Of a stretch of 64,000 bases of DNA, positions 1 through 64,000 are shown piece by piece; within the stretch, counting starts at the first letter, position 1; each line of letters begins with the position of its first letter. The notes under the pieces are model-generated. The model did not search any database, was not told where the DNA came from, and saw nothing but the letters and a program-made list of their open reading frames with translations. Origin of the DNA: Aliiroseovarius salicola (GTDB lineage Bacteria; Pseudomonadota; Alphaproteobacteria; Rhodobacterales; Rhodobacteraceae); the NCBI RefSeq assembly GCF_027891095.1, contig NZ_JAQIIO010000001.1, positions 1 to 64,000 of the forward strand, read 5' to 3'. The position numbers were made by a program, and so were the translations under genes.

Positions 1-278
1 AGGCTCTGAGTGATTTTGAAAAAGACCTGATCATCGCTCACTATGCAAATAGTGACATGCCGCTCACAGCGTTTGCAGATCGACTTGGTCAAGATCCCGA
101 ACGTTTGCGGCGACTGAAAAACAGGAAGGCCGGTAAGCAACTTCTTGCGTGGTTAGAAAGAACCAACCCACCTTACCATTACATCAATTACCACTTCACT
201 GATGAACGACCAGTCCCCTATGCGCTTTCGCATTATCGAGAAATTAAGGAGTTCTTGGAGAAACGCGGTGATGACTAA
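1..278 (+). CDS. C-terminal part of a small phage-like protein, cut by the window edge
   Basis: The frame is open from base 3 with no stop before 276-278, so the real start probably lies left of the window; an internal ATG at 57 exists but has no clear ribosome binding site. The visible part is about 91 residues, acidic then basic, with a segment around the ATG (LTAFADRLG followed by RLRRLKNRK) that looks like a helix-turn-helix. It overlaps the next gene by 8 bases, as phage genes often do. I do not recognise a family; phage origin is inferred from size, packing and its neighbour. Confidence 0.45.
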   Translation, partial: ALSDFEKDLIIAHYANSDMPLTAFADRLGQDPERLRRLKNRKAGKQLLAWLERTNPPYHYINYHFTDERPVPYALSHYREIKEFLEKRGDD

Positions 279-522
279 GCGCCCATACCCCGCATGGCAG
301 CACCGTCACGAAGCGGTGCTGCTTTGGATGCTGCAAAATCCGGCAGGCAAGCGATACGAATGCGCTCGGGCTACCGGATACTCCCGCTGGCAAATCAGCA
401 GGATTGTGAACTCACCGGAGTTTAAACGGCGGTATCAGGAAGTGCTGGATTGGCGTCTTGAGCAAGTGGCGTTACGGATGTTTGACGGACGGGGTTCCGA
501 CCGATCTGGTGAACAAAAATAG
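271..522 (+). CDS. Small HTH protein, phage-like (possibly small-terminase-like)
   Basis: 83 residues, starting at an ATG that overlaps the end of the previous frame. The middle (AVLLWMLQNPAGKRYECARATGYSRWQISRIVNSPEF) reads as a helix-turn-helix in which a WQISRIVNS recognition helix is followed by an EFKRRY segment. This pattern is common in phage small terminase subunits and phage HTH proteins. No large terminase or structural gene follows, so this is either a remnant or the end of a degraded prophage lying to the left. The assignment is by pattern only. Confidence 0.45.
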   Translation: MTKRPYPAWQHRHEAVLLWMLQNPAGKRYECARATGYSRWQISRIVNSPEFKRRYQEVLDWRLEQVALRMFDGRGSDRSGEQK

Positions 523-538
523 TTAAAGAAAAACAAAA

Positions 539-664
539 ATGTGGTTTGGTGCGCTGGACAGCGTCTCCGCTTTTGACGCGAAAGCAACAAATTATCCAGA
601 CTACCACATGAAGCCGACGATTGATCGATACTGGTTCAAGAAAACTGAGAACGCTCAGCCCTAG
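539..664 (+). CDS. Possible 41-residue hypothetical protein
   Basis: A short frame starting MWFGALDSVSAFDAK and ending ENAQP, 16 bases after the previous stop, with an A-rich leader (taaagaaaaac) that could serve as a weak ribosome binding site. It has no recognisable domain. It could be the truncated 5' end of another phage gene. From 665 to 892, before the next gene, I see no coding signal. Confidence 0.22.
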   Translation: MWFGALDSVSAFDAKATNYPDYHMKPTIDRYWFKKTENAQP

Positions 665-892
665 ACCAACCAGTGATGTGCTCCAGCGCAACACGCAAGA
701 CTAAGATTGGTACCTGTGCGACATTTCCAGAACGCGCAAGACAAACCCGCAGATCCAAAACCCATTTACTGCAGGCACGTCTAAGGCAGGTAAGCGCAGT
801 CTTGGCATCGATAGGGAATGCAGCGGCTCCCTACACGATAAAGGAAGCTAGCCGCCTTCGCAGTGTTGAGTTAAAACTGACCTAACATCCCG

Positions 893-2443
893 TTATCGTC
901 CAATTGGAATAGTTGCCGAAAATTCTTCCCCGGCCTTTTTGGGTTGAACCAACCAGAACCCTACAAGGACAAGCCCGAAGGCTAGCCAGGCAATGAGGGG
1001 AAGGATTTCGTTTAAAAGCAACATGCCCCATGCGATGCCTGCGAGTGTTTGGGAATACGCAATCTGACCGGCGAAAACGGCACCAGCTTCGGCCACGATG
1101 TGCAGGGCCAATGCAACCGCGACGCCGGAGGCAAGACCAAGGACAAGAATGATCATTCCCACCCGGCCACCGCCAGCCGAGGGCCAGATCATCGTATCCG
1201 TCGCGATGGCGACAGGAGCAAGCATCACGGTCGACAGCGCCATCATGATCCCAACCGTCATAAAAGCGTCTATCTCCCTCGGTCGCCAAGTCATGAGGAT
1301 GGTGTGGATTGCAAGCAGCATAGGAAGAAGCAACGCAGCACCTAGCCAAAGAATACTGTCCGCGGCGCTTCCGCCACCCTGACCAAACAGAACTGCTGAA
1401 ACGGCGACAAATCCGATGCCAAGACCAAGTAGCCTTTGCAAACTCGGTCGTTCAACCGCGATCAATGCTGCCAGCGCAAATACCATGAAACCTCTGGAAC
1501 TGCCGATCAAGGCGATCATAGATGCTTCGACATGGCTTGCGATCGTCACTGTGGCAATTTGATAGAAGCAACCCAGCACCAAGGCCCAGATTAGGAAAAA
1601 GCCGAGATGTCTCTTGCGGATTTTCGGCCTACCGCCCCTCACGATCCCAATTCCGAAGCATGCCACCGCAGCGACCGAATTCGCCCAGACCACGACACCA
1701 AGCGAAGGCACTTCGAGCGCGGCGGTCATGCGGCCGAGTGCAGGAACGATCCCGAATATCAGCCCGGCAATTAGAACCAGAATAGTTCCGCGCAAGGTTC
1801 GTGCCGTCTGATCAAAGCGCTTTTCGCGCACGTAGACCTCTTGCGCAAGGCTTTGAAATACGATCGCCAGGCGGCCTAGGGAGTCCGAACGCGTTGAAAC
1901 ATCCTCGATGGCAAGCTCCGTCGGCCGAAACGCTCCGGCCTCAATTATGTGCGCAGCTTTTATCAAGCGATCCACATCGCGAAAATATGTCAGCTCCCGG
2001 TCACGGAGCCGTTTTGCAGCAAGTACAGCCTCCATTCTAGCGTTCAAGATCGGGGGCTCGAAATCCTTGGGGAGGAAATCGACCGCGCCAAGCTCTATGG
2101 CTCGAACGACACTCGCTGTTTCGTCATCCAGCGAGGAAACAACGATTACCGGGATTTCACTAAGCGCATCGTCGCTGCCCATCGCTTCCAATACGCCGTA
2201 ACCGTCAAGGCCCGGCATAACGATATCCAGAAGTACGGCATCAAATTCTTCTTCGCCCAGGCGCCGGAGCGCTTCGCCGCCATCGCTTGCTTTCGCGGCC
2301 CGGTGACCGAGCGCGATCACCGCCTTGGCCAGTTTCGTCGCGCTAGTGCGGCTGTCATCAACGACGAGAATGGAAGCCGTCATCTCTTCTGTCTCGGCAC
2401 TTGGTTGGCTGGCCGCAAGGGATTGGTTGGCTTTATCGCTCAA
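893..2443 (-). CDS. Receiver domain fused to an EamA/DMT-type transporter
   Basis: 516 residues from a TTG start that overlaps the Hpt stop by four bases (TTGA); an ATG at 2383 is the alternative. Residues 24-140 are a complete receiver domain: acidic pair D29/D30, phosphoacceptor D73 in DAVLLDIVMPG, and K126. Residues 145-212 form a HAMP-like helical linker (DVDRLIKAAHIIEAGAF, then RSDSLGRLAIVFQSLAQEVYVRE), a type seen after receivers in soluble signalling proteins. Residues 218-500 contain about ten hydrophobic helices with an EamA (drug/metabolite transporter) layout. The C-terminus is short and soluble. There is no DNA-binding or enzymatic output. Seen directly: the fusion is one uninterrupted frame. 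Known: DMT proteins usually move small metabolites, often outward. Inferred: transport is controlled by phosphorylation of D73. It ends an operon that supplies the kinase and the Hpt. Confidence 0.85.
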   Translation of the reverse strand: MSDKANQSLAASQPSAETEEMTASILVVDDSRTSATKLAKAVIALGHRAAKASDGGEALRRLGEEEFDAVLLDIVMPGLDGYGVLEAMGSDDALSEIPVIVVSSLDDETASVVRAIELGAVDFLPKDFEPPILNARMEAVLAAKRLRDRELTYFRDVDRLIKAAHIIEAGAFRPTELAIEDVSTRSDSLGRLAIVFQSLAQEVYVREKRFDQTARTLRGTILVLIAGLIFGIVPALGRMTAALEVPSLGVVVWANSVAAVACFGIGIVRGGRPKIRKRHLGFFLIWALVLGCFYQIATVTIASHVEASMIALIGSSRGFMVFALAALIAVERPSLQRLLGLGIGFVAVSAVLFGQGGGSAADSILWLGAALLLPMLLAIHTILMTWRPREIDAFMTVGIMMALSTVMLAPVAIATDTMIWPSAGGGRVGMIILVLGLASGVAVALALHIVAEAGAVFAGQIAYSQTLAGIAWGMLLLNEILPLIAWLAFGLVLVGFWLVQPKKAGEEFSATIPIGR

Positions 2444-2820
2444 TCGGTCGCTCCGCTAGCATTCAATCCGACCTCGACTAACTTGCTAAGTTCCTGCACT
2501 GCCAATGCCATTTGCACAGCGATCTCATCCACCTTTTCTCCATGCTCCGAGCCCCGGTTGTCTCGGCATTCCTGCTCCATTGTTGCGCATAATGCGGAGA
2601 GTTCAACAGCCCCGAAATCGCGTGCATTGGATTTCAGTGTGTGCGCAGCGATGCGCAAAGCATCGATATCGCCCAATCGGGAAGCCAACTGCATCCTGTC
2701 CACCAGTTCCGGTGCTTCGCTCTGGAAATCACGCAAAAGCTCATCAAGATCCTCAGTGTCGCCACCGATTACAGCCAGTAGACGCCGGAGCGCATCGATA
2801 TCGATTACCGAAGCATTCAT
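2440..2820 (-). CDS. Stand-alone Hpt phosphotransfer protein
   Basis: 126 residues from the ATG at 2820, which lies one base after the kinase stop; an upstream in-frame ATG inside the kinase gene is less likely. The histidine phosphotransfer signature is clear: AAHTLKSNARDFGA with H60 as the phosphorylated histidine, in a small all-helical protein of typical Hpt length. Its TGA overlaps the TTG start of the receiver-transporter. In tripartite hybrid-kinase relays the Hpt is usually the last kinase domain; here it is a separate gene, and the most obvious acceptor is the receiver encoded immediately downstream. Role is inferred from family knowledge and gene order. Confidence 0.9.
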   Translation of the reverse strand: MNASVIDIDALRRLLAVIGGDTEDLDELLRDFQSEAPELVDRMQLASRLGDIDALRIAAHTLKSNARDFGAVELSALCATMEQECRDNRGSEHGEKVDEIAVQMALAVQELSKLVEVGLNASGATD

Positions 2821-2821
2821 G

Positions 2822-5800
2822 TCAGTCTTCCCCATCGTTGGTTTCACCACCTTCGTCCGCCAAATCATGCCTGAAAAGCGCTGCTGTCTGTAAGCTTGCC
2901 AGGAGCTTTTCTTCGTCGATTGGTTTACTCAGATAATCGTCCATTCCGGCGGCCAAATAGCTGTCGCGGTCCGATACCATTGCATTTGCCGTTAGGGCAA
3001 CGATGAAGGGCCGCTCGCCATCGCCGGCAGCTTCACGAATTTTCTTGGATGCCTCGACCCCATCCATCTCAGGCATTTCGATATCCATCAACACTACGTC
3101 GTAGGTAGCCACCGCGCATCGATCGACCGCTTCCTGTCCGCTAGCTGCAATATCCGCGGTATAACCGTTCTTATTCAATATTTTTTTCCCGACTTTCAAA
3201 TTGATCTTGTTGTCGTCCACCAGGAGAATCGTTATTTCAGCGGGCGGCCAGACTTCTTCTTCCGCCGGGACTTGATGGGTTGCGGAGCCAGTGCCGGAGC
3301 CAACCGCCAACGACAACCCCCTTAGCAATTGCGCCGACTTTGGTGGCCTCGTCAGCAATGTAATCTGGCTAGTCAAACGCAGGCGGCTCAAAAACGTATC
3401 ATCGGTTGGCAACATCGATGTTAACATGATAGCCGGAAGCTCAATGCCCCTGCTATTTATGCGAATTTTTTCCAACAGCTCGAGTCCGGGCGTGTCGGGT
3501 AGATCGAAATCAAGTAACACGACGTCGAACTTTTCCCCTGCATTGACCAAATCGATTGCTGATTTCCCCGTGCCCAACGAAGTACAATTTATACTCCATT
3601 GGGATAATTTCTCACTCAAAATATTCCGTCTGGTTTTATTGTCGACGACAAGCAGTGCACGCTTGTTCCGAACGGTGTTCAGTTGGATTGTGGTATCCAG
3701 AGAAACCGGTAAGTCGGCAACTTGTACCGGCAGATCGAAGCTGAAGGTTGAACCGCTTCCAAATTCGCTTTCAACGTGGATTTTTCCGCCCATCAACTCA
3801 ACTAGACTTTTGGTTATCGCAAGCCCTAGACCGGTCCCCCCGAAGCGCCGCGACGTCGAGGCATCTACCTGACTGAACGAATGGAACAATCGAGTCATGC
3901 GGTCAGACGGGATACCGATCCCTGTGTCGCGCACAGAAAACCGGAGGGCAGCTTCCTTGGGTGTGGCGTAAGTGACAGAAAGTACAACTTCGCCTGAATC
4001 AGTGAATTTCACCGCGTTGTTGAGCAGGTTTAATAGAACTTGTTTCAATCGTGTCGGGTCACCAACGATTCCGCGCGGAACATCTCGAGCTATATTGCAA
4101 ACAAGCGCTATTCCCTTTTCATCCGCTTTAGCGGCAACAAGCTCAGTTGCGGCCTCAACGGATTCAGTTAAATCTATAGGGATTTCCTCGAGCTCGAGCG
4201 CCCCTGCTTCGACTTTGGAAAAGTCAAGAATGTCATTGATGATTTCCAGCAACGTTTCAGCAGCATCGACAATCGTCGTGGCAAAGTCGTGTTGCTCAGA
4301 GTTCAGCCGCGTACCCATAAGTAAGCGGCTCATGCCGATAACCCCGTTAAGCGGTGTTCGGATCTCATGGCTCATGGTAGCCAAGAATGCACTCTTCGCT
4401 TCGTTTGCAGCTTCGGCGGCATTCTTGGCCATTTCCAACTCGTTGCTCATCAGCTTTATGTCGGAAATGTCGGAAATAACTACCACAGTGCCACCGTTTT
4501 GGGATTTTCGGATGCTAACCCTATACCAAGTGTCGTGTTCACCTTCCTGGACATAGGCACGGGTCCCGCTGCGGAATCGCTCTTTCTGCCGCTCGGCCCA
4601 GCCATCGTCATTGGCTGCTTGCAAAAACCGCCTTTCCCGGCGGGACAGATCGATGATTTCAGTAAATGAATTGCCCGGCTGACAAGCGCTCTGCACAGTG
4701 CCGAACATGATCTCGTGATAACGGTGGTTTGCCACAACAAGGCGCTCATCCTGGTCGAACAGAGCGAAACCCTCCGAAATGCTCTCGATCGCATCAGACA
4801 GCCTTTGACGAGCCTGAGAGATTTCGCGTAGATTGCTTTCTTCCATCTCCACCGCAGTGTTCCGAAATACGGTGAGCGCCCGCATCAAATGCGCGATTTC
4901 GTCGTTACCGCTGGGCTTGGGAAGAGGATCGCGTAGATTGCCTTCAGCTAGGGCAAGTGTCGCGCCACTGAAGGCACTGAGGCGGGCTCCGAGGCTTCGG
5001 TTCAAATAATAAATCGCTCCAATAATCGCCAATAGGAGCCCGCCAAACACGACCAATAGTGTCGTTCGGCTTGACTTTAGGGAAGCGAGAACATGCGCCG
5101 CGCTGCTGTTCGTCATCTCGCGGGCGCCAGAGACTATCTCATCGGAAATATTGCTCATTTCAAGCGTGAGCCCATTTGTCTTCAAAAGCGTTTCTTCGAC
5201 GATCGAAATGTTGCGTAACTCACTTTCGCGGAGCGCGAGAACACCAACCTCGCCATCACCCGAACCAATCAGCTGGGCGACCATCTCGACCACAGACATG
5301 AAATCCAGAACTCCTGATAAGCGATTGGAAACCTCACTTGTTGCGGCTTTAATGGTGCTAAGTTCGCCTCGTAAAAGATCCAAATCCGATTTGTCACGCG
5401 CGAAAGCGGCCACCGACAGGATACCGACGACCCGGTTTCCCAGCGCCTGCAATTCCAAAAGTGCTCCAAACCGGCTGACGCTCGCTTCTGTGATCGCCTC
5501 AAGGCTCTCCGACACCTGTCGGTTGAGGTCGACACTTTCCGTTACCGTCTGTCCGCGGAGCAGCGTTACGGAAAGACGCACCTGCCGGTCAAATCCAACG
5601 AATGCGTCTTCGATCTGCTTAAAAAGGTCATCGCGCACCAAGGGCTGTGTGATGCCCTCCGACAAGTTTATCCTTAGCTGGTCGAACGCACCGGACTTTC
5701 CCACAGTCAGCGACAGCAGGTATTCGAATGCGCCTCTCAGATCGGCGGTATCGACAATCCGATTTGCCGAGGGGTCAGAATTGATGATGACGATATTCCG

Positions 5801-6619
5801 TCTGGCCACCGAACTGGATCGCACGAACTCGCGCCAATGTTCGTCATGTTCGTCAATAGATATCGATGCGAAAGCTCCCGCGACTGCCTCTCGCATCTTT
5901 GCTTGCTCTGCGCTTATCGCCAAGATTGGAATAAGCCCTTTCAAACTGATGCCACTTATCCGAACAAGCGAAGCATCCGTGAACGCCGCAATTCGTTCGC
6001 TTTCTTCCCCAAGCTTGACTGTTTCATATGCGATAAGCGGTCTGAGCGTTTCGTTGAACGCAAAGTGCCGATCAGTCAGCAACTGGATTTCACGGTCTGC
6101 CTGCTCGCGGATCTGAAGCCTTTGATCGACGGTCTGTGACAGCTCGTGTGTAAGGGCAGAAACTTCCGACAATAGCGCTTTGAGACTTATTTCGTCATCG
6201 GCGCCAGCGCCGGTCAATTCGAGATCTGAAATTTCATCTAGCGTTTTTTCAATGTGATCGTTCAAGGCGCTGTTTTTTGACGTCAATGCGACGACGTTTT
6301 CTGCGGTTGCCATGGCCGCGGCCGCCGTCCTGATTTTGGTCATCGACTGTGACACGTTATAGGCAGCTATGACCGAAGGCAGGTTTTCTTGTGTAATCGA
6401 GGAAAGTTGAACCTGAACCAAATTAATAGCGCTTTGTGCGACTATCGTGCCAGTTACCACCAGCAGCAAGATGAATGCAAAAACGGCAAACATTTTGGCG
6501 CGAATGGTTGACAGAAGACCGCCAATACCGTGCTTCCTGCGAGAGTCCGGGCCTCTATGCGCCCCACTCAGACGCGCATCGGGGCTAGCCGGTTGATTTT
6601 GTTCGCCCGCCCCGGTCAC
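2822..6619 (-). CDS. TorS-like hybrid sensor histidine kinase with two receivers
   Basis: 1265 residues. A membrane helix at about 43-62 and a second at 519-538 enclose a roughly 450-residue, mostly helical periplasmic sensor like that of TorS. HAMP follows at 541-595, then PAS at about 605-715 ([18 protein letters not shown]). HisKA has H751 in [10 protein letters not shown], and the ATPase domain shows N867 (LLNNAVKF), DTGIGI at 898-903 and GTGLGL at 928-933. Receiver 1 (988-1100) keeps D1037 but its acidic pocket reads VVDN and its switch lysine is not obvious. Receiver 2 (1129-1243) is complete with D1135/D1136, D1179 and K1232. No Hpt is attached; it is the next gene. The start overlaps the stop of the binding-protein gene by four bases, so the two should be made together. 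TorS-type kinases read a periplasmic binding protein, which fits this pairing. Confidence 0.9.
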
Positions 6620-7767
6620 TCGAGCGAGAAATCTTTGATATCATCAGGCGACAGATAGGCCACCGACGGACTAAGCATGACGTCGAGATGAAGCTTGAAA
6701 ATCCTCGTAGAATCTCTATCTTTTTTTGCCCACTTGAACCAGAGGGGCAGTGCGACCTTCCTGAACCTCTCAACATCGTCTTCGGTAAGCCGCGTCACTT
6801 CCACCCCTGCAGCCTGAAAATCCGCCCAGGCCTTGATATTTGCATTTTGGTGCGCCGTAAAATGCTCGGAGGAAAACGCACGAACCAATTCGGTGATAAG
6901 CGCCTGTGTCGGCGTAGGCAAATCGTTCCACACGCCTTGATTGAACGCGACTATAGTCAGGTCGACGGGTTGGTGGAGGCAAGGCGTCGATGTCGGTCCC
7001 ATGACGATGTATTTGCTGACATCGGCGAACCCGAGGTCAAAATTCATTGCCGGTCCGGCAAAATCCGCGGCATCGATCGCTCCACTTTCCAGAGCAGGTT
7101 GAACTTCCGATCCAGCCAGTGCGATTGTTCGCGCGCCGATCGCCTCAAAGCAATCGGCAACCAATCCGCCGGGCATTCGAATACTCAATTCTTTGAAATC
7201 ATCGAGCGAATGGATCGGCTTGTTTGAGTGGATCAAGTTCATGTCGTGGTGAACATGGCCAACGAATTGTAGCCCGTGCCGTGCATATAGCTCTTGCGCA
7301 AGTTCGGTACCGCCGTAGCTATCAAACAACATGTCCCACTGGTGTGGGTGAGGCAATCCCATTGGGAAGGACGTCAAGAACGCGCCTGCGGGCATGGCCC
7401 CTGTAATTGCTGAGTAATGGGGAACCCACTGCATGGCATCCAGCACCCCCGCCGAAGTAGCATCCATCATGTCGAATATCTCTGCGATAGAGCCCCCCGG
7501 GAATGGCAGAAGTTTCACTTCACCGCCCGTGAGTTCTTGAACGGATTCGCACCACTTCGCGAATGTCGAGTATCCGATGGTCTTCTCAGTCCACAGACTT
7601 TGTATTTTTAGGGTTTTCCCCTTGGCCGTCGCGGCATTGCTCAAAAACGGAGTCGAAACTCCAACCGCAGCCGCTGCGCTTCCTCCAGCGACTACACGTT
7701 TCATGAATCCCCGGCGCCCAGCACCTTTTACACTCTCCAATCGTCTCTTGGAAATTGGTGCTTCCAT
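6616..7767 (-). CDS. Orphan TRAP-type (DctP/TakP-like) substrate-binding protein with Tat signal
   Basis: 383 residues. The N-terminus has a twin-arginine motif (R18 R19 in GRRGFMKRV), a hydrophobic stretch and a probable cleavage near residue 47, so it is exported folded. The mature part follows the TRAP binding-protein plan; the segment SIRMPGG (R197) is the usual site of the ligand carboxylate-binding arginine, and [20 protein letters not shown] is typical of the TakP-like branch that binds 2-oxo acids or related carboxylates. No dctQ or dctM permease genes occur nearby, so transport is unlikely to be its task. Its gene overlaps the kinase gene by four bases (ATGA), suggesting it presents ligand to the kinase as TorT does to TorS. 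The exact ligand is unknown. Confidence 0.87.
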
Positions 7768-7773
7768 TTTTGG

Positions 7774-7785
7774 CTCCCCCCCCCC
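7774..7785 (-). promoter_or_regulatory. Homopolymeric G10 tract in the ribosome binding site of the sensor operon
   Basis: On the minus strand a run of ten G followed by AG lies eight bases before the ATG at 7767, so it forms the ribosome binding site of the binding-protein gene. Runs of this length can slip during replication; slippage would change spacing and translation of the first gene and, through overlapping starts, of the whole operon. Confidence 0.55.
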
Positions 7786-8102
7786 AAATATCTTGAGTAA
7801 TATTCATGCACTATGCGCCAAATTGAGAAACTGGTTAACTATTTATTTTCAAAACGCAGTGGCGCCTCACGGAGATCTCACCTTTCAACTAGTAATTCGC
7901 ATGATGTAAAGTAAGCAAATCTCCGAAGGTGTAGGCATTCACGTAGCCGCTAGATCTAGCCGCGTAGGATTTCACACTCCATGCAATCATGTAGAGTGAT
8001 AACCTTAGTCGATGCCGCCTGAATGGCGTCTTTTCTCTATTATTCCGTTGGTTTGCACTTGTAGCAAACGGCTGTTTTCCACGCTTTTGCATCTAATTGC
8101 GA
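7786..8102. other. A+T-rich divergent intergenic region
   Basis: This stretch separates the sensor operon from the DUF6527 pair and must carry the promoters of both. It is rich in A+T and short dyads, but I could not assign convincing -35/-10 boxes or a known operator. Confidence 0.4.
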
Positions 8103-8336
8103 ATGCTTGCGTTCACAATCGGAAGATGGCAACAGCCGCGGGGAAGGCTGACTGCACATGGAAAGCGGCTTTGGGGAAAGTGGTTTTGGGTATTCTCCCA
8201 TGCGGCGGGAGAAATCGAATTCTTTTCTGACGATGATTTCGAATGTGGCCCGATGCACGATCTCGGTCGCGGGCTCATCGAGCCTCCGCTGAATTTGCCA
8301 GCGTTGGCTCAGCCTGGGCGAAAGGAAGCAGCATGA
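8103..8336 (+). CDS. Small hypothetical protein coupled to DUF6527
   Basis: 77 residues from the ATG at 8103 (an in-frame TTG at 8097 is the alternative). The N-terminal half is basic and tryptophan-rich (GRWQQPRGR, KRLWGKWFWVF); the rest is acidic then proline-rich. Its TGA overlaps the ATG of the DUF6527 gene by four bases, and this coupling is the main support for it being real. No domain is recognised. A role as partner of the DUF6527 protein is inferred only from the overlap. Confidence 0.5.
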   Translation: MLAFTIGRWQQPRGRLTAHGKRLWGKWFWVFSHAAGEIEFFSDDDFECGPMHDLGRGLIEPPLNLPALAQPGRKEAA

Positions 8337-8662
8337 CATTTCGTTTCTGGGTTCGATCTTTATGGCAGCGCTATGGTCCCAGGCGACGGCTGATCACCGT
8401 CGATTCTGACACGCCTCCAAGCCCGCTCCCATCGCGTCATATTTACCTTTGCCGCGATGATGGTGATGATTGGTCGGTGTCCATGCGGTGCCCCTGTGGA
8501 TGTGGAGACGACCTCGAGCTTATGTTGTTGAAAGAAGTGAAGCCTAACTGGTCGTTCAAAACCAAAATTGAGGAGCCACCGACCCTTCGGCCGTCTGTTT
8601 GGCGAAAGTCTGGTTGCGGCTCCCATTTTTGGTTGCGCAATGGATACATTCACTGGTGTTAG
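8333..8662 (+). CDS. DUF6527 family protein, probable zinc-binding
   Basis: 109 residues from the ATG at 8333; a longer frame from 8243 would run through the upstream gene and is rejected. The family pattern is plain: a CPCGCGDDLELML segment, a central P-S-V-W (TLRPSVW), then SGCGSHFWLRNG and a terminal WC. The ordered cysteines and the histidine suggest a metal site. In some genomes members are encoded next to ubiquitin-like conjugation (E1/E2) genes; none is present here. Function unknown. Position beside a tRNA-linked integrative element suggests accessory status. Confidence 0.75.
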   Translation: MTFRFWVRSLWQRYGPRRRLITVDSDTPPSPLPSRHIYLCRDDGDDWSVSMRCPCGCGDDLELMLLKEVKPNWSFKTKIEEPPTLRPSVWRKSGCGSHFWLRNGYIHWC

Positions 8663-8970
8663 GCCAAACGTCTTCCCCGTCACAAGATACCCGCCTTTCG
8701 CAAGAAATCTGCTTTTTACTCGAGGAAACTGACTTGCTGCTCTTGCAGCGAACCACGGCTTCCCGCCCTTTTCTGCTATAGGTTGAATTGTTGAGATTCC
8801 GTAATATTTCCTGTGTGTCCTTAGAAGGATGCGTGTGATGAGGCCAATGGGGGTCGGGTGGGGATCCAAATGAAGCCAACTTGGTTGAGCGCTATTCACG
8901 AATCTGGGAAAGCTGTCGATTTATGCAGCAATCAATGCGATTTGGTACCCATTGTGGTACCCAGAACGAC
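8663..8970. other. Gene-free stretch left of the integrative element
   Basis: No coding frame with support is visible. It contains a short direct repeat (ggtaccc twice, around 8944-8962). The original downstream flank of the tRNA-Arg gene begins just after it. Confidence 0.4.
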
Positions 8971-9001
8971 AAAAGGCTCAACCATCTCTGGCTAAGCCTT
9001 T
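8971..9001 (-). terminator. Probable original terminator of the tRNA-Arg gene, now displaced
   Basis: The arms aaaggct (8972-8978) and agccttt (8995-9001) form a stem; read on the minus strand it ends in a short T run. It lies six bases beyond the left 46-bp repeat, where the tRNA 3' end would be if the element were absent. This suggests that it once terminated the tRNA transcript and that insertion separated the two by 8.4 kb. Confidence 0.5.
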
Positions 9002-9007
9002 GATAAT

Positions 9008-9053
9008 ATGGCGATCCCTGAAGGACTCGAACCCTCAACCTGCTGATTAGAAG
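9008..9053. repeat. Left attachment-site repeat (tRNA-Arg 3' half copy)
   Basis: It is identical over 46 bases to 17418-17463. It carries the T arm, the CCA end and the 3' side of the anticodon arm, then diverges from the tRNA after the anticodon, so it is not a functional tRNA. It marks the crossover side distal to the intact tRNA. Confidence 0.9.
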
Positions 9054-9184
9054 CTCGGTCCAGACGGTTTCTCTGTATTTCTCCCATTTTCGCCACACTG
9101 ACAAAAACACATTTAAAACAACGATTTACGTTGACGCGCTCCACGCTCACATTTCATGAATAACGCCAGAATTCGGCGTCGATT

Positions 9185-9206
9185 GCTTCCTTATAGCTTC
9201 CTTATT
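9185..9206. repeat. Tandem 11-bp arm-type repeats, left end
   Basis: Two copies of gcttccttat(a/t) follow each other without a gap, 132 bp inside the left repeat and just upstream of the integrase start. Two near-identical copies occur at 17334-17355 inside the right end. Paired repeats of this type are typical arm-binding sites of tyrosine integrases. Confidence 0.6.
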
Positions 9207-9233
9207 TCCGCGCCGACTTGAACGGAGTGAGAC

Positions 9234-10421
9234 ATGAAACTGACAAAACGTGTGATCGAAGGATTGGAGCCGAAAGCCGATAGCTACCTTATCTGGGACG
9301 CCGAGGTGAAAGGATTTGGGGTTCGTGTCTACCCCACGGGCAAGCGCACCTATGTCATCCAGTATCGCGCCGGGAAACGCACACGTCGACTCACACTTGG
9401 GCAGCACGGACCTCTGACAACCGATGAGGCCCGCAAACTTGCAAAGCAGCGTCTGGGCGACGTAGCGCGCGGAGAAGACCCTTCGGCAGATCGGCAGACC
9501 CAGCGTCGCGCGCCTACTGTTGCGGCACTCTGTGACCGCTTTCTGGACGAGTATGTGGCGCAGCATTGCAAACCCAATACGCTGCGCTCTTACCGCACGA
9601 TCATTAAGAACCACATTCGCCCTAAACTGGGCGCTTTCCTGATCAATGATGTGAAACGCGCGGATGTGGCAAACCTGCATTTTGACATGCGCAACACGCC
9701 CTACCATGCAAACCGCACGCTGATGGTGATTTCAAAGATGTTTAACGTCGCAGAAGATTGGGGATTGCGTGAGGAAGGCGCGAACCCAACCCGCCGCATC
9801 AAGAAATATCGCGAAGAAGAAAAGAAGCGCTATCTCTCCGATCAAGAGCAATATCGACTTGGTCAAGTTCTCCAAGACGTTCTCGCTGAAGGAAGCGAAA
9901 CCATCCATGTGGTGTCAGCCTATTTGCTTCTGATGCTGACAGGGTGTCGCCGCAACGAGATCCAGACCCTCAAATGGGATTACGTTCATTACAATCACCT
10001 CGACCTGCCAGACAGTAAGACCGGACGTCGGCGCATTCCATTGCCCAGAGAAGCCTATGACATCCTCATGTCCCTGCCCCGCCGCGAGGGAAACCCTTAT
10101 GCAATATTGGGGACCACTGACGAGGGACATATCACCGATCTGGAACGCCCATGGCGGCGCATCCGAGAACGTGCTGGTCTGCCAGACGTCCGCATTCACG
10201 ACCTGCGCCACACCTATGCATCGGTAGCCATGAAAGACGGGATCGACCCGTTCACACTGAAAGAGATACTGGGCCACAAGAACCTGACCACCACGCTCCG
10301 ATATGCGCACCTTGCCGACGATGCGGTGCAGAGGGCGGCGGGGTCGGTTGCCAGCCGATTGGCTGGGACATTGCAACAAACTTCAAATGATCACCCCAAC
10401 CTACGTATCGTAGGAGTGTAA
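9234..10421 (+). CDS. Tyrosine recombinase / integrase
   Basis: 395 residues with a CGGAG ribosome binding site. The N-terminus (LTKRVIEGL...LIWDAEVKGFGVRV...YVIQYR) is the DUF4102-type arm-binding domain of P4-like integrases, followed by a SAM-like core-binding domain at about 95-175 and a catalytic domain. Catalytic residues are visible: R239 in TGCRRNEI, K262, H322 and R325 in HDLRHTYAS, H348 in LGHKN and nucleophile Y357 in LRYAH. It lies 180 bp inside the left repeat. Integrases of this group commonly use tRNA 3' ends, in line with the tRNA-Arg target here. Confidence 0.95.
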   Translation: MKLTKRVIEGLEPKADSYLIWDAEVKGFGVRVYPTGKRTYVIQYRAGKRTRRLTLGQHGPLTTDEARKLAKQRLGDVARGEDPSADRQTQRRAPTVAALCDRFLDEYVAQHCKPNTLRSYRTIIKNHIRPKLGAFLINDVKRADVANLHFDMRNTPYHANRTLMVISKMFNVAEDWGLREEGANPTRRIKKYREEEKKRYLSDQEQYRLGQVLQDVLAEGSETIHVVSAYLLLMLTGCRRNEIQTLKWDYVHYNHLDLPDSKTGRRRIPLPREAYDILMSLPRREGNPYAILGTTDEGHITDLERPWRRIRERAGLPDVRIHDLRHTYASVAMKDGIDPFTLKEILGHKNLTTTLRYAHLADDAVQRAAGSVASRLAGTLQQTSNDHPNLRIVGV

Positions 10422-10665
10422 ATCGCCTCGTATCTACATACGTAGGGAATCCTGCCCGGCGTATACCCGGGTAGGAAATTTGCCCCGAAGCAGGGCAGGT
10501 TCAGTAATGTCTGCAATGTGGACTTTACGTTCGTTCATCTCAACAATCAGGTCGACCACTACCCGTGCTTTGCGGCCATTGATGGATGAGGCTCGTTGCT
10601 CCGAGTTAATCCCCTAGGATAGCCTATCCAGAGAACGTTCGCCGAGCGCAGACATGCATTATGGA

Positions 10666-11490
10666 TTAGGCTTGCTTCGCATCATCAGCTTTCTGCCAAG
10701 TCGAGCACCGTTTGCGCTGTATCCGAAACTTCTTTGCAACTTTGTCGTCCAGTGAATGCGCGGTCCTTATACACACAGCCGACAATCGAACTAGGTTGTC
10801 ATAACCGAAGTGGGTTCGCTTTCCTTCTTTAAAATTGAAGCCAAGGTCCTCAAATGGCCCTACGCGTTCCAGAAAGATCTTGTTGAGGTGACCACGGTTG
10901 TGAGCGTGAATGTTTCTCATCTCCACGAAGATCTTTAGCAGCCTTCGATCTTCATCGCTCTCAAACATCTCGATGCCCAAGGCGTCTGAGATGTACTTTT
11001 CGACTTGCTTCATACCCCCATACGACAAGGCGTTGATCTTTCGATCGATCAGGTAATCAATCATTTCCTTGCGGCTAGCGAAGTCGAAGACTTCTTCAAC
11101 ACGAAGAGTTTCACCAGACTTCACTAGCTCATGTCGCCGTTGCATGCTTTCTTGAATGATCTTGGATAAGTACCAGAGAAAACCATCGACGATATTGGTA
11201 TTCATGTTCTTAGAGTTCAGCCTTGCGAACGAGCTGTATCGCTTTACTGCTCTGTCAGAGTTTTCAAGCGTCTCTGTTAGTTCTGCGCGCCTTGTCTCGT
11301 CCGTCTCACCGGGGAGCAGTGCTTCACTGGTTATTTTCGCTGTCCTGTCCGTAGCGTGAGCTAGTTCCAGCCCAAAGTAGAATAGCTCGATTGTCTCCCG
11401 GTACTCTTTGAGGAAAAGCCAAAACGGCTCAGTGCAGGTCGACTGGAAGTTCGGCAGATAGAAGTTATCGAATTTATCAGTCAATTTCAT
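10666..11490 (-). CDS. HEPN-motif protein, possible RNase, element cargo
   Basis: 274 mostly helical residues. Near residue 192 the sequence FVEMRNIHAHNRG contains R192-N193-x3-H197, the Rx4-6H motif of HEPN ribonucleases, set in a helix as in that fold and preceded by a region rich in charged helices. The gene is alone on the minus strand between the integrase and the rest of the element, in A+T-rich DNA, the usual place for cargo. HEPN proteins are frequent in toxin-antitoxin and anti-phage systems; here no antitoxin is obvious. The C-terminus is basic. Apart from the motif the protein is unknown to me, so HEPN membership is a moderate call. Confidence 0.6.
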   Translation of the reverse strand: MKLTDKFDNFYLPNFQSTCTEPFWLFLKEYRETIELFYFGLELAHATDRTAKITSEALLPGETDETRRAELTETLENSDRAVKRYSSFARLNSKNMNTNIVDGFLWYLSKIIQESMQRRHELVKSGETLRVEEVFDFASRKEMIDYLIDRKINALSYGGMKQVEKYISDALGIEMFESDEDRRLLKIFVEMRNIHAHNRGHLNKIFLERVGPFEDLGFNFKEGKRTHFGYDNLVRLSAVCIRTAHSLDDKVAKKFRIQRKRCSTWQKADDAKQA

Positions 11491-12147
11491 TCAGCCTTGA
11501 TACCGACGAGCTGACTATCGCTCCGATCTGCCAAGAAATCTAGCGGTCATTGCGATTTCCAATCCCATGGCACCTTCGCATTCCTCGATGGCCTGACCGA
11601 TGGGTAGGCACACTACCAGTACGTCTGACTGCCGCATTCGGCAGTTTGGGCTTTTTGCGGTCTTTCGAATAGTCTGGTGGAGCTACTTGTTCATGCGCAT
11701 TGAGACTATGCAGCCAACCTTACCATGTGCTTCAAAACAGATTTCCCCCTCAACCCAAGTCAGCAAAAACTCACATTCGGTACCACCTGATTATATAATT
11801 ATGCGGTAATACCACGGTAGGGACGAGTAACTAATAAGCTCTGTGTCATGCCATTAAGTTTAAACCCGTGCGTTAGGCTGGATCCTACGCCTTATGCCCC
11901 ATTCCCCTAACGCATTATAACGCTCGCCCCCACGGGTTGTGTTGACCGTCAATCCGTTACATTAGAGCTAGGCCTGCCAATTTGTTCTGGATTCCTGCCT
12001 TGCCTACCCATCGGACATTTCACATGGTCCCCCATTACTTCCTGCTTCAGGTTTTCGACAAAACGCCGGAAACAATACTTGTTGAAGCATCGCCCGGACG
12101 AGAAGCTGCGTGGTCAAATTTGTGGACCTTGGGCGTGAGCAAGCCGA
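11491..12147. other. Gene-free A+T-rich region within the element
   Basis: About 650 bp with no supported frame. It includes a strongly A+T-rich patch around 11790-11810 and scattered short dyads. It separates the minus-strand cargo from the plus-strand replication genes, so it likely holds promoters, and possibly the element's origin; I see no clean iterons. Confidence 0.4.
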
Positions 12148-12864
12148 ATGACTGACACACTCGCAAGATACGATGATCCGGATTTCCCCGCCGAACGCCC
12201 CAAAGAAATCAGATCGCGCATCACACCTGAGCTTCTTGAAGAAATTCGTCGTGTAAGCGGAATTGAAACTGATGACGACAGTTTGAGGCACCGTCTTGGA
12301 AAAGACCTGCGGCGATATCAAGCGGCGGTCAGGCAAGCATACGAACCGGTTAATCCGTCGCAGATTAGAGAGTTGAGAAGTTTGCAAAAAGCTGCAGAGC
12401 GATTTTCTAAGGCGATAGAAAAGCTCAATGAACGAAACGTATTTGATATCGACTATGCGATACAGTACCGCCCACCATTTAATGGAAAATTCAACTTTCC
12501 CGAACAGGAGGATTATTGGGAGGCCAATGGAAATTCCACACAACGCGCTCAAAACCTTGCAAAAATGATCTCTTGGTCCATTGACCGCGTGTTTGACGAA
12601 CGAGAGGAAGAAAAATCTCCAACCAAGCGCACTTTGAACACGCCGCTCGATCACCTTATTCAAGACCTTACCACCGCGTTCAGAAACGGTACGGGTGAAA
12701 GCCCCAAGCGCCATTGCCACTATCATCCCATAGAAGAAGCTTACACGGGTAGGTATTTCGATTTTGTGCTCATTATTCTGAAGGCATTTGCGGTTAAAAG
12801 TTTCCATAGCGAAGTCGCTTTAGGGAAACGAATTGTGCGAGTTCTTAGGGATATGAATTCTTAG
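12148..12864 (+). CDS. Hypothetical protein of the integrative element
   Basis: 238 residues, soluble and charged, with a helical segment at about 70-95 (IRELRSLQKAAERFSKAIEKLNE). There is no recognised domain. It is the first gene of the plus-strand series that leads to the HTH and replication genes, so it is probably backbone rather than cargo. A longer frame on the opposite strand (12004-12807) has no context and is treated as a shadow. Confidence 0.6.
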   Translation: MTDTLARYDDPDFPAERPKEIRSRITPELLEEIRRVSGIETDDDSLRHRLGKDLRRYQAAVRQAYEPVNPSQIRELRSLQKAAERFSKAIEKLNERNVFDIDYAIQYRPPFNGKFNFPEQEDYWEANGNSTQRAQNLAKMISWSIDRVFDEREEEKSPTKRTLNTPLDHLIQDLTTAFRNGTGESPKRHCHYHPIEEAYTGRYFDFVLIILKAFAVKSFHSEVALGKRIVRVLRDMNS

Positions 12865-12962
12865 GACAACTAAAAACACAAACGTGCATTCAACTGTCCT
12901 TTGAAGATCTTTCAGCCACGCCGCATCTTCCCCTCAACGCAACCAAATGCAGCGAGGTGAAC

Positions 12963-13187
12963 ATGCTAACCCAACCGCACCCAGACTATTTTGATCAACT
13001 GATCGACGAGAAAGAAGCCGCCAGCTACCTCTGTTATTCGGTTCGTGCCTTGCAGAACTGGCGCGTGCGCGGTGGCGGCCCGCTTTTCATCAAGGTTTCT
13101 GGCCGTTCGGTCCGTTACACGCGCCGAGATCTGCAAAAATGGATCGCCGAAAAACGCGTGGCCAACACCAGCGCTGCACCTTCTTAA
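12963..13187 (+). CDS. AlpA-like helix-turn-helix (excisionase/regulator) protein
   Basis: 74 residues from the ATG at 12963, preceded by GCGAGG. It shows the HTH_17 pattern: IDEKEAASYLCYSVRALQNWRVRGGGPLFIKVSGRSVRYTRRDLQKWI, in which a recognition helix is followed by the conserved GP-F-K-x-R-VRY and DL-W segment. Such proteins act as excision factors or transcriptional activators of integrases in integrative elements. It lies just before the replication genes. Confidence 0.8.
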   Translation: MLTQPHPDYFDQLIDEKEAASYLCYSVRALQNWRVRGGGPLFIKVSGRSVRYTRRDLQKWIAEKRVANTSAAPS

Positions 13188-13323
13188 AAATAGAGTTTTG
13201 CCCCGCAACGGTTGGTAGCGGTTGTGGGGATTTTGGGGCCGGACGGCTCTTCCAAGGGCGTGGGGTAAACGCACCTCACGCCCTTTCTGTATCCGCTGCC
13301 AGCAATTCAAAGGAGATTGCCAC

Positions 13324-13545
13324 ATGAGCAACCAACCCGCACACAAACTCAGGCTGGGCCTGATCAACGCAACCATCTGGGCTAATGATGGATTCTATTC
13401 CATCGACCTAACCCGGTCTTACAAAAACGCAGACGGGCAATGGCAGAACACAAACAGCCTTGCGCATTCTGACCTGCTGAACGCAGCCAAATGCCTTGAG
13501 CGGGCAGAAATCTGGATTGGGAGGCAGATCAATGCAAGCAAGTGA
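13324..13545 (+). CDS. Small accessory protein next to the replication initiator
   Basis: 73 residues, with a good AAGGAG site before the ATG at 13324. The pattern LGLINATIWANDGFYSIDLTRSYKNADGQWQNTNSLAHSDLLNAAKCLERAEIWI matches a small family commonly found in mobile elements, with strand-rich N-terminus (ATIWAND, FYSIDLTRSYK) and a C-terminal helix. A single-strand DNA-binding role is conceivable but not shown. It overlaps the replication gene by 14 bases, indicating co-translation. Confidence 0.7.
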   Translation: MSNQPAHKLRLGLINATIWANDGFYSIDLTRSYKNADGQWQNTNSLAHSDLLNAAKCLERAEIWIGRQINASK

Positions 13546-14917
13546 AGCAAAAGCCGGACAGCATGTCCGGCCCCAAAATAAAAGCTACCCCGCCGGAGGC
13601 TCCCAAGCGCGTGGCGAAGCACACCGTTCGAATGGGCGCACGCCCAAGAGGGGGGTGATAGTAGCACCCCCCTCTGGAAATACAGAACCCCCTGAAGACT
13701 ACACAGTATTGCATCGGGGTTTTGACACTCTGGCCCTGTCTATTCAGGCCAATATCGGCCCGAAACTTTTTGAATATCTGGAAGCGCAGAAAGCAATTGC
13801 CGAGGAAGAACAGAAAGATGTGCTGATCTCCTATGGCAGCGCAGAGTTCTTACTGAAGCCCTACGGCGGCAAAGGCTATCGGTTCTTACTGGATGGTGGC
13901 CCCGAGGGGGCAAGCTGGTCGATCAAGAAACCCAATGCGCGGGACAAATGGGGTATCCGCCTGTCCTTCGGATCGTTCTTCCTGTCCCTCCATGGGCTGG
14001 GAGCCGCCAAGGCGCATTGTGAGCGCGTTCTGGACTACTTTGGTGTTCGCTATGGCCCAGAGGACGTCAGCATCTCTCGCGCTGATTTCTGCGTCGATGT
14101 GCTGGCGAATGATCTCACGCTGGACCCGAACAACCTGATTGCGCACAGCGCCGCCCGGCGGCGGGATAACATTACATATGAGGATGTGGCCGTGCACGGA
14201 AAGTCCGGTTGGGTTTCCTCCGTCACCTCGGGCAGCGTCTCCAACCGACAGGTGATCATATATAATAAACGGTCTGAAGTGATTGCCCATGGCAAACGCC
14301 ATTGGTGGGACATCTGGAACCATACGTTACGTAGAGGTGTGGGCAACACCAACGCCCCCTATACATTACATAATGGGCACGTCCCCGGCCCGCTCTCCCC
14401 TGACAAGGAGCAGGCCGCTCAGAACCAAATCTGGCGGGTTGAATTCCGGGCAGGCAAAGACCTGTTAAAAGACCGCTGGGGCATTCGCACGTGGGAGCAG
14501 TTCTTCAACCAGTTTGGCGACCTCTGCCGGTCTTCTGGTGAACTTGTCCGATATGCGGAACCCGACCCCAACGACGGCAACCGCGCCCGCTGGCCCAATC
14601 ATCCCCTGTGGGATGTGGTGTGTGCTGAAATGAATGACGACTTGATCGAGATGCGCAGCGGAGCAGATCCTAACCCAATGAAGGAAGTGCAGCGCGAAGA
14701 GCATATTGCAAGCTTGCTGAAACAGGTAACAGGCACCTGCATAACCATGGCGGCGCTCGAAGGGTGGGAGCATGAAGAACTGCCTGTGGCATTCACCAGC
14801 TTTGCAGAACGCATGACGGAAGCCGTGAACGATAACCCCGAGCGTGCGGCCAAACAGTTGCAGGACGCCAAGGATCGATATGTGTTTGTTCGAAGGCCGG
14901 AGGGACCTCCTACATAA
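13532..14917 (+). CDS. Replication initiation protein (Rep_trans-like, rolling-circle type)
   Basis: 461 residues from the ATG at 13532 (GGGAGG upstream). A disordered basic N-terminus of about 45 residues precedes GFDTLALSIQ. The segments WGIRLSFGSFFLSLHG, ISRADFCVDVL, RQVIIYNKRSEV and WRVEFRAGKDLL match the replication-initiation-factor family of small plasmids and filamentous-phage-like elements. YNKRSEV (about residue 250) is a likely nicking-tyrosine region, though I cannot prove which tyrosine acts. Its presence means that the excised element can probably replicate. It ends at a strong terminator. Confidence 0.75.
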   Translation: MQASEAKAGQHVRPQNKSYPAGGSQARGEAHRSNGRTPKRGVIVAPPSGNTEPPEDYTVLHRGFDTLALSIQANIGPKLFEYLEAQKAIAEEEQKDVLISYGSAEFLLKPYGGKGYRFLLDGGPEGASWSIKKPNARDKWGIRLSFGSFFLSLHGLGAAKAHCERVLDYFGVRYGPEDVSISRADFCVDVLANDLTLDPNNLIAHSAARRRDNITYEDVAVHGKSGWVSSVTSGSVSNRQVIIYNKRSEVIAHGKRHWWDIWNHTLRRGVGNTNAPYTLHNGHVPGPLSPDKEQAAQNQIWRVEFRAGKDLLKDRWGIRTWEQFFNQFGDLCRSSGELVRYAEPDPNDGNRARWPNHPLWDVVCAEMNDDLIEMRSGADPNPMKEVQREEHIASLLKQVTGTCITMAALEGWEHEELPVAFTSFAERMTEAVNDNPERAAKQLQDAKDRYVFVRRPEGPPT

Positions 14918-14953
14918 CGTTACCTATACGTAGGAATGATCCGAAATTGAGAA

Positions 14954-14982
14954 GCGCCCTATGTAACGTTTACGTAGGGCGC
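14954..14982 (+). terminator. Terminator after the replication gene
   Basis: Twelve-base arms (gcgccctatgta and tacgtagggcgc) with one G-T pair and a five-base loop, followed by a short T run. It lies 37 bases past the stop. Confidence 0.6.
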
Positions 14983-15255
14983 TTTGGGGGCTGGGTAGGT
15001 GCCATGACTCCGTTGCTTATGGTAGCATTGAGCATTGTTGGCGCGCTGCTTGACCATTGACATTTCCTTAGGTTTTAGCGCATAAATTGTCTAACAGCCT
15101 TATCCGGTGGAAAGCTCTAAGCGTGATTTTGAGTTGATCGTGTTAGAGGGGACTACATAAGTGCCGCGCCAGCTATGATCAAAAAGCTGGATTGCTGCAC
15201 TCGGCGATCGACTACTTGGTAGTTGAATCCGTGGCAGAGAACTCAGCGTAATTCA
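14983..15255. other. Gene-free stretch ending at a strong terminator; possible small RNA
   Basis: No frame is supported on either strand. It has several short stems (for example gactac/gtagtt near 15209-15226) and runs directly into a perfect terminator with a T run on the plus strand, although the replication gene already has its own terminator. That leaves room for a small RNA of up to 270 nt; this is inference only. Confidence 0.25.
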
Positions 15256-15286
15256 AAACGGAGTATGACTTCATACTCCGTTTTTA
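15256..15286. terminator. Perfect bidirectional terminator
   Basis: The arms are aaaacggagtatga and its exact complement, with a two-base gap, followed by TTTTTATTTTT on the plus strand and TTTT on the minus strand. It ends directly at the stop of the minus-strand gene at 15284. Confidence 0.8.
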
Positions 15287-16138
15287 TTTTTCCGGTAGAA
15301 GGTGATCGTTGGGGAAAATGTTTATGTATCTCCGTTTTTCACTCTTAAGTGAGCGCTCTGCACCCGACGAAGTTTTAAGGTCCGACTGTATCGTTGCTGA
15401 TTTCGCAGCGGTTACATCATAGTGGAAGCCTGGAAACAGTGCGACCCCGTAGCGAAACCTCCCGCACGCAAAAGCTTTTTCCTCAGATCCAATTGGGTGA
15501 GCAATTCCATGGCATTCGGTGTCTTTTGCGGGTTTAAATATCAACGCTTTATCATCTTTAAATCCTTCGCGGACTTTATCCCTAGTTTGGCGAAAGCGCA
15601 TCTTTAAGGATTTTATTTCACGAGACAATTTATCCGAGCTAAGGTCATTGTACCAATAAGTTTTAAGATCTCTTGTGATGGAAGAATTGAAATTTCGTAA
15701 CGGCAGGGAAAGAGGAGAAGATTTTCTGCTTGCGTATGTTGCTGCGGAAATCTCGTGAAGCATTGGGCGGACATCATTAATCTTGTTTTCAATGTACTCT
15801 CTCGTTGGCCGAACCTTGTTCACTAAGTTCCGTGGCACAGTTTCGACCCACGCAGAGTGACCAAATGTACTCCACACTTCTCTAAACTGCTCTGCCGTCT
15901 CTGGCTCATAGAACCACAAGGATAGTCGTGCTGGCTCAGAGTGGCCTCCCGCGTTATAAAGTTCCTTTACTAGCACCCTAAGCGCCAGCGAAATTGAAGC
16001 CCGCGTTGCGCCAACTTGTTTCTTCTTTGCTGCCGGCGCCAAGATGCACGCACCAGCAATTCGAGCCTTCATCGAAGTCAGCTCGGTCGACAAAGGAGCG
16101 TTTGCCCCAATGAAAACTATGTAATGCTCGACTGTCAT
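15284..16138 (-). CDS. Unknown protein, second gene of a two-gene cargo operon
   Basis: 284 residues. The N-terminus (EHYIVFIGANAPLSTELTSM) reads as a short strand-loop start, the middle (105-185) is helical and basic, and the tail is basic. I recognise no domain, signal peptide or membrane helix. The ATG overlaps the stop of the upstream gene by four bases, so the two proteins are made together and probably act together. Location in the cargo zone of a tRNA-linked element with A+T-rich composition supports recent transfer and a defence or competition role, but that is inference. Confidence 0.6.
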   Translation of the reverse strand: MTVEHYIVFIGANAPLSTELTSMKARIAGACILAPAAKKKQVGATRASISLALRVLVKELYNAGGHSEPARLSLWFYEPETAEQFREVWSTFGHSAWVETVPRNLVNKVRPTREYIENKINDVRPMLHEISAATYASRKSSPLSLPLRNFNSSITRDLKTYWYNDLSSDKLSREIKSLKMRFRQTRDKVREGFKDDKALIFKPAKDTECHGIAHPIGSEEKAFACGRFRYGVALFPGFHYDVTAAKSATIQSDLKTSSGAERSLKSEKRRYINIFPNDHLLPEK

Positions 16139-16851
16139 TTCTTTGAGTTCAGCTTGACCAAGATATCGAGCGGAATGCTAATCCGAGAAAGCTCCTCGTC
16201 GGACAATCCATCAAAAACATTGAGAAGGTTTTGTAGATGACCGGTGCCTCTAGGGCTTGAAGGCCTCTTGAGAACCGAGAAAGCCTCTTGACCAAGCAAG
16301 TGCTTTTCCAACCAAAGTTCTATTGCTTGGTGAGTAGCAGCAACGCGTTCAGAAATCGGAGATCCTCGCATTTCCTTCGTCAGGTCATCCGGAAAAATTT
16401 TATAGCAATTCCCTTCCATTTTAGCGACTTGTTCATCAGATATCTCGACTTCACCGTGGTCACCAATGCACACAATTCGAACTATTCCATCAATAGGCTT
16501 GATGAATGCATCCCAGAACTCCTGCCTATAAGACACGTTTCGATTTGGTTCGGCTAGCTTGCCTTTTGGAGCGAACAAATTCTCAACATGGTCTGGAACT
16601 GTAATTGATAATGGTACAGCCCCGATTTTTTGATGGATGTTGGGATGTTGAACAACTTTCACTATGGGGTTTCGTCGCAGGTATTCATGCAAGCCATCAT
16701 GGAGAACTGCGGCGCTTTCTGGCAGCTCATTCTTTAGCCTGAACCCCAAGTTACTTAGGTAACAGGCCGAACCATGTTCGTCCCAATGCTGCTGTACAAT
16801 TTCCTCGATGAACTTTGAAGTTGCAATGTCCGGCGTTTCTGGATCAGTCAT
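16135..16851 (-). CDS. Protein with LOTUS/OST-HTH-like N-terminal domain, first gene of the cargo pair
   Basis: About 238 residues if it starts at the ATG at 16851 (GGA seven bases upstream); in-frame ATGs reach back to 16887. Residues 10-75 (FIEEIVQQHWDEHGSACYLSNLGFRLKN, then LHEYLRRNPIVKVVQHP) follow the winged-helix pattern of OST-HTH/LOTUS domains, which bind RNA and occur in RNA-related proteins. The rest, including a strand-rich IVRIVCIGDHGEVEIS segment, is unassigned. It overlaps the next gene by four bases. Domain call is by pattern and needs a profile search. Confidence 0.55.
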   Translation of the reverse strand: MTDPETPDIATSKFIEEIVQQHWDEHGSACYLSNLGFRLKNELPESAAVLHDGLHEYLRRNPIVKVVQHPNIHQKIGAVPLSITVPDHVENLFAPKGKLAEPNRNVSYRQEFWDAFIKPIDGIVRIVCIGDHGEVEISDEQVAKMEGNCYKIFPDDLTKEMRGSPISERVAATHQAIELWLEKHLLGQEAFSVLKRPSSPRGTGHLQNLLNVFDGLSDEELSRISIPLDILVKLNSKK

Positions 16852-17050
16852 GATCAGTTCCATTCTCATTCGTTGGTCGGCCCGCATTCAATCCAAACCG
16901 ATTTCCGCTCGCATCCATGGTGCTACTTAAGCCCTTGCTGCACAAGAAAATAATGTGTGGTTAAGCTCTACTCAAATCTCGTCTGCGGTCCGTGCGTCCA
17001 CAAGTGGTTTGCTATGGTGCCCTGAATTTCTTCTGATTGAGCATCTCATC

Positions 17051-17350
17051 TCACAACCAAAGAGCAACTGACTGCTCGCGCCGACGGCATTTCCACGTCG
17101 TCTCTTGGAATTTGCGCCAGTTCACTTCGCGCTTGCAGTGAGCTTCCACAATTGCCCAACCTGCAAATGCAGCGTTGGCTGGTTGGTCACAGAATATGGG
17201 GTCGCGATAGGTTCGGAGCAGCTCTGAAGTGTGTTTCGCATCAAGTTCAGTAAAGGGCCGGAAGAAATGGTCAACAGTGCCTACAAAGATTCTAACCGTG
17301 ATCCCAATACAACAAACAAATCTTGATTGTATTGCTTCCTTATCGCTTCC
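17051..17350 (-). pseudogene. Possible gene fragment at the right end of the element
   Basis: A minus-strand frame open for 99 codons without an ATG, ending at a TGA at 17051-17053, with protein-like composition (GTVDHFFRPFTELDAKHTSELL, later ANAAFAGWAIVEAHC). The lack of a start and position at the element end suggest a decayed or truncated gene. The rest of 16852-17417 shows nothing further. Confidence 0.28.
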
Positions 17351-17355
17351 CTAAG
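17334..17355. repeat. Tandem 11-bp arm-type repeats, right end
   Basis: gcttccttatc and gcttccctaag follow each other, in the same orientation as the pair at 9185-9206, and lie 63 bp inside the right 46-bp repeat. Confidence 0.6.
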
Positions 17356-17417
17356 AATATGCCCCTCATATTGCACAAGGCAGACAAGCTGATAACATAC
17401 TGATTTATAGTAATAAA

Positions 17418-17463
17418 ATGGCGATCCCTGAAGGACTCGAACCCTCAACCTGCTGATTAGAAG
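17418..17463. repeat. Right attachment-site repeat inside the intact tRNA-Arg gene
   Basis: It is identical to 9008-9053. It begins one base beyond the encoded CCA end and runs to the anticodon loop of the tRNA, so integration rebuilt a complete tRNA gene. Confidence 0.9.
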
Positions 17464-17495
17464 TCAGCTGCTCTATCCAGTTGAGCTAAGGGACC
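17419..17495 (-). tRNA. tRNA-Arg (anticodon TCT)
   Basis: 77 nt including an encoded CCA. The acceptor stem starts GGTCCCT and pairs with AGGGATC; the anticodon loop is CTTCTAA giving TCT; the T arm carries GGTTCGAGTCC. The 3' half is shared with the left repeat, which marks this gene as the integration target. Confidence 0.95.
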
Positions 17496-17546
17496 GCTGG
17501 GCACACGCATACCCTTGTCACCCGGTCCCTTTCAACCGCTAATTTG

Positions 17547-17729
17547 TCAGAGTTCGCTGATCTTTCTGGCCACCACCCAAGATGCGGGCAACCCCAGAAT
17601 AAAACCAATTATCGCTGAATAAACAATAGGTTGCCCAGTATCAAATCCAGTTACCAGCGCGGCAATAATCAAGATCCCGGCAAATGTACCTCCAAGCAGA
17701 AGGTAAATAACGGCGGTCAAACGGAACAT
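17547..17729 (-). CDS. Small two-helix membrane protein
   Basis: 60 residues from the ATG at 17729, chosen because GAAGGAAAG precedes it; an in-frame ATG at 17756 lacks this. Two hydrophobic helices (VIYLLLGGTFAGILIIAALV and IVYSAIIGFILGLPASWVVA) are followed by a short basic end. It resembles the next gene (IIGFILGLP against VVGFILGFP; WVVAR against YYVAR), so the two are paralogues. Such small proteins can carry misleading enzyme names in databases; no enzymatic domain is present here. Confidence 0.7.
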   Translation of the reverse strand: MFRLTAVIYLLLGGTFAGILIIAALVTGFDTGQPIVYSAIIGFILGLPASWVVARKISEL

Positions 17730-17802
17730 TGGCTTTCCTTCATGGCTATATATCAATTCCGCGAAGTCTTACGCCCCTGCCCGGCTCATTCCTTGATCTG
17801 GA

Positions 17803-17997
17803 TCAGTCGCCCATCATTGCCCGTGCGACATAGTAACTCACTGGAAATCCTAAGATAAACCCGACCACAGCGGCCCCAAGCAATGCCCACAACCCGGTCA
17901 CGCCAACCACCAATGCGCCGACCACAAACACCGATGCCACGGTTGACCCGATGATCCCGTAGAACGTCATGACAATCTTGAACAGCGGTGATTTCAT
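17803..17997 (-). CDS. Small two-helix membrane protein, paralogue of its neighbour
   Basis: 64 residues from the ATG at 17997 with a G-rich site just before it (an ATG at 18072 is less likely). Two membrane helices lead to VVGFILGFPVSYYVARAM. The similarity to the 60-residue neighbour, strand and closeness point to a tandem duplication. Function unknown. Confidence 0.65.
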   Translation of the reverse strand: MKSPLFKIVMTFYGIIGSTVASVFVVGALVVGVTGLWALLGAAVVGFILGFPVSYYVARAMMGD

Positions 17998-18128
17998 CTG
18001 CCCCCCTGTGACCGCAACGCCGAACGCTCGGCTCAGCAAAACTTTAAACTCTTTAACGAGGATCGGGGACAAATTTGCAAGTTTTCACCCCCCGAAAACC
18101 GAAACTTTAAACTTTTTCAAGGCCCCAG

Positions 18129-18608
18129 ATGTCCACAATCCTCCCACCCCTCTACATCCGCCTGACCGACGTGCGCCTCAACCTCACCGAAATGATCCGA
18201 CGCACCCTGAAGGGCGAGGAGCGCATGATCATCACACGCCACGGCAAACCGATTGTCGCGCTGGTCACGATCAACGAATTGCACCGGATCTGGGCTGATG
18301 AGGATTACGAGCTTTTTGGGCCGGTGAATCCCGAAACCGGCAAACGCTATGGCCGGGATTGGGTTGCCCGGACGGGGTGGAAACGCCCCCTGTCCGAACA
18401 AGAGGTGCAGGCGAAAGAAGACGCGCGCGAGAAAGAATGGGCGCGGCTGGAAGAGAAGATCAATTCATGGGGCCCAGAGGATCTGGACCCGGAACTGGCC
18501 GAGGCTGCGGCAAAGCGGAAACGGAAGGAGAAGGCGCGTGCGGATGCGGAGGAACGTGAGGGGGATGGGGAACCCGTGGGGCGCAAGCGCTGGTGGAGGT
18601 GGTGGTGA
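18129..18608 (+). CDS. Orphan Phd/YefM-type antitoxin-like protein with charged tail
   Basis: 159 residues. Residues 10-60 match the prevent-host-death fold: VRLNLTEMIRRTLKGEERMIITRHGKPIVALVTINELHRI. After that a roughly 100-residue tail is very rich in E, K and R (coiled-coil-like) and ends in KRWWRWW. No RelE, Doc or PIN toxin gene is adjacent; the next 1 kb is gene-free. It may be a solitary DNA-binding protein that has taken on another task. The N-terminal call is firm; the tail is unexplained. Confidence 0.7.
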   Translation: MSTILPPLYIRLTDVRLNLTEMIRRTLKGEERMIITRHGKPIVALVTINELHRIWADEDYELFGPVNPETGKRYGRDWVARTGWKRPLSEQEVQAKEDAREKEWARLEEKINSWGPEDLDPELAEAAAKRKRKEKARADAEEREGDGEPVGRKRWWRWW

Positions 18609-19233
18609 GTTGGGTCACCTGAGCAGGGGCAGCGCCCGACCCTGGGTGGGCATCGGTATCGGCGTGTATGGTGACTGGGTGCCGCTGTCGGACTGGTTGC
18701 GTGTGGTGCGAGGCAGAGGAAGCGCCCTCCCGCAGGGATGAGGAAGGGACAGTCGCTCCAGTGGAGCGGCGAAAGCCCTTACGAACGGGCGCTGCCCCTG
18801 CGGGGCGGGATAATGACGCAGAACAGCAACAAGTGCGCCCGTGATTTACTGCGTAATTCGCCGCCGCGCACTGGGGCAATTTCAATTACCCCCACATCTT
18901 GCACGACGGCAACAATATTGTGGATACACTCCGCCACCCCACAATATCTTGTTGATCCAGACCGGCCCGATCCTTATAGATCACCCTACAGGTGCTAGAC
19001 GCGGAATGCATACTGACGCAGCAAGCGGAGTTCGGGGGCCAGACGGCAAGCGGGCTCCGCTTCGCATTTGGGGCAACGCTTTTTCGATGTTGTGAGGGGG
19101 TAGAATAGGTAAAGGCGCCAGGTGCTCAGACGCGGTCTTTGCATTGGCCTTGCGGCCCCCTGACGCCTTCCTGAATTGGCTTTCCCGAAGGTCGGCCCAT
19201 TCAACGGTTCGGGTTCGAAAGAACCCTCCCCTG

Positions 19234-19393
19234 CCAGTTCCGATCCGGAGATCTTTCCCGGCGAACCAGTCCCGATCCGAAGACCTGTCCCGGCAAACCA
19301 GTCCCGATCCGAAGATCAGTTCCGGCGATCCAATCAAGATCCGAAAATCTCTCTTGGTAAACCAGACCGGACCCGAAGACCCTTTCCAGCCCA
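19234..19393. repeat. Five imperfect tandem copies of a 32-bp unit
   Basis: Units start at 19234, 19266, 19298, 19330 and 19362, each beginning ccag or ccaa and sharing a central gatccgaaga-like core. Units 2 and 3 are the closest pair; 4 and 5 are diverged. The period is not a multiple of three, so it is not a coding repeat. There are no spacers, so it is not a CRISPR array. Confidence 0.85.
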
Positions 19394-19521
19394 CCTCAAC
19401 CCGAGGGCCTTGGTGTCCAGCGTGCCTTCCGAAGATGACCTGCTGTAAGAAGACTGTTGCACCGGGATGCGATTCCCTCAAGCAAAAATCTGCGAATTTC
19501 GCAAATTTCTTGGGGATAAGC

Positions 19522-19608
19522 TGTTGATAAACAACGGTTTTATTTGTGGAAAAACTGTGGACGCATGCCGAATCCCATCGTGATCCCAAGGGGTTGGGAT
19601 GTGGATAA
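19522..19608. promoter_or_regulatory. Cluster of DnaA-box-like sites
   Basis: TGTGGATAA at 19600-19608 is a perfect consensus DnaA box (complement TTATCCACA). TGTGGAAAA at 19545-19553 fits the relaxed consensus TTWTNCACA, and TGTTGATAA at 19522-19530 has one change. All three point the same way and flank an A+T-rich stretch just downstream of lepA. Confidence 0.45.
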
Positions 19609-19655
19609 CTCTGTGAAGGGAGGTGCAGGCGATTTTCCGGGAAACGCGCCTGCGA

Positions 19656-21455
<1,800 letters not shown>

Positions 21456-21491
21456 AAGAGGAGCGTATTATAGGGATTTGGGGATTGGTCA

Positions 21492-23057
21492 ATGGGTGAC
21501 ACGAAGCAAGCGCACCAAGACGAGTTAGAAATAGCCCAGAACACAGAGATTCAGAAGCTTGGTTGGTTATCTTCATATTCAAGGCAGATTTTGTTGGGTA
21601 GACACGCTTTGAGGTCTTTCTATGTGCTTTCTGATCAAATGGCGCAATATGAAGCTAAATCCGTTTCAACGCTCTCTCATAACACTGCGGGTGATACACT
21701 TCGATTACTGCGCGCTCTAGTTGAGGTCCTAAGCGGTATCAACAAGACCACGTCCCGAATCTCCGCACCGTATGAACCAATCGATCGACCTGTGGTCTTT
21801 TTCTTAGGAGAAAGCCGCATCGGAAGAATGTTGTCTGTTTCAACTAGCCCCACTGATATGCCGGCAATTGCGCCTGGCACCGGTTTTTCTATCGACGGCC
21901 TTTCTACAAACAATAATGCACGCTGGATAAGTCAGTCTGTGCAAGAACCTGCAATAGGGATTCTGGCCTTCGAAACAGCCAAAGTCAGAAAAGGTATTGG
22001 CCTAAGTAATAAAGCGCTTGCTGACTCGCGCTGCGAACAACTGCTCCTCACCAAGCTTTGGCCCCTCGAACAGGGCAGGGTTTGGCAAGCAGGCGAGCTG
22101 TTCGCACCATTCAACTCAGCGCACAAAGGGGCGTTCAACTTCTGGGCTGACTGGTACCAAGGCTTCCTCGACGGCAAACCGCTCGATTGGGAACTGCAAC
22201 GCCGCGTGGCGCTAATCCCGGATGAGGACTGGGAAAATGGGCCGGAGCATATTGCGCAGAAGATTGAAGAGATCAAAGCCGCATATCTGGCAGAAAAGCT
22301 CCCCGTCGCAGAAGACCTTGCCTTTGACCAAGACACCTGCACCTTCCATACAGTCCCGCGCGTGATGGCCAAGCCCGACTTGCTGGGTGCAACCCTCAGT
22401 CAGGTTGAGGATGCGCTCGAGGATGTGATGGAGAATTACTCCAACGGAATCAATGAACGCTCAACCGAGTTTAAGAAGCTTTCTCGCACCTTCCGCAAAT
22501 ACGGCAATGACCCGCAACGGATCGAGATGGATTTCACAACGGTTCATGCGGGGCTGACGCGTCAGATTATCAGCGGCGAACTCCCCCCAAGCGAAGAGAA
22601 CCTCGCCCTGCAATCCGCTCTGGAAGAAGGGGCCAAAGCCGTGCGGGCGACCCACCCAGAGGTGGCCGAGAACCGACGTATATTGCAAGAGCAGAGCTTG
22701 CGGGAGTTGACCCCTGACGAGAAATCCACACTGGAAGAGGCACTTCCGGTCTTGCAGGCCATTTCTGATGAAGCATTGGCCGAGGAATGGGCGCAGGACA
22801 TTCCCGCGCTTACCAATGACAGCCTGATGCCCATACCAGATACAGCTCCGAGATTGCCCGGGGCAGACGAAGCAACGCGCATCTTCGGGCGCACGTCGAA
22901 GATGGCCATCATGATGCAGAAATATCCTGAAATCGTGGAGCGTATTCACAACAGCACAACCTATAAATCTGTAAAGTTGATCAAAGACGGTGCCACTGTG
23001 GTCGGTTGGGTTATGCTAATTGTTGGATTGGGATTGCGCGTTCTGGGTATCATCTAA
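21492..23057 (+). CDS. Unknown protein with a C-terminal membrane anchor
   Basis: 521 residues, divergent from lepA. It is soluble over most of its length; the last 20 residues (VVGWVMLIVGLGLRVLGII) are a single hydrophobic helix, so it may be tail-anchored at the inner membrane. The region 240-420 is acidic and helical, with several short coiled-coil-like stretches. No catalytic motif is evident. The 5' third is richer in A+T than neighbouring genes, which hints at acquisition. Function unknown; lepA adjacency alone says little. Confidence 0.65.
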   Translation: MGDTKQAHQDELEIAQNTEIQKLGWLSSYSRQILLGRHALRSFYVLSDQMAQYEAKSVSTLSHNTAGDTLRLLRALVEVLSGINKTTSRISAPYEPIDRPVVFFLGESRIGRMLSVSTSPTDMPAIAPGTGFSIDGLSTNNNARWISQSVQEPAIGILAFETAKVRKGIGLSNKALADSRCEQLLLTKLWPLEQGRVWQAGELFAPFNSAHKGAFNFWADWYQGFLDGKPLDWELQRRVALIPDEDWENGPEHIAQKIEEIKAAYLAEKLPVAEDLAFDQDTCTFHTVPRVMAKPDLLGATLSQVEDALEDVMENYSNGINERSTEFKKLSRTFRKYGNDPQRIEMDFTTVHAGLTRQIISGELPPSEENLALQSALEEGAKAVRATHPEVAENRRILQEQSLRELTPDEKSTLEEALPVLQAISDEALAEEWAQDIPALTNDSLMPIPDTAPRLPGADEATRIFGRTSKMAIMMQKYPEIVERIHNSTTYKSVKLIKDGATVVGWVMLIVGLGLRVLGII

Positions 23058-23088
23058 CCGGCACGGCGGAACGCCTGGCCACTCCCGA

Positions 23089-23151
23089 CCCTCCCCGTCA
23101 CACCAAAGGTGTGCCGTTGATAATTGGCATGCCTTCGGCATGACGGGAGGG
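23089..23151. terminator. Branched inverted-repeat structure between convergent genes
   Basis: Outer arms ccctccccgtca and tgacgggaggg enclose two inner hairpins (cacaccaaaggtgtg and gcatgccttcggcatg), giving a three-way junction. It lies between two convergent genes and probably ends transcription from both sides, though T runs are weak. Confidence 0.45.
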
Positions 23152-23260
23152 CGTTTTGCGACGTTTCAACAAACGATGGGTAGCGCGAGAAGAAGTGACA
23201 TCGCAAAGTGCGAGGGTTTCGACGCCCACCCAGGGTCGGGCGAGGCCCTTCCATCGCCCC

Positions 23261-23716
23261 TCACCCCATCGGCAGGCGGTTCCTTCGCACCATTGTCCGC
23301 AACGTAAAGCTCGACCGCATTCGGTTCACCCCGTCCACCCGCATCAGGTGGTTTTCCATGAACTCGTCAAAAGCGGTCAGGTCGGCCACCACGACGCGCA
23401 AAAGGATGTCGCGGGATCCGCTCATCAAATGGCATTCCATCACCTCTTCCATGCGGGAAATGGCACGTTCGAAGGCGGTGATTGCCTCGCGGCTTTGGCT
23501 TTCCAGTTCGACCTCGATGAACACCGTGACCGGCAGGCCAAGTTTGGTCTGATCGACCCGCGCGCCATAGCCGGTGATCACGCCGCTTTCTTCCAGTGCC
23601 GCGACCCGCCTTGCGCAGGGGGTCGGGGACAGGCCGACCGCTTCTGCAAGCTCCCCGAGTTTCTGGCGCCCATTCACCTGAAGGGCGGAAATGATGCGTC
23701 TGTCGGTGGCGTCCAT
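23261..23716 (-). CDS. Lrp/AsnC family transcriptional regulator
   Basis: 151 residues: a winged HTH at 1-60 (DATDRRIISALQVNGRQKLGELAEAVGLSPTPCARRVAALEESGVI) and an RAM ligand-binding domain at about 65-140 (VFIEVELESQSREAITAFERAI, MSGSRDILLRVVVADL). It is divergent from a leucine-dehydrogenase-like gene, with dyads in the gap, so it very likely controls that gene in response to an amino acid. Confidence 0.93.
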   Translation of the reverse strand: MDATDRRIISALQVNGRQKLGELAEAVGLSPTPCARRVAALEESGVITGYGARVDQTKLGLPVTVFIEVELESQSREAITAFERAISRMEEVMECHLMSGSRDILLRVVVADLTAFDEFMENHLMRVDGVNRMRSSFTLRTMVRRNRLPMG

Positions 23717-23753
23717 AAATTTTCTCTCGTGATTCTGGTTTTGACATCAGATT

Positions 23754-23793
23754 ATCACCAAAATTAGAAACCTTCACGCGTGAAATTGGTGAA
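23754..23793. promoter_or_regulatory. Probable Lrp-type operator in the divergent gap
   Basis: A perfect 12-bp palindrome, ttcacgcgtgaa (23773-23784), lies between the half-sites tcacca (23755-23760) and tggtga (23787-23792). It is placed between the Lrp/AsnC gene and the dehydrogenase gene, where the regulator would be expected to bind. Confidence 0.45.
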
Positions 23794-23838
23794 AATCCTC
23801 ACCGGGCCCCGGCTACCCTTGGGGAAAGGGAGAATTTC

Positions 23839-24888
23839 ATGACCATCACCACCATCCCGACGAGCAGCCATGAAGAGGTTGTGCGCGTCGAAGACAAAGC
23901 CACCGGTCTGGTCGGCTTTATCGCCATCCACTCCACCACGCTGGGCCCAGCGGCTGGCGGGCTGCGTATGCGGCCCTATGCCAGCGAAGACGACGCACTG
24001 ACCGATGTGAAACGCCTGTCCGAGGGTATGACCTATAAGAACGCGGCGGCTGGCCTGCCGCTGGGCGGTGGCAAGGCGGTGATCATGGGGGATCCGCGCA
24101 CCGAAAAGACGCCGGAACTGCTGCGTGCCTTCGGAAAGGCCGTTGAGGCCTGTCAGGGGCGCTATTGGACCGCCGAGGACATGGGCATGACCACGGGTGA
24201 CATGGCGGAACTGGCCAAGGAAACCCGCTATGTGGCGGGGCTGGCGGATGGTGAGTTTGCGTCGGGAGATCCCTCGCCGATCACCGCGCGCGGGATCTTC
24301 AACTCGATCCGCCGGGCGGCGCTGCATCAGTTCGACAACCCATCCCTGCGTGGGCGGACCATCGCCGTGCAGGGGCTGGGCAATGTGGGATGGAACCTGT
24401 GCTATCGCCTCGCCGCTGCTGGCGCCAAGCTGATCGTGACCGACATCAATCCCGAGCGGGTGAAGATGGCCGTGACCAGCTTTGGGGCAGAAGCCGTGGG
24501 GCTGGATGAGATCTATGCTGCAAAGGCCGATATCTTTGCCCCCTGCGCGATTGGTGGCATCCTGAATGCCGACACCATCCCGCAATTGCGGGTCGAGGCC
24601 GTGGCCGGTGGGGCCAACAACCAGCTGGCCACCCCGGAAGATGCCAAGCGCCTGCATGATCGTGGCATCCTCTACGCACCTGATTTCGTGGCCAATGGCG
24701 GGGGCATCATCAATGTCGCCACAGAGATCCTCGAAATCTCGGGTCGGGTGGATTGGGTCGACGACAAGCTCGCCGCGCTGGATGCCACCATGGATGCGAT
24801 CCTGTCCGAAGCGGCCCGCCGCAAGGTCAGCCCGGCGGATGTGGCACAGGATGTGGTCGGCCAGACGATCCGCACCAAGGCGGCCTGA
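23839..24888 (+). CDS. Leucine dehydrogenase-like Glu/Leu/Phe/Val dehydrogenase
   Basis: 349 residues. The glycine-rich active-site segment AAGLPLGGGKAVI carries the catalytic lysine K79, with K67 in TYKNAAAG nearby. A Rossmann motif GLGNVGW follows at about 179-185. Length and motifs fit the NAD-dependent leucine (branched-chain or phenylalanine) dehydrogenase branch, which reversibly deaminates amino acids to 2-oxo acids. Substrate choice cannot be fixed from sequence. Control by the divergent Lrp-type regulator is likely. Confidence 0.88.
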   Translation: MTITTIPTSSHEEVVRVEDKATGLVGFIAIHSTTLGPAAGGLRMRPYASEDDALTDVKRLSEGMTYKNAAAGLPLGGGKAVIMGDPRTEKTPELLRAFGKAVEACQGRYWTAEDMGMTTGDMAELAKETRYVAGLADGEFASGDPSPITARGIFNSIRRAALHQFDNPSLRGRTIAVQGLGNVGWNLCYRLAAAGAKLIVTDINPERVKMAVTSFGAEAVGLDEIYAAKADIFAPCAIGGILNADTIPQLRVEAVAGGANNQLATPEDAKRLHDRGILYAPDFVANGGGIINVATEILEISGRVDWVDDKLAALDATMDAILSEAARRKVSPADVAQDVVGQTIRTKAA

Positions 24889-24981
24889 CCCCACCCGCCA
24901 ACAGATGCCGCTATATTGCGCATGGACCTTGCAAGGGACCAGCGCTAGGCTCCGGTCAATAACCATTGGCCGGAGCTTTCC

Positions 24982-25953
24982 ATGCCTGACCAACTGCCCA
25001 TCCTGACGGTCACATTGAACCCGTCCCTCGACATGACCACCGAGGCCGACAAGGTCCGGCCCGAGGACAAGATCCGCTGTGATGCGCCCAGCCTTGATCC
25101 CGGTGGGGGCGGCACAAATGTGGCCCGCGCCATCAATATCCTAGGTGGTGAGGCAACGGCTTTTGTGGCGTTGGCCGGGTTTCGGGGCGATCAGATCGCA
25201 GCACTTCTCGCCCAAGAAAAAGTTCCGTTCGACCGGTTTGACATGCCGGGCGAAACCCGTCTTTCCCTTGCGGTCAGGGATCGGGCACAGAACACACAAT
25301 ATCGCTTTGTCATGCCTGGTCCCCAGTGGACACCGGTCGATGCGCACCACTGCCTGAAAGAAATCAAAGCTCGGCTGCAACCAGAGATGATGGTGGTGCT
25401 GTCGGGCTCCATGCCTCCGGGGCTACCCGATGATTTCACGACATCTCTGGCCACTCTGGTCGCCCAGCAAAAGGGCACGCTGTTGCTGGACACCTCCGGG
25501 GCTGCGCTGGTCCATGCGGCCCAGCAGGGGCAGGCGGATGACGGCGCGCACCAGATTTCGGTGCTGCGTCTGGCTCAGGCAGAAAGTGAAATGCTGGCCG
25601 GGACTGCCCTGATCAGCCTACGGAACGCTGCTGATTTTGCCTCAGGTCTGATTGATCGCGGAGCGGCCAAGATGGTTGTGCTCGGGCGTGGCGCGGACGG
25701 GTCGATTCTGGCCACACGAGAGGGCGCTCATTTGGCAAGTGGCCCCGATGTCCCGGTGCGCTCAAAAGTGGGGGCCGGAGACAGTTTTGTCGCGGCGTTC
25801 ACCTTGGCGCTGGCGAACGGGTGTCCGCCCGAAGATGCACTTGTGAATGGTGTTGCCGCCGCCTCTGCCGCAGTGATGACCGACGCCACCGCCCTTTGCA
25901 CCCGTCCGGATTTCGAGGCTTTGCATCCACAAATCAAACGCATTAATGTGTGA
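24982..25953 (+). CDS. PfkB family sugar kinase (1-phosphofructokinase-like)
   Basis: 323 residues. It opens with ILTVTLNPSLD, typical of hexose-phosphate kinases of the 1-phosphofructokinase/Pfk-2 type. It has the PGGGGTNVARA substrate motif (about 40-50) and the PfkB signature KVGAGDSFVAAF with catalytic base D267. It phosphorylates a sugar phosphate with ATP; fructose 6-phosphate or tagatose 6-phosphate are family options. It is a single gene, not in a PTS operon. Confidence 0.88.
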   Translation: MPDQLPILTVTLNPSLDMTTEADKVRPEDKIRCDAPSLDPGGGGTNVARAINILGGEATAFVALAGFRGDQIAALLAQEKVPFDRFDMPGETRLSLAVRDRAQNTQYRFVMPGPQWTPVDAHHCLKEIKARLQPEMMVVLSGSMPPGLPDDFTTSLATLVAQQKGTLLLDTSGAALVHAAQQGQADDGAHQISVLRLAQAESEMLAGTALISLRNAADFASGLIDRGAAKMVVLGRGADGSILATREGAHLASGPDVPVRSKVGAGDSFVAAFTLALANGCPPEDALVNGVAAASAAVMTDATALCTRPDFEALHPQIKRINV

Positions 25954-26111
25954 CCAGACACAATTCGGATCGGTGGTTCCATTCGCTGGATTCACCGCAA
26001 AAATTGCATAAAACCCGTTTTTGTGTTAAAATGAGAGCAATGAGCCCCCACCAATGGGGGCCAAATTTCGGGCCACAGCGCCCAGCAGTCGAGCAAAGAA
26101 GAGGCCGCCGA

Positions 26112-26420
26112 ATGAAACATCTGGTGATCACCTGCATCATGAGTGTCAGTGTTGTCGCGTCCACCCCCGTCTCGGCGGGGAGCATCCAGAAAGCCTGCCT
26201 GAGTGCGGATCGTTCATCCGCATCCCGCAATCTCTGTGGATGTATTGAGGATGTAGCAGGGGCTATGTTGAGCAGGAGCGAACAATCGCGCGTGGTTAAG
26301 TTTTTCAAAGATCCGCACAAAAGCCAGGAGCTGCGCCAGTCGGATCGTCGTACGGACGAGAAGTTCTGGCAAAAGTACAAACAGTTCGGCGAAGCTGTCA
26401 GCACCTACTGCAAAAGCTGA
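26112..26420 (+). CDS. Small secreted cysteine-containing protein
   Basis: 102 residues from the ATG at 26112. A signal peptide (MKHLVITCIMSVSVVASTPVSAG) is followed by a small helical domain with conserved-looking cysteines (KACLSADRSSASRNLCGCIEDVAG and the C-terminal TYCKS) and a KFFKDPHKSQELR segment. Related proteins occur widely in Rhodobacteraceae; database names for them are not informative. Probable periplasmic protein of unknown role. Confidence 0.7.
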   Translation: MKHLVITCIMSVSVVASTPVSAGSIQKACLSADRSSASRNLCGCIEDVAGAMLSRSEQSRVVKFFKDPHKSQELRQSDRRTDEKFWQKYKQFGEAVSTYCKS

Positions 26421-26435
26421 TCTTCGTGCTGCGTC

Positions 26436-26897
26436 TTACCGATTAAGGGACGTCAACAGACCACGGGACGCCGCTTCGACCAGATCCAAAGTCTGATCGA
26501 AATCGCGGGTGTAATAGGGGTCGGGCACGTGATCCATTCCGCTGTCCGGCGCGTAATCAGTGAAGATTTTAACCGGGGTGTTGCTGCCAGTCGGACGCAG
26601 CCGTTCGATATTCGCAACATTTTCGCGGTCCATGCCGATGATCAGGTCAAACCGATCAAAATCATTCCGCAGGAATTGGCGCGCACGCAGCGGTGCCAGC
26701 TCATATCCCCGCCCTCTTGCGGCCTGTTGCATTGGACCGTATGGAGGCGCGCCCACATGCCAGTCGGATGTGCCGGCGCTGTCGATCACAAGGTCCAGTT
26801 CCGGAGCCGATTGTGCGGCAATCGAACGGAACACGCCCTCGGCGCTGGGAGATCGGCAGATGTTGCCGAGGCAGACAAAAAGAACACGCGTGGTCAT
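26436..26897 (-). CDS. Low-molecular-weight protein tyrosine phosphatase
   Basis: 153 residues from the ATG at 26897; the longer frame to 27023 overlaps the divergent regulator gene and is rejected. The P-loop VCLGNICRSPSAEG has nucleophile C9 and R15 (Cx5R), and the general-acid loop VPDPYY is near residue 120. It hydrolyses aryl phosphates, classically phosphotyrosine; some relatives act on arsenate, but no ars gene is near. Confidence 0.92.
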   Translation of the reverse strand: MTTRVLFVCLGNICRSPSAEGVFRSIAAQSAPELDLVIDSAGTSDWHVGAPPYGPMQQAARGRGYELAPLRARQFLRNDFDRFDLIIGMDRENVANIERLRPTGSNTPVKIFTDYAPDSGMDHVPDPYYTRDFDQTLDLVEAASRGLLTSLNR

Positions 26898-27004
26898 TTG
26901 GATCTGATACCGGATCCCTCTGGCCTTGTCACCTGATCCGCAATAATGCGCCCATGCACTCGCCATGTGCTTGCAAACTTTAGAACCATCAAGATGATGA
27001 CCCC

Positions 27005-27655
27005 ATGAAACGTGCAAAACCATATGCCCAAACCTGTCCGATCTCCCGGTCGCTTGATGTCATCGGGAACCGATGGGGGCTTCATGTCCTGCGGGAGCTG
27101 CATGCAGGGCCCACATCCTTTGGTGAAATCAAGGCTGGGCTGCCCGGTATTGCCACCAATATGCTCTCATCCCGCCTGTCCGAACTGGTTGACGCCGGGC
27201 TGGTGCATAAGGCGGGGCGGTCTTATCGCCTGACCCCGTCAGGGATCAACACCCGCGGCATCCTGTTCGAGCTGGCCCGATTCGGGCGCCAAATGCCAAT
27301 ACCGGATGAGCCGTCAGAGCCGGAAAACAGCCGCTACCGCGCTGTATCGCTGGCGGGCGCAATCGAACGGGTAGCGACCCCGCAGACAAACTTGCGGGCC
27401 GAACTGGTGATTGACGGCGAGCCGTTCACGTTGATCGTCGCAGACCGGCATGTCTCGCTTGAAATGGGTCCCTTGCCCTTGCCGCCGGTGCGGCTGCGTT
27501 TCGCATGGGATGACGTGGACAGGGTCGCCGATGACATGGGCCGTTTTGCCGAATTTGCCGAAGCGCAGGGGATCGAAGCACAGGACCCGGCTGATGTGGC
27601 CGCCCTGCTTGACCTTCTGCAAAAAGCCATCGACTGTCTGGGCGGGCATCGCTGA
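27005..27655 (+). CDS. HxlR family transcriptional regulator
   Basis: 216 residues. The N-terminal HxlR winged helix is clear (CPISRSLDVIGNRWGLHVLRELHAGPTSFGEIKAGLPGIATNMLSSRLSELVDAGLV). A further roughly 100-residue C-terminal domain (121-216) is longer than the usual HxlR protein and resembles the SCP2-like extensions seen in some members. The sirtuin gene follows 48 bases downstream on the same strand. Confidence 0.85.
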   Translation: MKRAKPYAQTCPISRSLDVIGNRWGLHVLRELHAGPTSFGEIKAGLPGIATNMLSSRLSELVDAGLVHKAGRSYRLTPSGINTRGILFELARFGRQMPIPDEPSEPENSRYRAVSLAGAIERVATPQTNLRAELVIDGEPFTLIVADRHVSLEMGPLPLPPVRLRFAWDDVDRVADDMGRFAEFAEAQGIEAQDPADVAALLDLLQKAIDCLGGHR

Positions 27656-27703
27656 TCCCTCCAGACGGAACCCTGCGCTTGCCCGGACAATGAAGGGCAA
27701 GTC

Positions 27704-28405
27704 ATGGCACATCACCAGAATATCGTCATCCTCACCGGCGCCGGTGTCTCGGCTGAAAGCGGGCTGGGCACGTTTCGTGACGCGGGTGGTATCTGGACCA
27801 AATACGACCTCGAAGAGGTGGCCACACCGGAGGGGTTCGCCAGGAACCCTGCCTTGGTGCATGAGTTCTACAACGCCCGTCGCGCAAATTGCCTGGATGC
27901 TCATCACAACGAAGCCCACACAGCGCTTGGCCGCCTGCAAGCCGAGCATCCCGGCCGTGTGACTCTGATCACCCAGAACATCGATGACCTGCACGAACGG
28001 GGCGGCGCGACAGGGGTGGTCCATATGCATGGCGAACTGCTTCGTGCCCTCTGTGCCGCCTGTGCCCATCGCTGGGATGCCCCCCGCGAAATGGACCCCA
28101 CCGCCCCCTGCCCGTCCTGCAACGCCGCTGCCACCCGCCCCGACATCGTCTGGTTTGGCGAGATCCCCTATCACATGGACGAAATCTACAGCTTGCTCAC
28201 CGAAGCTGATCTGTTTGTGGCCATCGGCACCTCTGGCACCGTCTACCCGGCTGCGGGATTTGTCTCCGAGGCCCGCGCCATGGGAATCGCCACGCTTGAG
28301 ATCAATCTCGAACCGTCCGAAGGCAGCGCGCTTTTCGACCGGACCCTGCACGGGCCGGCCACCGAAACGGTCCCAGAATGGGTGGAAGGCGTGCTTGGAG
28401 CATAG
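27704..28405 (+). CDS. cobB: NAD-dependent protein deacylase (sirtuin, CobB type)
   Basis: 233 residues. NAD-binding motif GAGVSAESGLGTFRD (12-26), TQNIDDLHERGG, catalytic H109 in HMHGEL, and four zinc cysteines C117, C120, C136 and C139. Y56 and R59 (Y-x-x-R) mark class III sirtuins that remove succinyl and malonyl groups as well as acetyl. Cytoplasmic. Possibly co-transcribed with the HxlR regulator. Confidence 0.93.
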   Translation: MAHHQNIVILTGAGVSAESGLGTFRDAGGIWTKYDLEEVATPEGFARNPALVHEFYNARRANCLDAHHNEAHTALGRLQAEHPGRVTLITQNIDDLHERGGATGVVHMHGELLRALCAACAHRWDAPREMDPTAPCPSCNAAATRPDIVWFGEIPYHMDEIYSLLTEADLFVAIGTSGTVYPAAGFVSEARAMGIATLEINLEPSEGSALFDRTLHGPATETVPEWVEGVLGA

Positions 28406-28460
28406 GGGACCCCGCCCCATCACGTTTAAAGGCAGTCCATACCCGACCCACACAAACCCT

Positions 28461-28484
28461 GACCGCACCCAATTGGGTGCGGTC
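28461..28484. repeat. Perfect 24-bp palindrome downstream of cobB
   Basis: Arms gaccgcaccc and gggtgcggtc around AATT, perfect over the whole length. There is no T run, so it may be a rho-assisted end or a protein-binding site. The remainder of 28406-28688 shows no gene. Confidence 0.6.
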
Positions 28485-28688
28485 ATTCGGAGAGTTTCGG
28501 CACTCTATTTGCAAAGGGAAATGCCGAGGCGCTACAAAAGCGCTCAATCTCATACGCGTTTCGAGACGAACATGTGCCCCATGTTCACCCCGAAACACCG
28601 ATGGGGGTGACTAAACCCCAGATCGGAATGCCCGGCCCGCAGGGGACGCGAAGACCGCGTGGCCGGACAATTCGAATTCTACGCCTTT

Positions 28689-29237
28689 TCAGTTGCTTGC
28701 GCCAGATGCGGCGCCCTCGCCTTGGTTCATGTTTCCGTGATCCATATTGGAATGATCCATTGCCCCCTGGTTCATCTTCATTTCGCTGCCCATCTGGCCA
28801 CGCTTCAGATCCACCGGGATCTCGACAACAAGCTCACCCGCCTTTTCAAAAACGAGGGTCACGGTCACCACATCCCCGTCAAGTATCTTGCCCTTGAGGC
28901 CCATGAACATCACGTGATCCCCACCACGCTTGAGCTCATGCATGCCACTTGCGGGGATCGCAAACCCTTCGGGCACATGCATCATCTTGGCCACACCCTG
29001 ATCGTCGATTTTGTGGGTGTGCAGCTCGACCCGCTTGGCAATATCCGAGCGCACGTCGATCAGCTGATCCGCCTCATCTCCATGGTTCATGATCTGCATG
29101 AAAGCAGCCCCGGCCTTGGCGGACAGACCTGAAGCACGGGCATAGGCGTCTTGCACCATGATGTGGGTTTCGGCAAAGGCGGGAAGGGTGACAAGCGCAG
29201 CAGCGCTGGCGAAAAGAAAGGTTTTCATCTTGGACAT
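28689..29237 (-). CDS. Periplasmic copper chaperone of the PCu(A)C family
   Basis: 182 residues from the ATG at 29237 (AGGAG upstream). A signal peptide (MSKMKTFLFASAAALVTLPAFA) is followed by the PCuAC domain with HIMVQDAYAR, VELHTHKIDDQGVAKMMHVPEG and LKRGGDHVMFMGLKG, which supply the Met/His copper ligands. A C-terminal Met/His-rich tail (about 155-175, repeats of MDHxN type) adds further copper sites. It delivers Cu(I) to cytochrome oxidase CuA or buffers periplasmic copper. Confidence 0.92.
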   Translation of the reverse strand: MSKMKTFLFASAAALVTLPAFAETHIMVQDAYARASGLSAKAGAAFMQIMNHGDEADQLIDVRSDIAKRVELHTHKIDDQGVAKMMHVPEGFAIPASGMHELKRGGDHVMFMGLKGKILDGDVVTVTLVFEKAGELVVEIPVDLKRGQMGSEMKMNQGAMDHSNMDHGNMNQGEGAASGASN

Positions 29238-29408
29238 GTTAGCTCCTATAGTCCTGACCTGAATGGGAAATGCGCGAGGTTGCGCGAAAGGGAACACCCT
29301 GCAATCACAGGTGTTTTGCGCTCCGCTCATTGCGTGAAGAAGATGGGCAGGCCTGTGCCGGACACGGCTTTCCCACGCAAACGGACGGCAAAACGCCCGG
29401 ACGAAGGG

Positions 29409-29771
29409 TCAGATCAGGGTTGGAGGACCGCGGGCCGCAGGGGTGGTTTCGGGGCGTTCTGTCACCGAAAGCGTAACCGTGATCGGGGTAAGAGTGACCA
29501 GACGCCCTTCGGGGCGATCCATCACAGGCACATGGAATTCAGCCACAAAATTCTGCGCCCCATCGGGGCAGACATTCTGGGTCTCGATCGGTTCACCATC
29601 GGGTCCCACGGTGATCGTGGTCATGCCGATACCGGTACAGATCACCATCTCCAGCCCGACCATGCCAGACGGCCCCATGAGCAGCGGACCTTCGCCCCGC
29701 GCCTGCGCAAGCGAAAAGCCGGTCACAACAAGGACCAACGTAAGGAGATATGCGACAAAACCGCGGATCAT
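29409..29771 (-). CDS. Secreted hypothetical protein, possibly copper-related
   Basis: 120 residues: an N-terminal hydrophobic segment of signal-peptide type (FVAYLLTLVLVVTGFSLAQA), then a glycine/methionine-rich region (LLMGPSGMVGLEMVICTGIGM) and two cysteines (VICTG, NVCPDG), ending proline-rich. It lies upstream of the copper chaperone gene on the same strand, so they may form one transcript. No firm family. Confidence 0.6.
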   Translation of the reverse strand: MIRGFVAYLLTLVLVVTGFSLAQARGEGPLLMGPSGMVGLEMVICTGIGMTTITVGPDGEPIETQNVCPDGAQNFVAEFHVPVMDRPEGRLVTLTPITVTLSVTERPETTPAARGPPTLI

Positions 29772-29952
29772 GCGTAATGGCTACGCCTGTCTATCGGGCT
29801 TGGCAAGCGACAAAAGGTAACAGGGGGGCGGAGGACATTAGACTTTGGTCTTCGCATCCAAGCGCTGCCCAAATATCCGCTGTGAGCCCATTGTGACGGA
29901 TACTACAAAACCCACACGTGCTTGCTATATCGGCCATGTGCGCAATTGAAGT

Positions 29953-30435
29953 TCATACTGAAACTTGAACTCGGCCTAGATGGAGAATTAGTTCCACTTC
30001 GTTTTGAAGGATTCTGCCAGTACGCTTGAAACCGAAAGCCTCATAGAGCGGTAACGCACATCCCGGTTCATCGACAACTCCGACCACAAGTTTGCTACGC
30101 TTCTTTCTGTGCGCCAGTTCTCTTGAGAAATCCAAAGCGGCCAATCCGTGGCCACGGCGCTGATAATTCCGATCAACCATCAAGCGCCAAATATATATTC
30201 CGTCCGGGTCATCACCTTCGTCCAGTTCGGCTTCGGGGTGTGACATATCGACGATTGCCAATAAACCGACCGGCTCATCGTTATCCCAGATCCCAAAAAT
30301 TTCAGAACCGGGTTCAAATATTGATTGAGCCATCGTCAAAAGGTTGGAAGCCACCAAATTTGCCTGATCTTCCCTCACTTCAAGGGCGGCAAGTTGGCGT
30401 ACTGTGCCTCGCGATAATGGATGAAATTCTGACAT
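29953..30435 (-). CDS. GNAT family N-acetyltransferase
   Basis: 160 residues. The acetyl-CoA loop is RNYQRRGHGLAALDFSREL, preceded by the strand IYIWRLMVD, with the C-terminal LYEAFGFKRTGRI motif. It transfers acetyl from acetyl-CoA to an amine; the substrate is unknown. The gene is richer in A+T than its neighbours and stands alone, suggesting acquisition. Between 30436 and 30681 nothing is seen. Confidence 0.88.
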   Translation of the reverse strand: MSEFHPLSRGTVRQLAALEVREDQANLVASNLLTMAQSIFEPGSEIFGIWDNDEPVGLLAIVDMSHPEAELDEGDDPDGIYIWRLMVDRNYQRRGHGLAALDFSRELAHRKKRSKLVVGVVDEPGCALPLYEAFGFKRTGRILQNEVELILHLGRVQVSV

Positions 30436-30681
30436 AAAAAACAGATAGCAGAAATTGGTCCATGCTCAAAATTCCAAGACTGGTTTTGGGGATACCTGAA
30501 GGGTTCTAGATTCTGCTTGGTCACGCATAGCCGCCTTTGATTAAGGTCAAAAATGCCTGACAGTTGGGCCTCATTTTCCTGAGGGGCGGCGATGAGTTTC
30601 ACAGAGTCTCGCGCATTGTGTCAAAGGTTCGAGACATCCCACATTGCGCGGCGAATTGAAATTTGACTGGCCCCAAACAGG

Positions 30682-30712
30682 AAAAACCGCCCGGAGGTTT
30701 CCCTCGGGCGGC
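30682..30712 (-). terminator. Rho-independent terminator of rpmB
   Basis: Arms ccgcccg(a)ggg and cctccgggcgg around a short loop, ending in TTTTTCC on the minus strand, 47 bases after the rpmB stop. Confidence 0.85.
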
Positions 30713-30758
30713 ATATCCTACCGGTCTGAACCGGGATGCTAAAGCTTAGGCAGCGGGC

Positions 30759-31046
30759 TTATGCTGCGGCCTGGGCTTTTGCGACGTCTTTTTTGATCTT
30801 CAGCGCATTGGCCGACAGCTCAGTGTCTTTGGCTTTGGCCAGGAACGCGTCCAGACCACCGCGGTGATCAACCGAACGCAGGGCAGCAGCCGAGATGCGC
30901 AGTTTGAAACCACGACCCAGAGTCTCTGACTGCAGGGTAACGTCGTTCAGGTTCGGCAGAAACCGACGACGGGTTCTGTTTTTCGCGTGGCTGACATTGT
31001 TGCCAGTCATCGGGCCTTTTCCGGTCAGTTCGCAAACGCGCGACAT
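30759..31046 (-). CDS. rpmB: Ribosomal protein bL28
   Basis: 95 residues from the ATG at 31046; the longer frame upstream is not coding-like. It begins [29 protein letters not shown], the L28 signature, followed by NLNDVTLQS and [13 protein letters not shown]. It is a component of the large ribosomal subunit. Single gene with its own terminator. Confidence 0.98.
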
Positions 31047-31408
31047 GGTCTCTTCCTTGCTTCTCGGGCCAAATTGGTAGGATTTTGCGATGTTTGGGCG
31101 ATAGGGTTCTTCCCCTGTTCCCGCACACCGTCCGCTTTGGATACCCACATTTGGCCGGTCAATAGTCATAGGCGCCGCAAAAGCAGCACCTCGAATTCCG
31201 TTCGCGCTCATTAAACGTGATTTGGGGGCACGTCAAGTGAGTCGGAACGAGAAGTTCGACGTACGGCTTCGGGGCCGGTTCAGTCAGGGAACTAAGGGAT
31301 TCGCGGGACCGGGGCAAGGAAAACCCTGCCAATAGAGACGGGAAAGCCCCGGAATTTTGAGGACACTCCGTTTCATGCTAGGTTCACCTTCCATTTCAAG
31401 GTCCTGGC
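31047..31408. other. Intergenic region between rpmB and a secreted protein gene
   Basis: It carries the promoters of two divergent genes. No frame with support and no recognised riboswitch are seen. A short C-rich run of inverted elements occurs around 31230-31320 but is not convincing. Confidence 0.35.
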
Positions 31409-31936
31409 ATGACATTCACCCATCGCATTTCTGCTCTTCTGCTGACATTCTCTCTTCTGCTTCCGGCAGATCTTCATGCGTCTGATCTGATGTTGCCACG
31501 CGAACCGAGTAAAGCCGATATCCCGGCTCGCAATTATCTGGGAGAGCGGGTGCGCGGCCTGACCTTTCGCGCCACCAGCGTGAGCCGACGTTCAGATGGG
31601 CAAATGGTGGTGATGTATGGTTTCATTGTCGGGCGCCCCAGTGGACGTGCCAATTTCTTTTACTGGAATGATCTTCAAGGCATCGAATGCCATGGCACCA
31701 CACGCAAAGACGACCGGGGGCGTGGTGTGGGCGTAAATATCTGCCGCCAGAACGGGCGGACCATCCTGCGTGACAAGGTTACGATCCCGTCAGAGAAATA
31801 CATGCACTTCCACGGCACCACCAAGCAAAAGAACCGGGACCTGCAAGGCCGGGTGGTATGGACCATCCTGCGCTGGCATCTGCGGTCGGGCTTTCCCAAC
31901 CCGCAGCCGCTGATTGATGCGTTTGGGCACGAATGA
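31409..31936 (+). CDS. Secreted hypothetical protein
   Basis: 175 residues. A signal peptide (MTFTHRISALLLTFSLLLPADLHA) is followed by a basic, strand-rich domain (GLTFRATSVSRRSDGQMVVMYGFIVGR, FFYWNDLQGIECHG, GVNICRQNGR) with two cysteines that could pair. It probably acts in the periplasm. Family not recognised. It converges on the ABC exporter gene. Confidence 0.65.
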   Translation: MTFTHRISALLLTFSLLLPADLHASDLMLPREPSKADIPARNYLGERVRGLTFRATSVSRRSDGQMVVMYGFIVGRPSGRANFFYWNDLQGIECHGTTRKDDRGRGVGVNICRQNGRTILRDKVTIPSEKYMHFHGTTKQKNRDLQGRVVWTILRWHLRSGFPNPQPLIDAFGHE

Positions 31937-31967
31937 AAAAGCGCGCACCGAGGCGCTCGCTTTTATG

Positions 31968-33797
31968 TCATTCATCCGCAAGGAACCCGCCGGACTGCCG
32001 CTCCCACAGACCTGCATAGGTGCCGCCCATGTGCAGAAGCTCGTCATGTGATCCCTGTTCAATCACCCGGCCCTCATCCAGCACGATGATCCGGTCCATC
32101 TGGGCAATCGTCGACAGGCGGTGGGCAATGGCAATCACCGTCTTGCCCTCCATCATGCCGTAAAGGGTTTTCTGGATCGCGGCCTCAACCTCGCTGTCGA
32201 GCGCCGAGGTGGCCTCGTCCAGCACCAGAACAGGCGCGTCCTTGAGCATCACGCGGGCAATGGCGACGCGCTGGCGCTGACCACCCGACAGTTTCACACC
32301 GCGTTCGCCCACCTGGGCGTTATAGCCCCTGCGTCCCTGCGGGTCGGCAAGCGTCTGGATGAACTCATGCGCCTCAGCCCGCTTGGCGGCGGCCATCATG
32401 TCGCCCTCGCTGGCATCAGGGCGACCATACAGGATATTGGCGCGCACCGAGCGGTGCAAAAGCGAACTGTCCTGCGTGACCATGCCGATCTGCTTGCGCA
32501 GACTGTCCTGCGTGACCTGCGCCACATCCTGACCATCAATCAGAATGCGCCCGCCTTCGGGGTCACGGAACCGCATCAAGAGGTTGACCAGCGAAGATTT
32601 CCCCGCACCGGACCGCCCCACAAGCCCAACCTTCTCACCAGGGCTGACGGTGATCGACACATTGTCCAAGCCTCCTTTGCCCTTGCCGTAGTGATGGGTC
32701 AGCCCGTCAAAGCGGATCTCACCCGTCTTGATTGCCAGCTCACTTGCATCCGGCGCATCGGTCAACTCATGCGGCACGGCAATCGACCGTAGCCCCTCGC
32801 GGATCACACCGGCATGCTCAAACAGCCGAATGGTCACCCACATGATCCAACCGGACATGCCGTTCAACCGCACGGTCAGCGCCGAGGCCGCGGCCACTTC
32901 ACCCACGGAAATCAGTCCAGATGTCCAGAGCCAGAGCGCGGGACCAAGCACGCCGGTGATCAACATCCCGTTGAGGATATTGAGGCCAAAAGAAAGCTCG
33001 GTCATCAGCCGCAGAAATCGCATGAAACGCAGCCGCAAGCGGCGCAAGGCCGAGAGCACATAGCGCTCCTCGCCTTGCCCCTGCGCAAACAGTTTCACGC
33101 TTTCGATATTGGCATAGGCATCCACCACCCGCCCAGTGACCAGCGAGCGCGCGTCCGACCATTTCTCGGAGGCCACGGCCACGCGTTTGGCGATATGGCG
33201 GGTGTAAAGCACGTAGAGGGCCAACCAAATCCCCAACGGTAGAGACAGACGCCAATCGACCGCACCAAGGATCAGCATTGCCGACAGCACATAGGTGGTG
33301 GCGTAGAAGATCCCTTCGAAGAACATATAGGTGCTGTCCTCGACCGCCGGGCCAATCTGCATCACCCGGTTGGACAGGCGCCCGGCGAAATCGTTCTGGA
33401 AAAAGGACAGCGACTGACCCAGCATGTGCTTGTGCGCGCGCCAACGCACCTGCTCCTGCATATTGCCCGCAAGGGTTTGTTCAAGGAAAAACCGGTTCGC
33501 CACAATCGCAATAGGGCGCAAGATCAGGATAAACAGCGCGGCAGACAAAAGCTCCCACCCATGAGCAGACCAGAAGCTTTGCGGCTCAGATGCGTTCATC
33601 AGGTCGACCACGCGACCGGTATAGAAAATCAGCCCGGTCTCGATCAGCGCCACCAACACACCGGTCAACGCCATCCAGACCATCCATTTTTTGAACGGTC
33701 CATACTGGCTTTTCATGAACGCCCAAAGCGTGGCAGGCGGGGCGCCGCCCTCATGGGGGGCAAATGGATTCACAAGGTTTTCGAAATAACGAAACAT
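31968..33797 (-). CDS. ABC exporter, fused permease and ATPase
   Basis: 609 residues from the ATG at 33797 (GGAG eight bases before); in-frame ATGs reach back to 33833. Residues 1-330 carry six membrane helices of a type I exporter. The ATPase has Walker A GLVGRSGAGKSSL, Q-loop MVTQDSSLL, signature LSGGQRQRVAIARV, Walker B VLVLDEATSALD and switch H in AHRL. It works as a homodimer or with a partner to export lipid, drug or peptide; the substrate is not deducible. Confidence 0.92.
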   Translation of the reverse strand: MFRYFENLVNPFAPHEGGAPPATLWAFMKSQYGPFKKWMVWMALTGVLVALIETGLIFYTGRVVDLMNASEPQSFWSAHGWELLSAALFILILRPIAIVANRFFLEQTLAGNMQEQVRWRAHKHMLGQSLSFFQNDFAGRLSNRVMQIGPAVEDSTYMFFEGIFYATTYVLSAMLILGAVDWRLSLPLGIWLALYVLYTRHIAKRVAVASEKWSDARSLVTGRVVDAYANIESVKLFAQGQGEERYVLSALRRLRLRFMRFLRLMTELSFGLNILNGMLITGVLGPALWLWTSGLISVGEVAAASALTVRLNGMSGWIMWVTIRLFEHAGVIREGLRSIAVPHELTDAPDASELAIKTGEIRFDGLTHHYGKGKGGLDNVSITVSPGEKVGLVGRSGAGKSSLVNLLMRFRDPEGGRILIDGQDVAQVTQDSLRKQIGMVTQDSSLLHRSVRANILYGRPDASEGDMMAAAKRAEAHEFIQTLADPQGRRGYNAQVGERGVKLSGGQRQRVAIARVMLKDAPVLVLDEATSALDSEVEAAIQKTLYGMMEGKTVIAIAHRLSTIAQMDRIIVLDEGRVIEQGSHDELLHMGGTYAGLWERQSGGFLADE

Positions 33798-34284
33798 GAG
33801 GGACTCCGAATGTCGGAACATATACTTGCGCAAATACTGGAATGGCGCAGAAGGATGGGATGAAACGTAGGGGCGGTCAAATCACGACAGCCCAAAACAG
33901 GACCGGCGAATTAATCTCGGTATAGGGTCCTGGCTGGTTTCATCGGCATATCTCCTTCAATGCTGCTTCATGCCTAGCCCAGATGTTAGCGCATATCAAG
34001 CCCCCGCCGAAAGGGCTCACACAGCTCCCATCCACCTCAAAGATGAGTGTAAACGCGTCCCACCCGCATTTTCAGGAAATGGGAACTGGGGCAATGGTCG
34101 CACACAATCTTGAACGGCAACGCAATCGGAGGGCGTGGATTTGGATATTTATAGTCAGAAGAAGGGCAATCTTTCCGTTTCTTCAGACCCTAAATATCCC
34201 CGCCGGAGGCATAGGCTCACGCAGTGAGCCACCCCCCATCGACCAAAGGGAGAGAAGGTGCGGGAGGAGATTCTCAACCTGGCG
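33798..34284. other. Intergenic region with a REP-like element
   Basis: No coding frame is supported. It holds upstream signals of the ABC exporter and one REP-like copy at its right end (listed separately). Confidence 0.4.
34181..34233. repeat. REP-like intergenic element, copy 1
   Basis: It has the AAATATCCC core (complement of GGGATATTT), a G+C-rich ccgccggagg part and the dyad ggctcacgcagtgagcc. Related copies are at 35349, 37958 and 45013. Confidence 0.55.
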
Positions 34285-35268
34285 TCAGCTCATCTCGGCG
34301 CGAATATGGGAAATCATTTCCTCCGCCGCCTTGCTTGCCCCAACTTCGCCACGCTCCACCTGCCCACCAAGCACATTCAACCGATCGCGGATCTCGCCTT
34401 TTTCCAGCGCGGCGAGAAGGCCGATCCGCACATCTTCTTCAAACCAGTGGCGCGCCTGCTCGGCCCGGCGGGTCGACCAGTGCCCCTCGGCACGGCGCCA
34501 GTCGGTCAGTTCGGTCATCGCCTCCCAGGCCTCCGGCAGGCCCGTATGGGTCACAGCAGACACCATCAGCGCTTTGGGGAAATGGACAGGATCATAGGGG
34601 CGCTTGCGCAAAAGGCGCAGCGCGCCCGCATAATCGGCACAGGTGCGCATGGCGGTTTCCTTGAGCGGACCATCGGCCTTGTTCACCAGAATGATGTCGG
34701 CGATTTCCATGATGCCGCGTTTGACCCCCTGCAACTCGTCGCCGCCCGCCGGGGCGATCAGCAAGAGAAACAGGTCGGACATGTCCGCCACCATGGTTTC
34801 GGACTGCCCGACCCCCACGGTTTCAATCAGCACCACATCAAATCCCGCCGCCTCGCACAGCGACACCGCCTCGCGTGTCCGCCGCGCCACGCCCCCCATC
34901 TGCGCCTGCGAAGGGGAGGGCCGGATAAAGGCGTTTTTCTCGCGCGACAGGCTTTCCATCCGGGTCTTGTCACCCAGAATGGATCCACCGGAACGGGCGG
35001 AAGACGGGTCAACTGCGAGCACCGCCACCTTCAGCCCCTTTTCGATCAGGAACATGCCAAAGGCTTCGATAAAAGTGGATTTGCCCACGCCCGGCGTGCC
35101 GGACAGGCCGATGCGCAGCGCTTCGCGTTTCAGGGGGGCAAGGGCCTCAAGCAACACGCCCGCCTGCGCCCGGTGATCCTTGCGCGCGCTTTCCACCAGC
35201 GTAATTGCCCGCGCCAATGCCCGCCGTTCACCCGCGGCCACGCGATCTGCCAGATCCTGAATATCCAT
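34285..35268 (-). CDS. meaB: MeaB-like GTPase, chaperone of methylmalonyl-CoA mutase
   Basis: 327 residues of the MeaB/ArgK G3E family. Walker A is GLSGTPGVGKST (55-65); AVDPSSARSGGSILGDKTRM, ETVGVGQSE and NKADG follow. It loads and protects the B12 cofactor of methylmalonyl-CoA mutase in the cytoplasm. The mutase is not in the window, but methylmalonyl-CoA epimerase is (59388), indicating the propionate/ethylmalonyl-CoA pathway. Confidence 0.95.
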   Translation of the reverse strand: MDIQDLADRVAAGERRALARAITLVESARKDHRAQAGVLLEALAPLKREALRIGLSGTPGVGKSTFIEAFGMFLIEKGLKVAVLAVDPSSARSGGSILGDKTRMESLSREKNAFIRPSPSQAQMGGVARRTREAVSLCEAAGFDVVLIETVGVGQSETMVADMSDLFLLLIAPAGGDELQGVKRGIMEIADIILVNKADGPLKETAMRTCADYAGALRLLRKRPYDPVHFPKALMVSAVTHTGLPEAWEAMTELTDWRRAEGHWSTRRAEQARHWFEEDVRIGLLAALEKGEIRDRLNVLGGQVERGEVGASKAAEEMISHIRAEMS

Positions 35269-35348
35269 ACCTGCCCTCCCGAAATCTGAAAATTGAATAG
35301 CGAGGGCACAGGCCTTCGTCCAGAGAGTTAGCGCTACATTGTTATGTT

Positions 35349-35413
35349 TCAGAAGGGGCTTTGCCCCTCGCCCCTTCGAGACTCACCCCAGGATATTTTA
35401 GACCAGAAAATGA
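35349..35413. repeat. REP-like intergenic element, copy 2
   Basis: A hairpin aaggggctttgcccct is followed by CCCAGGATATTTTAGACCAGAAAATGAAG, cognate to copies at 34181, 37958 and 45013. It lies between meaB and hrpB. Confidence 0.6.
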
Positions 35414-35452
35414 AGGGCTGGACGGGAGCGGCGCGCTTTCCGATAAGGGGGC

Positions 35453-37903
35453 ATGATTGATGATCTGCCCATCCATGACGCCATTCCTGATCTTCTTGCT
35501 GCTCTGGAACAGGCGGGACGCGCGGTGTTGATGGCCCCTCCGGGAGCGGGCAAGACAACTGTCGTTCCGCTGGAAATGCTCGCAGCGGGGGCGTTTGACG
35601 GGCGATTGATCATGCTCGAGCCGCGTAGGCTGGCGGCGCGTACCGCCGCCGAACGCATGGCGCAGACACTGGGGGAGCGTGCGGGCGAAACGGTGGGCTA
35701 TCGCATTCGCGGCGAGGCAAAGGTTTCGAAAGCCACCCGGATCGAAGTCGTCACCGAAGGGATCCTGACCCGGATGCTGCAATCCGATCCCTCACTTGAG
35801 GGCGTGGGCGCGGTGATTTTTGATGAATTTCACGAACGCTCCTTGGTGGCGGATCTTGGACTTGCGCTGACTTGGGAAGCAATGGGCGCGCTGCGCGATG
35901 ATCTGAAGCTTGTCGTGATGTCTGCCACGCTTGATGCTGATCCGGTGGCGCGCCTTTTGGACGATGCGCCGATTGTGCGCTCAGAAGGGCGCGCCTTTCC
36001 GGTGGAAACGAAGCATTTGGATCGGCCTCTGGCCAAGGGTGCGCGGATCCCCGAGGCAACGGCTGATCTGGTTCTTCAAACGCTGCCACAGACAGAGGGC
36101 GGCGTTCTGGTGTTTCTGCCTGGCGAAGGGGAAATCCGCCGTTGCGAAACCGCCTTGAAACGGCGGCTGCCCGCAGACTGCCATTTGCACCCGCTTTTTG
36201 GCGCGATGGAGTTTGCGGCCCAGCGTGCCGCAATCCAACCCGCCAAGAAAGGCCGCAAGATCGTGTTGGCCACGGCCATCGCCGAAACCTCGCTGACCAT
36301 TCAGGATATTCGGGTGGTGGTCGATGCCGGGCTTGCACGCCGCGCCCGGTTTGATCCGGGGTCCGGCATGTCACGGCTGGTCACCGAACGGGTGTCCAAA
36401 GCCGAAGCCACCCAGCGGCAGGGCCGCGCCGGGCGGGTGGCCGAGGGAACCTGTTATCGCCTCTGGACCAAAGGCGAAGAAGGCGGCCTGCCCCCCTTCC
36501 CGCCCGCCGAAATCGAAACCGCCGACCTTGCCCCCCTGGCACTGGAGCTTGCCATGTGGGGCAGTACGGACGGATCCGGCCTGGCCTTTCTCACCCCCCC
36601 CAACTCCGGTGTTCTGAGCGAAGCACAGGCTCTGCTGGTTGACCTCGGTGCACTCGACACGGACGGAAAGATCACCAATCACGGGCGACAGCTTGCCCGC
36701 CTGCCGATGCATCCACGTCTGGGACATATGATGGCCACAGCCGGGAAACCCGCGGCTCCGCTGGCGGCGCTTTGGGTGGATCGCGATCCGCTTTCGCGCG
36801 GGGTGGATCTCGACCTGAGCTTGCGACTTGATGCGATCCACGATCCCAAGGGCTTTGCCCGGAGGCGCGGTTTGCAATCCAACAGAGGAGCGGTTGAGCG
36901 GATCCGGGCTGAGGCCAAACGCCTTGCACGCATGGTCACACACACATCTGAATTCACCGACGCGCAAATGGCGGCGCTGGCCTATCCTGACCGGGTGGGC
37001 CTTCGCCGCCCCGGTGACATCCCGCGCTTTGTTTTGTCAGGCGGCAAGGGCTGCGTGATGGATGAGGTCGCCTCACTGGCGGGCACCCGCCTGATTGTCG
37101 TCACCGACACCGATGGCAACCCGCGCGAAGCAAAGATACGTCAGGCCATCCAGATCAGCGAAGGTGAGCTGCGCGAGATCTTTGCAGGTCAGATCGTCTG
37201 GCACGACCACTGTGAATGGTCGAAACGAGACGGGCGCGTGGTGGCGCGGCGGCAGGAACGGTTGGGTGCGGTTGTTCTGGATGACCGGATCTGGAAAGAC
37301 GCGCCCCCTGCCTCCATCGCCCACGCAATGCTGGATGGCGTGCGCGACATGGGATTGCGCCTGTCAGATGCCGCGAAACGCTTTGTGGCGCGGGTCGAGC
37401 TGGTGCGGACGGGTGGTACGGATCTTCCCGACATGACCGAAGCTGCCCTGATGGACACTCTTGAAGACTGGCTCCTGCCCCATCTGACAGGTGTGAAAAC
37501 CACCGCAGACTGGAAAAAGTTTGATGCGCTTGAGGCACTGCGCGCGCGGCTTGACTGGAACCAGATGCAGGCGTTGGATCAAGCTGCCCCTGCGCATTTC
37601 ACCACACCTTTAGGCCGCAAAGTACCCATCGACTATTCCGGCGAGACGCCGGAAATTGAAATCCGCTTGCAAGAAATGTTCGGCGTGACCCGACACCCCA
37701 CCGTGGGCCGCACGCCACTGCGCGTCACCCTGCTCTCGCCTGCGCGCCGCCCCGTGCAGACCACGCTCGACATTCCCGGTTTCTGGGCCAACTCCTATGC
37801 GGATGTGCGCAAGGACATGCGCGGACGCTATCCGAAACACCCCTGGCCCGAAGACCCAACCCAGGCGGATCCAACCTTGCGGGCAAAACCCCGTTCCAAA
37901 TAG
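35453..37903 (+). CDS. hrpB: ATP-dependent helicase HrpB (DEAH-box family)
   Basis: 816 residues, the usual length. Walker A APPGAGKTT (28-36), FDEFHERS as the DEAH-type motif II (DEFH), SATLD motif III, TAIAETSLTI and the QRQGRAGRV motif VI. The C-terminal HrpB domain includes the conserved YPDRVGLRR and PIDYSGETPEI segments. It unwinds nucleic acids with ATP; its precise cellular task is poorly known. Confidence 0.96.
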   Translation: MIDDLPIHDAIPDLLAALEQAGRAVLMAPPGAGKTTVVPLEMLAAGAFDGRLIMLEPRRLAARTAAERMAQTLGERAGETVGYRIRGEAKVSKATRIEVVTEGILTRMLQSDPSLEGVGAVIFDEFHERSLVADLGLALTWEAMGALRDDLKLVVMSATLDADPVARLLDDAPIVRSEGRAFPVETKHLDRPLAKGARIPEATADLVLQTLPQTEGGVLVFLPGEGEIRRCETALKRRLPADCHLHPLFGAMEFAAQRAAIQPAKKGRKIVLATAIAETSLTIQDIRVVVDAGLARRARFDPGSGMSRLVTERVSKAEATQRQGRAGRVAEGTCYRLWTKGEEGGLPPFPPAEIETADLAPLALELAMWGSTDGSGLAFLTPPNSGVLSEAQALLVDLGALDTDGKITNHGRQLARLPMHPRLGHMMATAGKPAAPLAALWVDRDPLSRGVDLDLSLRLDAIHDPKGFARRRGLQSNRGAVERIRAEAKRLARMVTHTSEFTDAQMAALAYPDRVGLRRPGDIPRFVLSGGKGCVMDEVASLAGTRLIVVTDTDGNPREAKIRQAIQISEGELREIFAGQIVWHDHCEWSKRDGRVVARRQERLGAVVLDDRIWKDAPPASIAHAMLDGVRDMGLRLSDAAKRFVARVELVRTGGTDLPDMTEAALMDTLEDWLLPHLTGVKTTADWKKFDALEALRARLDWNQMQALDQAAPAHFTTPLGRKVPIDYSGETPEIEIRLQEMFGVTRHPTVGRTPLRVTLLSPARRPVQTTLDIPGFWANSYADVRKDMRGRYPKHPWPEDPTQADPTLRAKPRSK

Positions 37904-37957
37904 CACATTGTATCGCACCGAGGGATGCTGGCCGCTGAGATCCCCCTTCTCTTTTCC

Positions 37958-38042
37958 TTGTTCCAAATATTCTGGGGGAGGGTCCGCCTAATAGGCAGGA
38001 ACGGGGGCAAAGCCCCCGTCAGGCTCACGAAGTGAGCCACCG
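37958..38042. repeat. REP-like intergenic element, copy 3
   Basis: CCAAATATTCTGGGGG core, the hairpin acgggggcaaagcccccgt, and the dyad ggctcacgaagtgagcc. It fills most of the gap (37904-38208) between hrpB and the NUDIX gene, which has nothing else recognisable. Confidence 0.6.
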
Positions 38043-38208
38043 GACGCACCATGCAAATGACATGCCCCTTTCCGCCGCCACACCCTGTTGTGAGGCAAAA
38101 GGTTGCGGTTCAAAAGCGCGGCCATTGGGTTGAAGTTTATCCACAGACCCCTTATTTCCCACCGATACGCAGTAAAAATACAATAAACAGGCCGTTCCCG
38201 AACCAACC

Positions 38209-38667
38209 ATGCCACCAATGCTGAAATACGCTTGGGATGAATTTGTATTCCCTATGTTCCGCCGCCCGCGCCGCGCGCAGGTGGCTGCATTGTGCTATCG
38301 GGGCAATGGAGATGAGAAAGAGGTCCTCTTGATCACATCGCGTGGCACCGGTCGCTGGATCCTGCCCAAGGGCTGGTTGATGGAAGACAGGCCCGCCTCC
38401 GAAGCCGCCGCTCAGGAAGCCTGGGAAGAGGCCGGTGTGACAAAGGGCAATCTGAACGAGACGCCTGTCGGGGCCTTTTCCTATGACAAGGAACTTGAGG
38501 ATGGCGCCATTGCCCCCTGCGAGGCCACCGTCTTCCAGCTCAAGGTCAAGGAACTGACCGACGACTTCCCGGAAGCCAACGAGCGCAACCGCACTTGGGT
38601 GCGGCCGGATGAGGCGGTGAAGATGGTGAACGAGCCTGGCCTGAAAAAGCTGTTGCGCAATTTCTGA
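38209..38667 (+). CDS. NUDIX hydrolase, diadenosine/diphosphoinositol polyphosphate type
   Basis: 152 residues (ATGs at 38209 and 38218 are both possible starts). The NUDIX segment is PKGWLMEDRPASEAAAQEAWEEAGV, with the EExG end intact and the REU position reading QEA. The early VLLITSRGTGRWILPKGW and a tail of this length match the DIPP-like group. It cleaves a nucleoside diphosphate linked to another moiety; exact substrate unknown. Confidence 0.88.
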   Translation: MPPMLKYAWDEFVFPMFRRPRRAQVAALCYRGNGDEKEVLLITSRGTGRWILPKGWLMEDRPASEAAAQEAWEEAGVTKGNLNETPVGAFSYDKELEDGAIAPCEATVFQLKVKELTDDFPEANERNRTWVRPDEAVKMVNEPGLKKLLRNF

Positions 38668-38789
38668 CTTGCTTTGAAGCCTTCTCTTCTAAGCTTCTGT
38701 CGTTCGGGAGCTGCGTGACAATTTGCTTTTCCCCTCACACGCAGAATCCCTTGCATTTGCACCGTCGACCCGCTAGCGCAGCCAGAGAA

Positions 38790-38818
38790 TGTAACGTCTG
38801 CGCGACGGATTTATGACG
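38790..38818 (-). promoter_or_regulatory. Triple Pho box upstream of the phosphate transporter
   Basis: Three 7-bp half-sites with exact 11-bp spacing: TGTAACG (38790), CGCGACG (38801) and TATGACG (38812), that is CGTCATA, CGTCGCG and CGTTACA on the minus strand, matching the PhoB repeat pattern with four-base gaps. It lies about 70 bases upstream of the Pit start. Confidence 0.6.
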
Positions 38819-38885
38819 CCCCTCAATAGAATCGGGCAAAATCCGTTCTCGCATGATCGGGCCAGAGACGAGAGGGAACCGGGCC

Positions 38886-40367
38886 ATGACAAAGACAACG
38901 AAAGGCCGTCAGTGGCGCTCGCTGGACAAGGATCTCAAAAGGATCAGCCAGCTTGAATATGCTGCACAATATACATCGCGCCCTCTGGTGGGCATGGGCA
39001 TTGCGCTGGCATTCATCGTGATAGCTGCCCTTGTAGCTGCAATCTTCTTCGGATCAACACCAACCTCGTTTGTGGTGGTAATGGCAGCCGCGTTCGGTGC
39101 CTACATGGCAATCAACATCGGCGCCAATGATGTTGCCAACAACATGGGTCCCGCCGTGGGGGCAAATGCTCTGACCATGGGTGGCGCCATTGCGATTGCC
39201 GCGATTTTCGAAAGCGCTGGCGCGATGCTTGCAGGGGGCGATGTTGTGTCGACCATCTCGAAAGGCATCATTGATCCGTCTGGCTTTTCTGAAGTGCGCG
39301 TCTTTGTCTGGGCGATGATGGCAGCGCTGATCTCATCCGCGCTTTGGGTGAACCTTGCGACCTGGATCGGGGCACCGGTCTCGACCACTCATTCGGTTGT
39401 GGGGGGCGTGATGGGCGCCGGTATCGCAGCGGCGGGTTTCGCCGCCGTGAACTGGCCGACCATGGGCAAGATTGCCGCCAGCTGGGTGATTTCTCCGGTT
39501 CTTGGGGGTGTCATTGCCGCCCTTTTTCTGGCGTTCATCAAGGTCAAGATTGTCTATCAGGATGATAAGATCGCAGCCGCGAAACGTTGGGTTCCGGTGT
39601 TGGTTGGCATTATGGCAGCCGCCTTTGGCACCTATCTCGCCATCAAGGGTTTCAAACGTATCATAAAGATCGATCTGGTGACTGCGCTGATGATCGGAGC
39701 TTTGGTTGGCGGCGCGGCCTATGCGATTTCGGCTCCGCTGATTGCAAAACAGGCTCGAGGTCTTGAGAACCGCACCAAATCTCTGAAAACGCTGTTTGGC
39801 CTGCCACTGATCTTCTCGGCTGCGATGCTGTCCTTTGCGCACGGCGCCAATGATGTGGCGAATGCGGTCGGTCCTCTCGCGGCCATTGTGCATGCCGAAA
39901 GCGTGGGTGATTTTGCCGCCAAGGTTCCGATCCCGGTCTGGGTGATGGTGATCGGTGCCTTCGGTATCACCTTCGGTCTGGTGTTGTTTGGCCCGAAACT
40001 GATCCGCATGGTGGGCAGCCAAATTACCAAACTCAACCCGATGCGCGCCTATTGTGTAGCCCTTTCGGCCGCCATCACCGTGATTGTGGCCAGCTGGCTG
40101 GGCCTGCCCGTCAGCTCGACCCATATCGCTGTTGGCGGCGTGTTTGGTGTTGGTTTCTATCGCGAGTGGCACATGGAGCGCCGCCTGCGCAACAATGTGG
40201 CCAAACGTCCAGACGCAAAGCGCCTGGGTGCCGAGGAGCGCCGCCGCCGCAAGCTGGTCCGTCGTTCGCATTTCATGACAATTGTGGCCGCCTGGGTGAT
40301 CACCGTCCCGGCCGCTGCGATCCTGTCCAGCGTGATCTTCTTCATCCTGAACTCGGTCGTCGGCTGA
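38886..40367 (+). CDS. Inorganic phosphate transporter, PiT family
   Basis: 493 residues from the ATG at 38886; an earlier ATG at 38853 is less well placed. The two PiT signature repeats are clear: GANDVANNMGPAVGA and GANDVANAVGPLAA, with about ten to eleven membrane helices. A soluble N-terminal segment of about 35 residues and a basic loop near the C-terminus (KRPDAKRLGAEERRRRK) are present. It carries phosphate (or metal phosphate) across the inner membrane with protons or sodium. A Pho box upstream indicates PhoB control. Confidence 0.95.
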   Translation: MTKTTKGRQWRSLDKDLKRISQLEYAAQYTSRPLVGMGIALAFIVIAALVAAIFFGSTPTSFVVVMAAAFGAYMAINIGANDVANNMGPAVGANALTMGGAIAIAAIFESAGAMLAGGDVVSTISKGIIDPSGFSEVRVFVWAMMAALISSALWVNLATWIGAPVSTTHSVVGGVMGAGIAAAGFAAVNWPTMGKIAASWVISPVLGGVIAALFLAFIKVKIVYQDDKIAAAKRWVPVLVGIMAAAFGTYLAIKGFKRIIKIDLVTALMIGALVGGAAYAISAPLIAKQARGLENRTKSLKTLFGLPLIFSAAMLSFAHGANDVANAVGPLAAIVHAESVGDFAAKVPIPVWVMVIGAFGITFGLVLFGPKLIRMVGSQITKLNPMRAYCVALSAAITVIVASWLGLPVSSTHIAVGGVFGVGFYREWHMERRLRNNVAKRPDAKRLGAEERRRRKLVRRSHFMTIVAAWVITVPAAAILSSVIFFILNSVVG

Positions 40368-40390
40368 TCATCTTCAGACCCTGAAACACC

Positions 40391-40418
40391 AAAAGCCGCG
40401 CTCACCAGCGCGGCTTTT
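40391..40418. terminator. Bidirectional terminator after the phosphate transporter
   Basis: Perfect arms aaaagccgcgct and agcgcggctttt around a four-base loop, between convergent genes. Confidence 0.9.
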
Positions 40419-40438
40419 CATTTGAAACGACACAATTT

Positions 40439-40684
40439 TCACGATGGCGATTGACCAAACCACCACTCTGCCAGCTGTGCCCCTGCCCCCAACGCCAGAA
40501 TTCCAATCAGGTAAAAGATCAGCATGATCAGCAGCACCAGCCCCGCAAGGCGGATATATCGCATGATCCAATACCGCGCATAAATCCCTCCGAACCAATA
40601 GGACCAGAGACCTGCCACCAGCAGCGCTCCGAACAGCGGATCCCCAAGGGCTTGGGAAAAGGGAGAATAGGGTTCAAAACTCAT
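40439..40684 (-). CDS. Small membrane protein, hypothetical
   Basis: 81 residues (ATG at 40684; a GTG three codons earlier is possible). Two hydrophobic segments (PLFGALLVAGLWSYWFGGIY and LAGLVLLIMLIFYLIGILALGAGA) suggest two membrane helices. It converges on the phosphate transporter. No family recognised. Confidence 0.6.
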   Translation of the reverse strand: MSFEPYSPFSQALGDPLFGALLVAGLWSYWFGGIYARYWIMRYIRLAGLVLLIMLIFYLIGILALGAGAQLAEWWFGQSPS

Positions 40685-40854
40685 GCGGGACACTGGGGTT
40701 GAGGTGGCGCCTACCGCTGGCAGAAATACAAAAAAAATGCACTTAAACAGGGAATGAATAAAACACGAGGAACCGTTTAATACTGGCAGGTCTGCGCAAC
40801 AGAAATCCCGGCCACCTCAGGGTCAGAATAAACCCGGAACGCGACACAAATTAA

Positions 40855-40883
40855 GACGGGTGGACCAAAAAAGCCCACCCGTC
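40855..40883 (-). terminator. Probable terminator after argF
   Basis: Arms gacgggtgg and ccacccgtc with an A-rich loop (T-rich on the minus strand), 26 bases after the argF stop. No strong T run follows, so strength is uncertain. Confidence 0.5.
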
Positions 40884-40908
40884 ACATCTTTATCACGTGA
40901 TGGTTGTT

Positions 40909-41835
40909 TTACTTATCCAAACACCAGCGCATCACCGCCTTTTGGGCGTGGAGCCGATTTTCGGCTTCGTCAAAGATCACTGACTGCGGGCCGTCCATGA
41001 CCGAATTGGTGACTTCTTCCTCACGGTGCGCTGGCAGACAATGCATGAAAAGCGCGTCGTCTTTGGCGGCCTTCATCAGATCATCATTGACCTGATAGGG
41101 CCGCAGCAGGTTGTGGCGGCGTTCGCGCGCCGACGGCGCATCATGCATGCTGACCCAAGTATCGGTCACAATCAGATCCGCATTTTTCACCGCTTTTGTC
41201 GGGTCGCGTTCGATCTCAACCGCGACACCAGCCTTACGTGCCTCATCCACAAAGACCTGCTCGGGGTTAAGCACTTCCGGCCCGGTGAAGGTCACATCAA
41301 ATCCAAACTTGCCCGCGGCGTGCAGGAAAGATGCGCAGACATTGTTGCCATCCCCGGCCCAGACCACTTTCTTGCCTTCGATCGAGCCGCGATGCTCTTC
41401 ATAGGTGAGGATATCAGCCATGATCTGGCATGGATGCGAACGGTTGGTCAGCCCGTTGATCACCGGCACATCGGCGTATTCCGCCATCTCCAGCAGCGTG
41501 GCCTCTTCAAAGGTACGGATCATGATCAGGTCCACGTAACGCGACAAAACACGAGCGGTATCGGCCACGGTTTCCCCATGACCGAGCTGCATCTCAGAGC
41601 CGGACAGCACCATGGTCTGCCCGCCCAACTGGCGCACACCCACGTCAAAGCTGACGCGGGTCCGGGTCGAGGGCTTTTCAAAAATCAGCGCCACCATGTG
41701 ATCTTTCAGCGGCAGATCACTGTCAGGCGTGGCCTTGGGCAAACCCTTGCGCGCCTGTTTCATGTCATGCGCGGTGGAGAGCATGGTTTTCAGGTCCGCA
41801 ATGTCGGTTTTGTTAATGTCGAGAAAATGGGTCAT
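40909..41835 (-). CDS. argF: Ornithine carbamoyltransferase
   Basis: 308 residues. The carbamoyl-phosphate motif [12 protein letters not shown] (S56-T57-R58-T59) and the ornithine-side HCLPAHR motif are intact, along with FVDLIMIRT-like and [11 protein letters not shown] segments. It joins carbamoyl phosphate and ornithine to citrulline in arginine synthesis. Its start overlaps the argD stop by four bases (ATGA), so argD and argF form an operon. Confidence 0.97.
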
Positions 41836-43040
41836 GCGTCCTGCTCCTCTTGAGCGGCAATGGCGGTTTCAACGGCCTCGGCCGCTGTATTCAACCGCTC
41901 CAGCGCGGCGTTGATGTCTTTGTCGTCGATGTTCAGCGCAGGCAACAGGCGCAGCACATTGTCGCCTGCTGGCACCACCAGAACATCGGCGTCATAACAG
42001 GCGGACAGCACGTCGGTGTTTGGCGCCTTGCATTTGAGGCCCAGCATCAGGCCCGATCCACGCACGCTGTCAAAGACCGCGGGATGTTCGGCCACCAGCC
42101 CTTCGAGTTTCTGACGCAGAAGCCCCGCCTTGCGGTTTACCTCAGCCAGGAAGGCTTCATCCGACACGATCTCCAGCACCTTGCCGCCCACTGCGCAGGC
42201 CAGCGGGTTGCCGCCATAGGTCGATCCGTGCGTGCCCGCCACCATGCCCGAAGCCGCATCTTCGGTGGCCAGAACCGCGCCCAGCGGAAAGCCCCCACCA
42301 ATGCCCTTGGCAACCATCATGATATCCGGCACTACCCCGGCCCATTCATGGGCAAAGAGCTTGCCGGTCCGGCCCACGCCGCATTGCACCTCGTCAAATA
42401 TGAGCAAAACGCCAGCCTCATCACAAATCTCGCGAATCTGTTTCAGATCCGCATCCGACACCGGGCGGATACCCCCTTCGCCCTGAACGGGCTCGATGAT
42501 TACCGCGGCGGTGGTGTCACTGATCGCGTCTTTCAACGCGTCCAGATCCCCAAAGGGAAGATGCGTGAACCCGGGCAGGAGCGGCCCAAATCCGGTGGTG
42601 AGCTTCTCGCCACCTGCCGCGGCAATGCCCGCTGACGACCGGCCATGGAACGAACCCTCAAAACCGATGATTTCGACGCAGTCATGATCGCCTTCGTCAT
42701 ACCAGTATTTACGTGCCATCTTCACCGCCAGTTCACAGGCTTCGGTGCCCGAGTTGGTGAAAAACACGGTGTCTGCGAAGGTCTTCTCGACCAGCGCATC
42801 CGCCAGCGCCTGCTGGCCCGGGATCTCATACAGGTTCGACACATGCCACAGCTTTGCGGCCTGATCCGTAATCGCTTCGACCAGTGCAGGATGGGCGTGC
42901 CCCAACGCATTCACGGCGATGCCTGCGCCCAGATCCAGATATCGCTCGCCCCCATCCGTGACGAGCCAGCTGCCCTGGCCCTCAGCAAACGCAAGGGGAA
43001 CACGGTTATAGGTCGGCAAAAGCGACGGGATCATGGTCAT
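41832..43040 (-). CDS. argD: Acetylornithine aminotransferase (PLP, class III)
   Basis: 402 residues. [18 protein letters not shown] binds the PLP phosphate, [11 protein letters not shown] follows, and the Schiff-base lysine is K245 in [15 protein letters not shown]. It converts N-acetylglutamate semialdehyde to N-acetylornithine, and often also acts in lysine synthesis. First gene of the argD-argF operon. Confidence 0.96.
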
Positions 43041-43312
43041 TTCCTTCTAGGATACAAGAAAGCCCTTTGGTGCCGTGTGGCGGGCCTCAAGTCAACAATT
43101 TCAATTGGTTTGGAAGAGATGCGCCAAAATGGCGCGGATCAAGCGAAAGCGGACGTCAGGCGCAAGTGCGTCGGCGTCGGTCAGCAGCGCGAAGGCCGCG
43201 AATTGTATTGGTCCGTTTGATCATGCGCCGGGATGTAGCTTGCAACACGCATTCTGTCCAGTCATTTCAACTCCCCCTTTCGCTTGCACGGACTGCGCGA
43301 TAGGCAGGAGAG

Positions 43313-44206
43313 ATGGAAACGCGCCAAGACCCAGTTGCCGCTGCAGGGTTCATCCTGCTGGCCTCGGCTCTCATTGCCGGAACGACCCTGCTTGCCAAAC
43401 TGGCAGGGCAGGACCATCTGGGTGATCCGCTGCATCCTTTGCAGATCAGCCATGGACGGTTCCTGTTTGCCTTCATTGCCATCAGCTTGATGGCAGGCGT
43501 GTTGCGTCCACGCTTCTCGCGCCCCGCTTTGGGCCTGCACGTGGCGCGCTCGGCCTCAGGCTGGGCTGGAATATCGCTGATGTTCGCCGCGGTCACGTTC
43601 ATTCCGTTGGCGGATGCCACGGCGATCAGCTTTCTCAACCCGATCATCGCCATGGTACTGGCGATCCCGCTGTTGGGCGAGCGGGTTGGCCCATGGCGCT
43701 GGGGTGCGGCGGCAATTGCCCTTGTCGGTGCCTTCGTTCTGATCCAGCCCGGCACTGGAAGCTTTCACCCCGCCGCCCTTCTCGCGCTTGCTGCCGCCTT
43801 TATCATGGGGTTCGAGATCACCCTGATCAAACGGCTGACCGGGCGCGAGGCCCCGTTGCAGATCCTTTGGTTCAACAACGCGATCGGCTGCACCATCGCG
43901 ACTATTGCCGTGCTGTTTGTCTGGCAGACACCCAGTGCCGGGCAATGGATCGCGCTGGCTTGTCTTGGCACCATGATGGCCACAGCGCAGGCCTGTTTCA
44001 TTCAGGGCATGAAGCGGGCGGATGCGAGCTTTGTTGCCCCGTTCCAATATGCGACGTTGATTTTTGCGGGGCTTTACGACTTTGTGGGCTTTTCCGCGAT
44101 TCCCGCTGCAACCAGCATCTTGGGCGCCGGGATCATCATTGCTGGTGGTGTGATCCTGGCCTGGCGTGAGACCCGAGCAACACGCCGCCCAATACAAGCG
44201 CGCTAA
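43313..44206 (+). CDS. DMT family transporter (EamA/RhaT type)
   Basis: 297 residues with ten hydrophobic helices in two EamA repeats; ADATAISFLNPIIAMVLAIPLLGERVGPWRW ends the first and YATLIFAGLYDFVGFSAIP is in the second. A normal-length, unfused relative of the receiver-linked transporter at 893-2443. Likely a metabolite exporter in the inner membrane; substrate unknown. It lies 137 bases upstream of gcrA on the same strand. Confidence 0.9.
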   Translation: METRQDPVAAAGFILLASALIAGTTLLAKLAGQDHLGDPLHPLQISHGRFLFAFIAISLMAGVLRPRFSRPALGLHVARSASGWAGISLMFAAVTFIPLADATAISFLNPIIAMVLAIPLLGERVGPWRWGAAAIALVGAFVLIQPGTGSFHPAALLALAAAFIMGFEITLIKRLTGREAPLQILWFNNAIGCTIATIAVLFVWQTPSAGQWIALACLGTMMATAQACFIQGMKRADASFVAPFQYATLIFAGLYDFVGFSAIPAATSILGAGIIIAGGVILAWRETRATRRPIQAR

Positions 44207-44343
44207 TGGCTTGTATCCCGCGCCGGGGTGACTAATATAAGCCTTCGTGAATTCACGGGGCTGACGGGCCCTGACAAACGTGGGCCTCTGGCCCGGATAA
44301 ATCGTGGGCCTATGGCCCAACAGACCGAAAGACGGGAAAATAC

Positions 44344-44934
44344 ATGTCCTGGACCGACGAACGCGTTGAGATTCTGAAAAAGATGTGGGGCGAGGGGCAA
44401 TCAGCCTCGGTGATCGCCAAAGAACTGGGTGGCGTGACCCGCAACGCAGTGATCGGCAAGGTGCATCGCCTTGGCCTGTCAAACCGCACCGGCGGTGGTG
44501 GCAAGGCCGCGAGCAAGGAAAAGGCTGCTCCAAAAGCGGCGGCCAAACCCAAGGCCGCGCCCAAGCCCAAACCCGCACCCAAGAAAGAAGCGGCCCCCGC
44601 CAGCGAGGCGCCGGCTGCCGCACCAGCGGCGGAAAAGCCGGCTGTGCCCGCCCGCAAACAGATCATCCCGGCCGGCCAACCCCTGCCGCCGCAACCCTCG
44701 GCCAACGAGGTTAGCCCGGAAGCGCTGGCCAAGGTCAATGAGATCGAAAAAGGGGCCAAGAAGCTCAACCTGATGGAGCTGACCGAAAAGACCTGCAAAT
44801 GGCCGATCGGCGACCCGGCCACTGAAGAATTCTGGTTCTGCGGTCTGCCGGTCCAACAGGGCAAACCCTATTGCGAGGCCCACGTGAGTGTGGCCTTCCA
44901 GCCGATGAGCTCGCGCCGCGACCGCAAGCGGTAA
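44344..44934 (+). CDS. gcrA: GcrA cell cycle regulator
   Basis: 196 residues. The N-terminal GcrA DNA-binding domain is unmistakable: MSWTDERVEILKKMWGEGQSASVIAKELGGVTRNAVIGKVHRLGLSNR. An Ala/Pro/Lys-rich linker (about 55-115) is followed by a C-terminal domain with TCKWPIGDPATEEFWFCGLPVQQGKPYCEAHVSVAF, the sigma-70-interacting part. It activates GANTC-methylated promoters with CcrM in alphaproteobacteria. I see no GANTC site in its own immediate upstream region. Confidence 0.97.
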   Translation: MSWTDERVEILKKMWGEGQSASVIAKELGGVTRNAVIGKVHRLGLSNRTGGGGKAASKEKAAPKAAAKPKAAPKPKPAPKKEAAPASEAPAAAPAAEKPAVPARKQIIPAGQPLPPQPSANEVSPEALAKVNEIEKGAKKLNLMELTEKTCKWPIGDPATEEFWFCGLPVQQGKPYCEAHVSVAFQPMSSRRDRKR

Positions 44935-45012
44935 TCGCTGTAACAACAGAAATTCAGAAAGGCGTGGGCATGTCCCGCGCCTTTTTTATGGTCCAAATTC
45001 TGGATGTGATTG

Positions 45013-45066
45013 AGGGGGCGCTGCCCCCGCCTTCGGCCCCCCGGGATATTTAAGGCAAGAGGAAGG
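45013..45066. repeat. REP-like intergenic element, copy 4
   Basis: A hairpin gggggcgctgcccccg, then cggccccccGGGATATTTAAGGCAAGAGGAAGG. It is the clearest copy of the element also seen at 34181, 35349 and 37958. Confidence 0.65.
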
Positions 45067-45121
45067 CGGCAGAGCCGGAAACATGCTATACTGCGGCAGG
45101 ATCTGGACGAAGGAACCCATC

Positions 45122-45505
45122 ATGCAGCTCGGCACGTTTTCCCTAAGCCTCACGGTAAAGGACATCGCGGCATCGCTGAAATTCTATCAGGCGCTCGGAT
45201 TTAGGCAGATCGGCGGTGAGATGGATCAGAACTGGGTGATCGTGCAAAATGGTGACACTGTGATTGGTCTGTTTCACGGGATGTTCGAGCGCAATATGAT
45301 GACCTTCAACCCTGGCTGGTCGGCACCGGGTGTAAGCGCCGAAGAGTTCGACGATATCCGCACCATCCAGAACCTGTTGCAAGAGGGCGGTATCACCCCC
45401 TCCAGGCCTGTTGATCCGGATGGTACTGACCCAGACCACCTGCTGATCACCGATCCTGACGGCAACACGATCATGCTTGATCAGCACGTGCCAAAACAGG
45501 AGTGA
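45122..45505 (+). CDS. VOC (glyoxalase/bleomycin resistance) family protein
   Basis: 127 residues from the ATG at 45122, with GAAGGA upstream; an earlier ATG at 45083 is less likely. It has the VOC pattern LSLTVKDIAASLKFYQALGFRQIGG, then NWVIVQNGDTVIGLFHG, and a C-terminal LLITDPDGNTIMLDQH. Probably a small metal-dependent or binding protein; substrate unknown. Confidence 0.85.
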   Translation: MQLGTFSLSLTVKDIAASLKFYQALGFRQIGGEMDQNWVIVQNGDTVIGLFHGMFERNMMTFNPGWSAPGVSAEEFDDIRTIQNLLQEGGITPSRPVDPDGTDPDHLLITDPDGNTIMLDQHVPKQE

Positions 45506-45600
45506 CGGCTGAGTGTCTGCCCGAAGGTCACTCTCCTCCACAAGAAGCAGATCAGAGAATCCCCTTTATTGCCTGACCGGATGCCGCTATACGGCCCGCC

Positions 45601-46992
45601 ATGACTGACGCCATCAACCCGCCCAACCTCCGCCCCGACCTGGCCCCCAAGGCCCGGATCACTGACCCCGTTCGTGACGGACAGCCAAAGATCGGCATGG
45701 TCTCTCTTGGCTGCCCCAAAGCTCTGGTGGACAGCGAGCGGATCCTGACCCGGCTGCGCGCCGAAGGGTATGCGATCAGTCCGGATTATTCCGGCGCCGA
45801 CGCGGTGATCGTAAACACCTGCGGGTTTCTTGATTCAGCCAAGGCCGAAAGCCTTGAGGCCATCGGGGAAGCGCTGAACGAAAACGGCAAGGTGATTGTG
45901 ACCGGCTGTCTGGGCGCAGAAGAAGATTACATTCGCGGCACCCATCCCAGCGTGCTGGCCGTGACCGGTCCGCACCAATATGAGCAGGTTCTGGATGCGG
46001 TACATGGCGCGGTGGAACCGTCACCAGATCCGTTTGTCGACCTGCTGCCAGCCTCTGGCGTGAAACTCACCCCGCGGCATTACAGCTATCTGAAAATCTC
46101 GGAAGGCTGCAATCACAAGTGCAAGTTCTGCATCATCCCTGACATGCGCGGCAAGCTTGTGTCCCGCCCCGCCCACGCGGTTGTGCGTGAGGCCGGGAAA
46201 CTGGTGGAAGCGGGCGTCAAGGAACTCTTGGTGATTTCGCAGGACACCTCGGCCTATGGGGTTGATATCAAACACGCGGAAGAGCGCGGCCATCGGGCCC
46301 ATATCACCGATCTCGCCCGCGATCTTGGGGCGCTTGGCGCGGGTAAAGACCTGTGGGTGCGGATGCACTACATCTACCCCTACCCGCATGTGCGCGAGAT
46401 GATCCCGCTGATGGCGGACGGGCTGATCTTGCCCTATCTCGACATTCCGTTCCAACACGCCCACCCCAACACGCTGAAACGCATGGCGCGCCCGGCGGCG
46501 GCTGAACGTACGCTGGACCGGATTGCAGAGTGGCGCGACATCTGCCCGGATATCACCCTGCGCTCGACCTTCATCGTCGGCTATCCCGGTGAAACGGAAG
46601 AGGAATTTCAGACGCTGCTGGATTGGATGGACGAGGCGCAACTGGATCGGGTTGGCTGCTTCAAATACGAGAACGTCGATGGTGCACGGTCAAACGCCCT
46701 GCCAGATCACGTCCCCGCCGAGGTAAAACAAGAGCGGTGGGAGCGGTTCATGGAGAAGGCGCAAGCGATCTCCGAAGCAAAACTCGCCGCCAAGGTCGGC
46801 CAGACCATGGATGTGATCATCGACGACATCGACGAAGACGGCATCGCCACCTGCCGCACCAAGGCGGATGCGCCCGAGATCGACGGGAACCTGTTTATTG
46901 ACGAGGGGACCGAGGGGCTGAAGGTTGGTGAGATTGTGAGTGTTGAGGTGGATGAGGCTGGGGAATATGATTTGTGGGGGCAACTACGATAG
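45601..46992 (+). CDS. rimO: Ribosomal protein S12 methylthiotransferase
   Basis: 463 residues. The N-terminal methylthiotransferase domain has cluster cysteines C38 (SLGCPK), C74 (NTCGF) and C103 (TGCLG). The radical SAM cluster motif is C170-x3-C174-x2-C177 (GCNHKCKFC), and a TRAM domain ends the protein. It adds a methylthio group to Asp of ribosomal protein S12. A start slightly downstream is possible but the extended N-terminus is common. Confidence 0.96.
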
Positions 46993-47001
46993 AGTTTGTA
47001 G

Positions 47002-47730
47002 ATGAGCAGAACGAACTGGCGAGACCAGCTACCTTCGATGAAATGGTTCAGGAGCTGGCATTCTCTGTTTGATGTAGAGCAGAAGCTATGGCGAACTGTC
47101 GACAAACTAGAAGAAGTAGCTGGTGGACACTTTGCTCGACACGCTGAACGCACCCATAGCCAACTTCGTGATGAAGTCCTGCCTACTGTCCAGTTTGCGA
47201 AAAAGCTCTGTTCACTGCCAAATCATTGGGACCAATCAATTGAGTTGCGCTTTTGCCTCGATAACGGCAAAGGCGGTGAGGTCGAGTTCGATGCAGAATA
47301 CCGCTGGCATTCTTTACAACCGAATTTCAAAGCGTCGTCTTTGGGCAGAATAGAAGTTACAAGAGTAGGCGTAGAATTCAAGAAAGACAAAGACAGAGAT
47401 TTTGCCTGGCAAAAAGCCGAAACGCCTGAAGAACACCTTGCGCTCGTACATGCCAAGGATTCAGAAACTTGGCCTCTGATCCGACAAGAGATGCTAGATT
47501 CCGTAAATAAGAAGCTTGCGAACAAGAGGTACTCCGAAAACACAGCTCTGCTGCTCTACGTAGATTGTGATGAAAGCTGTAATTCTATCAATTGGATTCG
47601 CCATCATGATCAGAACTTCTTCTCATCGCTTTGCGATCAAACCCGAGGTTCTTTTTCACACCTTTTCGCATGGGGGCCGTCCTCTGGGGTGTTTTTCAAA
47701 GACCTGACAAAGCCTAGCGCCTCACATTAG
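47002..47730 (+). CDS. Unknown protein in an A+T-rich insertion after rimO
   Basis: 242 residues, starting 10 bases after the rimO stop. It is charged, soluble and rich in aromatic residues, with a SIELRFCLDNGKGGEVEFDAEYRWHS strand-rich part and NTALLLYVDCDESCNSINWI near the C-terminus. The codon use and A+T richness differ from both neighbours, which points to recent acquisition. No domain or partner gene is recognised. Confidence 0.55.
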   Translation: MSRTNWRDQLPSMKWFRSWHSLFDVEQKLWRTVDKLEEVAGGHFARHAERTHSQLRDEVLPTVQFAKKLCSLPNHWDQSIELRFCLDNGKGGEVEFDAEYRWHSLQPNFKASSLGRIEVTRVGVEFKKDKDRDFAWQKAETPEEHLALVHAKDSETWPLIRQEMLDSVNKKLANKRYSENTALLLYVDCDESCNSINWIRHHDQNFFSSLCDQTRGSFSHLFAWGPSSGVFFKDLTKPSASH

Positions 47731-47818
47731 CTGGGTAGGAAGCACCCTCCTTCGGGGAGGGTCGTGCGCTGCCCCGCCTACAGCCGAGAGATACAGAAGA
47801 CATAAACGACCAATACGA

Positions 47819-47846
47819 AAAACGCCGCCCAAAAGGGCGGCGTTTT
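47819..47846 (-). terminator. Terminator of carB
   Basis: Arms aaacgccgccc and gggcggcgttt around AAAA, with T runs on both sides, 20 bases after the carB stop. It can serve both convergent genes. Confidence 0.85.
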
Positions 47847-47866
47847 CGTTTCCAATGTGCGGTCAA

Positions 47867-50800
47867 TCACGCGTCTTGCAGCGGCGCCACTTCAATCTCG
47901 CGTTCCACCCGGGCTTTCATCGCGCGTGCGGCGGCGTGGGAGGCGGCCAGCGTGGTGAAATAAGGGATCTTGTCCATCAGGGCGACGTTGCGCATCTGGC
48001 GGCTATCGTTCACCGATTGCGCGCCGTCGGTTGTGTTCATCACCAGTTGCACGTCACCGTCTTTCATGTGGTCGACGATGTTGCGGCCCGGCTCGTAGAA
48101 CTTATTCACCTCTTCCGCTTCGATGCCATTTTCCTTGAGGTATTTGGCGGTGCCGCGGGTAGCGATGATCGCAAATCCCAGATCTTTCAGCATCTTGGCA
48201 GTTTCAACAAGTTGCTCAGACTTGTCGGATTCTTTGATCGACAGGAACACTTTGCCTTCGCTCGGCAACACGGTGCCTGCGCCAAGCTGTGCCTTGAGGA
48301 AGGCCATGGCAAAGCTTTTGTCCGCGCCCATCACCTCACCGGTTGAGCGCATTTCCGGCCCAAGCAGCGTGTCGACACCGGGGAAGCGGGCGAACGGCAG
48401 AACGGCCTCTTTCACTGCATAGGTGTCGATCTCAGGATCCACCAGATCAAAGGCGTCGAGCTTCTCGCCCGCCATGACCCGTGCCGCAATCGAGGCAATC
48501 GGGCTTTGCACTGCTTTCGCCACAAAAGGCACGGTGCGCGACGCGCGCGGGTTCACTTCGATCAGATAGATCTCGTTATCCTTTACCGCGAACTGGACGT
48601 TCATCAGGCCCACCACGTTCAGCGCCAACGCAAGCGCTTTGGATTGCTCACGCAGACCAAGGATAATTTCCGGCGAAAGCGAATAAGGCGGCAGCGAACA
48701 GGCGCTGTCGCCCGAGTGCACGCCGGCCTCTTCGATGTGTTGCATGATGCCCGCCACATGGACCTTTTCACCGTCCGAGAGTGCATCCACGTCGACTTCA
48801 ACGGCCCCTGCCAGATAGCTGTCGAGCAGCACCGGGCTGTCGCCCGACACCACAACGGCTTCGGCGATGTAACGCTCCAACTGGGCCATGTCGCGCACGA
48901 TTTCCATCGCACGGCCACCCAGCACGTAAGAGGGGCGAATGACCAGCGGGAAGCCGATGTCTTCGGCGATGGCCAGCGCTTCGGCGTCGGTGGACGCAAT
49001 GCCGTTCTTCGGTTGCTTCAGGTCAAGCTGGTTCACCAGCGCCTGGAACCGTTCACGGTCTTCGGCAAGGTCAATTGCGTCCGGCGTGGTGCCGAGGATC
49101 GGAATGCCTTCTGCTTCAAGCGCGTTTGCCAGCTTCAGCGGGGTCTGACCACCGAACTGCACAATCACACCATGCAGGGTGCCGTTTTCCAGCTCTTTGG
49201 TCAGGATTTCCATCACATGCTCAAAGGTCAGCGGTTCGAAATACAGACGGTCCGAGGTGTCATAGTCGGTCGAAACCGTCTCGGGGTTGCAGTTGACCAT
49301 GATGGTTTCATAACCCGCATCGGTCAGTGCAAAACAGGCGTGACAGCAGCAGTAATCGAACTCGATCCCCTGACCGATCCGGTTCGGGCCACCGCCGAGG
49401 ATGACCACTTTCTTGCGATCCGACGGGCGGGCCTCGCATTCCACTTCGCCCATCATCGGGGCTTCGTAGGTCGAGTACATATAGGGCGTCTGGGCCTCAA
49501 ATTCGGCCGCGCAGGTGTCGATGCGTTTGAACACCGCATTCACACCAGCCTTACGGCGGGCATTGCGCACATCGGTTTCATCAAACCCGGTCAGCTTGGC
49601 CAGACGGGCGTCCGAGAAGCCAAGCATCTTGAGCTTGCGCAAACCGGCGGCGTCCGAGGGCAGTCCGCTTTCTTTCACGGCATTCTCGGCATCCACAATC
49701 TCGCGGATCCGGTCGAGGAACCACGGGTCGAATGCGGTCACGCGCTGGATTTCGTCGTTCGACAGACCAAAGCGCATGGCTTGTGCAATTTTCAGGATGC
49801 GATCCGGGCGCTGCTCGGAGATTGCCTTGATGATCGCGGCTTCTTCCGGGGCACCGGGGATTTCGATCTCATCAAAGCCGGTCAGGCCGGTTTCCATCGA
49901 AGCGAGTGCCTTTTGCATCGATTCGTGGATGGTGCGGCCGATCGACATCACCTCACCCACCGATTTCATTGCGGTGGTCAGCTCGGGCTTGGAACCCGGG
50001 AATTTCTCGAATGCAAAGCGCGGGATCTTGGTCACGACATAGTCGATGGTCGGTTCAAACGAGGCAGGCGTGACTTTGGTAATGTCATTGTCCAGCTCGT
50101 CGAGCGTATACCCCACGGCGAGTTTCGCAGCGATTTTCGCAATCGGGAAACCGGTGGCTTTTGATGCTAGCGCGGACGAGCGCGACACGCGCGGGTTCAT
50201 CTCGATCACGACCATACGGCCATCTTCCGGGTTCACCGCCCATTGCACGTTCGACCCGCCGGTTTCCACACCGATCTCACGCAGCACGTTGATCGAGTGC
50301 GTGCGCATCAGCTGGTATTCCTTATCGGTCAGCGTGAGCGCCGGGGCCACGGTGATCGAGTCGCCCGTGTGCACGCCCATCGGATCGACGTTTTCAATGG
50401 AACAGACGATGATTGCATTGTCGGCGGTGTCGCGCACCACCTCCATCTCGTATTCTTTCCAGCCCAGAAGGCTTTCATCGACGAGGATCTGGTTCACCGG
50501 GCTCGCATCCATGCCGGTGCGGCAGAAATGTTCATATTCTTCACGGTTATAGGCAACACCACCACCTGTTCCACCGAGGGTGAAGGCGGGGCGAATGATG
50601 GCCGGGAGGCCGATGTCTTCCAGCGTTTCCAGCGCGATTTTCACACCTGCATCAAGGTCGGTTTTGCCATTCTGGTTGGTGGGTGCGGTGACGATGGTGG
50701 CGCGGGGATTTTCAATACCCAAGCGGTCCATTGCCTCGCGGAACAGTTTGCGATCCTCTGCCATTTCAATCGCGTCACGCTTGGCGCCGATCAGCTCCAC

Positions 50801-51136
50801 ATTGAACTTCTCAAGCACACCGAGGTCATCCAGTTCCAGCGCGGTGTTCAGACCGGTCTGACCGCCCATGGTCGGCAGCAGCGCATCGGGACGCTCTTTC
50901 TCGATGATCTTGGCCACCACTTCCGCGGTGATCGGCTCGATATAGGTCGCATCTGCCATATCCGGGTCGGTCATGATGGTGGCCGGGTTCGAGTTCACCA
51001 GAATGACGCGGTAGCCTTCTTCGCGCAGGGCTTTACAAGCCTGAGCGCCGGAATAGTCGAACTCACATGCCTGACCAATGATAATGGGGCCCGCCCCGAT
51101 GATCATGATGGAATTGATATCGGTTCTTTTAGGCAT
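47867..51136 (-). CDS. carB: Carbamoyl-phosphate synthase, large subunit
   Basis: 1089 residues, normal for the two-fold repeated ATP-grasp enzyme. It starts [30 protein letters not shown]; the repeat begins [21 protein letters not shown] in the second half. A C-terminal MGS-like allosteric domain (from about 950) includes [14 protein letters not shown]. With the glutaminase subunit (not in the window) it makes carbamoyl phosphate for arginine (see argF) and pyrimidines. Confidence 0.98.
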
Positions 51137-51252
51137 GGGGTCCCCCGTCGGCAGGTCAAGGCAGAGTGTACGCGCGAGTCTGCCTCACACGCAAATTGTC
51201 CTGCGTTATAGTGATCGGAAGTCGCAACGCAAGCCCCCAATGCACCTTCTCC

Positions 51253-52581
51253 TCACCTATTGAGCAAACCGGGGGCTGAAGAAGGGGGTGACGGAGGGAT
51301 GTGAGAGCCGACGGCCTGGTCTTTTGCACGTGCCAACATCCAAACCACACCAAGGAAGAAACTCAGGGCCGCTATTATCTGGTAAGCCGAGAGAAGGATG
51401 CCTTGCTCCAATCCCGCCAACATGCTGAAGGCTGTGTAGGACCAGACCATGATTGCAATCACGTTCACCAACACCGATTGCCAGCCAGGCTGATATCCGA
51501 TCAGGCCGGGCAACAGGATCAGCGGCAAGATCATATAGTGAGACCACGACAGCGGTGCGGCGAGAATGAGCAAAAGGGACATGGCCAGAAATCGCAGGAA
51601 CAAACGTGGATGCTCTGGCAGATGGCGCGGCAATCGCCAGATCATCAAAGTGCCCACCACAAGGGTCAGTTTCCCGGCCCAACCGATCCACACCGGGCGC
51701 GGCTCTAATTCAGGGGACGCCATGAGCAGATCCAAATTGCCCAAGAAGAGACCTCTTATGTGATAAAGTCCAAGTTCCAGAGTGACATTCAGTTGTGACA
51801 CCAAGAGGCCGGCGTTGGCATGATAAAGTTTGGTCAGAAACGCCTGATGCAAGGGCCAGCCCGCAACTGCGACGGACAAAAGTGCCAGCGCGACCCCCGT
51901 CAAGACAAACCCCGCCACGGACCGCCAGTTTCGGTCCATCACAAACAAAACCACGAAAAGCAGCGGCATCATCTTCACGGCGGCGGCAGCGGCTAGCAAA
52001 GCGCCTCCCAGCATCCGATACTCCCGTGTCACGCACCAAAACGCGGCCACGGTCAACAGGGTGACCAGCACATGAGGCTGACCGTACAGCAGCAGGATTT
52101 GAGGCGCAGCCGTCAACAAAAGCCCGGCGGCGGCAATCAGGGAGTAGAGCATGAATCCCGGCCCGCCGGTCTGGGAAGTTCTCAACCCGCGACTGGTCCA
52201 GTCCCAGATCATCAACGCACAAGCGACCAATCCCAGCACGTTCAGAACCAGAATTATCTTGGCAAACTCCAGATACTCCAGAATCGGGGTAAGCGGTGCC
52301 AGAAGCCCGGCCCAAAGCGGTGGATAGACATATGGCATGATCTGCTGTGGATGGCCGCCAAAGGCGATTGCAAGCGCTTCCCATTCAGCTGGATTATGAA
52401 CCCAGAGAAAGCTGTCAACCGGACCGTACACCAGATCCATCTGCCCCGATTGAAAGAAATGAGCTGCGAAGTAGACGGCGGTCAGGTCAAGCGGCCACGC
52501 CCCCCAAAAGCGGTACAGGAGTTGGGCGGCCAAAGCGGCCCAGATCAGCGTTCCAATCATGCGGTCGGATTGCCCCGTCAC
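51253..52581 (-). CDS. GT87/DUF2029-like polytopic membrane glycosyltransferase
   Basis: About 442 residues from a GTG at 52581 with GGAAACAGG before it; the frame is open back to a TTG at 52755, and an ATG lies at 52560. It has ten to eleven hydrophobic helices and the conserved periplasmic-side motif YPPLWAGLLAPLTPI, plus KMMPLLFVVLFVMDRNWR and WSHYMILPLILLPGL. This plan fits the polyprenyl-phosphate-dependent GT87 group. A paralogue is at 54593, on the other side of pabB-pabC. Substrate unknown. Confidence 0.78.
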   Translation of the reverse strand: MTGQSDRMIGTLIWAALAAQLLYRFWGAWPLDLTAVYFAAHFFQSGQMDLVYGPVDSFLWVHNPAEWEALAIAFGGHPQQIMPYVYPPLWAGLLAPLTPILEYLEFAKIILVLNVLGLVACALMIWDWTSRGLRTSQTGGPGFMLYSLIAAAGLLLTAAPQILLLYGQPHVLVTLLTVAAFWCVTREYRMLGGALLAAAAAVKMMPLLFVVLFVMDRNWRSVAGFVLTGVALALLSVAVAGWPLHQAFLTKLYHANAGLLVSQLNVTLELGLYHIRGLFLGNLDLLMASPELEPRPVWIGWAGKLTLVVGTLMIWRLPRHLPEHPRLFLRFLAMSLLLILAAPLSWSHYMILPLILLPGLIGYQPGWQSVLVNVIAIMVWSYTAFSMLAGLEQGILLSAYQIIAALSFFLGVVWMLARAKDQAVGSHIPPSPPSSAPGLLNR

Positions 52582-52828
52582 GAACCACCTGTTTCCATTT
52601 TCATCAGTCGTGCCTGCCCGGATTTTTCTGAATTGCAACAGCTCCGGTGTTCTGACAACTATACCGCGCAATCCCCTCGGCGCAAATCCCGCAAAAGGAC
52701 TTTTCTCGTACCGGGCACCCTGTTCCTCTATCGCCGACGCGTAAAACTTCGACAAAGTGGCGCATTCTGCCCTTCACCCTGCGCACCACGATCTATAAAG
52801 GCCAGCGCGAGAGCAAAAGGACCGCACG

Positions 52829-53962
52829 TTGCAGTTAAGATTTGACCAAGGCCCGGAAGGTGATGCCATCCAGTTTGCCCGCCCGATCGATGTGATTGAG
52901 GCGATGGGTCCGGATGAGGTCCCTGCTGCGCTCGCCGCTTTGGATCTGGCCCGCGCGAACGGGCATTGGTTGGCAGGGTACGCCAGTTATGAGCTGGGCT
53001 ATGCGCTGGAACCGAAGCTTGCGCCCTTGATGCCGGAAAACCGTCGCCTGCCGCTTTTACGTTTCGGAGTGTATGAAAACCCGGTGCCGGCCACCCCGCT
53101 GCCCGAAGGCGAGGCCGGGTTGGGGGCGTTGAAACCACAATGGACATCCACCCGTTATCGCAGCGCTTTTGATCAGGTGCATGAGGCGATCGGGGCCGGT
53201 GACATCTATCAGGCCAACCTGACCTTCCCGATCACCTGTGACGCCTATGGCGATCCGGCGGCACTTTACGCCACCCTGTCTGCCCGCCAGCCCGTCTTAC
53301 ACGGGGCAATGGTGCAGCAGGACGGGTTTCCCGACCTTCTGTCCCGCTCGCCCGAGCTTTTCTTCCGCACCGATGCGGAGGGACGGATTGAAACCCGCCC
53401 GATGAAGGGTACCCAGCCGCGCTCGGTTGATCCGGAGGAAGATGCGGCAAATCGCGATTTCCTGATCCACGACGAAAAGAACAACGCCGAAAACCTGATG
53501 ATCGTGGACCTTCTGCGCAATGACATCTCGCGCGTGGCCAAACCGGGTTCTGTGCATGTGCCCGAGCTTTTCCGGGTGGAAAGCTACGCCACCGTGCATC
53601 AGATGGTGTCGACCGTGGCTGCGGAACTGGCTGACGGCGTCGCGCTGTCTGACATCCTGACGGCACTGTTTCCCTGTGGCTCAATCACCGGGGCGCCGAA
53701 GATCCGCGCAATGGAGATATTGCGCGAACTGGAGCCCAACCCGCGCAACATCTATTGCGGCACCATCGGCTGGGCGGCACCGGATGGCGCATCCTGCTTC
53801 AATGTGGCCATACGCACGCTTATGATTGAAGATGGCGAGGCCACGCTCAATGTTGGGGGTGGCGTGGTCTGGGACAGCACCGCCCTGTCGGAATATGAGG
53901 AAGCCCTATGGAAAGCCCGCTATGCCGAAGCATTACGGATCTTCCCGAGCGAACCCAACTGA
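52829..53962 (+). CDS. pabB: Aminodeoxychorismate synthase, component I
   Basis: 377 residues from a TTG at 52829 with AAAAGGA upstream. It shows the chorismate-binding fold: IGAGDIYQANLTF, RPMKGTQPRS with K193 (the PabB/ADC synthase lysine; anthranilate synthases have alanine), DEKNNAENLMIVDLLRNDISRV and FPCGSITGAPK. It makes 4-amino-4-deoxychorismate for folate. The 3' end overlaps the next gene by 55 bases. Confidence 0.93.
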   Translation: MQLRFDQGPEGDAIQFARPIDVIEAMGPDEVPAALAALDLARANGHWLAGYASYELGYALEPKLAPLMPENRRLPLLRFGVYENPVPATPLPEGEAGLGALKPQWTSTRYRSAFDQVHEAIGAGDIYQANLTFPITCDAYGDPAALYATLSARQPVLHGAMVQQDGFPDLLSRSPELFFRTDAEGRIETRPMKGTQPRSVDPEEDAANRDFLIHDEKNNAENLMIVDLLRNDISRVAKPGSVHVPELFRVESYATVHQMVSTVAAELADGVALSDILTALFPCGSITGAPKIRAMEILRELEPNPRNIYCGTIGWAAPDGASCFNVAIRTLMIEDGEATLNVGGGVVWDSTALSEYEEALWKARYAEALRIFPSEPN

Positions 53963-54555
53963 TCGAAACGTTTGCGCTTGGGCCGGATGGGGTGGATCGG
54001 CTGGATCTGCACATGTCACGGATGGCGCGATCGGCCGACGCTCTGGGATTTGAGTTTGATGAACCCAAAGCGCGCGTTCTGGTGTCAGGAACAGACGCAT
54101 CCGAACCGCTGCGCGCGCGCCTCACCCTTTCGCGGGACGGGATGTTGGATCTGAGCACCGCCCCCATGCCCGCCCCGGCAACAATGTGGCGGTTTGCAAT
54201 CCATGACACGCGATTGTCGTCACATGATCTCTTGCTGCTTCACAAAACGACCCAGCGCGAACTTTACAATTCTGCCCGCGCCGCCCTGCCCTCAGACATA
54301 GACGAATGGGTTTTCCTCAACGAACGGGATGAAATTTGTGAAGGCACGATCACCAATATCGCTGCGCGCATCGAAGGCAGGTGGCTGACCCCACCACTGG
54401 CGTCCGGCTGCCTGCCGGGCACCTTTCGTCAACACCTTCTGAACCTCGGCGAGATTGAGGAGGCAGTTCTGCATCCCTCAGATCTGCATCGCGCAGAAGA
54501 GATCCACCTGATGAACGCTTTACGCGAGCGGATCCCTGTCCAGCTTGTTTCGTAA
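53908..54555 (+). CDS. pabC: Aminodeoxychorismate lyase-like PLP protein, class IV
   Basis: 215 residues. The class IV aminotransferase pattern includes LIETFALGPDG, RLDLHMSRMARSADALGF, LLLHKTTQRELYNSAR with PLP lysine K113, and EICEGTITNIAARIEGRWLTPPL. It is shorter than most PabC proteins, and the N-terminus is brief. Overlap with pabB and typical pairing support conversion of aminodeoxychorismate to p-aminobenzoate. Confidence 0.88.
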   Translation: MESPLCRSITDLPERTQLIETFALGPDGVDRLDLHMSRMARSADALGFEFDEPKARVLVSGTDASEPLRARLTLSRDGMLDLSTAPMPAPATMWRFAIHDTRLSSHDLLLLHKTTQRELYNSARAALPSDIDEWVFLNERDEICEGTITNIAARIEGRWLTPPLASGCLPGTFRQHLLNLGEIEEAVLHPSDLHRAEEIHLMNALRERIPVQLVS

Positions 54556-54592
54556 TCACACCGCGACCCGGAAAACCGCACCTATGATCTGA

Positions 54593-55954
54593 TCAACCTG
54601 CGTTTCCAGGCGTTTCCCGCAGCGTTCCGCCCAGCGGACGCAGGATCGCAAATGCCAAAAGCAGGAACAAGATTGGCACATACACCATCAGATGCAGCAT
54701 GACATGCAGTTCGGCCCACAGCTGCGCTTCGAGCAAGAACCACATGACCGGAAGATTGAAGGCCAGAAGGAAGCCGAGATATTGTCCGATCCCCACCCGT
54801 GTCCATTGCAACACCAGTGCGGGCATCAGGTAGGCCGGAAGCAGGAAGTAGTGCACCCAGGCGAGTGGTGCGGCCAAAGGCACCAGAAGAGCCAGCGCAT
54901 AAAGCTGCGCCCCGACCCGCTCATGGCGTGGCATCTTGCGGGTACACCACCAGATCGCCGCCAAGCCAGCCACAAAGATGGGTTTCACAATCACCTCGAC
55001 CCAGACCGGACGCGGCACCACATGCTCGGCGCTGTCATAGACCGGAGCGGTCCCACGGATCAGGTCGATGAGCTGATACAGGTAGGCATCCAGTGGAACA
55101 CCAACATTGGACATGAACAAAAGCCCGTTCAGCGTGCTCATCTTGCTGAAGAACGTGTCATGCAACGGCCAGCCCATCCATAGAATGCTTACGGCAAGTC
55201 CCCCAAGCGAGGCCACGGTAAATGTAATCAGCGCCTTCCAACTGCGATCCCAGAGAAAGACAATCGCAAAAGCCGCCGGGGTAATCTTCAGGCAGGCCGC
55301 AAGCGCCAAAAACAAGGCGCCGCTCATGTCGGATCCTGCCTGATATCGCTCAAACGCCAACAGGCAGAGGAAAAACACCAAAAGCTGCATCTGCCCCAAC
55401 ACCAGTGCAAAGTTAGACTGCACGGTGATCGCAAGGATTGGCAGGCTCATCAGCATCCAGACCGGCAAGCTGGTCAACCGGCGCCCCACCAAACGCCATG
55501 CAAGGAAAACCGATCCATAAAGCAGGGCAATATTGATAAAAAGCAGGGCTTTCATTGCGGTGCGCGGGGACATGAGGTCCGCAATCGGCGCCATCACTGC
55601 CGCAGTCCAGGGCGGGTAAAGGAACGGATAGGTCGCCACATTGCTTTCCCCAAACAACGCCAATGCCTCGGCCCAGCGTTTGGGGGTTTCCGGCCCGATC
55701 ACGTCAGAGGGGCCAGCATAGATCTGGTCCAGTTCTCCGAGCCCATAGAAATACCCGGCGAAATAATAGGCGCTGAAATCCGCAGACCAATTGCTCCAGA
55801 ACGTCATCAGGAAATAGAGCGTGGCCCCGAGATAAAGGAGCACCACAAATTTTCCTGCCCGCGCACCGGTCAGCAGCGAGGCAACCGGTTCGGTCGCCTG
55901 CACGGGGTCATACCCCTGCGCCTCACCCGGGCTCTTTTCATCAATTGACGTCAT
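54593..55954 (-). CDS. GT87/DUF2029-like polytopic membrane glycosyltransferase, paralogue
   Basis: 453 residues. A soluble N-terminus of about 35 residues, ten to eleven hydrophobic helices, and motifs shared with the protein at 51253: YPFLYPPWTAAVMAPIADL, FSAYYFAGYFYGLGELDQIYAGP, KITPAAFAIVFLWDRSWK and WVHYFLLPAYLMPAL. The two copies lie on the same strand around pabB-pabC. Probably a lipid-linked sugar transferase; acceptor unknown. Confidence 0.8.
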   Translation of the reverse strand: MTSIDEKSPGEAQGYDPVQATEPVASLLTGARAGKFVVLLYLGATLYFLMTFWSNWSADFSAYYFAGYFYGLGELDQIYAGPSDVIGPETPKRWAEALALFGESNVATYPFLYPPWTAAVMAPIADLMSPRTAMKALLFINIALLYGSVFLAWRLVGRRLTSLPVWMLMSLPILAITVQSNFALVLGQMQLLVFFLCLLAFERYQAGSDMSGALFLALAACLKITPAAFAIVFLWDRSWKALITFTVASLGGLAVSILWMGWPLHDTFFSKMSTLNGLLFMSNVGVPLDAYLYQLIDLIRGTAPVYDSAEHVVPRPVWVEVIVKPIFVAGLAAIWWCTRKMPRHERVGAQLYALALLVPLAAPLAWVHYFLLPAYLMPALVLQWTRVGIGQYLGFLLAFNLPVMWFLLEAQLWAELHVMLHLMVYVPILFLLLAFAILRPLGGTLRETPGNAG

Positions 55955-56117
55955 GAATTCTTCTCTGCTCGAAACGCCTATAGTTGCGTCATCCTACCGT
56001 TTGCAGAGCTTTCTTGCCAAGTAGAATGCAAAATCGCCCCCTTCTGCTTGACTTTCACGCCAGAGACTAGTGTATCAGCCTGAAGTTCAGAGGCCTCCCC
56101 GAAGAAAGGGTGAATTC

Positions 56118-57893
56118 ATGCACGCATATCGCAGCCACACCTGCGCCGAGCTCAACAAATCCAACGTGGGCGATACCGTTCGCCTGTCCGGCTGGGTCCA
56201 TCGTGTCCGTGACCATGGCGGGGTGTTGTTCATCGACCTGCGCGATCATTACGGCATCACTCAGGTGATCGCCGACGGCGACAGCCCGGTGTTTGCCGAG
56301 CTGGAAAAGGTCCGTTCCGAATGGTGTATCCGCATCGACGGCAACGTGCTTCAGCGTGACGAAAGCCTCGTGAACCCGAACCTGCCAACCGGCGAGATCG
56401 AAGTCTTTGTGCGTGACCTCGAAGTTCTGGGCGACGCGGGTGAGCTTCCGCTGATCGTATTCGGCGATCAGGAATACCCGGAAGAGACTCGCCTGAGATA
56501 CCGTTTCCTCGACCTGCGCCGCGAGCAGATGCAGGACAACATGAAGCTGCGTTCGGACGTGGTCATGTCGATGCGCAAACGCATGTGGGACGCCGAGTTC
56601 CGCGAGTATCAGACCCCGATCATTACTGCATCAAGCCCTGAAGGCGCGCGCGACTTCCTCGTGCCGTCACGCCTGCACCCGGGCAAGTTCTATGCCCTGC
56701 CACAGGCGCCGCAGCAGTTCAAACAGCTGATGATGGTCGCAGGCTTTGACAAGTATTTCCAGATCGCGCCGTGCTTCCGTGACGAAGACCCGCGGGCTGA
56801 CCGTTCGCCCACCGACTTCTACCAGCTCGACATGGAGATGTCTTTTGTCGAACAACAGGACGTGTTTGACACGATCCAGCCAGTGCTGCGCGGCGTGTTC
56901 GAGGAATTCGGCGGTGGCCGCAAGGTCGACACCAACTGGCCGCAGATCTCCTATAAGGACGCGGCCCTGTGGTATGGCTCCGACAAGCCGGACCTGCGCA
57001 ACCCGATCAAGATGCAGGTCGTGTCCGAGCATTTCGCCGGCTCCGGCTTTGCGATCTTCTCCAAGCTGCTGGAGAACGAAGGCACGGAAATTCGTGCTAT
57101 CCCGGCCCCGAAAGGTGGTTCGCGCAAATTCTGTGACCGGATGAACAAGTTTGCCCAGCAAGAGGGCCTGCCGGGCATGGGCTATATCTTCTGGCGTGAT
57201 CAGGGTGAAGGCATGGAAGCCGCCGGTCCGCTGGCCAAGAACATTGGCCCCGAGCGCACCGAAGCGATCCGTCGCCAGCTGGGGCTGCACGTGGGAGATG
57301 CCGCCTTCTTCCTCGGCGGCAAGCCGAAAGCCTTTGAAAAGGTCGCAGGTCGTGCCCGTGACGTGATCGGCGAAGAACTCGGCCTGACCGACAAAGATCG
57401 TTTCGCCTTTGCCTGGGTCGTCGACTTCCCGATCTATGAACAGGACGGGGAAACCGGCAAGATCGATTTCGAACATAACCCGTTCTCGATGCCGCAAGGT
57501 GGTATGGATGCGCTGAATGGCAATCCGCTGGACGTGCTGGGCTATCAGTATGACCTGGCTTGTAACGGGTATGAAATCCTGTCCGGCGCGATCCGGAACC
57601 ACAAGCCCGAGATCATGTTCAAAGCCTTTGAACTGGCCGGATACGGCAAGGAAGAAGTTGAAAAGCGCTTTGGCGCTCTGGTCAACGCGTTCCAATACGG
57701 CGCCCCACCGCACGGTGGCTGTGCCGCTGGCGTGGACCGGATCGTGATGCTTCTGGCCGATCAGGAAAACATCCGCGAAGTGATGATGTTCCCGATGAAC
57801 CAACGCGCGGAAGACCTGATGATGGACGCGCCCAGCGTGCCAGACAACGAGCAACTGCGTGAATTGCATCTGCGGGTCATCCCGCAGGAGTGA
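56118..57893 (+). CDS. aspS: Aspartyl-tRNA synthetase
   Basis: 591 residues from the ATG at 56118 after GAAGAAAGG; an upstream in-frame ATG at 56070 lacks this. The N-terminal OB-fold binds the anticodon ([24 protein letters not shown]); class II motifs include [26 protein letters not shown] and the C-terminal [14 protein letters not shown] domain lies between. It charges tRNA-Asp; whether it also charges tRNA-Asn cannot be told here. Confidence 0.98.
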
Positions 57894-57917
57894 TCTTGCA
57901 TCGGTGTTGAAACAACA

Positions 57918-57944
57918 AAGCCCGGGTCCAGTGCCCGGGCTTTT
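57918..57944 (+). terminator. Terminator of aspS
   Basis: Arms aaagcccggg and cccgggcttt around a short loop, followed by a T-rich run. Confidence 0.9.
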
Positions 57945-58013
57945 GTTTTGCATGGTTTGCGAGTTGATCACAGATGAGGTGGAAACGCGCGCTTTGCAGG
58001 CACTTGGATCCAA

Positions 58014-58205
58014 TCAGACCTTGGTGCCATCGGCATCCAACAGCTGCTCTGGTGTGGGCAGGCCATTTGCTACCGCATCGCCCGGAACCACAAACGACAG
58101 TGCAATGGCAAGCATCAACATCATTACGCCGATCGACAGAACGGCCCAGTCAATAACGGCATTGCCGTATTCGTCATCAGCAAAGGCTTTCAAAATCGTC
58201 TTCAT
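58014..58205 (-). CDS. Flp/type IVb pilin-like small protein
   Basis: 63 residues from the ATG at 58205 (GAGAGG upstream); the longer frame is rejected. After KAFADDEYGNAVIDWAVLS a hydrophobic helix follows (IGVMMLMLAIALSFVV), as in Flp-type pilins or pseudopilins, which have a short leader, a conserved E-x-G and then a long helix. A Glu lies just before the helix (DDEYG). No tad assembly genes are in the window. It may be a minor pilin or a similar membrane peptide. Confidence 0.6.
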   Translation of the reverse strand: MKTILKAFADDEYGNAVIDWAVLSIGVMMLMLAIALSFVVPGDAVANGLPTPEQLLDADGTKV

Positions 58206-58496
58206 TGGCCAATCCTCTCCGCATCTAGGTGTCGCAAAAATATTCAGGACATCCGTCGCATTGATTAAAGCTCGCATGGAATTGGGGCGGGAATATGAAC
58301 CTGTTTGGGCAAAAGCAGGCTATCCGGCGGCAAATTGGGTTAGAGATACTGGTTTGCCTTATCACCAAATAAACAATCAAATGCGTTAGTTGTGGCAGGT
58401 TTGCGTGCGAATTTCAGGGCGCCAGTAAGGCCTGCATCCCCATGACGGCCTTTGCAACGACCGCATTTATGCAAAGGCATTTCAATGCGTTATCGC

Positions 58497-59216
58497 TCAC
58501 AAAGCGCGACGTTCAGACAGGCGTTTCTCTATTAGTCCTGCAACCCGATCATACCGCTGACGCAGCTCGGTGTGGGTTGCCCCGCCTCTTGCCAGATCAT
58601 CAGCGGCGATTTGCAGCTTTTCATCATGCGCTGTGCGCGCAACCCCGCCAAGAAACCGTGCAATGTACCCAATTTCTGCGGCATCCGGGTCATCCCGCAT
58701 GATCTCGGCCATGTGGCTTAAATCATCCTGTAACGCCATCTCATCCGGATGCACCACATCGCTGGGCAACTCACGTAGCCCTTTTGGACCTTCGCCCTGC
58801 GGCAGCAGGTCCAGCACTGTTTGCTGGAAGACGGCAAGGCTTTCCAGCGGTTTGGTCATGAACCGATCCGCCCCCGCCTTGAGCGCCGCCGCATGAGCCC
58901 CGTCATCACCACTGATCGCAAGGATCACCGATACCCGACAGGTTTCCATTGCCAGTTCCCTGATCAAATCGGCCCCCGATCCATCCGGCAGCCCCATATC
59001 CACAATCACGATGGTCGGGCGATAAACCCGCAAATGGCGATGCGCCGAGGCCAGGCTGTCCGCTCGCCGGATCCGCGCCCCGGATCGCAAACACAAAAGC
59101 CGGATGGCTTCCGACGCATATCTGCTGTCTTCAACCACCAGAACGGTCTTGCCTTGCAACGGACGGTCAGGGGTTGCGGGTTGGTTCATCATGAAGCGTT
59201 CGAGATCATCACTCAT
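58497..59216 (-). CDS. Stand-alone response regulator with unknown C-terminal helices
   Basis: 239 residues, AAAGGA before the ATG at 59216. The receiver (23-135) has E29/D30, phosphoacceptor D73 (IVDMGLPDGSG) and K122. The remaining 100 residues (LPSDVVHPDEMALQDDLSHMAEIM, then GYIARFLGGVARTAHDEKLQIAADDLARGG) are helical without a DNA-binding motif; the pattern around HDEKL is Hpt-like in size but the histidine context does not match. No kinase gene is adjacent. Confidence 0.85.
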   Translation of the reverse strand: MSDDLERFMMNQPATPDRPLQGKTVLVVEDSRYASEAIRLLCLRSGARIRRADSLASAHRHLRVYRPTIVIVDMGLPDGSGADLIRELAMETCRVSVILAISGDDGAHAAALKAGADRFMTKPLESLAVFQQTVLDLLPQGEGPKGLRELPSDVVHPDEMALQDDLSHMAEIMRDDPDAAEIGYIARFLGGVARTAHDEKLQIAADDLARGGATHTELRQRYDRVAGLIEKRLSERRAL

Positions 59217-59387
59217 AGCAGCGATTCCTTTCCCTTCCCACGAAAGCGAAAAAGGGTGAACAGCGGGTTAACACCTAGTGCCTCTACATCAAACGCACCG
59301 CATATGCTGCCCTGCGGCATAACATTCCTTGCCCCATTGCGCCCAACACGGCATAAACCCTCAACACTTGATGTAAGGGAGAGAGAG

Positions 59388-59792
59388 ATGATTGGACGCC
59401 TGAATCACGTCGCCATTGCCGTGCCGGATCTGGAGGCCGCATCGGCGCAGTATCGTGACACTCTTGGGGCCAAGGTGAACCCGCCGCAAGACGAACCGGA
59501 TCACGGCGTGACCGTGGTGTTTATCGAATTGCCGAACACCAAGATCGAACTGCTTTACCCTCTGGGTGAGAACTCTCCTATCGCCGGGTTTCTTGAGAAA
59601 AACCCCGCCGGTGGCATCCACCACATCTGTTACGAGGTTGATGACATTCTTGCCGCGCGTGACAAGCTGAAAGAGGCTGGTGCGCGTGTGCTGGGCACCG
59701 GAGAGCCGAAGATCGGCGCCCATGGCAAGCCGGTCCTGTTCCTGCATCCGAAAGACTTCAACGGCACCCTGGTCGAGTTGGAACAAGTCTGA
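59388..59792 (+). CDS. mce: Methylmalonyl-CoA epimerase
   Basis: 134 residues. A VOC-fold epimerase: MIGRLNHVAIAVPDLEAASAQYRDTLGA with metal ligand H7, then KIELLYPLGENSPIAGFLEKNPAGGIHHICYEV and a C-terminal PKDFNGTLVELEQV. It interconverts (R)- and (S)-methylmalonyl-CoA. With meaB at 34285 it shows a working methylmalonyl-CoA route. Overlaps the next gene by one base (TGATG). Confidence 0.95.
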   Translation: MIGRLNHVAIAVPDLEAASAQYRDTLGAKVNPPQDEPDHGVTVVFIELPNTKIELLYPLGENSPIAGFLEKNPAGGIHHICYEVDDILAARDKLKEAGARVLGTGEPKIGAHGKPVLFLHPKDFNGTLVELEQV

Positions 59793-60067
59793 TGAGCATC
59801 ACCGCGGCCATTGTCCTTTACGTCGTGATCTGGTTCGTGACCATGTTTGTGGTCCTGCCCATCCGTCTGCGCACGCAGGGGGATGAGGGTGAGATTGTGC
59901 CGGGCACCCATGCTGGTGCCCCTGCCAATTTCAATCTCGGGCGGACTCTGATCATCGTCACGATCTGGGGCACCATCGTCTGGGCAATCGTGGCAGGGAT
60001 CATCGTCTCCGGTGTGATCGAAGTGCGCGATTTCGACTGGTTCAATCGGATGGGACCGGAAGAGTAA
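59792..60067 (+). CDS. DUF1467 family small membrane protein
   Basis: 91 residues with two membrane helices (AAIVLYVVIWFVTMFVVLPI and TLIIVTIWGTIVWAIVAGIIVSGVI) flanking a polar RLRTQGDEGEIVPGTHAGAPANFN stretch. This is the DUF1467 pattern. It is coupled to the epimerase gene by a one-base overlap, an arrangement common in alphaproteobacteria. Function unknown. Confidence 0.9.
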   Translation: MSITAAIVLYVVIWFVTMFVVLPIRLRTQGDEGEIVPGTHAGAPANFNLGRTLIIVTIWGTIVWAIVAGIIVSGVIEVRDFDWFNRMGPEE

Positions 60068-60077
60068 CCACCGTAGG

Positions 60078-60587
60078 TTACTCTTTTCCATCGGACGCTA
60101 AAACCATGATATCATTGAGTCTTTTTAAGCTTTCCGGGCGCCAGGTGGTTTTGGTATCGTAATAGGTCTCAACCGCCATATGATCCGGCGGCAAGATCAC
60201 CCAAGGCTGTTTGGTAGATGTGAAAATATGCACGTCCGGCGGCATTAGATCAGGGTTGTCCAAAGACCCCACCCGCACAAAGCGGATGTAATCCCGCAGC
60301 CCCCCGAAGTAATAATTGCTCCACACCGTCACCCTGCATTTCGGGCATCGCGCCATGCGTTGGCCTTTTCCTGACGGCGACGGAAGCATCATCTCTTCAA
60401 CATCACCGGACAGCAACTTCACCCGGTCAGTTTCAACCAGGGCATTGACCGCAAAGGCCCCGCCGGATTGCCTCTGACACCATCGGCAGTGGCATCCATG
60501 TACGATCAATGGACGAGACGTAACCCGGTAGCGCACATGCCCGCATGTGCATCCCCCGTCACACGGCTGAAATTCATCCGACATCAT
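60078..60587 (-). CDS. GFA family (glutathione-dependent formaldehyde-activating enzyme-like) protein
   Basis: 169 residues. Zinc-binding cysteines: GGCTCGHVRY (C13, C15), HGCHCRWCQ (C32, C34, C37) and RCPKCRV, as in the GFA/CENP-V fold. Known members bind or transform glutathione adducts, but most are uncharacterised. It converges on the DUF1467 gene and diverges from the SDR gene. Confidence 0.9.
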   Translation of the reverse strand: MMSDEFQPCDGGCTCGHVRYRVTSRPLIVHGCHCRWCQRQSGGAFAVNALVETDRVKLLSGDVEEMMLPSPSGKGQRMARCPKCRVTVWSNYYFGGLRDYIRFVRVGSLDNPDLMPPDVHIFTSTKQPWVILPPDHMAVETYYDTKTTWRPESLKRLNDIMVLASDGKE

Positions 60588-60719
60588 GAATACCTCCCCT
60601 TCCTCTGCGGATCATACCCAATTTGCGCCAATTTGCGAAATACAAGCGTTGATCCGACCTGTGAGACTCACTTCATCCGTCACTCTCATGTTATACTCTC
60701 GGCAGCAGGAGGGAGGATC

Positions 60720-61418
60720 ATGGTCAAGACAGCTCTTATCACCGGTGCGTCGAGTGGTATTGGTCAAGGGACCGCCATAAGGCTTGCATCCGAAGGTTGG
60801 CACATTCTGGCCCATGGCCGCCGGTCCACGGCCCTTGAAAAGACACTGGAACTGGTCCGGTATGCCGGCGGAACCGGAGAAACCTTCGAGGCTGAGATGG
60901 GCAACATGGAGGCGGTTGCCGAACTGGCAGATTGGGCTACATCGCGAGACCGGCTTGATGCCCTTGTTCATTGCGCTGCAAAGTTCACCTATGGTCCGGT
61001 TTCGACGGATCGGTTTGACGACTGGGACCAGTCGATAGATCAGGTGCTGAGGGCCACCATTCGACTGACAGCCCATATCCTTCCGGCCATCCGCAACACC
61101 GAAGGCACATTTGTTTACATTTGTGGGCCAACATCCTGGCTCGGCTGGAAAAACCACGCCATCCATTGTGCACTCCGCCATGCGCAGGCCGGATTTGCCA
61201 AGGCTCTGTTTGAAGATGTGCGGGAAGATGGGGTGCGGGTGACGCTTGTCCATCCGGGTTTTGTCAATACAGCGGGCATCAATCCAGAGGGGAAAGATCC
61301 AGCGAAGATGATCCAGATGGAGGACATTGCCGAGGTGATCGCATCATCAATCACCCTGCCAAACACAGCTTGCGTTACTGAATTGAAACTGATGCCGCAA
61401 CGCAGCCCCTATCTATAG
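60720..61418 (+). CDS. SDR-fold protein with altered catalytic residues
   Basis: 232 residues, GGGAGG before the ATG at 60720. The Rossmann motif TGASSGIG (8-15) and a VHCAAKF segment at the NNAG position are present. At the catalytic site the normal Y-x3-K reads H149-C-A-L-R153, while a serine (S139) is kept in FVYICGPTSWLG. It therefore probably binds NAD(P) but may not reduce or oxidise by the standard mechanism. Partners unknown. Confidence 0.82.
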   Translation: MVKTALITGASSGIGQGTAIRLASEGWHILAHGRRSTALEKTLELVRYAGGTGETFEAEMGNMEAVAELADWATSRDRLDALVHCAAKFTYGPVSTDRFDDWDQSIDQVLRATIRLTAHILPAIRNTEGTFVYICGPTSWLGWKNHAIHCALRHAQAGFAKALFEDVREDGVRVTLVHPGFVNTAGINPEGKDPAKMIQMEDIAEVIASSITLPNTACVTELKLMPQRSPYL

Positions 61419-61425
61419 TGGCGTG

Positions 61426-61569
61426 TCAGCGCAGCACAACCATCATCAAAATGCCAAGCGCGCCGCCAAATACCAACACCATCATGATCGGATTGGCGAT
61501 GAATGCGGTCCACCAACCGGGCAGTTCACCACCCCCGGTCATTGCCAACGCAAGTGCATATTCCAGCAT
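61426..61569 (-). CDS. Possible 47-residue membrane peptide
   Basis: A short minus-strand frame with a G-rich ribosome binding site eight bases before its ATG. It starts MLEYALALAM and ends in a 20-residue hydrophobic stretch (FIANPIMMVLVFGGALGILMMVVLR). It fits closely between two larger genes. No known family. Confidence 0.45.
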   Translation of the reverse strand: MLEYALALAMTGGGELPGWWTAFIANPIMMVLVFGGALGILMMVVLR

Positions 61570-61642
61570 GTTGTCACCCCCTGCCCTAAAACGGGCTTGG
61601 ATATTCTACCACATGCGGGGGAATATCCCTAATGTGAGGCGC

Positions 61643-62329
61643 TTAGCGCCCCACCAATCGGTGGAACATATGGGTAAACGTCGCCGCGCCAAGGATCGGG
61701 ATCAGCAGGTTGACCAGTGGGATCGACAGCGGCACCGCCATCAGCGTGCCCGCAATCCAGATCTGGCCATTATGGCGTTTGCGTAAGGCATGAGCGGCAT
61801 CGCGCTCTATCCGGCGCATCGCTGCCATGGTGAAATACTCCCGCCCCAGCAGATAGCCGTTCACCGCGTAAAACAGGATTGGCGCAAGCGGGCCGACAAA
61901 GAAAAACAGGATCAACGCGATCAGGTTCACGCCAACGATGACGCCGAAAAACCCAAGGCTTTCACGGATCGCTGTGGTGATGGGCTGTTCAGCATTGGGG
62001 GCGAGATGGGGGTAGTGCTTTGCTTCAACCGCGTCTGCCACTTCGTCCAGAAACAGGCCCGTAAACGCACCCGCAACCGGCACCATCAGCACTGCCGAGA
62101 GCACAATCATCAGAAGGAGCGCCAACCACATGGCGACACCGCCCACAAACGACACCTCTCCCACAAAAGGCAGACTCAAAACGTCGGGCATCAGGAACCC
62201 GACCAATGTGACCATACCCCAGCTGATTGCCACCAGAAGGCCCACGGTCAGGCCCAATCCCTTGAGCAGAACATTGCGAAATCGCGGATCGGTCAATTGC
62301 CCGACCGAGCGGAAAAAATCGTCAAACAT
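61643..62329 (-). CDS. EI24/CysZ-like membrane protein
   Basis: 228 residues with about five membrane helices in the EI24 domain layout: GVAMWLALLLMIVLSAVLMVPVAGAFTGLFLDEVADAVE, then FFVGPLAPILFYAVNGYLLGREYFTMAAMRRI, which is characteristic. Related CysZ proteins import sulfate; that role is not shown here. It lies 12 bases downstream of the nitroreductase gene on the same strand, so the two are likely co-transcribed. Confidence 0.85.
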   Translation of the reverse strand: MFDDFFRSVGQLTDPRFRNVLLKGLGLTVGLLVAISWGMVTLVGFLMPDVLSLPFVGEVSFVGGVAMWLALLLMIVLSAVLMVPVAGAFTGLFLDEVADAVEAKHYPHLAPNAEQPITTAIRESLGFFGVIVGVNLIALILFFFVGPLAPILFYAVNGYLLGREYFTMAAMRRIERDAAHALRKRHNGQIWIAGTLMAVPLSIPLVNLLIPILGAATFTHMFHRLVGR

Positions 62330-62341
62330 CTGTCGCTTACC

Positions 62342-62920
62342 TTATTTCTCCACCCAAGTGGTGATCGCATCAATGTCCGGGCGTGGGCGCTCTGGCGGGG
62401 CGATGGTTTCGGTGCCGATATGCACGATGCCCGCGATGCATTCGTGGTCTTCAAGACCCAGCCCATCCCGGATGAAATCGCGATCCAGCGCAGCCCAACC
62501 GGTCAGCCAGTTTGCCCCCCAGCCGCTCGCCAACGCGGCATTCAACAGCTGCAAACAAGCCGCCCCCGCCGAATAGGTCTGTTCAATCGCTGGCACCTTC
62601 TCAGATGCAACGGGGCTTTCCACCACAACCACCGCAAGGGGCGAGTTGTCATAGGCGTGGCGCTCCTTGGCCACCTTCATCTCGTCGATACCCAGCGCCG
62701 CGCCACGTTCGCTGACCAGCGCGCCCAATCGCTCCAGCGCGGGCTTTTCCAGCACGATAAAGCGCCAGGGCTCCAACTTGCCATGATCCGGCGTGCGTCC
62801 AGCCGCAGTCAGGATCGGCAACAAATCAGCCCGGTCTGGACCCGGTCCTGTCAACGTCTTGGCAGGCCGCGAACGGCGGGTCAGCAGGAAATCAAGGGCA
62901 GCTTGGTTGCGATCAGGCAT
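62342..62920 (-). CDS. Nitroreductase family (FMN) protein
   Basis: 192 residues from the ATG at 62920 after an ACGAAAGAGA leader. The FMN-binding opening LDFLLTRRSRPAKTL, then AAGRTPDHGKLEPWRFIVL and GWGANWLTGWAAL match the YdjA-like subgroup of nitroreductases. It uses NAD(P)H to reduce an unknown substrate. First gene of a probable pair with the EI24 protein. Confidence 0.9.
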   Translation of the reverse strand: MPDRNQAALDFLLTRRSRPAKTLTGPGPDRADLLPILTAAGRTPDHGKLEPWRFIVLEKPALERLGALVSERGAALGIDEMKVAKERHAYDNSPLAVVVVESPVASEKVPAIEQTYSAGAACLQLLNAALASGWGANWLTGWAALDRDFIRDGLGLEDHECIAGIVHIGTETIAPPERPRPDIDAITTWVEK

Positions 62921-63097
62921 GACATATTTCTCTTTCGTCTGCAGAATTGCCGGCTGGGCCGCAGAACGGCAGGCACCGGGAACATGTCGGGCCTTGTACC
63001 GCATTCGTCAAGATGTAAACCAAATTTACATCCAGAAATCTTGCCCCAAATTCCGCGCGCCCTTGCCCGGTCCGGCAATTTCCGCCACCAAGGCCAT

Positions 63098-63352
63098 ATG
63101 AAGAAAGGCGCCCTCACTCACCTCGCGATCCCCGGCACTTCATTGGCCGTGCGCGTCACTCCAAAAGCGGCGCGCAATGCGGTGGAAGAGGTCGAAGGTG
63201 GCTTGAAAATCAGCGTGACCGCGGTGCCCGAGAATGGCAAAGCCAACAAAGCGGTCGAGAAACTCCTCTCGACCGCCCTGGGCATTTCGAAATCACGCCT
63301 GACACTCACCCAAGGGGCGACGTCACGCGACAAGATCTTTCTGGTGGATTAA
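63098..63352 (+). CDS. DUF167 (YggU) family protein
   Basis: 84 residues from the ATG at 63098. The conserved DUF167 pattern is LAVRVTPKAARNAVE, ISVTAVPENGKANKAVEKLLSTALG and LTQGATSRDKIFLVD. Small soluble protein of unknown function. The stop region overlaps the end of the convergent DUF805 gene by four bases. Confidence 0.92.
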   Translation: MKKGALTHLAIPGTSLAVRVTPKAARNAVEEVEGGLKISVTAVPENGKANKAVEKLLSTALGISKSRLTLTQGATSRDKIFLVD

Positions 63353-63807
63353 TTGTCCACGCGGGGAATTGAAGACGGTGCGTAGTCATACCCCGCATCA
63401 CCGCCTTCATCCCCACCAAGCGGGTCCGGACCATAGCGGTTTGCACCGCGCGTGCCTTCGGTCACGAACCAGAACAGAAGCAACAGGAAGCCAAGGACCG
63501 GCACCAGCACGATCCAATACCACCAGCCGGTGCGGTCTTTGTCGTGCAACCGACGCACAGCAACCGAAATGGCCGGAAGGAAGGTCGCAAGGGCAAAGAG
63601 ACCGGACAGGATCGGCATGTTCGTCTGGGCCTCAAACCCGCCTTCCATCGTGGTCACGGTGCCAAACACAACGCTGTCCACCATCGACAGAATGATCTGT
63701 CCGCCCCAAACAAAAAGCGCAAACCACCAGAACTCTGACCGCGCGGCCCGACCTTGGAAAGTTACGTATTTGGAGAAACAGGTTTTGATCGCGGTTTGAA
63801 AATTCAC
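63349..63807 (-). CDS. DUF805 family membrane protein
   Basis: 152 residues. Start MNFQTAIKTCFSKYVTFQGRAARSEFWWFALFVWGG is the DUF805 signature; three to four membrane helices follow, with AVRRLHDKDRTGWWYWIVLVPVLGFLLLLFW and a glycine/aspartate-rich tail. Inner-membrane protein of unknown function. Confidence 0.9.
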   Translation of the reverse strand: MNFQTAIKTCFSKYVTFQGRAARSEFWWFALFVWGGQIILSMVDSVVFGTVTTMEGGFEAQTNMPILSGLFALATFLPAISVAVRRLHDKDRTGWWYWIVLVPVLGFLLLLFWFVTEGTRGANRYGPDPLGGDEGGDAGYDYAPSSIPRVDN

Positions 63808-63812
63808 GTCAT

Positions 63813-64000
63813 CTACTCCTTTTTGCCAATCTTCGGCTCTTCACCCTTCAGAATACGTGTGATGTTCGCCTTGTGACGGTAGAAAATCAAGACAGCCAGT
63901 GCTGCCGCGAGAAACGTAAGGCTGCCCTTGCCCAGAAGAAGTGCCACCATTGGTGACAGTGCAGCGGCCACCAGTGCCGACAGGCTTGAAATACGAAAGA
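63813..64000 (-). CDS. plsY: Glycerol-3-phosphate acyltransferase PlsY, C-terminal part
   Basis: The visible 61 residues (FRISSLSALVAAALSPMVALLLG, then LTFLAAALAVLIFYRHKANITRILKGEEPKIGKKE) match the end of PlsY: a membrane helix pair and the conserved R-H-x-x-N-I-x-R-I-L-x-G-x-E-x-K-I. The rest lies beyond the window. PlsY moves acyl groups from acyl phosphate to glycerol 3-phosphate. Confidence 0.9.
   Translation of the reverse strand, partial: FRISSLSALVAAALSPMVALLLGKGSLTFLAAALAVLIFYRHKANITRILKGEEPKIGKKE

Follow-up and report, generated by a model that had tools for sequence, protein, structure and literature searches.

A conserved gene set in Aliiroseovarius salicola encoding a probable phosphorelay with a receiver-EamA transporter fusion as its candidate output

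The window (i.e., the whole 64,000-nucleotide stretch of Aliiroseovarius salicola DNA analyzed here) opens with an operon formed by the first genes of the contig, which adjoins an integrative element. Its four open frames span 6.9 kb and lie head to tail on the minus strand, which also carries all features of the operon described below. They encode a DctP-family (SBP family 7) binding protein (6616..7767); a hybrid histidine kinase with a GTG start (2822..6619); an Hpt phosphotransfer protein (2440..2820); and a 516-residue receiver-linker-EamA transporter fusion with a TTG start (893..2443). Frames and Pfam matches bear out these identities and positions, which an initial annotation had proposed. 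The junctions are tight: the one-base gap between the kinase and Hpt genes and the TTGA overlap between the Hpt and fusion genes are as first described, and the four-base overlap of the DctP and kinase genes reads GTGA instead of the reported ATGA. A promoter scan returned 5 promoter-like sites (5.2 expected), and a terminator scan returned 18 terminator-like sites (9.2 expected), none directly after the last gene.

The binding protein matched the Pfam family DctP (PF03480) with 135.6 bits (cut-off, 23.4) and has near its N terminus the twin-arginine motif RRGFMK, read by eye from the sequence as a putative Tat signal. Its closest solved structure is that of the lactate protein TTHA0766 (E value, 8e-105), the type of TRAP proteins that bind lactate with calcium, and residues Y118 and D235 are kept in the 6 operon copies of DctP and in 24 cousins. 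Homology (with the available part of PMC8648760 among the sources) narrows the ligand from "a carboxylate" to what is probably a lactate-type 2-hydroxy acid, with calcium as a probable partner. As had been noted, the protein lacks a TRAP permease: a search of the genome gave no DctM match near 6616-7767, and a plain TRAP system was rejected on this ground. This makes the copy unusual, as a DctM match lies no more than about 3 kb from every one of the 12 remaining DctP matches in the genome. Likewise, all 10 cousins inspected with wide flanks (from a set of 34) sit in DctP-DctM TRAP operons, whereas the operon copies are accompanied by kinase, Hpt, and receiver-EamA genes instead. With 1.5-kb flanks, no DctM was found near the cousin DctP at 30 loci, because a long gene separates DctP from DctM. 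The close orthologues of the window protein (identity of at least 69%) are exactly the six operon copies.

The kinase gave Pfam matches above the cut-offs to PAS_7, HAMP, HisKA, HATPase_c, and two stretches of Response_reg. No transporter family was matched, and the Hpt domain, correctly described at the outset as not attached to the kinase, was absent from the Pfam result and is supplied by the separate gene. The helical sensor resembles that of TorS weakly (PF21689; 18.3 bits; cut-off, 27), although all six kinase orthologues matched this family at an E value of <=0.01 and that of locus L042 exceeded the cut-off (32.6 bits); the structure model of the sensor has a mean pLDDT of 49.9. The expected autophosphorylation site, H751 (codon at 4367..4369), and the expected acceptor of the second receiver, D1179 (3083..3085), are identical in 6/6 orthologues. 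The first receiver is partly degenerate, with V replacing the first acidic residue and R replacing the lysine. The Hpt protein matched its Pfam family above the cut-off (56.8 bits), and its H60 (2641..2643) is a histidine in 22/22 aligned Hpt proteins (alignment without L047, L048, and L051). Judged from the sequence, the phosphorelay set comprises HisKA, HATPase, a receiver with intact catalytic residues, and an Hpt with an active histidine.

The fusion protein consists of a receiver domain (residues 24 to 137; 2033..2374), a HAMP-like linker (residues 138 to 217; 1793..2032), and an EamA transporter part (residues 218 to 503; 935..1792). Pfam scores were 75.4 bits for Response_reg and 58.7 bits for EamA (cut-off, 28.2), the latter in two stretches that cover both halves; each score exceeds its cut-off. 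The receiver catalytic set (D29, D30, D73, S103, and K126) is present and conserved: S103 and K126 are kept in 26/26 rows, and the expected phospho-acceptor D73 (2225..2227) is an aspartate in all 25 aligned rows covering it. H60 and D73, the two residues initially proposed for phosphotransfer after the kinase, do not vary in any aligned row extending over them. In the fusion alignment, the L051 row was shortened by the start-codon rule (the open frame continues upstream and includes the acidic pair), and the relative at L048 is broken, with residues before 92 truly absent. Weak matches of the linker to HAMP (PF00672; best, 16.3 bits; cut-off, 25) were obtained for four of five members tested and not for that of the window. 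In the structure model, the second linker helix runs unbroken into membrane helix 1, and the EamA part forms a complete ten-helix transporter fold (LicB, Z score of 27.9 with an rmsd of 2.2 over 252 residues; 5i20, Z score of 22.5).

Among 390 Rhodobacterales genomes sampled in a search for co-occurrence, as originally suggested, 6 carry all four genes in an identical arrangement. Because this order recurs in five other genomes, which outside the four genes share only short matches with the window, we rejected chance clustering; the four-gene set is a conserved unit. Nor are the homologues normally unlinked, since in 13/13 genomes with a fusion gene the adjoining kinase was the best match to the window kinase core. 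The kinase-Hpt-receiver-EamA core was found in Rhodobacteraceae, Devosia, and rhizobia, with its order kept in 22 of 25 assessable loci; L017, on a contig that is too short, stands outside all locus counts, and L009 and L014 were taken as the same contigs as G013:C36 and G355:C11, respectively, and counted once each. The fusion is patchily distributed, being absent from all five sampled congeners and present, among 385 genomes of the class, in the window genome only. Binding proteins of three families adjoin the core in 15/25 loci, where three proteins (L046:4473-5381, L048:3347-4102, and L014:4767-5498) were assigned as family-3-like on the basis of NCBIfam scores well below the cut-off and of their likeness to one another; in the other 10/25 no binding protein was recognized. 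No Pfam family was found for the L046 and L048 proteins, and that of L046 had no solved relative at an E value of 0.01.

Related kinases occur with a different output. Matches in G174, G262, and G288 were rejected as further fusions, as the receiver alone was covered; those of G174 (L052) and G262 (L053) proved on scanning to be REC-cyclases (i.e., receiver-cyclase fusions), and L054 (G288) was labeled a cyclase in the kinase tree solely from the likeness of its locus to L053. In the kinase-Hpt-REC-adenylate cyclase relays (L132 and L133, together with the REC-cyclases of L014 and L052), the kinase core falls in the same clade as that of the window, the receivers are 45 to 54% identical to the window receiver by BLAST (54% for L014), and the output protein occupies the same gene place; in place of a transporter, these relays end in a nucleotide cyclase, and the five cyclases aligned lack the HAMP-like linker. 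As these sister kinases feed REC-cyclases, the transporter seems to fill the output slot. As gene content and the kinase tree show, the output position in this family of relays is occupied either by a class III nucleotide cyclase or, as in the window, by a transporter. The linked label required two changes in a first tree (25 linked and 13 unlinked rows, without L118), and a later tree took the L118 kinase from L132 and omitted the unlinked rows that were shorter (L124, L128, L129, L130, and L131). The EamA label likewise requires two changes and not one, with a warning from the tree tool about long branches among outer rows, so that the tree gives no proof of a single origin.

These observations make it reasonably likely, in our judgment, that the operon encodes a self-contained phosphorelay whose control over a metabolite transporter acts at the protein level. 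By homology, the exported DctP protein would bind a 2-hydroxy acid resembling lactate (probably together with calcium) and would dock onto the helical sensor of the kinase. The kinase would phosphorylate H751, and conserved residues and linkage suggest that the phosphate would pass to D1179, then to H60 of the Hpt, and finally to D73 of the receiver. Phosphorylation there may alter the packing of the receiver, a change that the HAMP-like linker could relay, through its unbroken connection to membrane helix 1, to the ten-helix EamA part, whose transport would thereby be raised or lowered. As for the substrate, the simplest guess is a metabolite akin to the acid that is sensed.

The sensory half of the operon recalls TorT-TorS-TorR, the trimethylamine N-oxide (TMAO) phosphorelay in which a periplasmic binding protein and a hybrid kinase serve a DNA-binding output. 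Shared features are the binding protein, the hybrid kinase with a helical sensor, the (here predicted) multistep relay, and scores of the window kinase against TorS models. Here, however, the binding protein belongs to the DctP family, the Hpt is a separate gene rather than part of the kinase, and the last receiver carries an EamA transporter where TorR has a DNA-binding domain. A TorTSR orthologue was rejected for the last two reasons and for a score of 495.7 bits against the TorS equivalog TIGR02956, under its cut-off of 676.5. Transporter-family binding proteins that activate sensor kinases, such as BctC and its kinase, are known from about 10 characterized cases (PMC9602780), and the portion of that paper available to us describes no transporter as a relay output. 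CbrA and similar transceptors, in which an SLC5 transporter sits on a histidine kinase, do build a transporter domain into a two-component system (PMC13022988, in the part available); there it is on the kinase and hence on the input side, whereas here it is on the output side, attached to the last receiver. The open-access literature searched yielded no description of a receiver-EamA protein, and the accessible part of PMC12487129 lists the two Pfam families separately.

Two other functional arrangements were weighed against this reading, and we regard both as unlikely. One is a branched relay, in which a further response regulator elsewhere (a transcription factor or cyclase) is an additional or the main target of the Hpt and the fusion is a side branch. 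Such branching is suggested by the L014 REC-cyclase, which lies inside its locus between the kinase and Hpt genes and makes a branched output possible, by the overlap, at L049, of a LuxR-type gene with the end of the fusion gene, and by the more than 25 further receiver matches in the window's own genome. The six four-gene loci nevertheless have no second receiver gene beside the cassette, class III cyclases were not found in 5 of the 13 fusion-bearing genomes (including the four-gene genome G366), and neither of the two class III cyclase matches in the window's own genome lies at a receiver match. No conserved DNA-binding regulator was found among the neighbors scanned. The other arrangement, slightly less plausible still, reverses the signal flow: HAMP domains usually pass signals from the membrane to the cytoplasm, and the linker is HAMP-like. 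The EamA part would then be a transporter-like sensor of a metabolite or just a membrane tether for the receiver, and the fusion would modulate the kinase or act as a phosphate sink, much as transporter domains serve signaling in CbrA according to the available part of PMC13022988. Against this, the receiver lies at the N terminus, its catalytic site is complete, and it is the only domain of the fusion to which an EamA sensor could signal, and the sister relays have an enzyme, the cyclase, in the same place.

A nonfunctional accessory cassette in decay is a very improbable reading of the window operon. Its absence from the sampled congeners, its position at the start of the contig beside an integrative element, the partly degenerate first receiver of the kinase, and the broken relative at L048 would fit decay, but the four frames are open with tight junctions and H751, D1179, H60, and D73 are all present. 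Our best reading is that phosphorylation would gate transport directly.

The known outputs of response regulators are DNA- or RNA-binding, enzymatic, or protein-binding domains. If the proposed gating is true, the coupling of a receiver to an entire transporter through a HAMP-like linker adds transport itself to these outputs, and metabolite flux could be changed on the time scale of phosphotransfer. With slightly more reserve than for the window operon itself, we think it likelier true than false that these loci form a class of phosphorelays in which an EamA transporter is gated directly by the last receiver, to which it is fused, and an external ligand switches transport without transcription; its sensor side would have been reequipped with binding proteins of three families, and in Alphaproteobacteria its output slot would have switched between a transporter and a nucleotide cyclase. 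That exchange amounts to a natural experiment on how a single type of receiver can control widely differing outputs. The lactate-type binding protein offers a concrete ligand to try, and the conserved H60 and D73 offer clean mutants.

Also in favor of the proposed relay, the components of the core vary together. Distances of the kinase core, Hpt, receiver, linker, and EamA part correlate (r = 0.73 to 0.96; data set without L047, L048, and L051), shared host ancestry contributing to these values, and in each of the ten tests 0/2,000 permutations gave a correlation as high. A comparison of L044 with L045 indicated purifying selection on all four genes (dN/dS of 0.06 to 0.23); within the fusion, the linker has the lowest dN/dS (0.054).

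Four genes supported by Pfam matches lie on the minus strand at 893-7767; their products are a binding protein of the DctP family, a hybrid histidine kinase, an Hpt protein, and a fusion of a receiver to EamA. Of the junctions read in the initial annotation, the single base between kinase and Hpt and the TTGA overlap between Hpt and receiver stand; the first, given as ATGA, is actually a GTGA overlap. The same four genes in this order were found in six loci (the window and relative loci L009, L042, L043, L044, and L045), and the Hpt/receiver junction can be read as a four-base overlap in all of these except L042. Ten neighbors scanned from five of the loci encode an HTH_21 protein, a peroxidase, a kinase, a LysR protein, an antiporter-like protein, an RTX protein, an IS240-type transposase, a YcaO protein, an anthranilate synthase, and one protein without a family. 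Beyond the four genes, the six loci have only short matches in common, namely, overlapping antisense frames at the cassette edges and HTH_21-protein-like fragments (L042, L044, and L045) that are perhaps insertion-sequence remnants. It is therefore the cassette that is conserved, not its surroundings.

The fusion query matched 16 of 390 genomes sampled from the order (E <= 1e-30), 13 via the EamA part and 3 via the receiver alone, and none of five sampled congeners. With a fusion profile (E <= 1e-60), the window genome alone was found among 385 genomes of the class, and 3 were found among 398 genomes of the phylum, all from the same family as the window genome; the distribution is therefore patchy. 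A scan of species genomes yielded 15 loci with long matches (38 to 60% identity) and one receiver-only match, the hosts being a Rhodobacteraceae MAG, Tateyamaria, Devosia, Rhizobium, Mesorhizobium, and an unplaced proteobacterial MAG. Three matches (1e-50) occurred among 72,556 plasmid records. The relative on plasmid pML2037 of Mesorhizobium loti NZP2037 (WP_080643891.1), annotated merely as "response regulator" in public records, adjoins genes for an Hpt protein and for one with a GAF domain.

In all 25 assessable loci (the window, L009 to L016, L018 to L023, and L042 to L051), a kinase lies in the same cluster as the fusion. Twenty-three have a separate Hpt gene; Hpt is fused to the kinase in L051 and missing from the broken L048. 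The order kinase, Hpt, receiver-EamA is kept in 22 of the 25. L050 reads Hpt, receiver-EamA, kinase; a binding protein stands between kinase and Hpt in L011 and L016, as does a REC-cyclase gene on the opposed strand in L014. The broken relative locus (L048; L134 in genome G283) has a split kinase and an opposed 388-aa frame in between, with Hpt and the first receiver part gone. L046 (genome G211) carries a second, diverged receiver-EamA gene (10129-11664), convergent to the first and 37% identical to that of the window.

The window kinase comprises HAMP, PAS_7, HisKA, HATPase_c, and two receivers, with no Hpt domain detected by Pfam scan. H751, D1037, and D1179 are identical in all six orthologs. 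The whole pocket of REC2 is kept; in REC1 of the window kinase alone, V992 replaces the first acidic residue and R1091 the lysine. In each of 13 fusion-bearing genomes, the best match of the kinase core was the kinase adjoining the fusion. When 37 kinase cores were placed in a tree (25 EamA linked, 5 cyclase linked, and 7 unlinked), the 25 EamA-linked and 3 cyclase-linked kinases clustered (82/98) apart from the 7 unlinked and 2 cyclase-linked ones, and a single clade (98/91) united the six DctP-type kinases. Two changes of the EamA label are needed on this tree, because the L051 kinase groups with the cyclase-linked kinase of L052 (99/98); its outer rows drew a warning about long branches from the tool. 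Across 22 loci, the distances between pairs of loci are correlated among kinase core, Hpt, REC, linker, and EamA (r, 0.73 to 0.96; kinase core versus EamA, 0.87), with an unseparated contribution from shared host descent, and in each of the ten comparisons none of 2,000 permutations was as high as observed.

Within the fusion, D73 is present in 25/25 covering alignment rows, D29 and D30 in 24/24, and S103 and K126 in 26/26. Its AlphaFold2 model (mean pLDDT, 81) was built from 15 sequences and has a pTM of 0.58, so the mutual placing of the domains is uncertain. The model runs from REC through a long helix (130-168) and a connector to a helix (188-242) that continues unbroken into the first membrane helix, followed by nine further membrane helices. 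In structural comparison, residues 219-501 align with the choline importer LicB over 252 positions (Z, 27.9; rmsd, 2.2) and with the exporter YddG (5i20; Z, 22.5). The linker gave weak HAMP matches in four of five members tested and none for the window's own; a HAMP-like linker is missing from five aligned REC-cyclases. Between L044 and L045, the fusion dN/dS is lowest in the linker (0.054; REC, 0.246; EamA, 0.153), and whole-gene values are 0.062 (DctP), 0.144 (kinase), 0.225 (Hpt), and 0.169 (fusion).

The window's DctP protein (P0001) had 40 matches (E <= 1e-80) in 39 of the 390 genomes. The six close ones (73 to 100% identity in this search and 69 to 100% in another) are exactly the operon copies; the other 34 ("cousins") share 47% identity or less, and for all ten that were opened the operon also encodes a protein of ~440 aa, inferred to be a long DctQ, and DctM. 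One genome (G366) holds one operon copy and one cousin. Among solved structures, the Thermus protein TTHA0766 is the closest (E, 8e-105). In PMC8648760, a TTHA0766-derived sensor prefers L-lactate and requires Ca2+, a change of Tyr80 lowers affinity, and a change of Asp444 abolishes binding. These residues were placed at Y118 and D235 of P0001 by proximity to a residue of the same type in the alignment rather than by exact numbering, and both are kept in 6/6 operon copies and 24/24 cousins. The two sets differ at Y66, M241, and H265, and the ligand may therefore differ in detail between them.

A binding protein accompanies the core in 15 of 25 loci: DctP in six, family 5 in L021, and family 3 or a family-3-like type in eight (L011, L014, L016, L046, L047, L048, L049, and L051), with L016 assigned by 87% identity to L011 and L014, L046, and L048 by weak matches. 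In the other ten, none was recognized among the neighbors scanned (a part of all), and the L012 sequence stops immediately short of the kinase. In Rhizobium setariae (L011), three related family 3 binding proteins (4809-5657, 8732-9598, and 11674-12504) surround one kinase-Hpt-receiver-EamA set, an arrangement suggestive of several ligands feeding a single relay.

On the output side, L132 encodes a kinase, Hpt, and a REC-cyclase, and L133 a kinase and a REC-cyclase (cyclases identified by likeness to L052 and PF00211 matches); the transporter thus occupies the place of the cyclase in sister systems. Class III cyclases were not found in G366, G211, G284, G021, or G065, and the window's own genome has two matches, neither at a receiver match. 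Such matches numbered 45, 47, and 25 in G103, G314, and G227, versus 0 to 9 in the other ten genomes searched.

Gene content, order, conservation, the model fold, and kinship with lactate-binding and cyclase systems are established here. In the mechanism that they suggest, the DctP protein would bind a ligand and dock on the kinase, phosphate would pass through the relay, and D73 would gate transport by the EamA part, of a putative substrate in a putative direction. The EamA part may instead be a sensor or an anchor, or the relay may branch. Branching draws its strongest support from L014, with its REC-cyclase, and L049, in which the receiver-EamA gene has its end overlapped by a same-strand gene for a 615-aa LuxR-type (GerE) protein (431-2278), a possible transcriptional branch. 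Each part of the system belongs to a known family, and the open-access literature searched contained no description of a receiver, HAMP-like linker, and transporter as a phosphorelay end.

An integrative element of ~8.4 kb (9009-17495) adjoins the operon and does not include it. The whole tRNA-Arg(TCT) gene contains, at 17430-17463, an exact copy of a 34-base piece of that gene present at 9020-9053, and a phage-type integrase gene (9234-10421) lies between the repeats. Five other frames scanned in the element had no defense match; its gene at 10666-11490 weakly matches a HEPN family of DRT defense (RTasHEPN; E, 6.6e-5).
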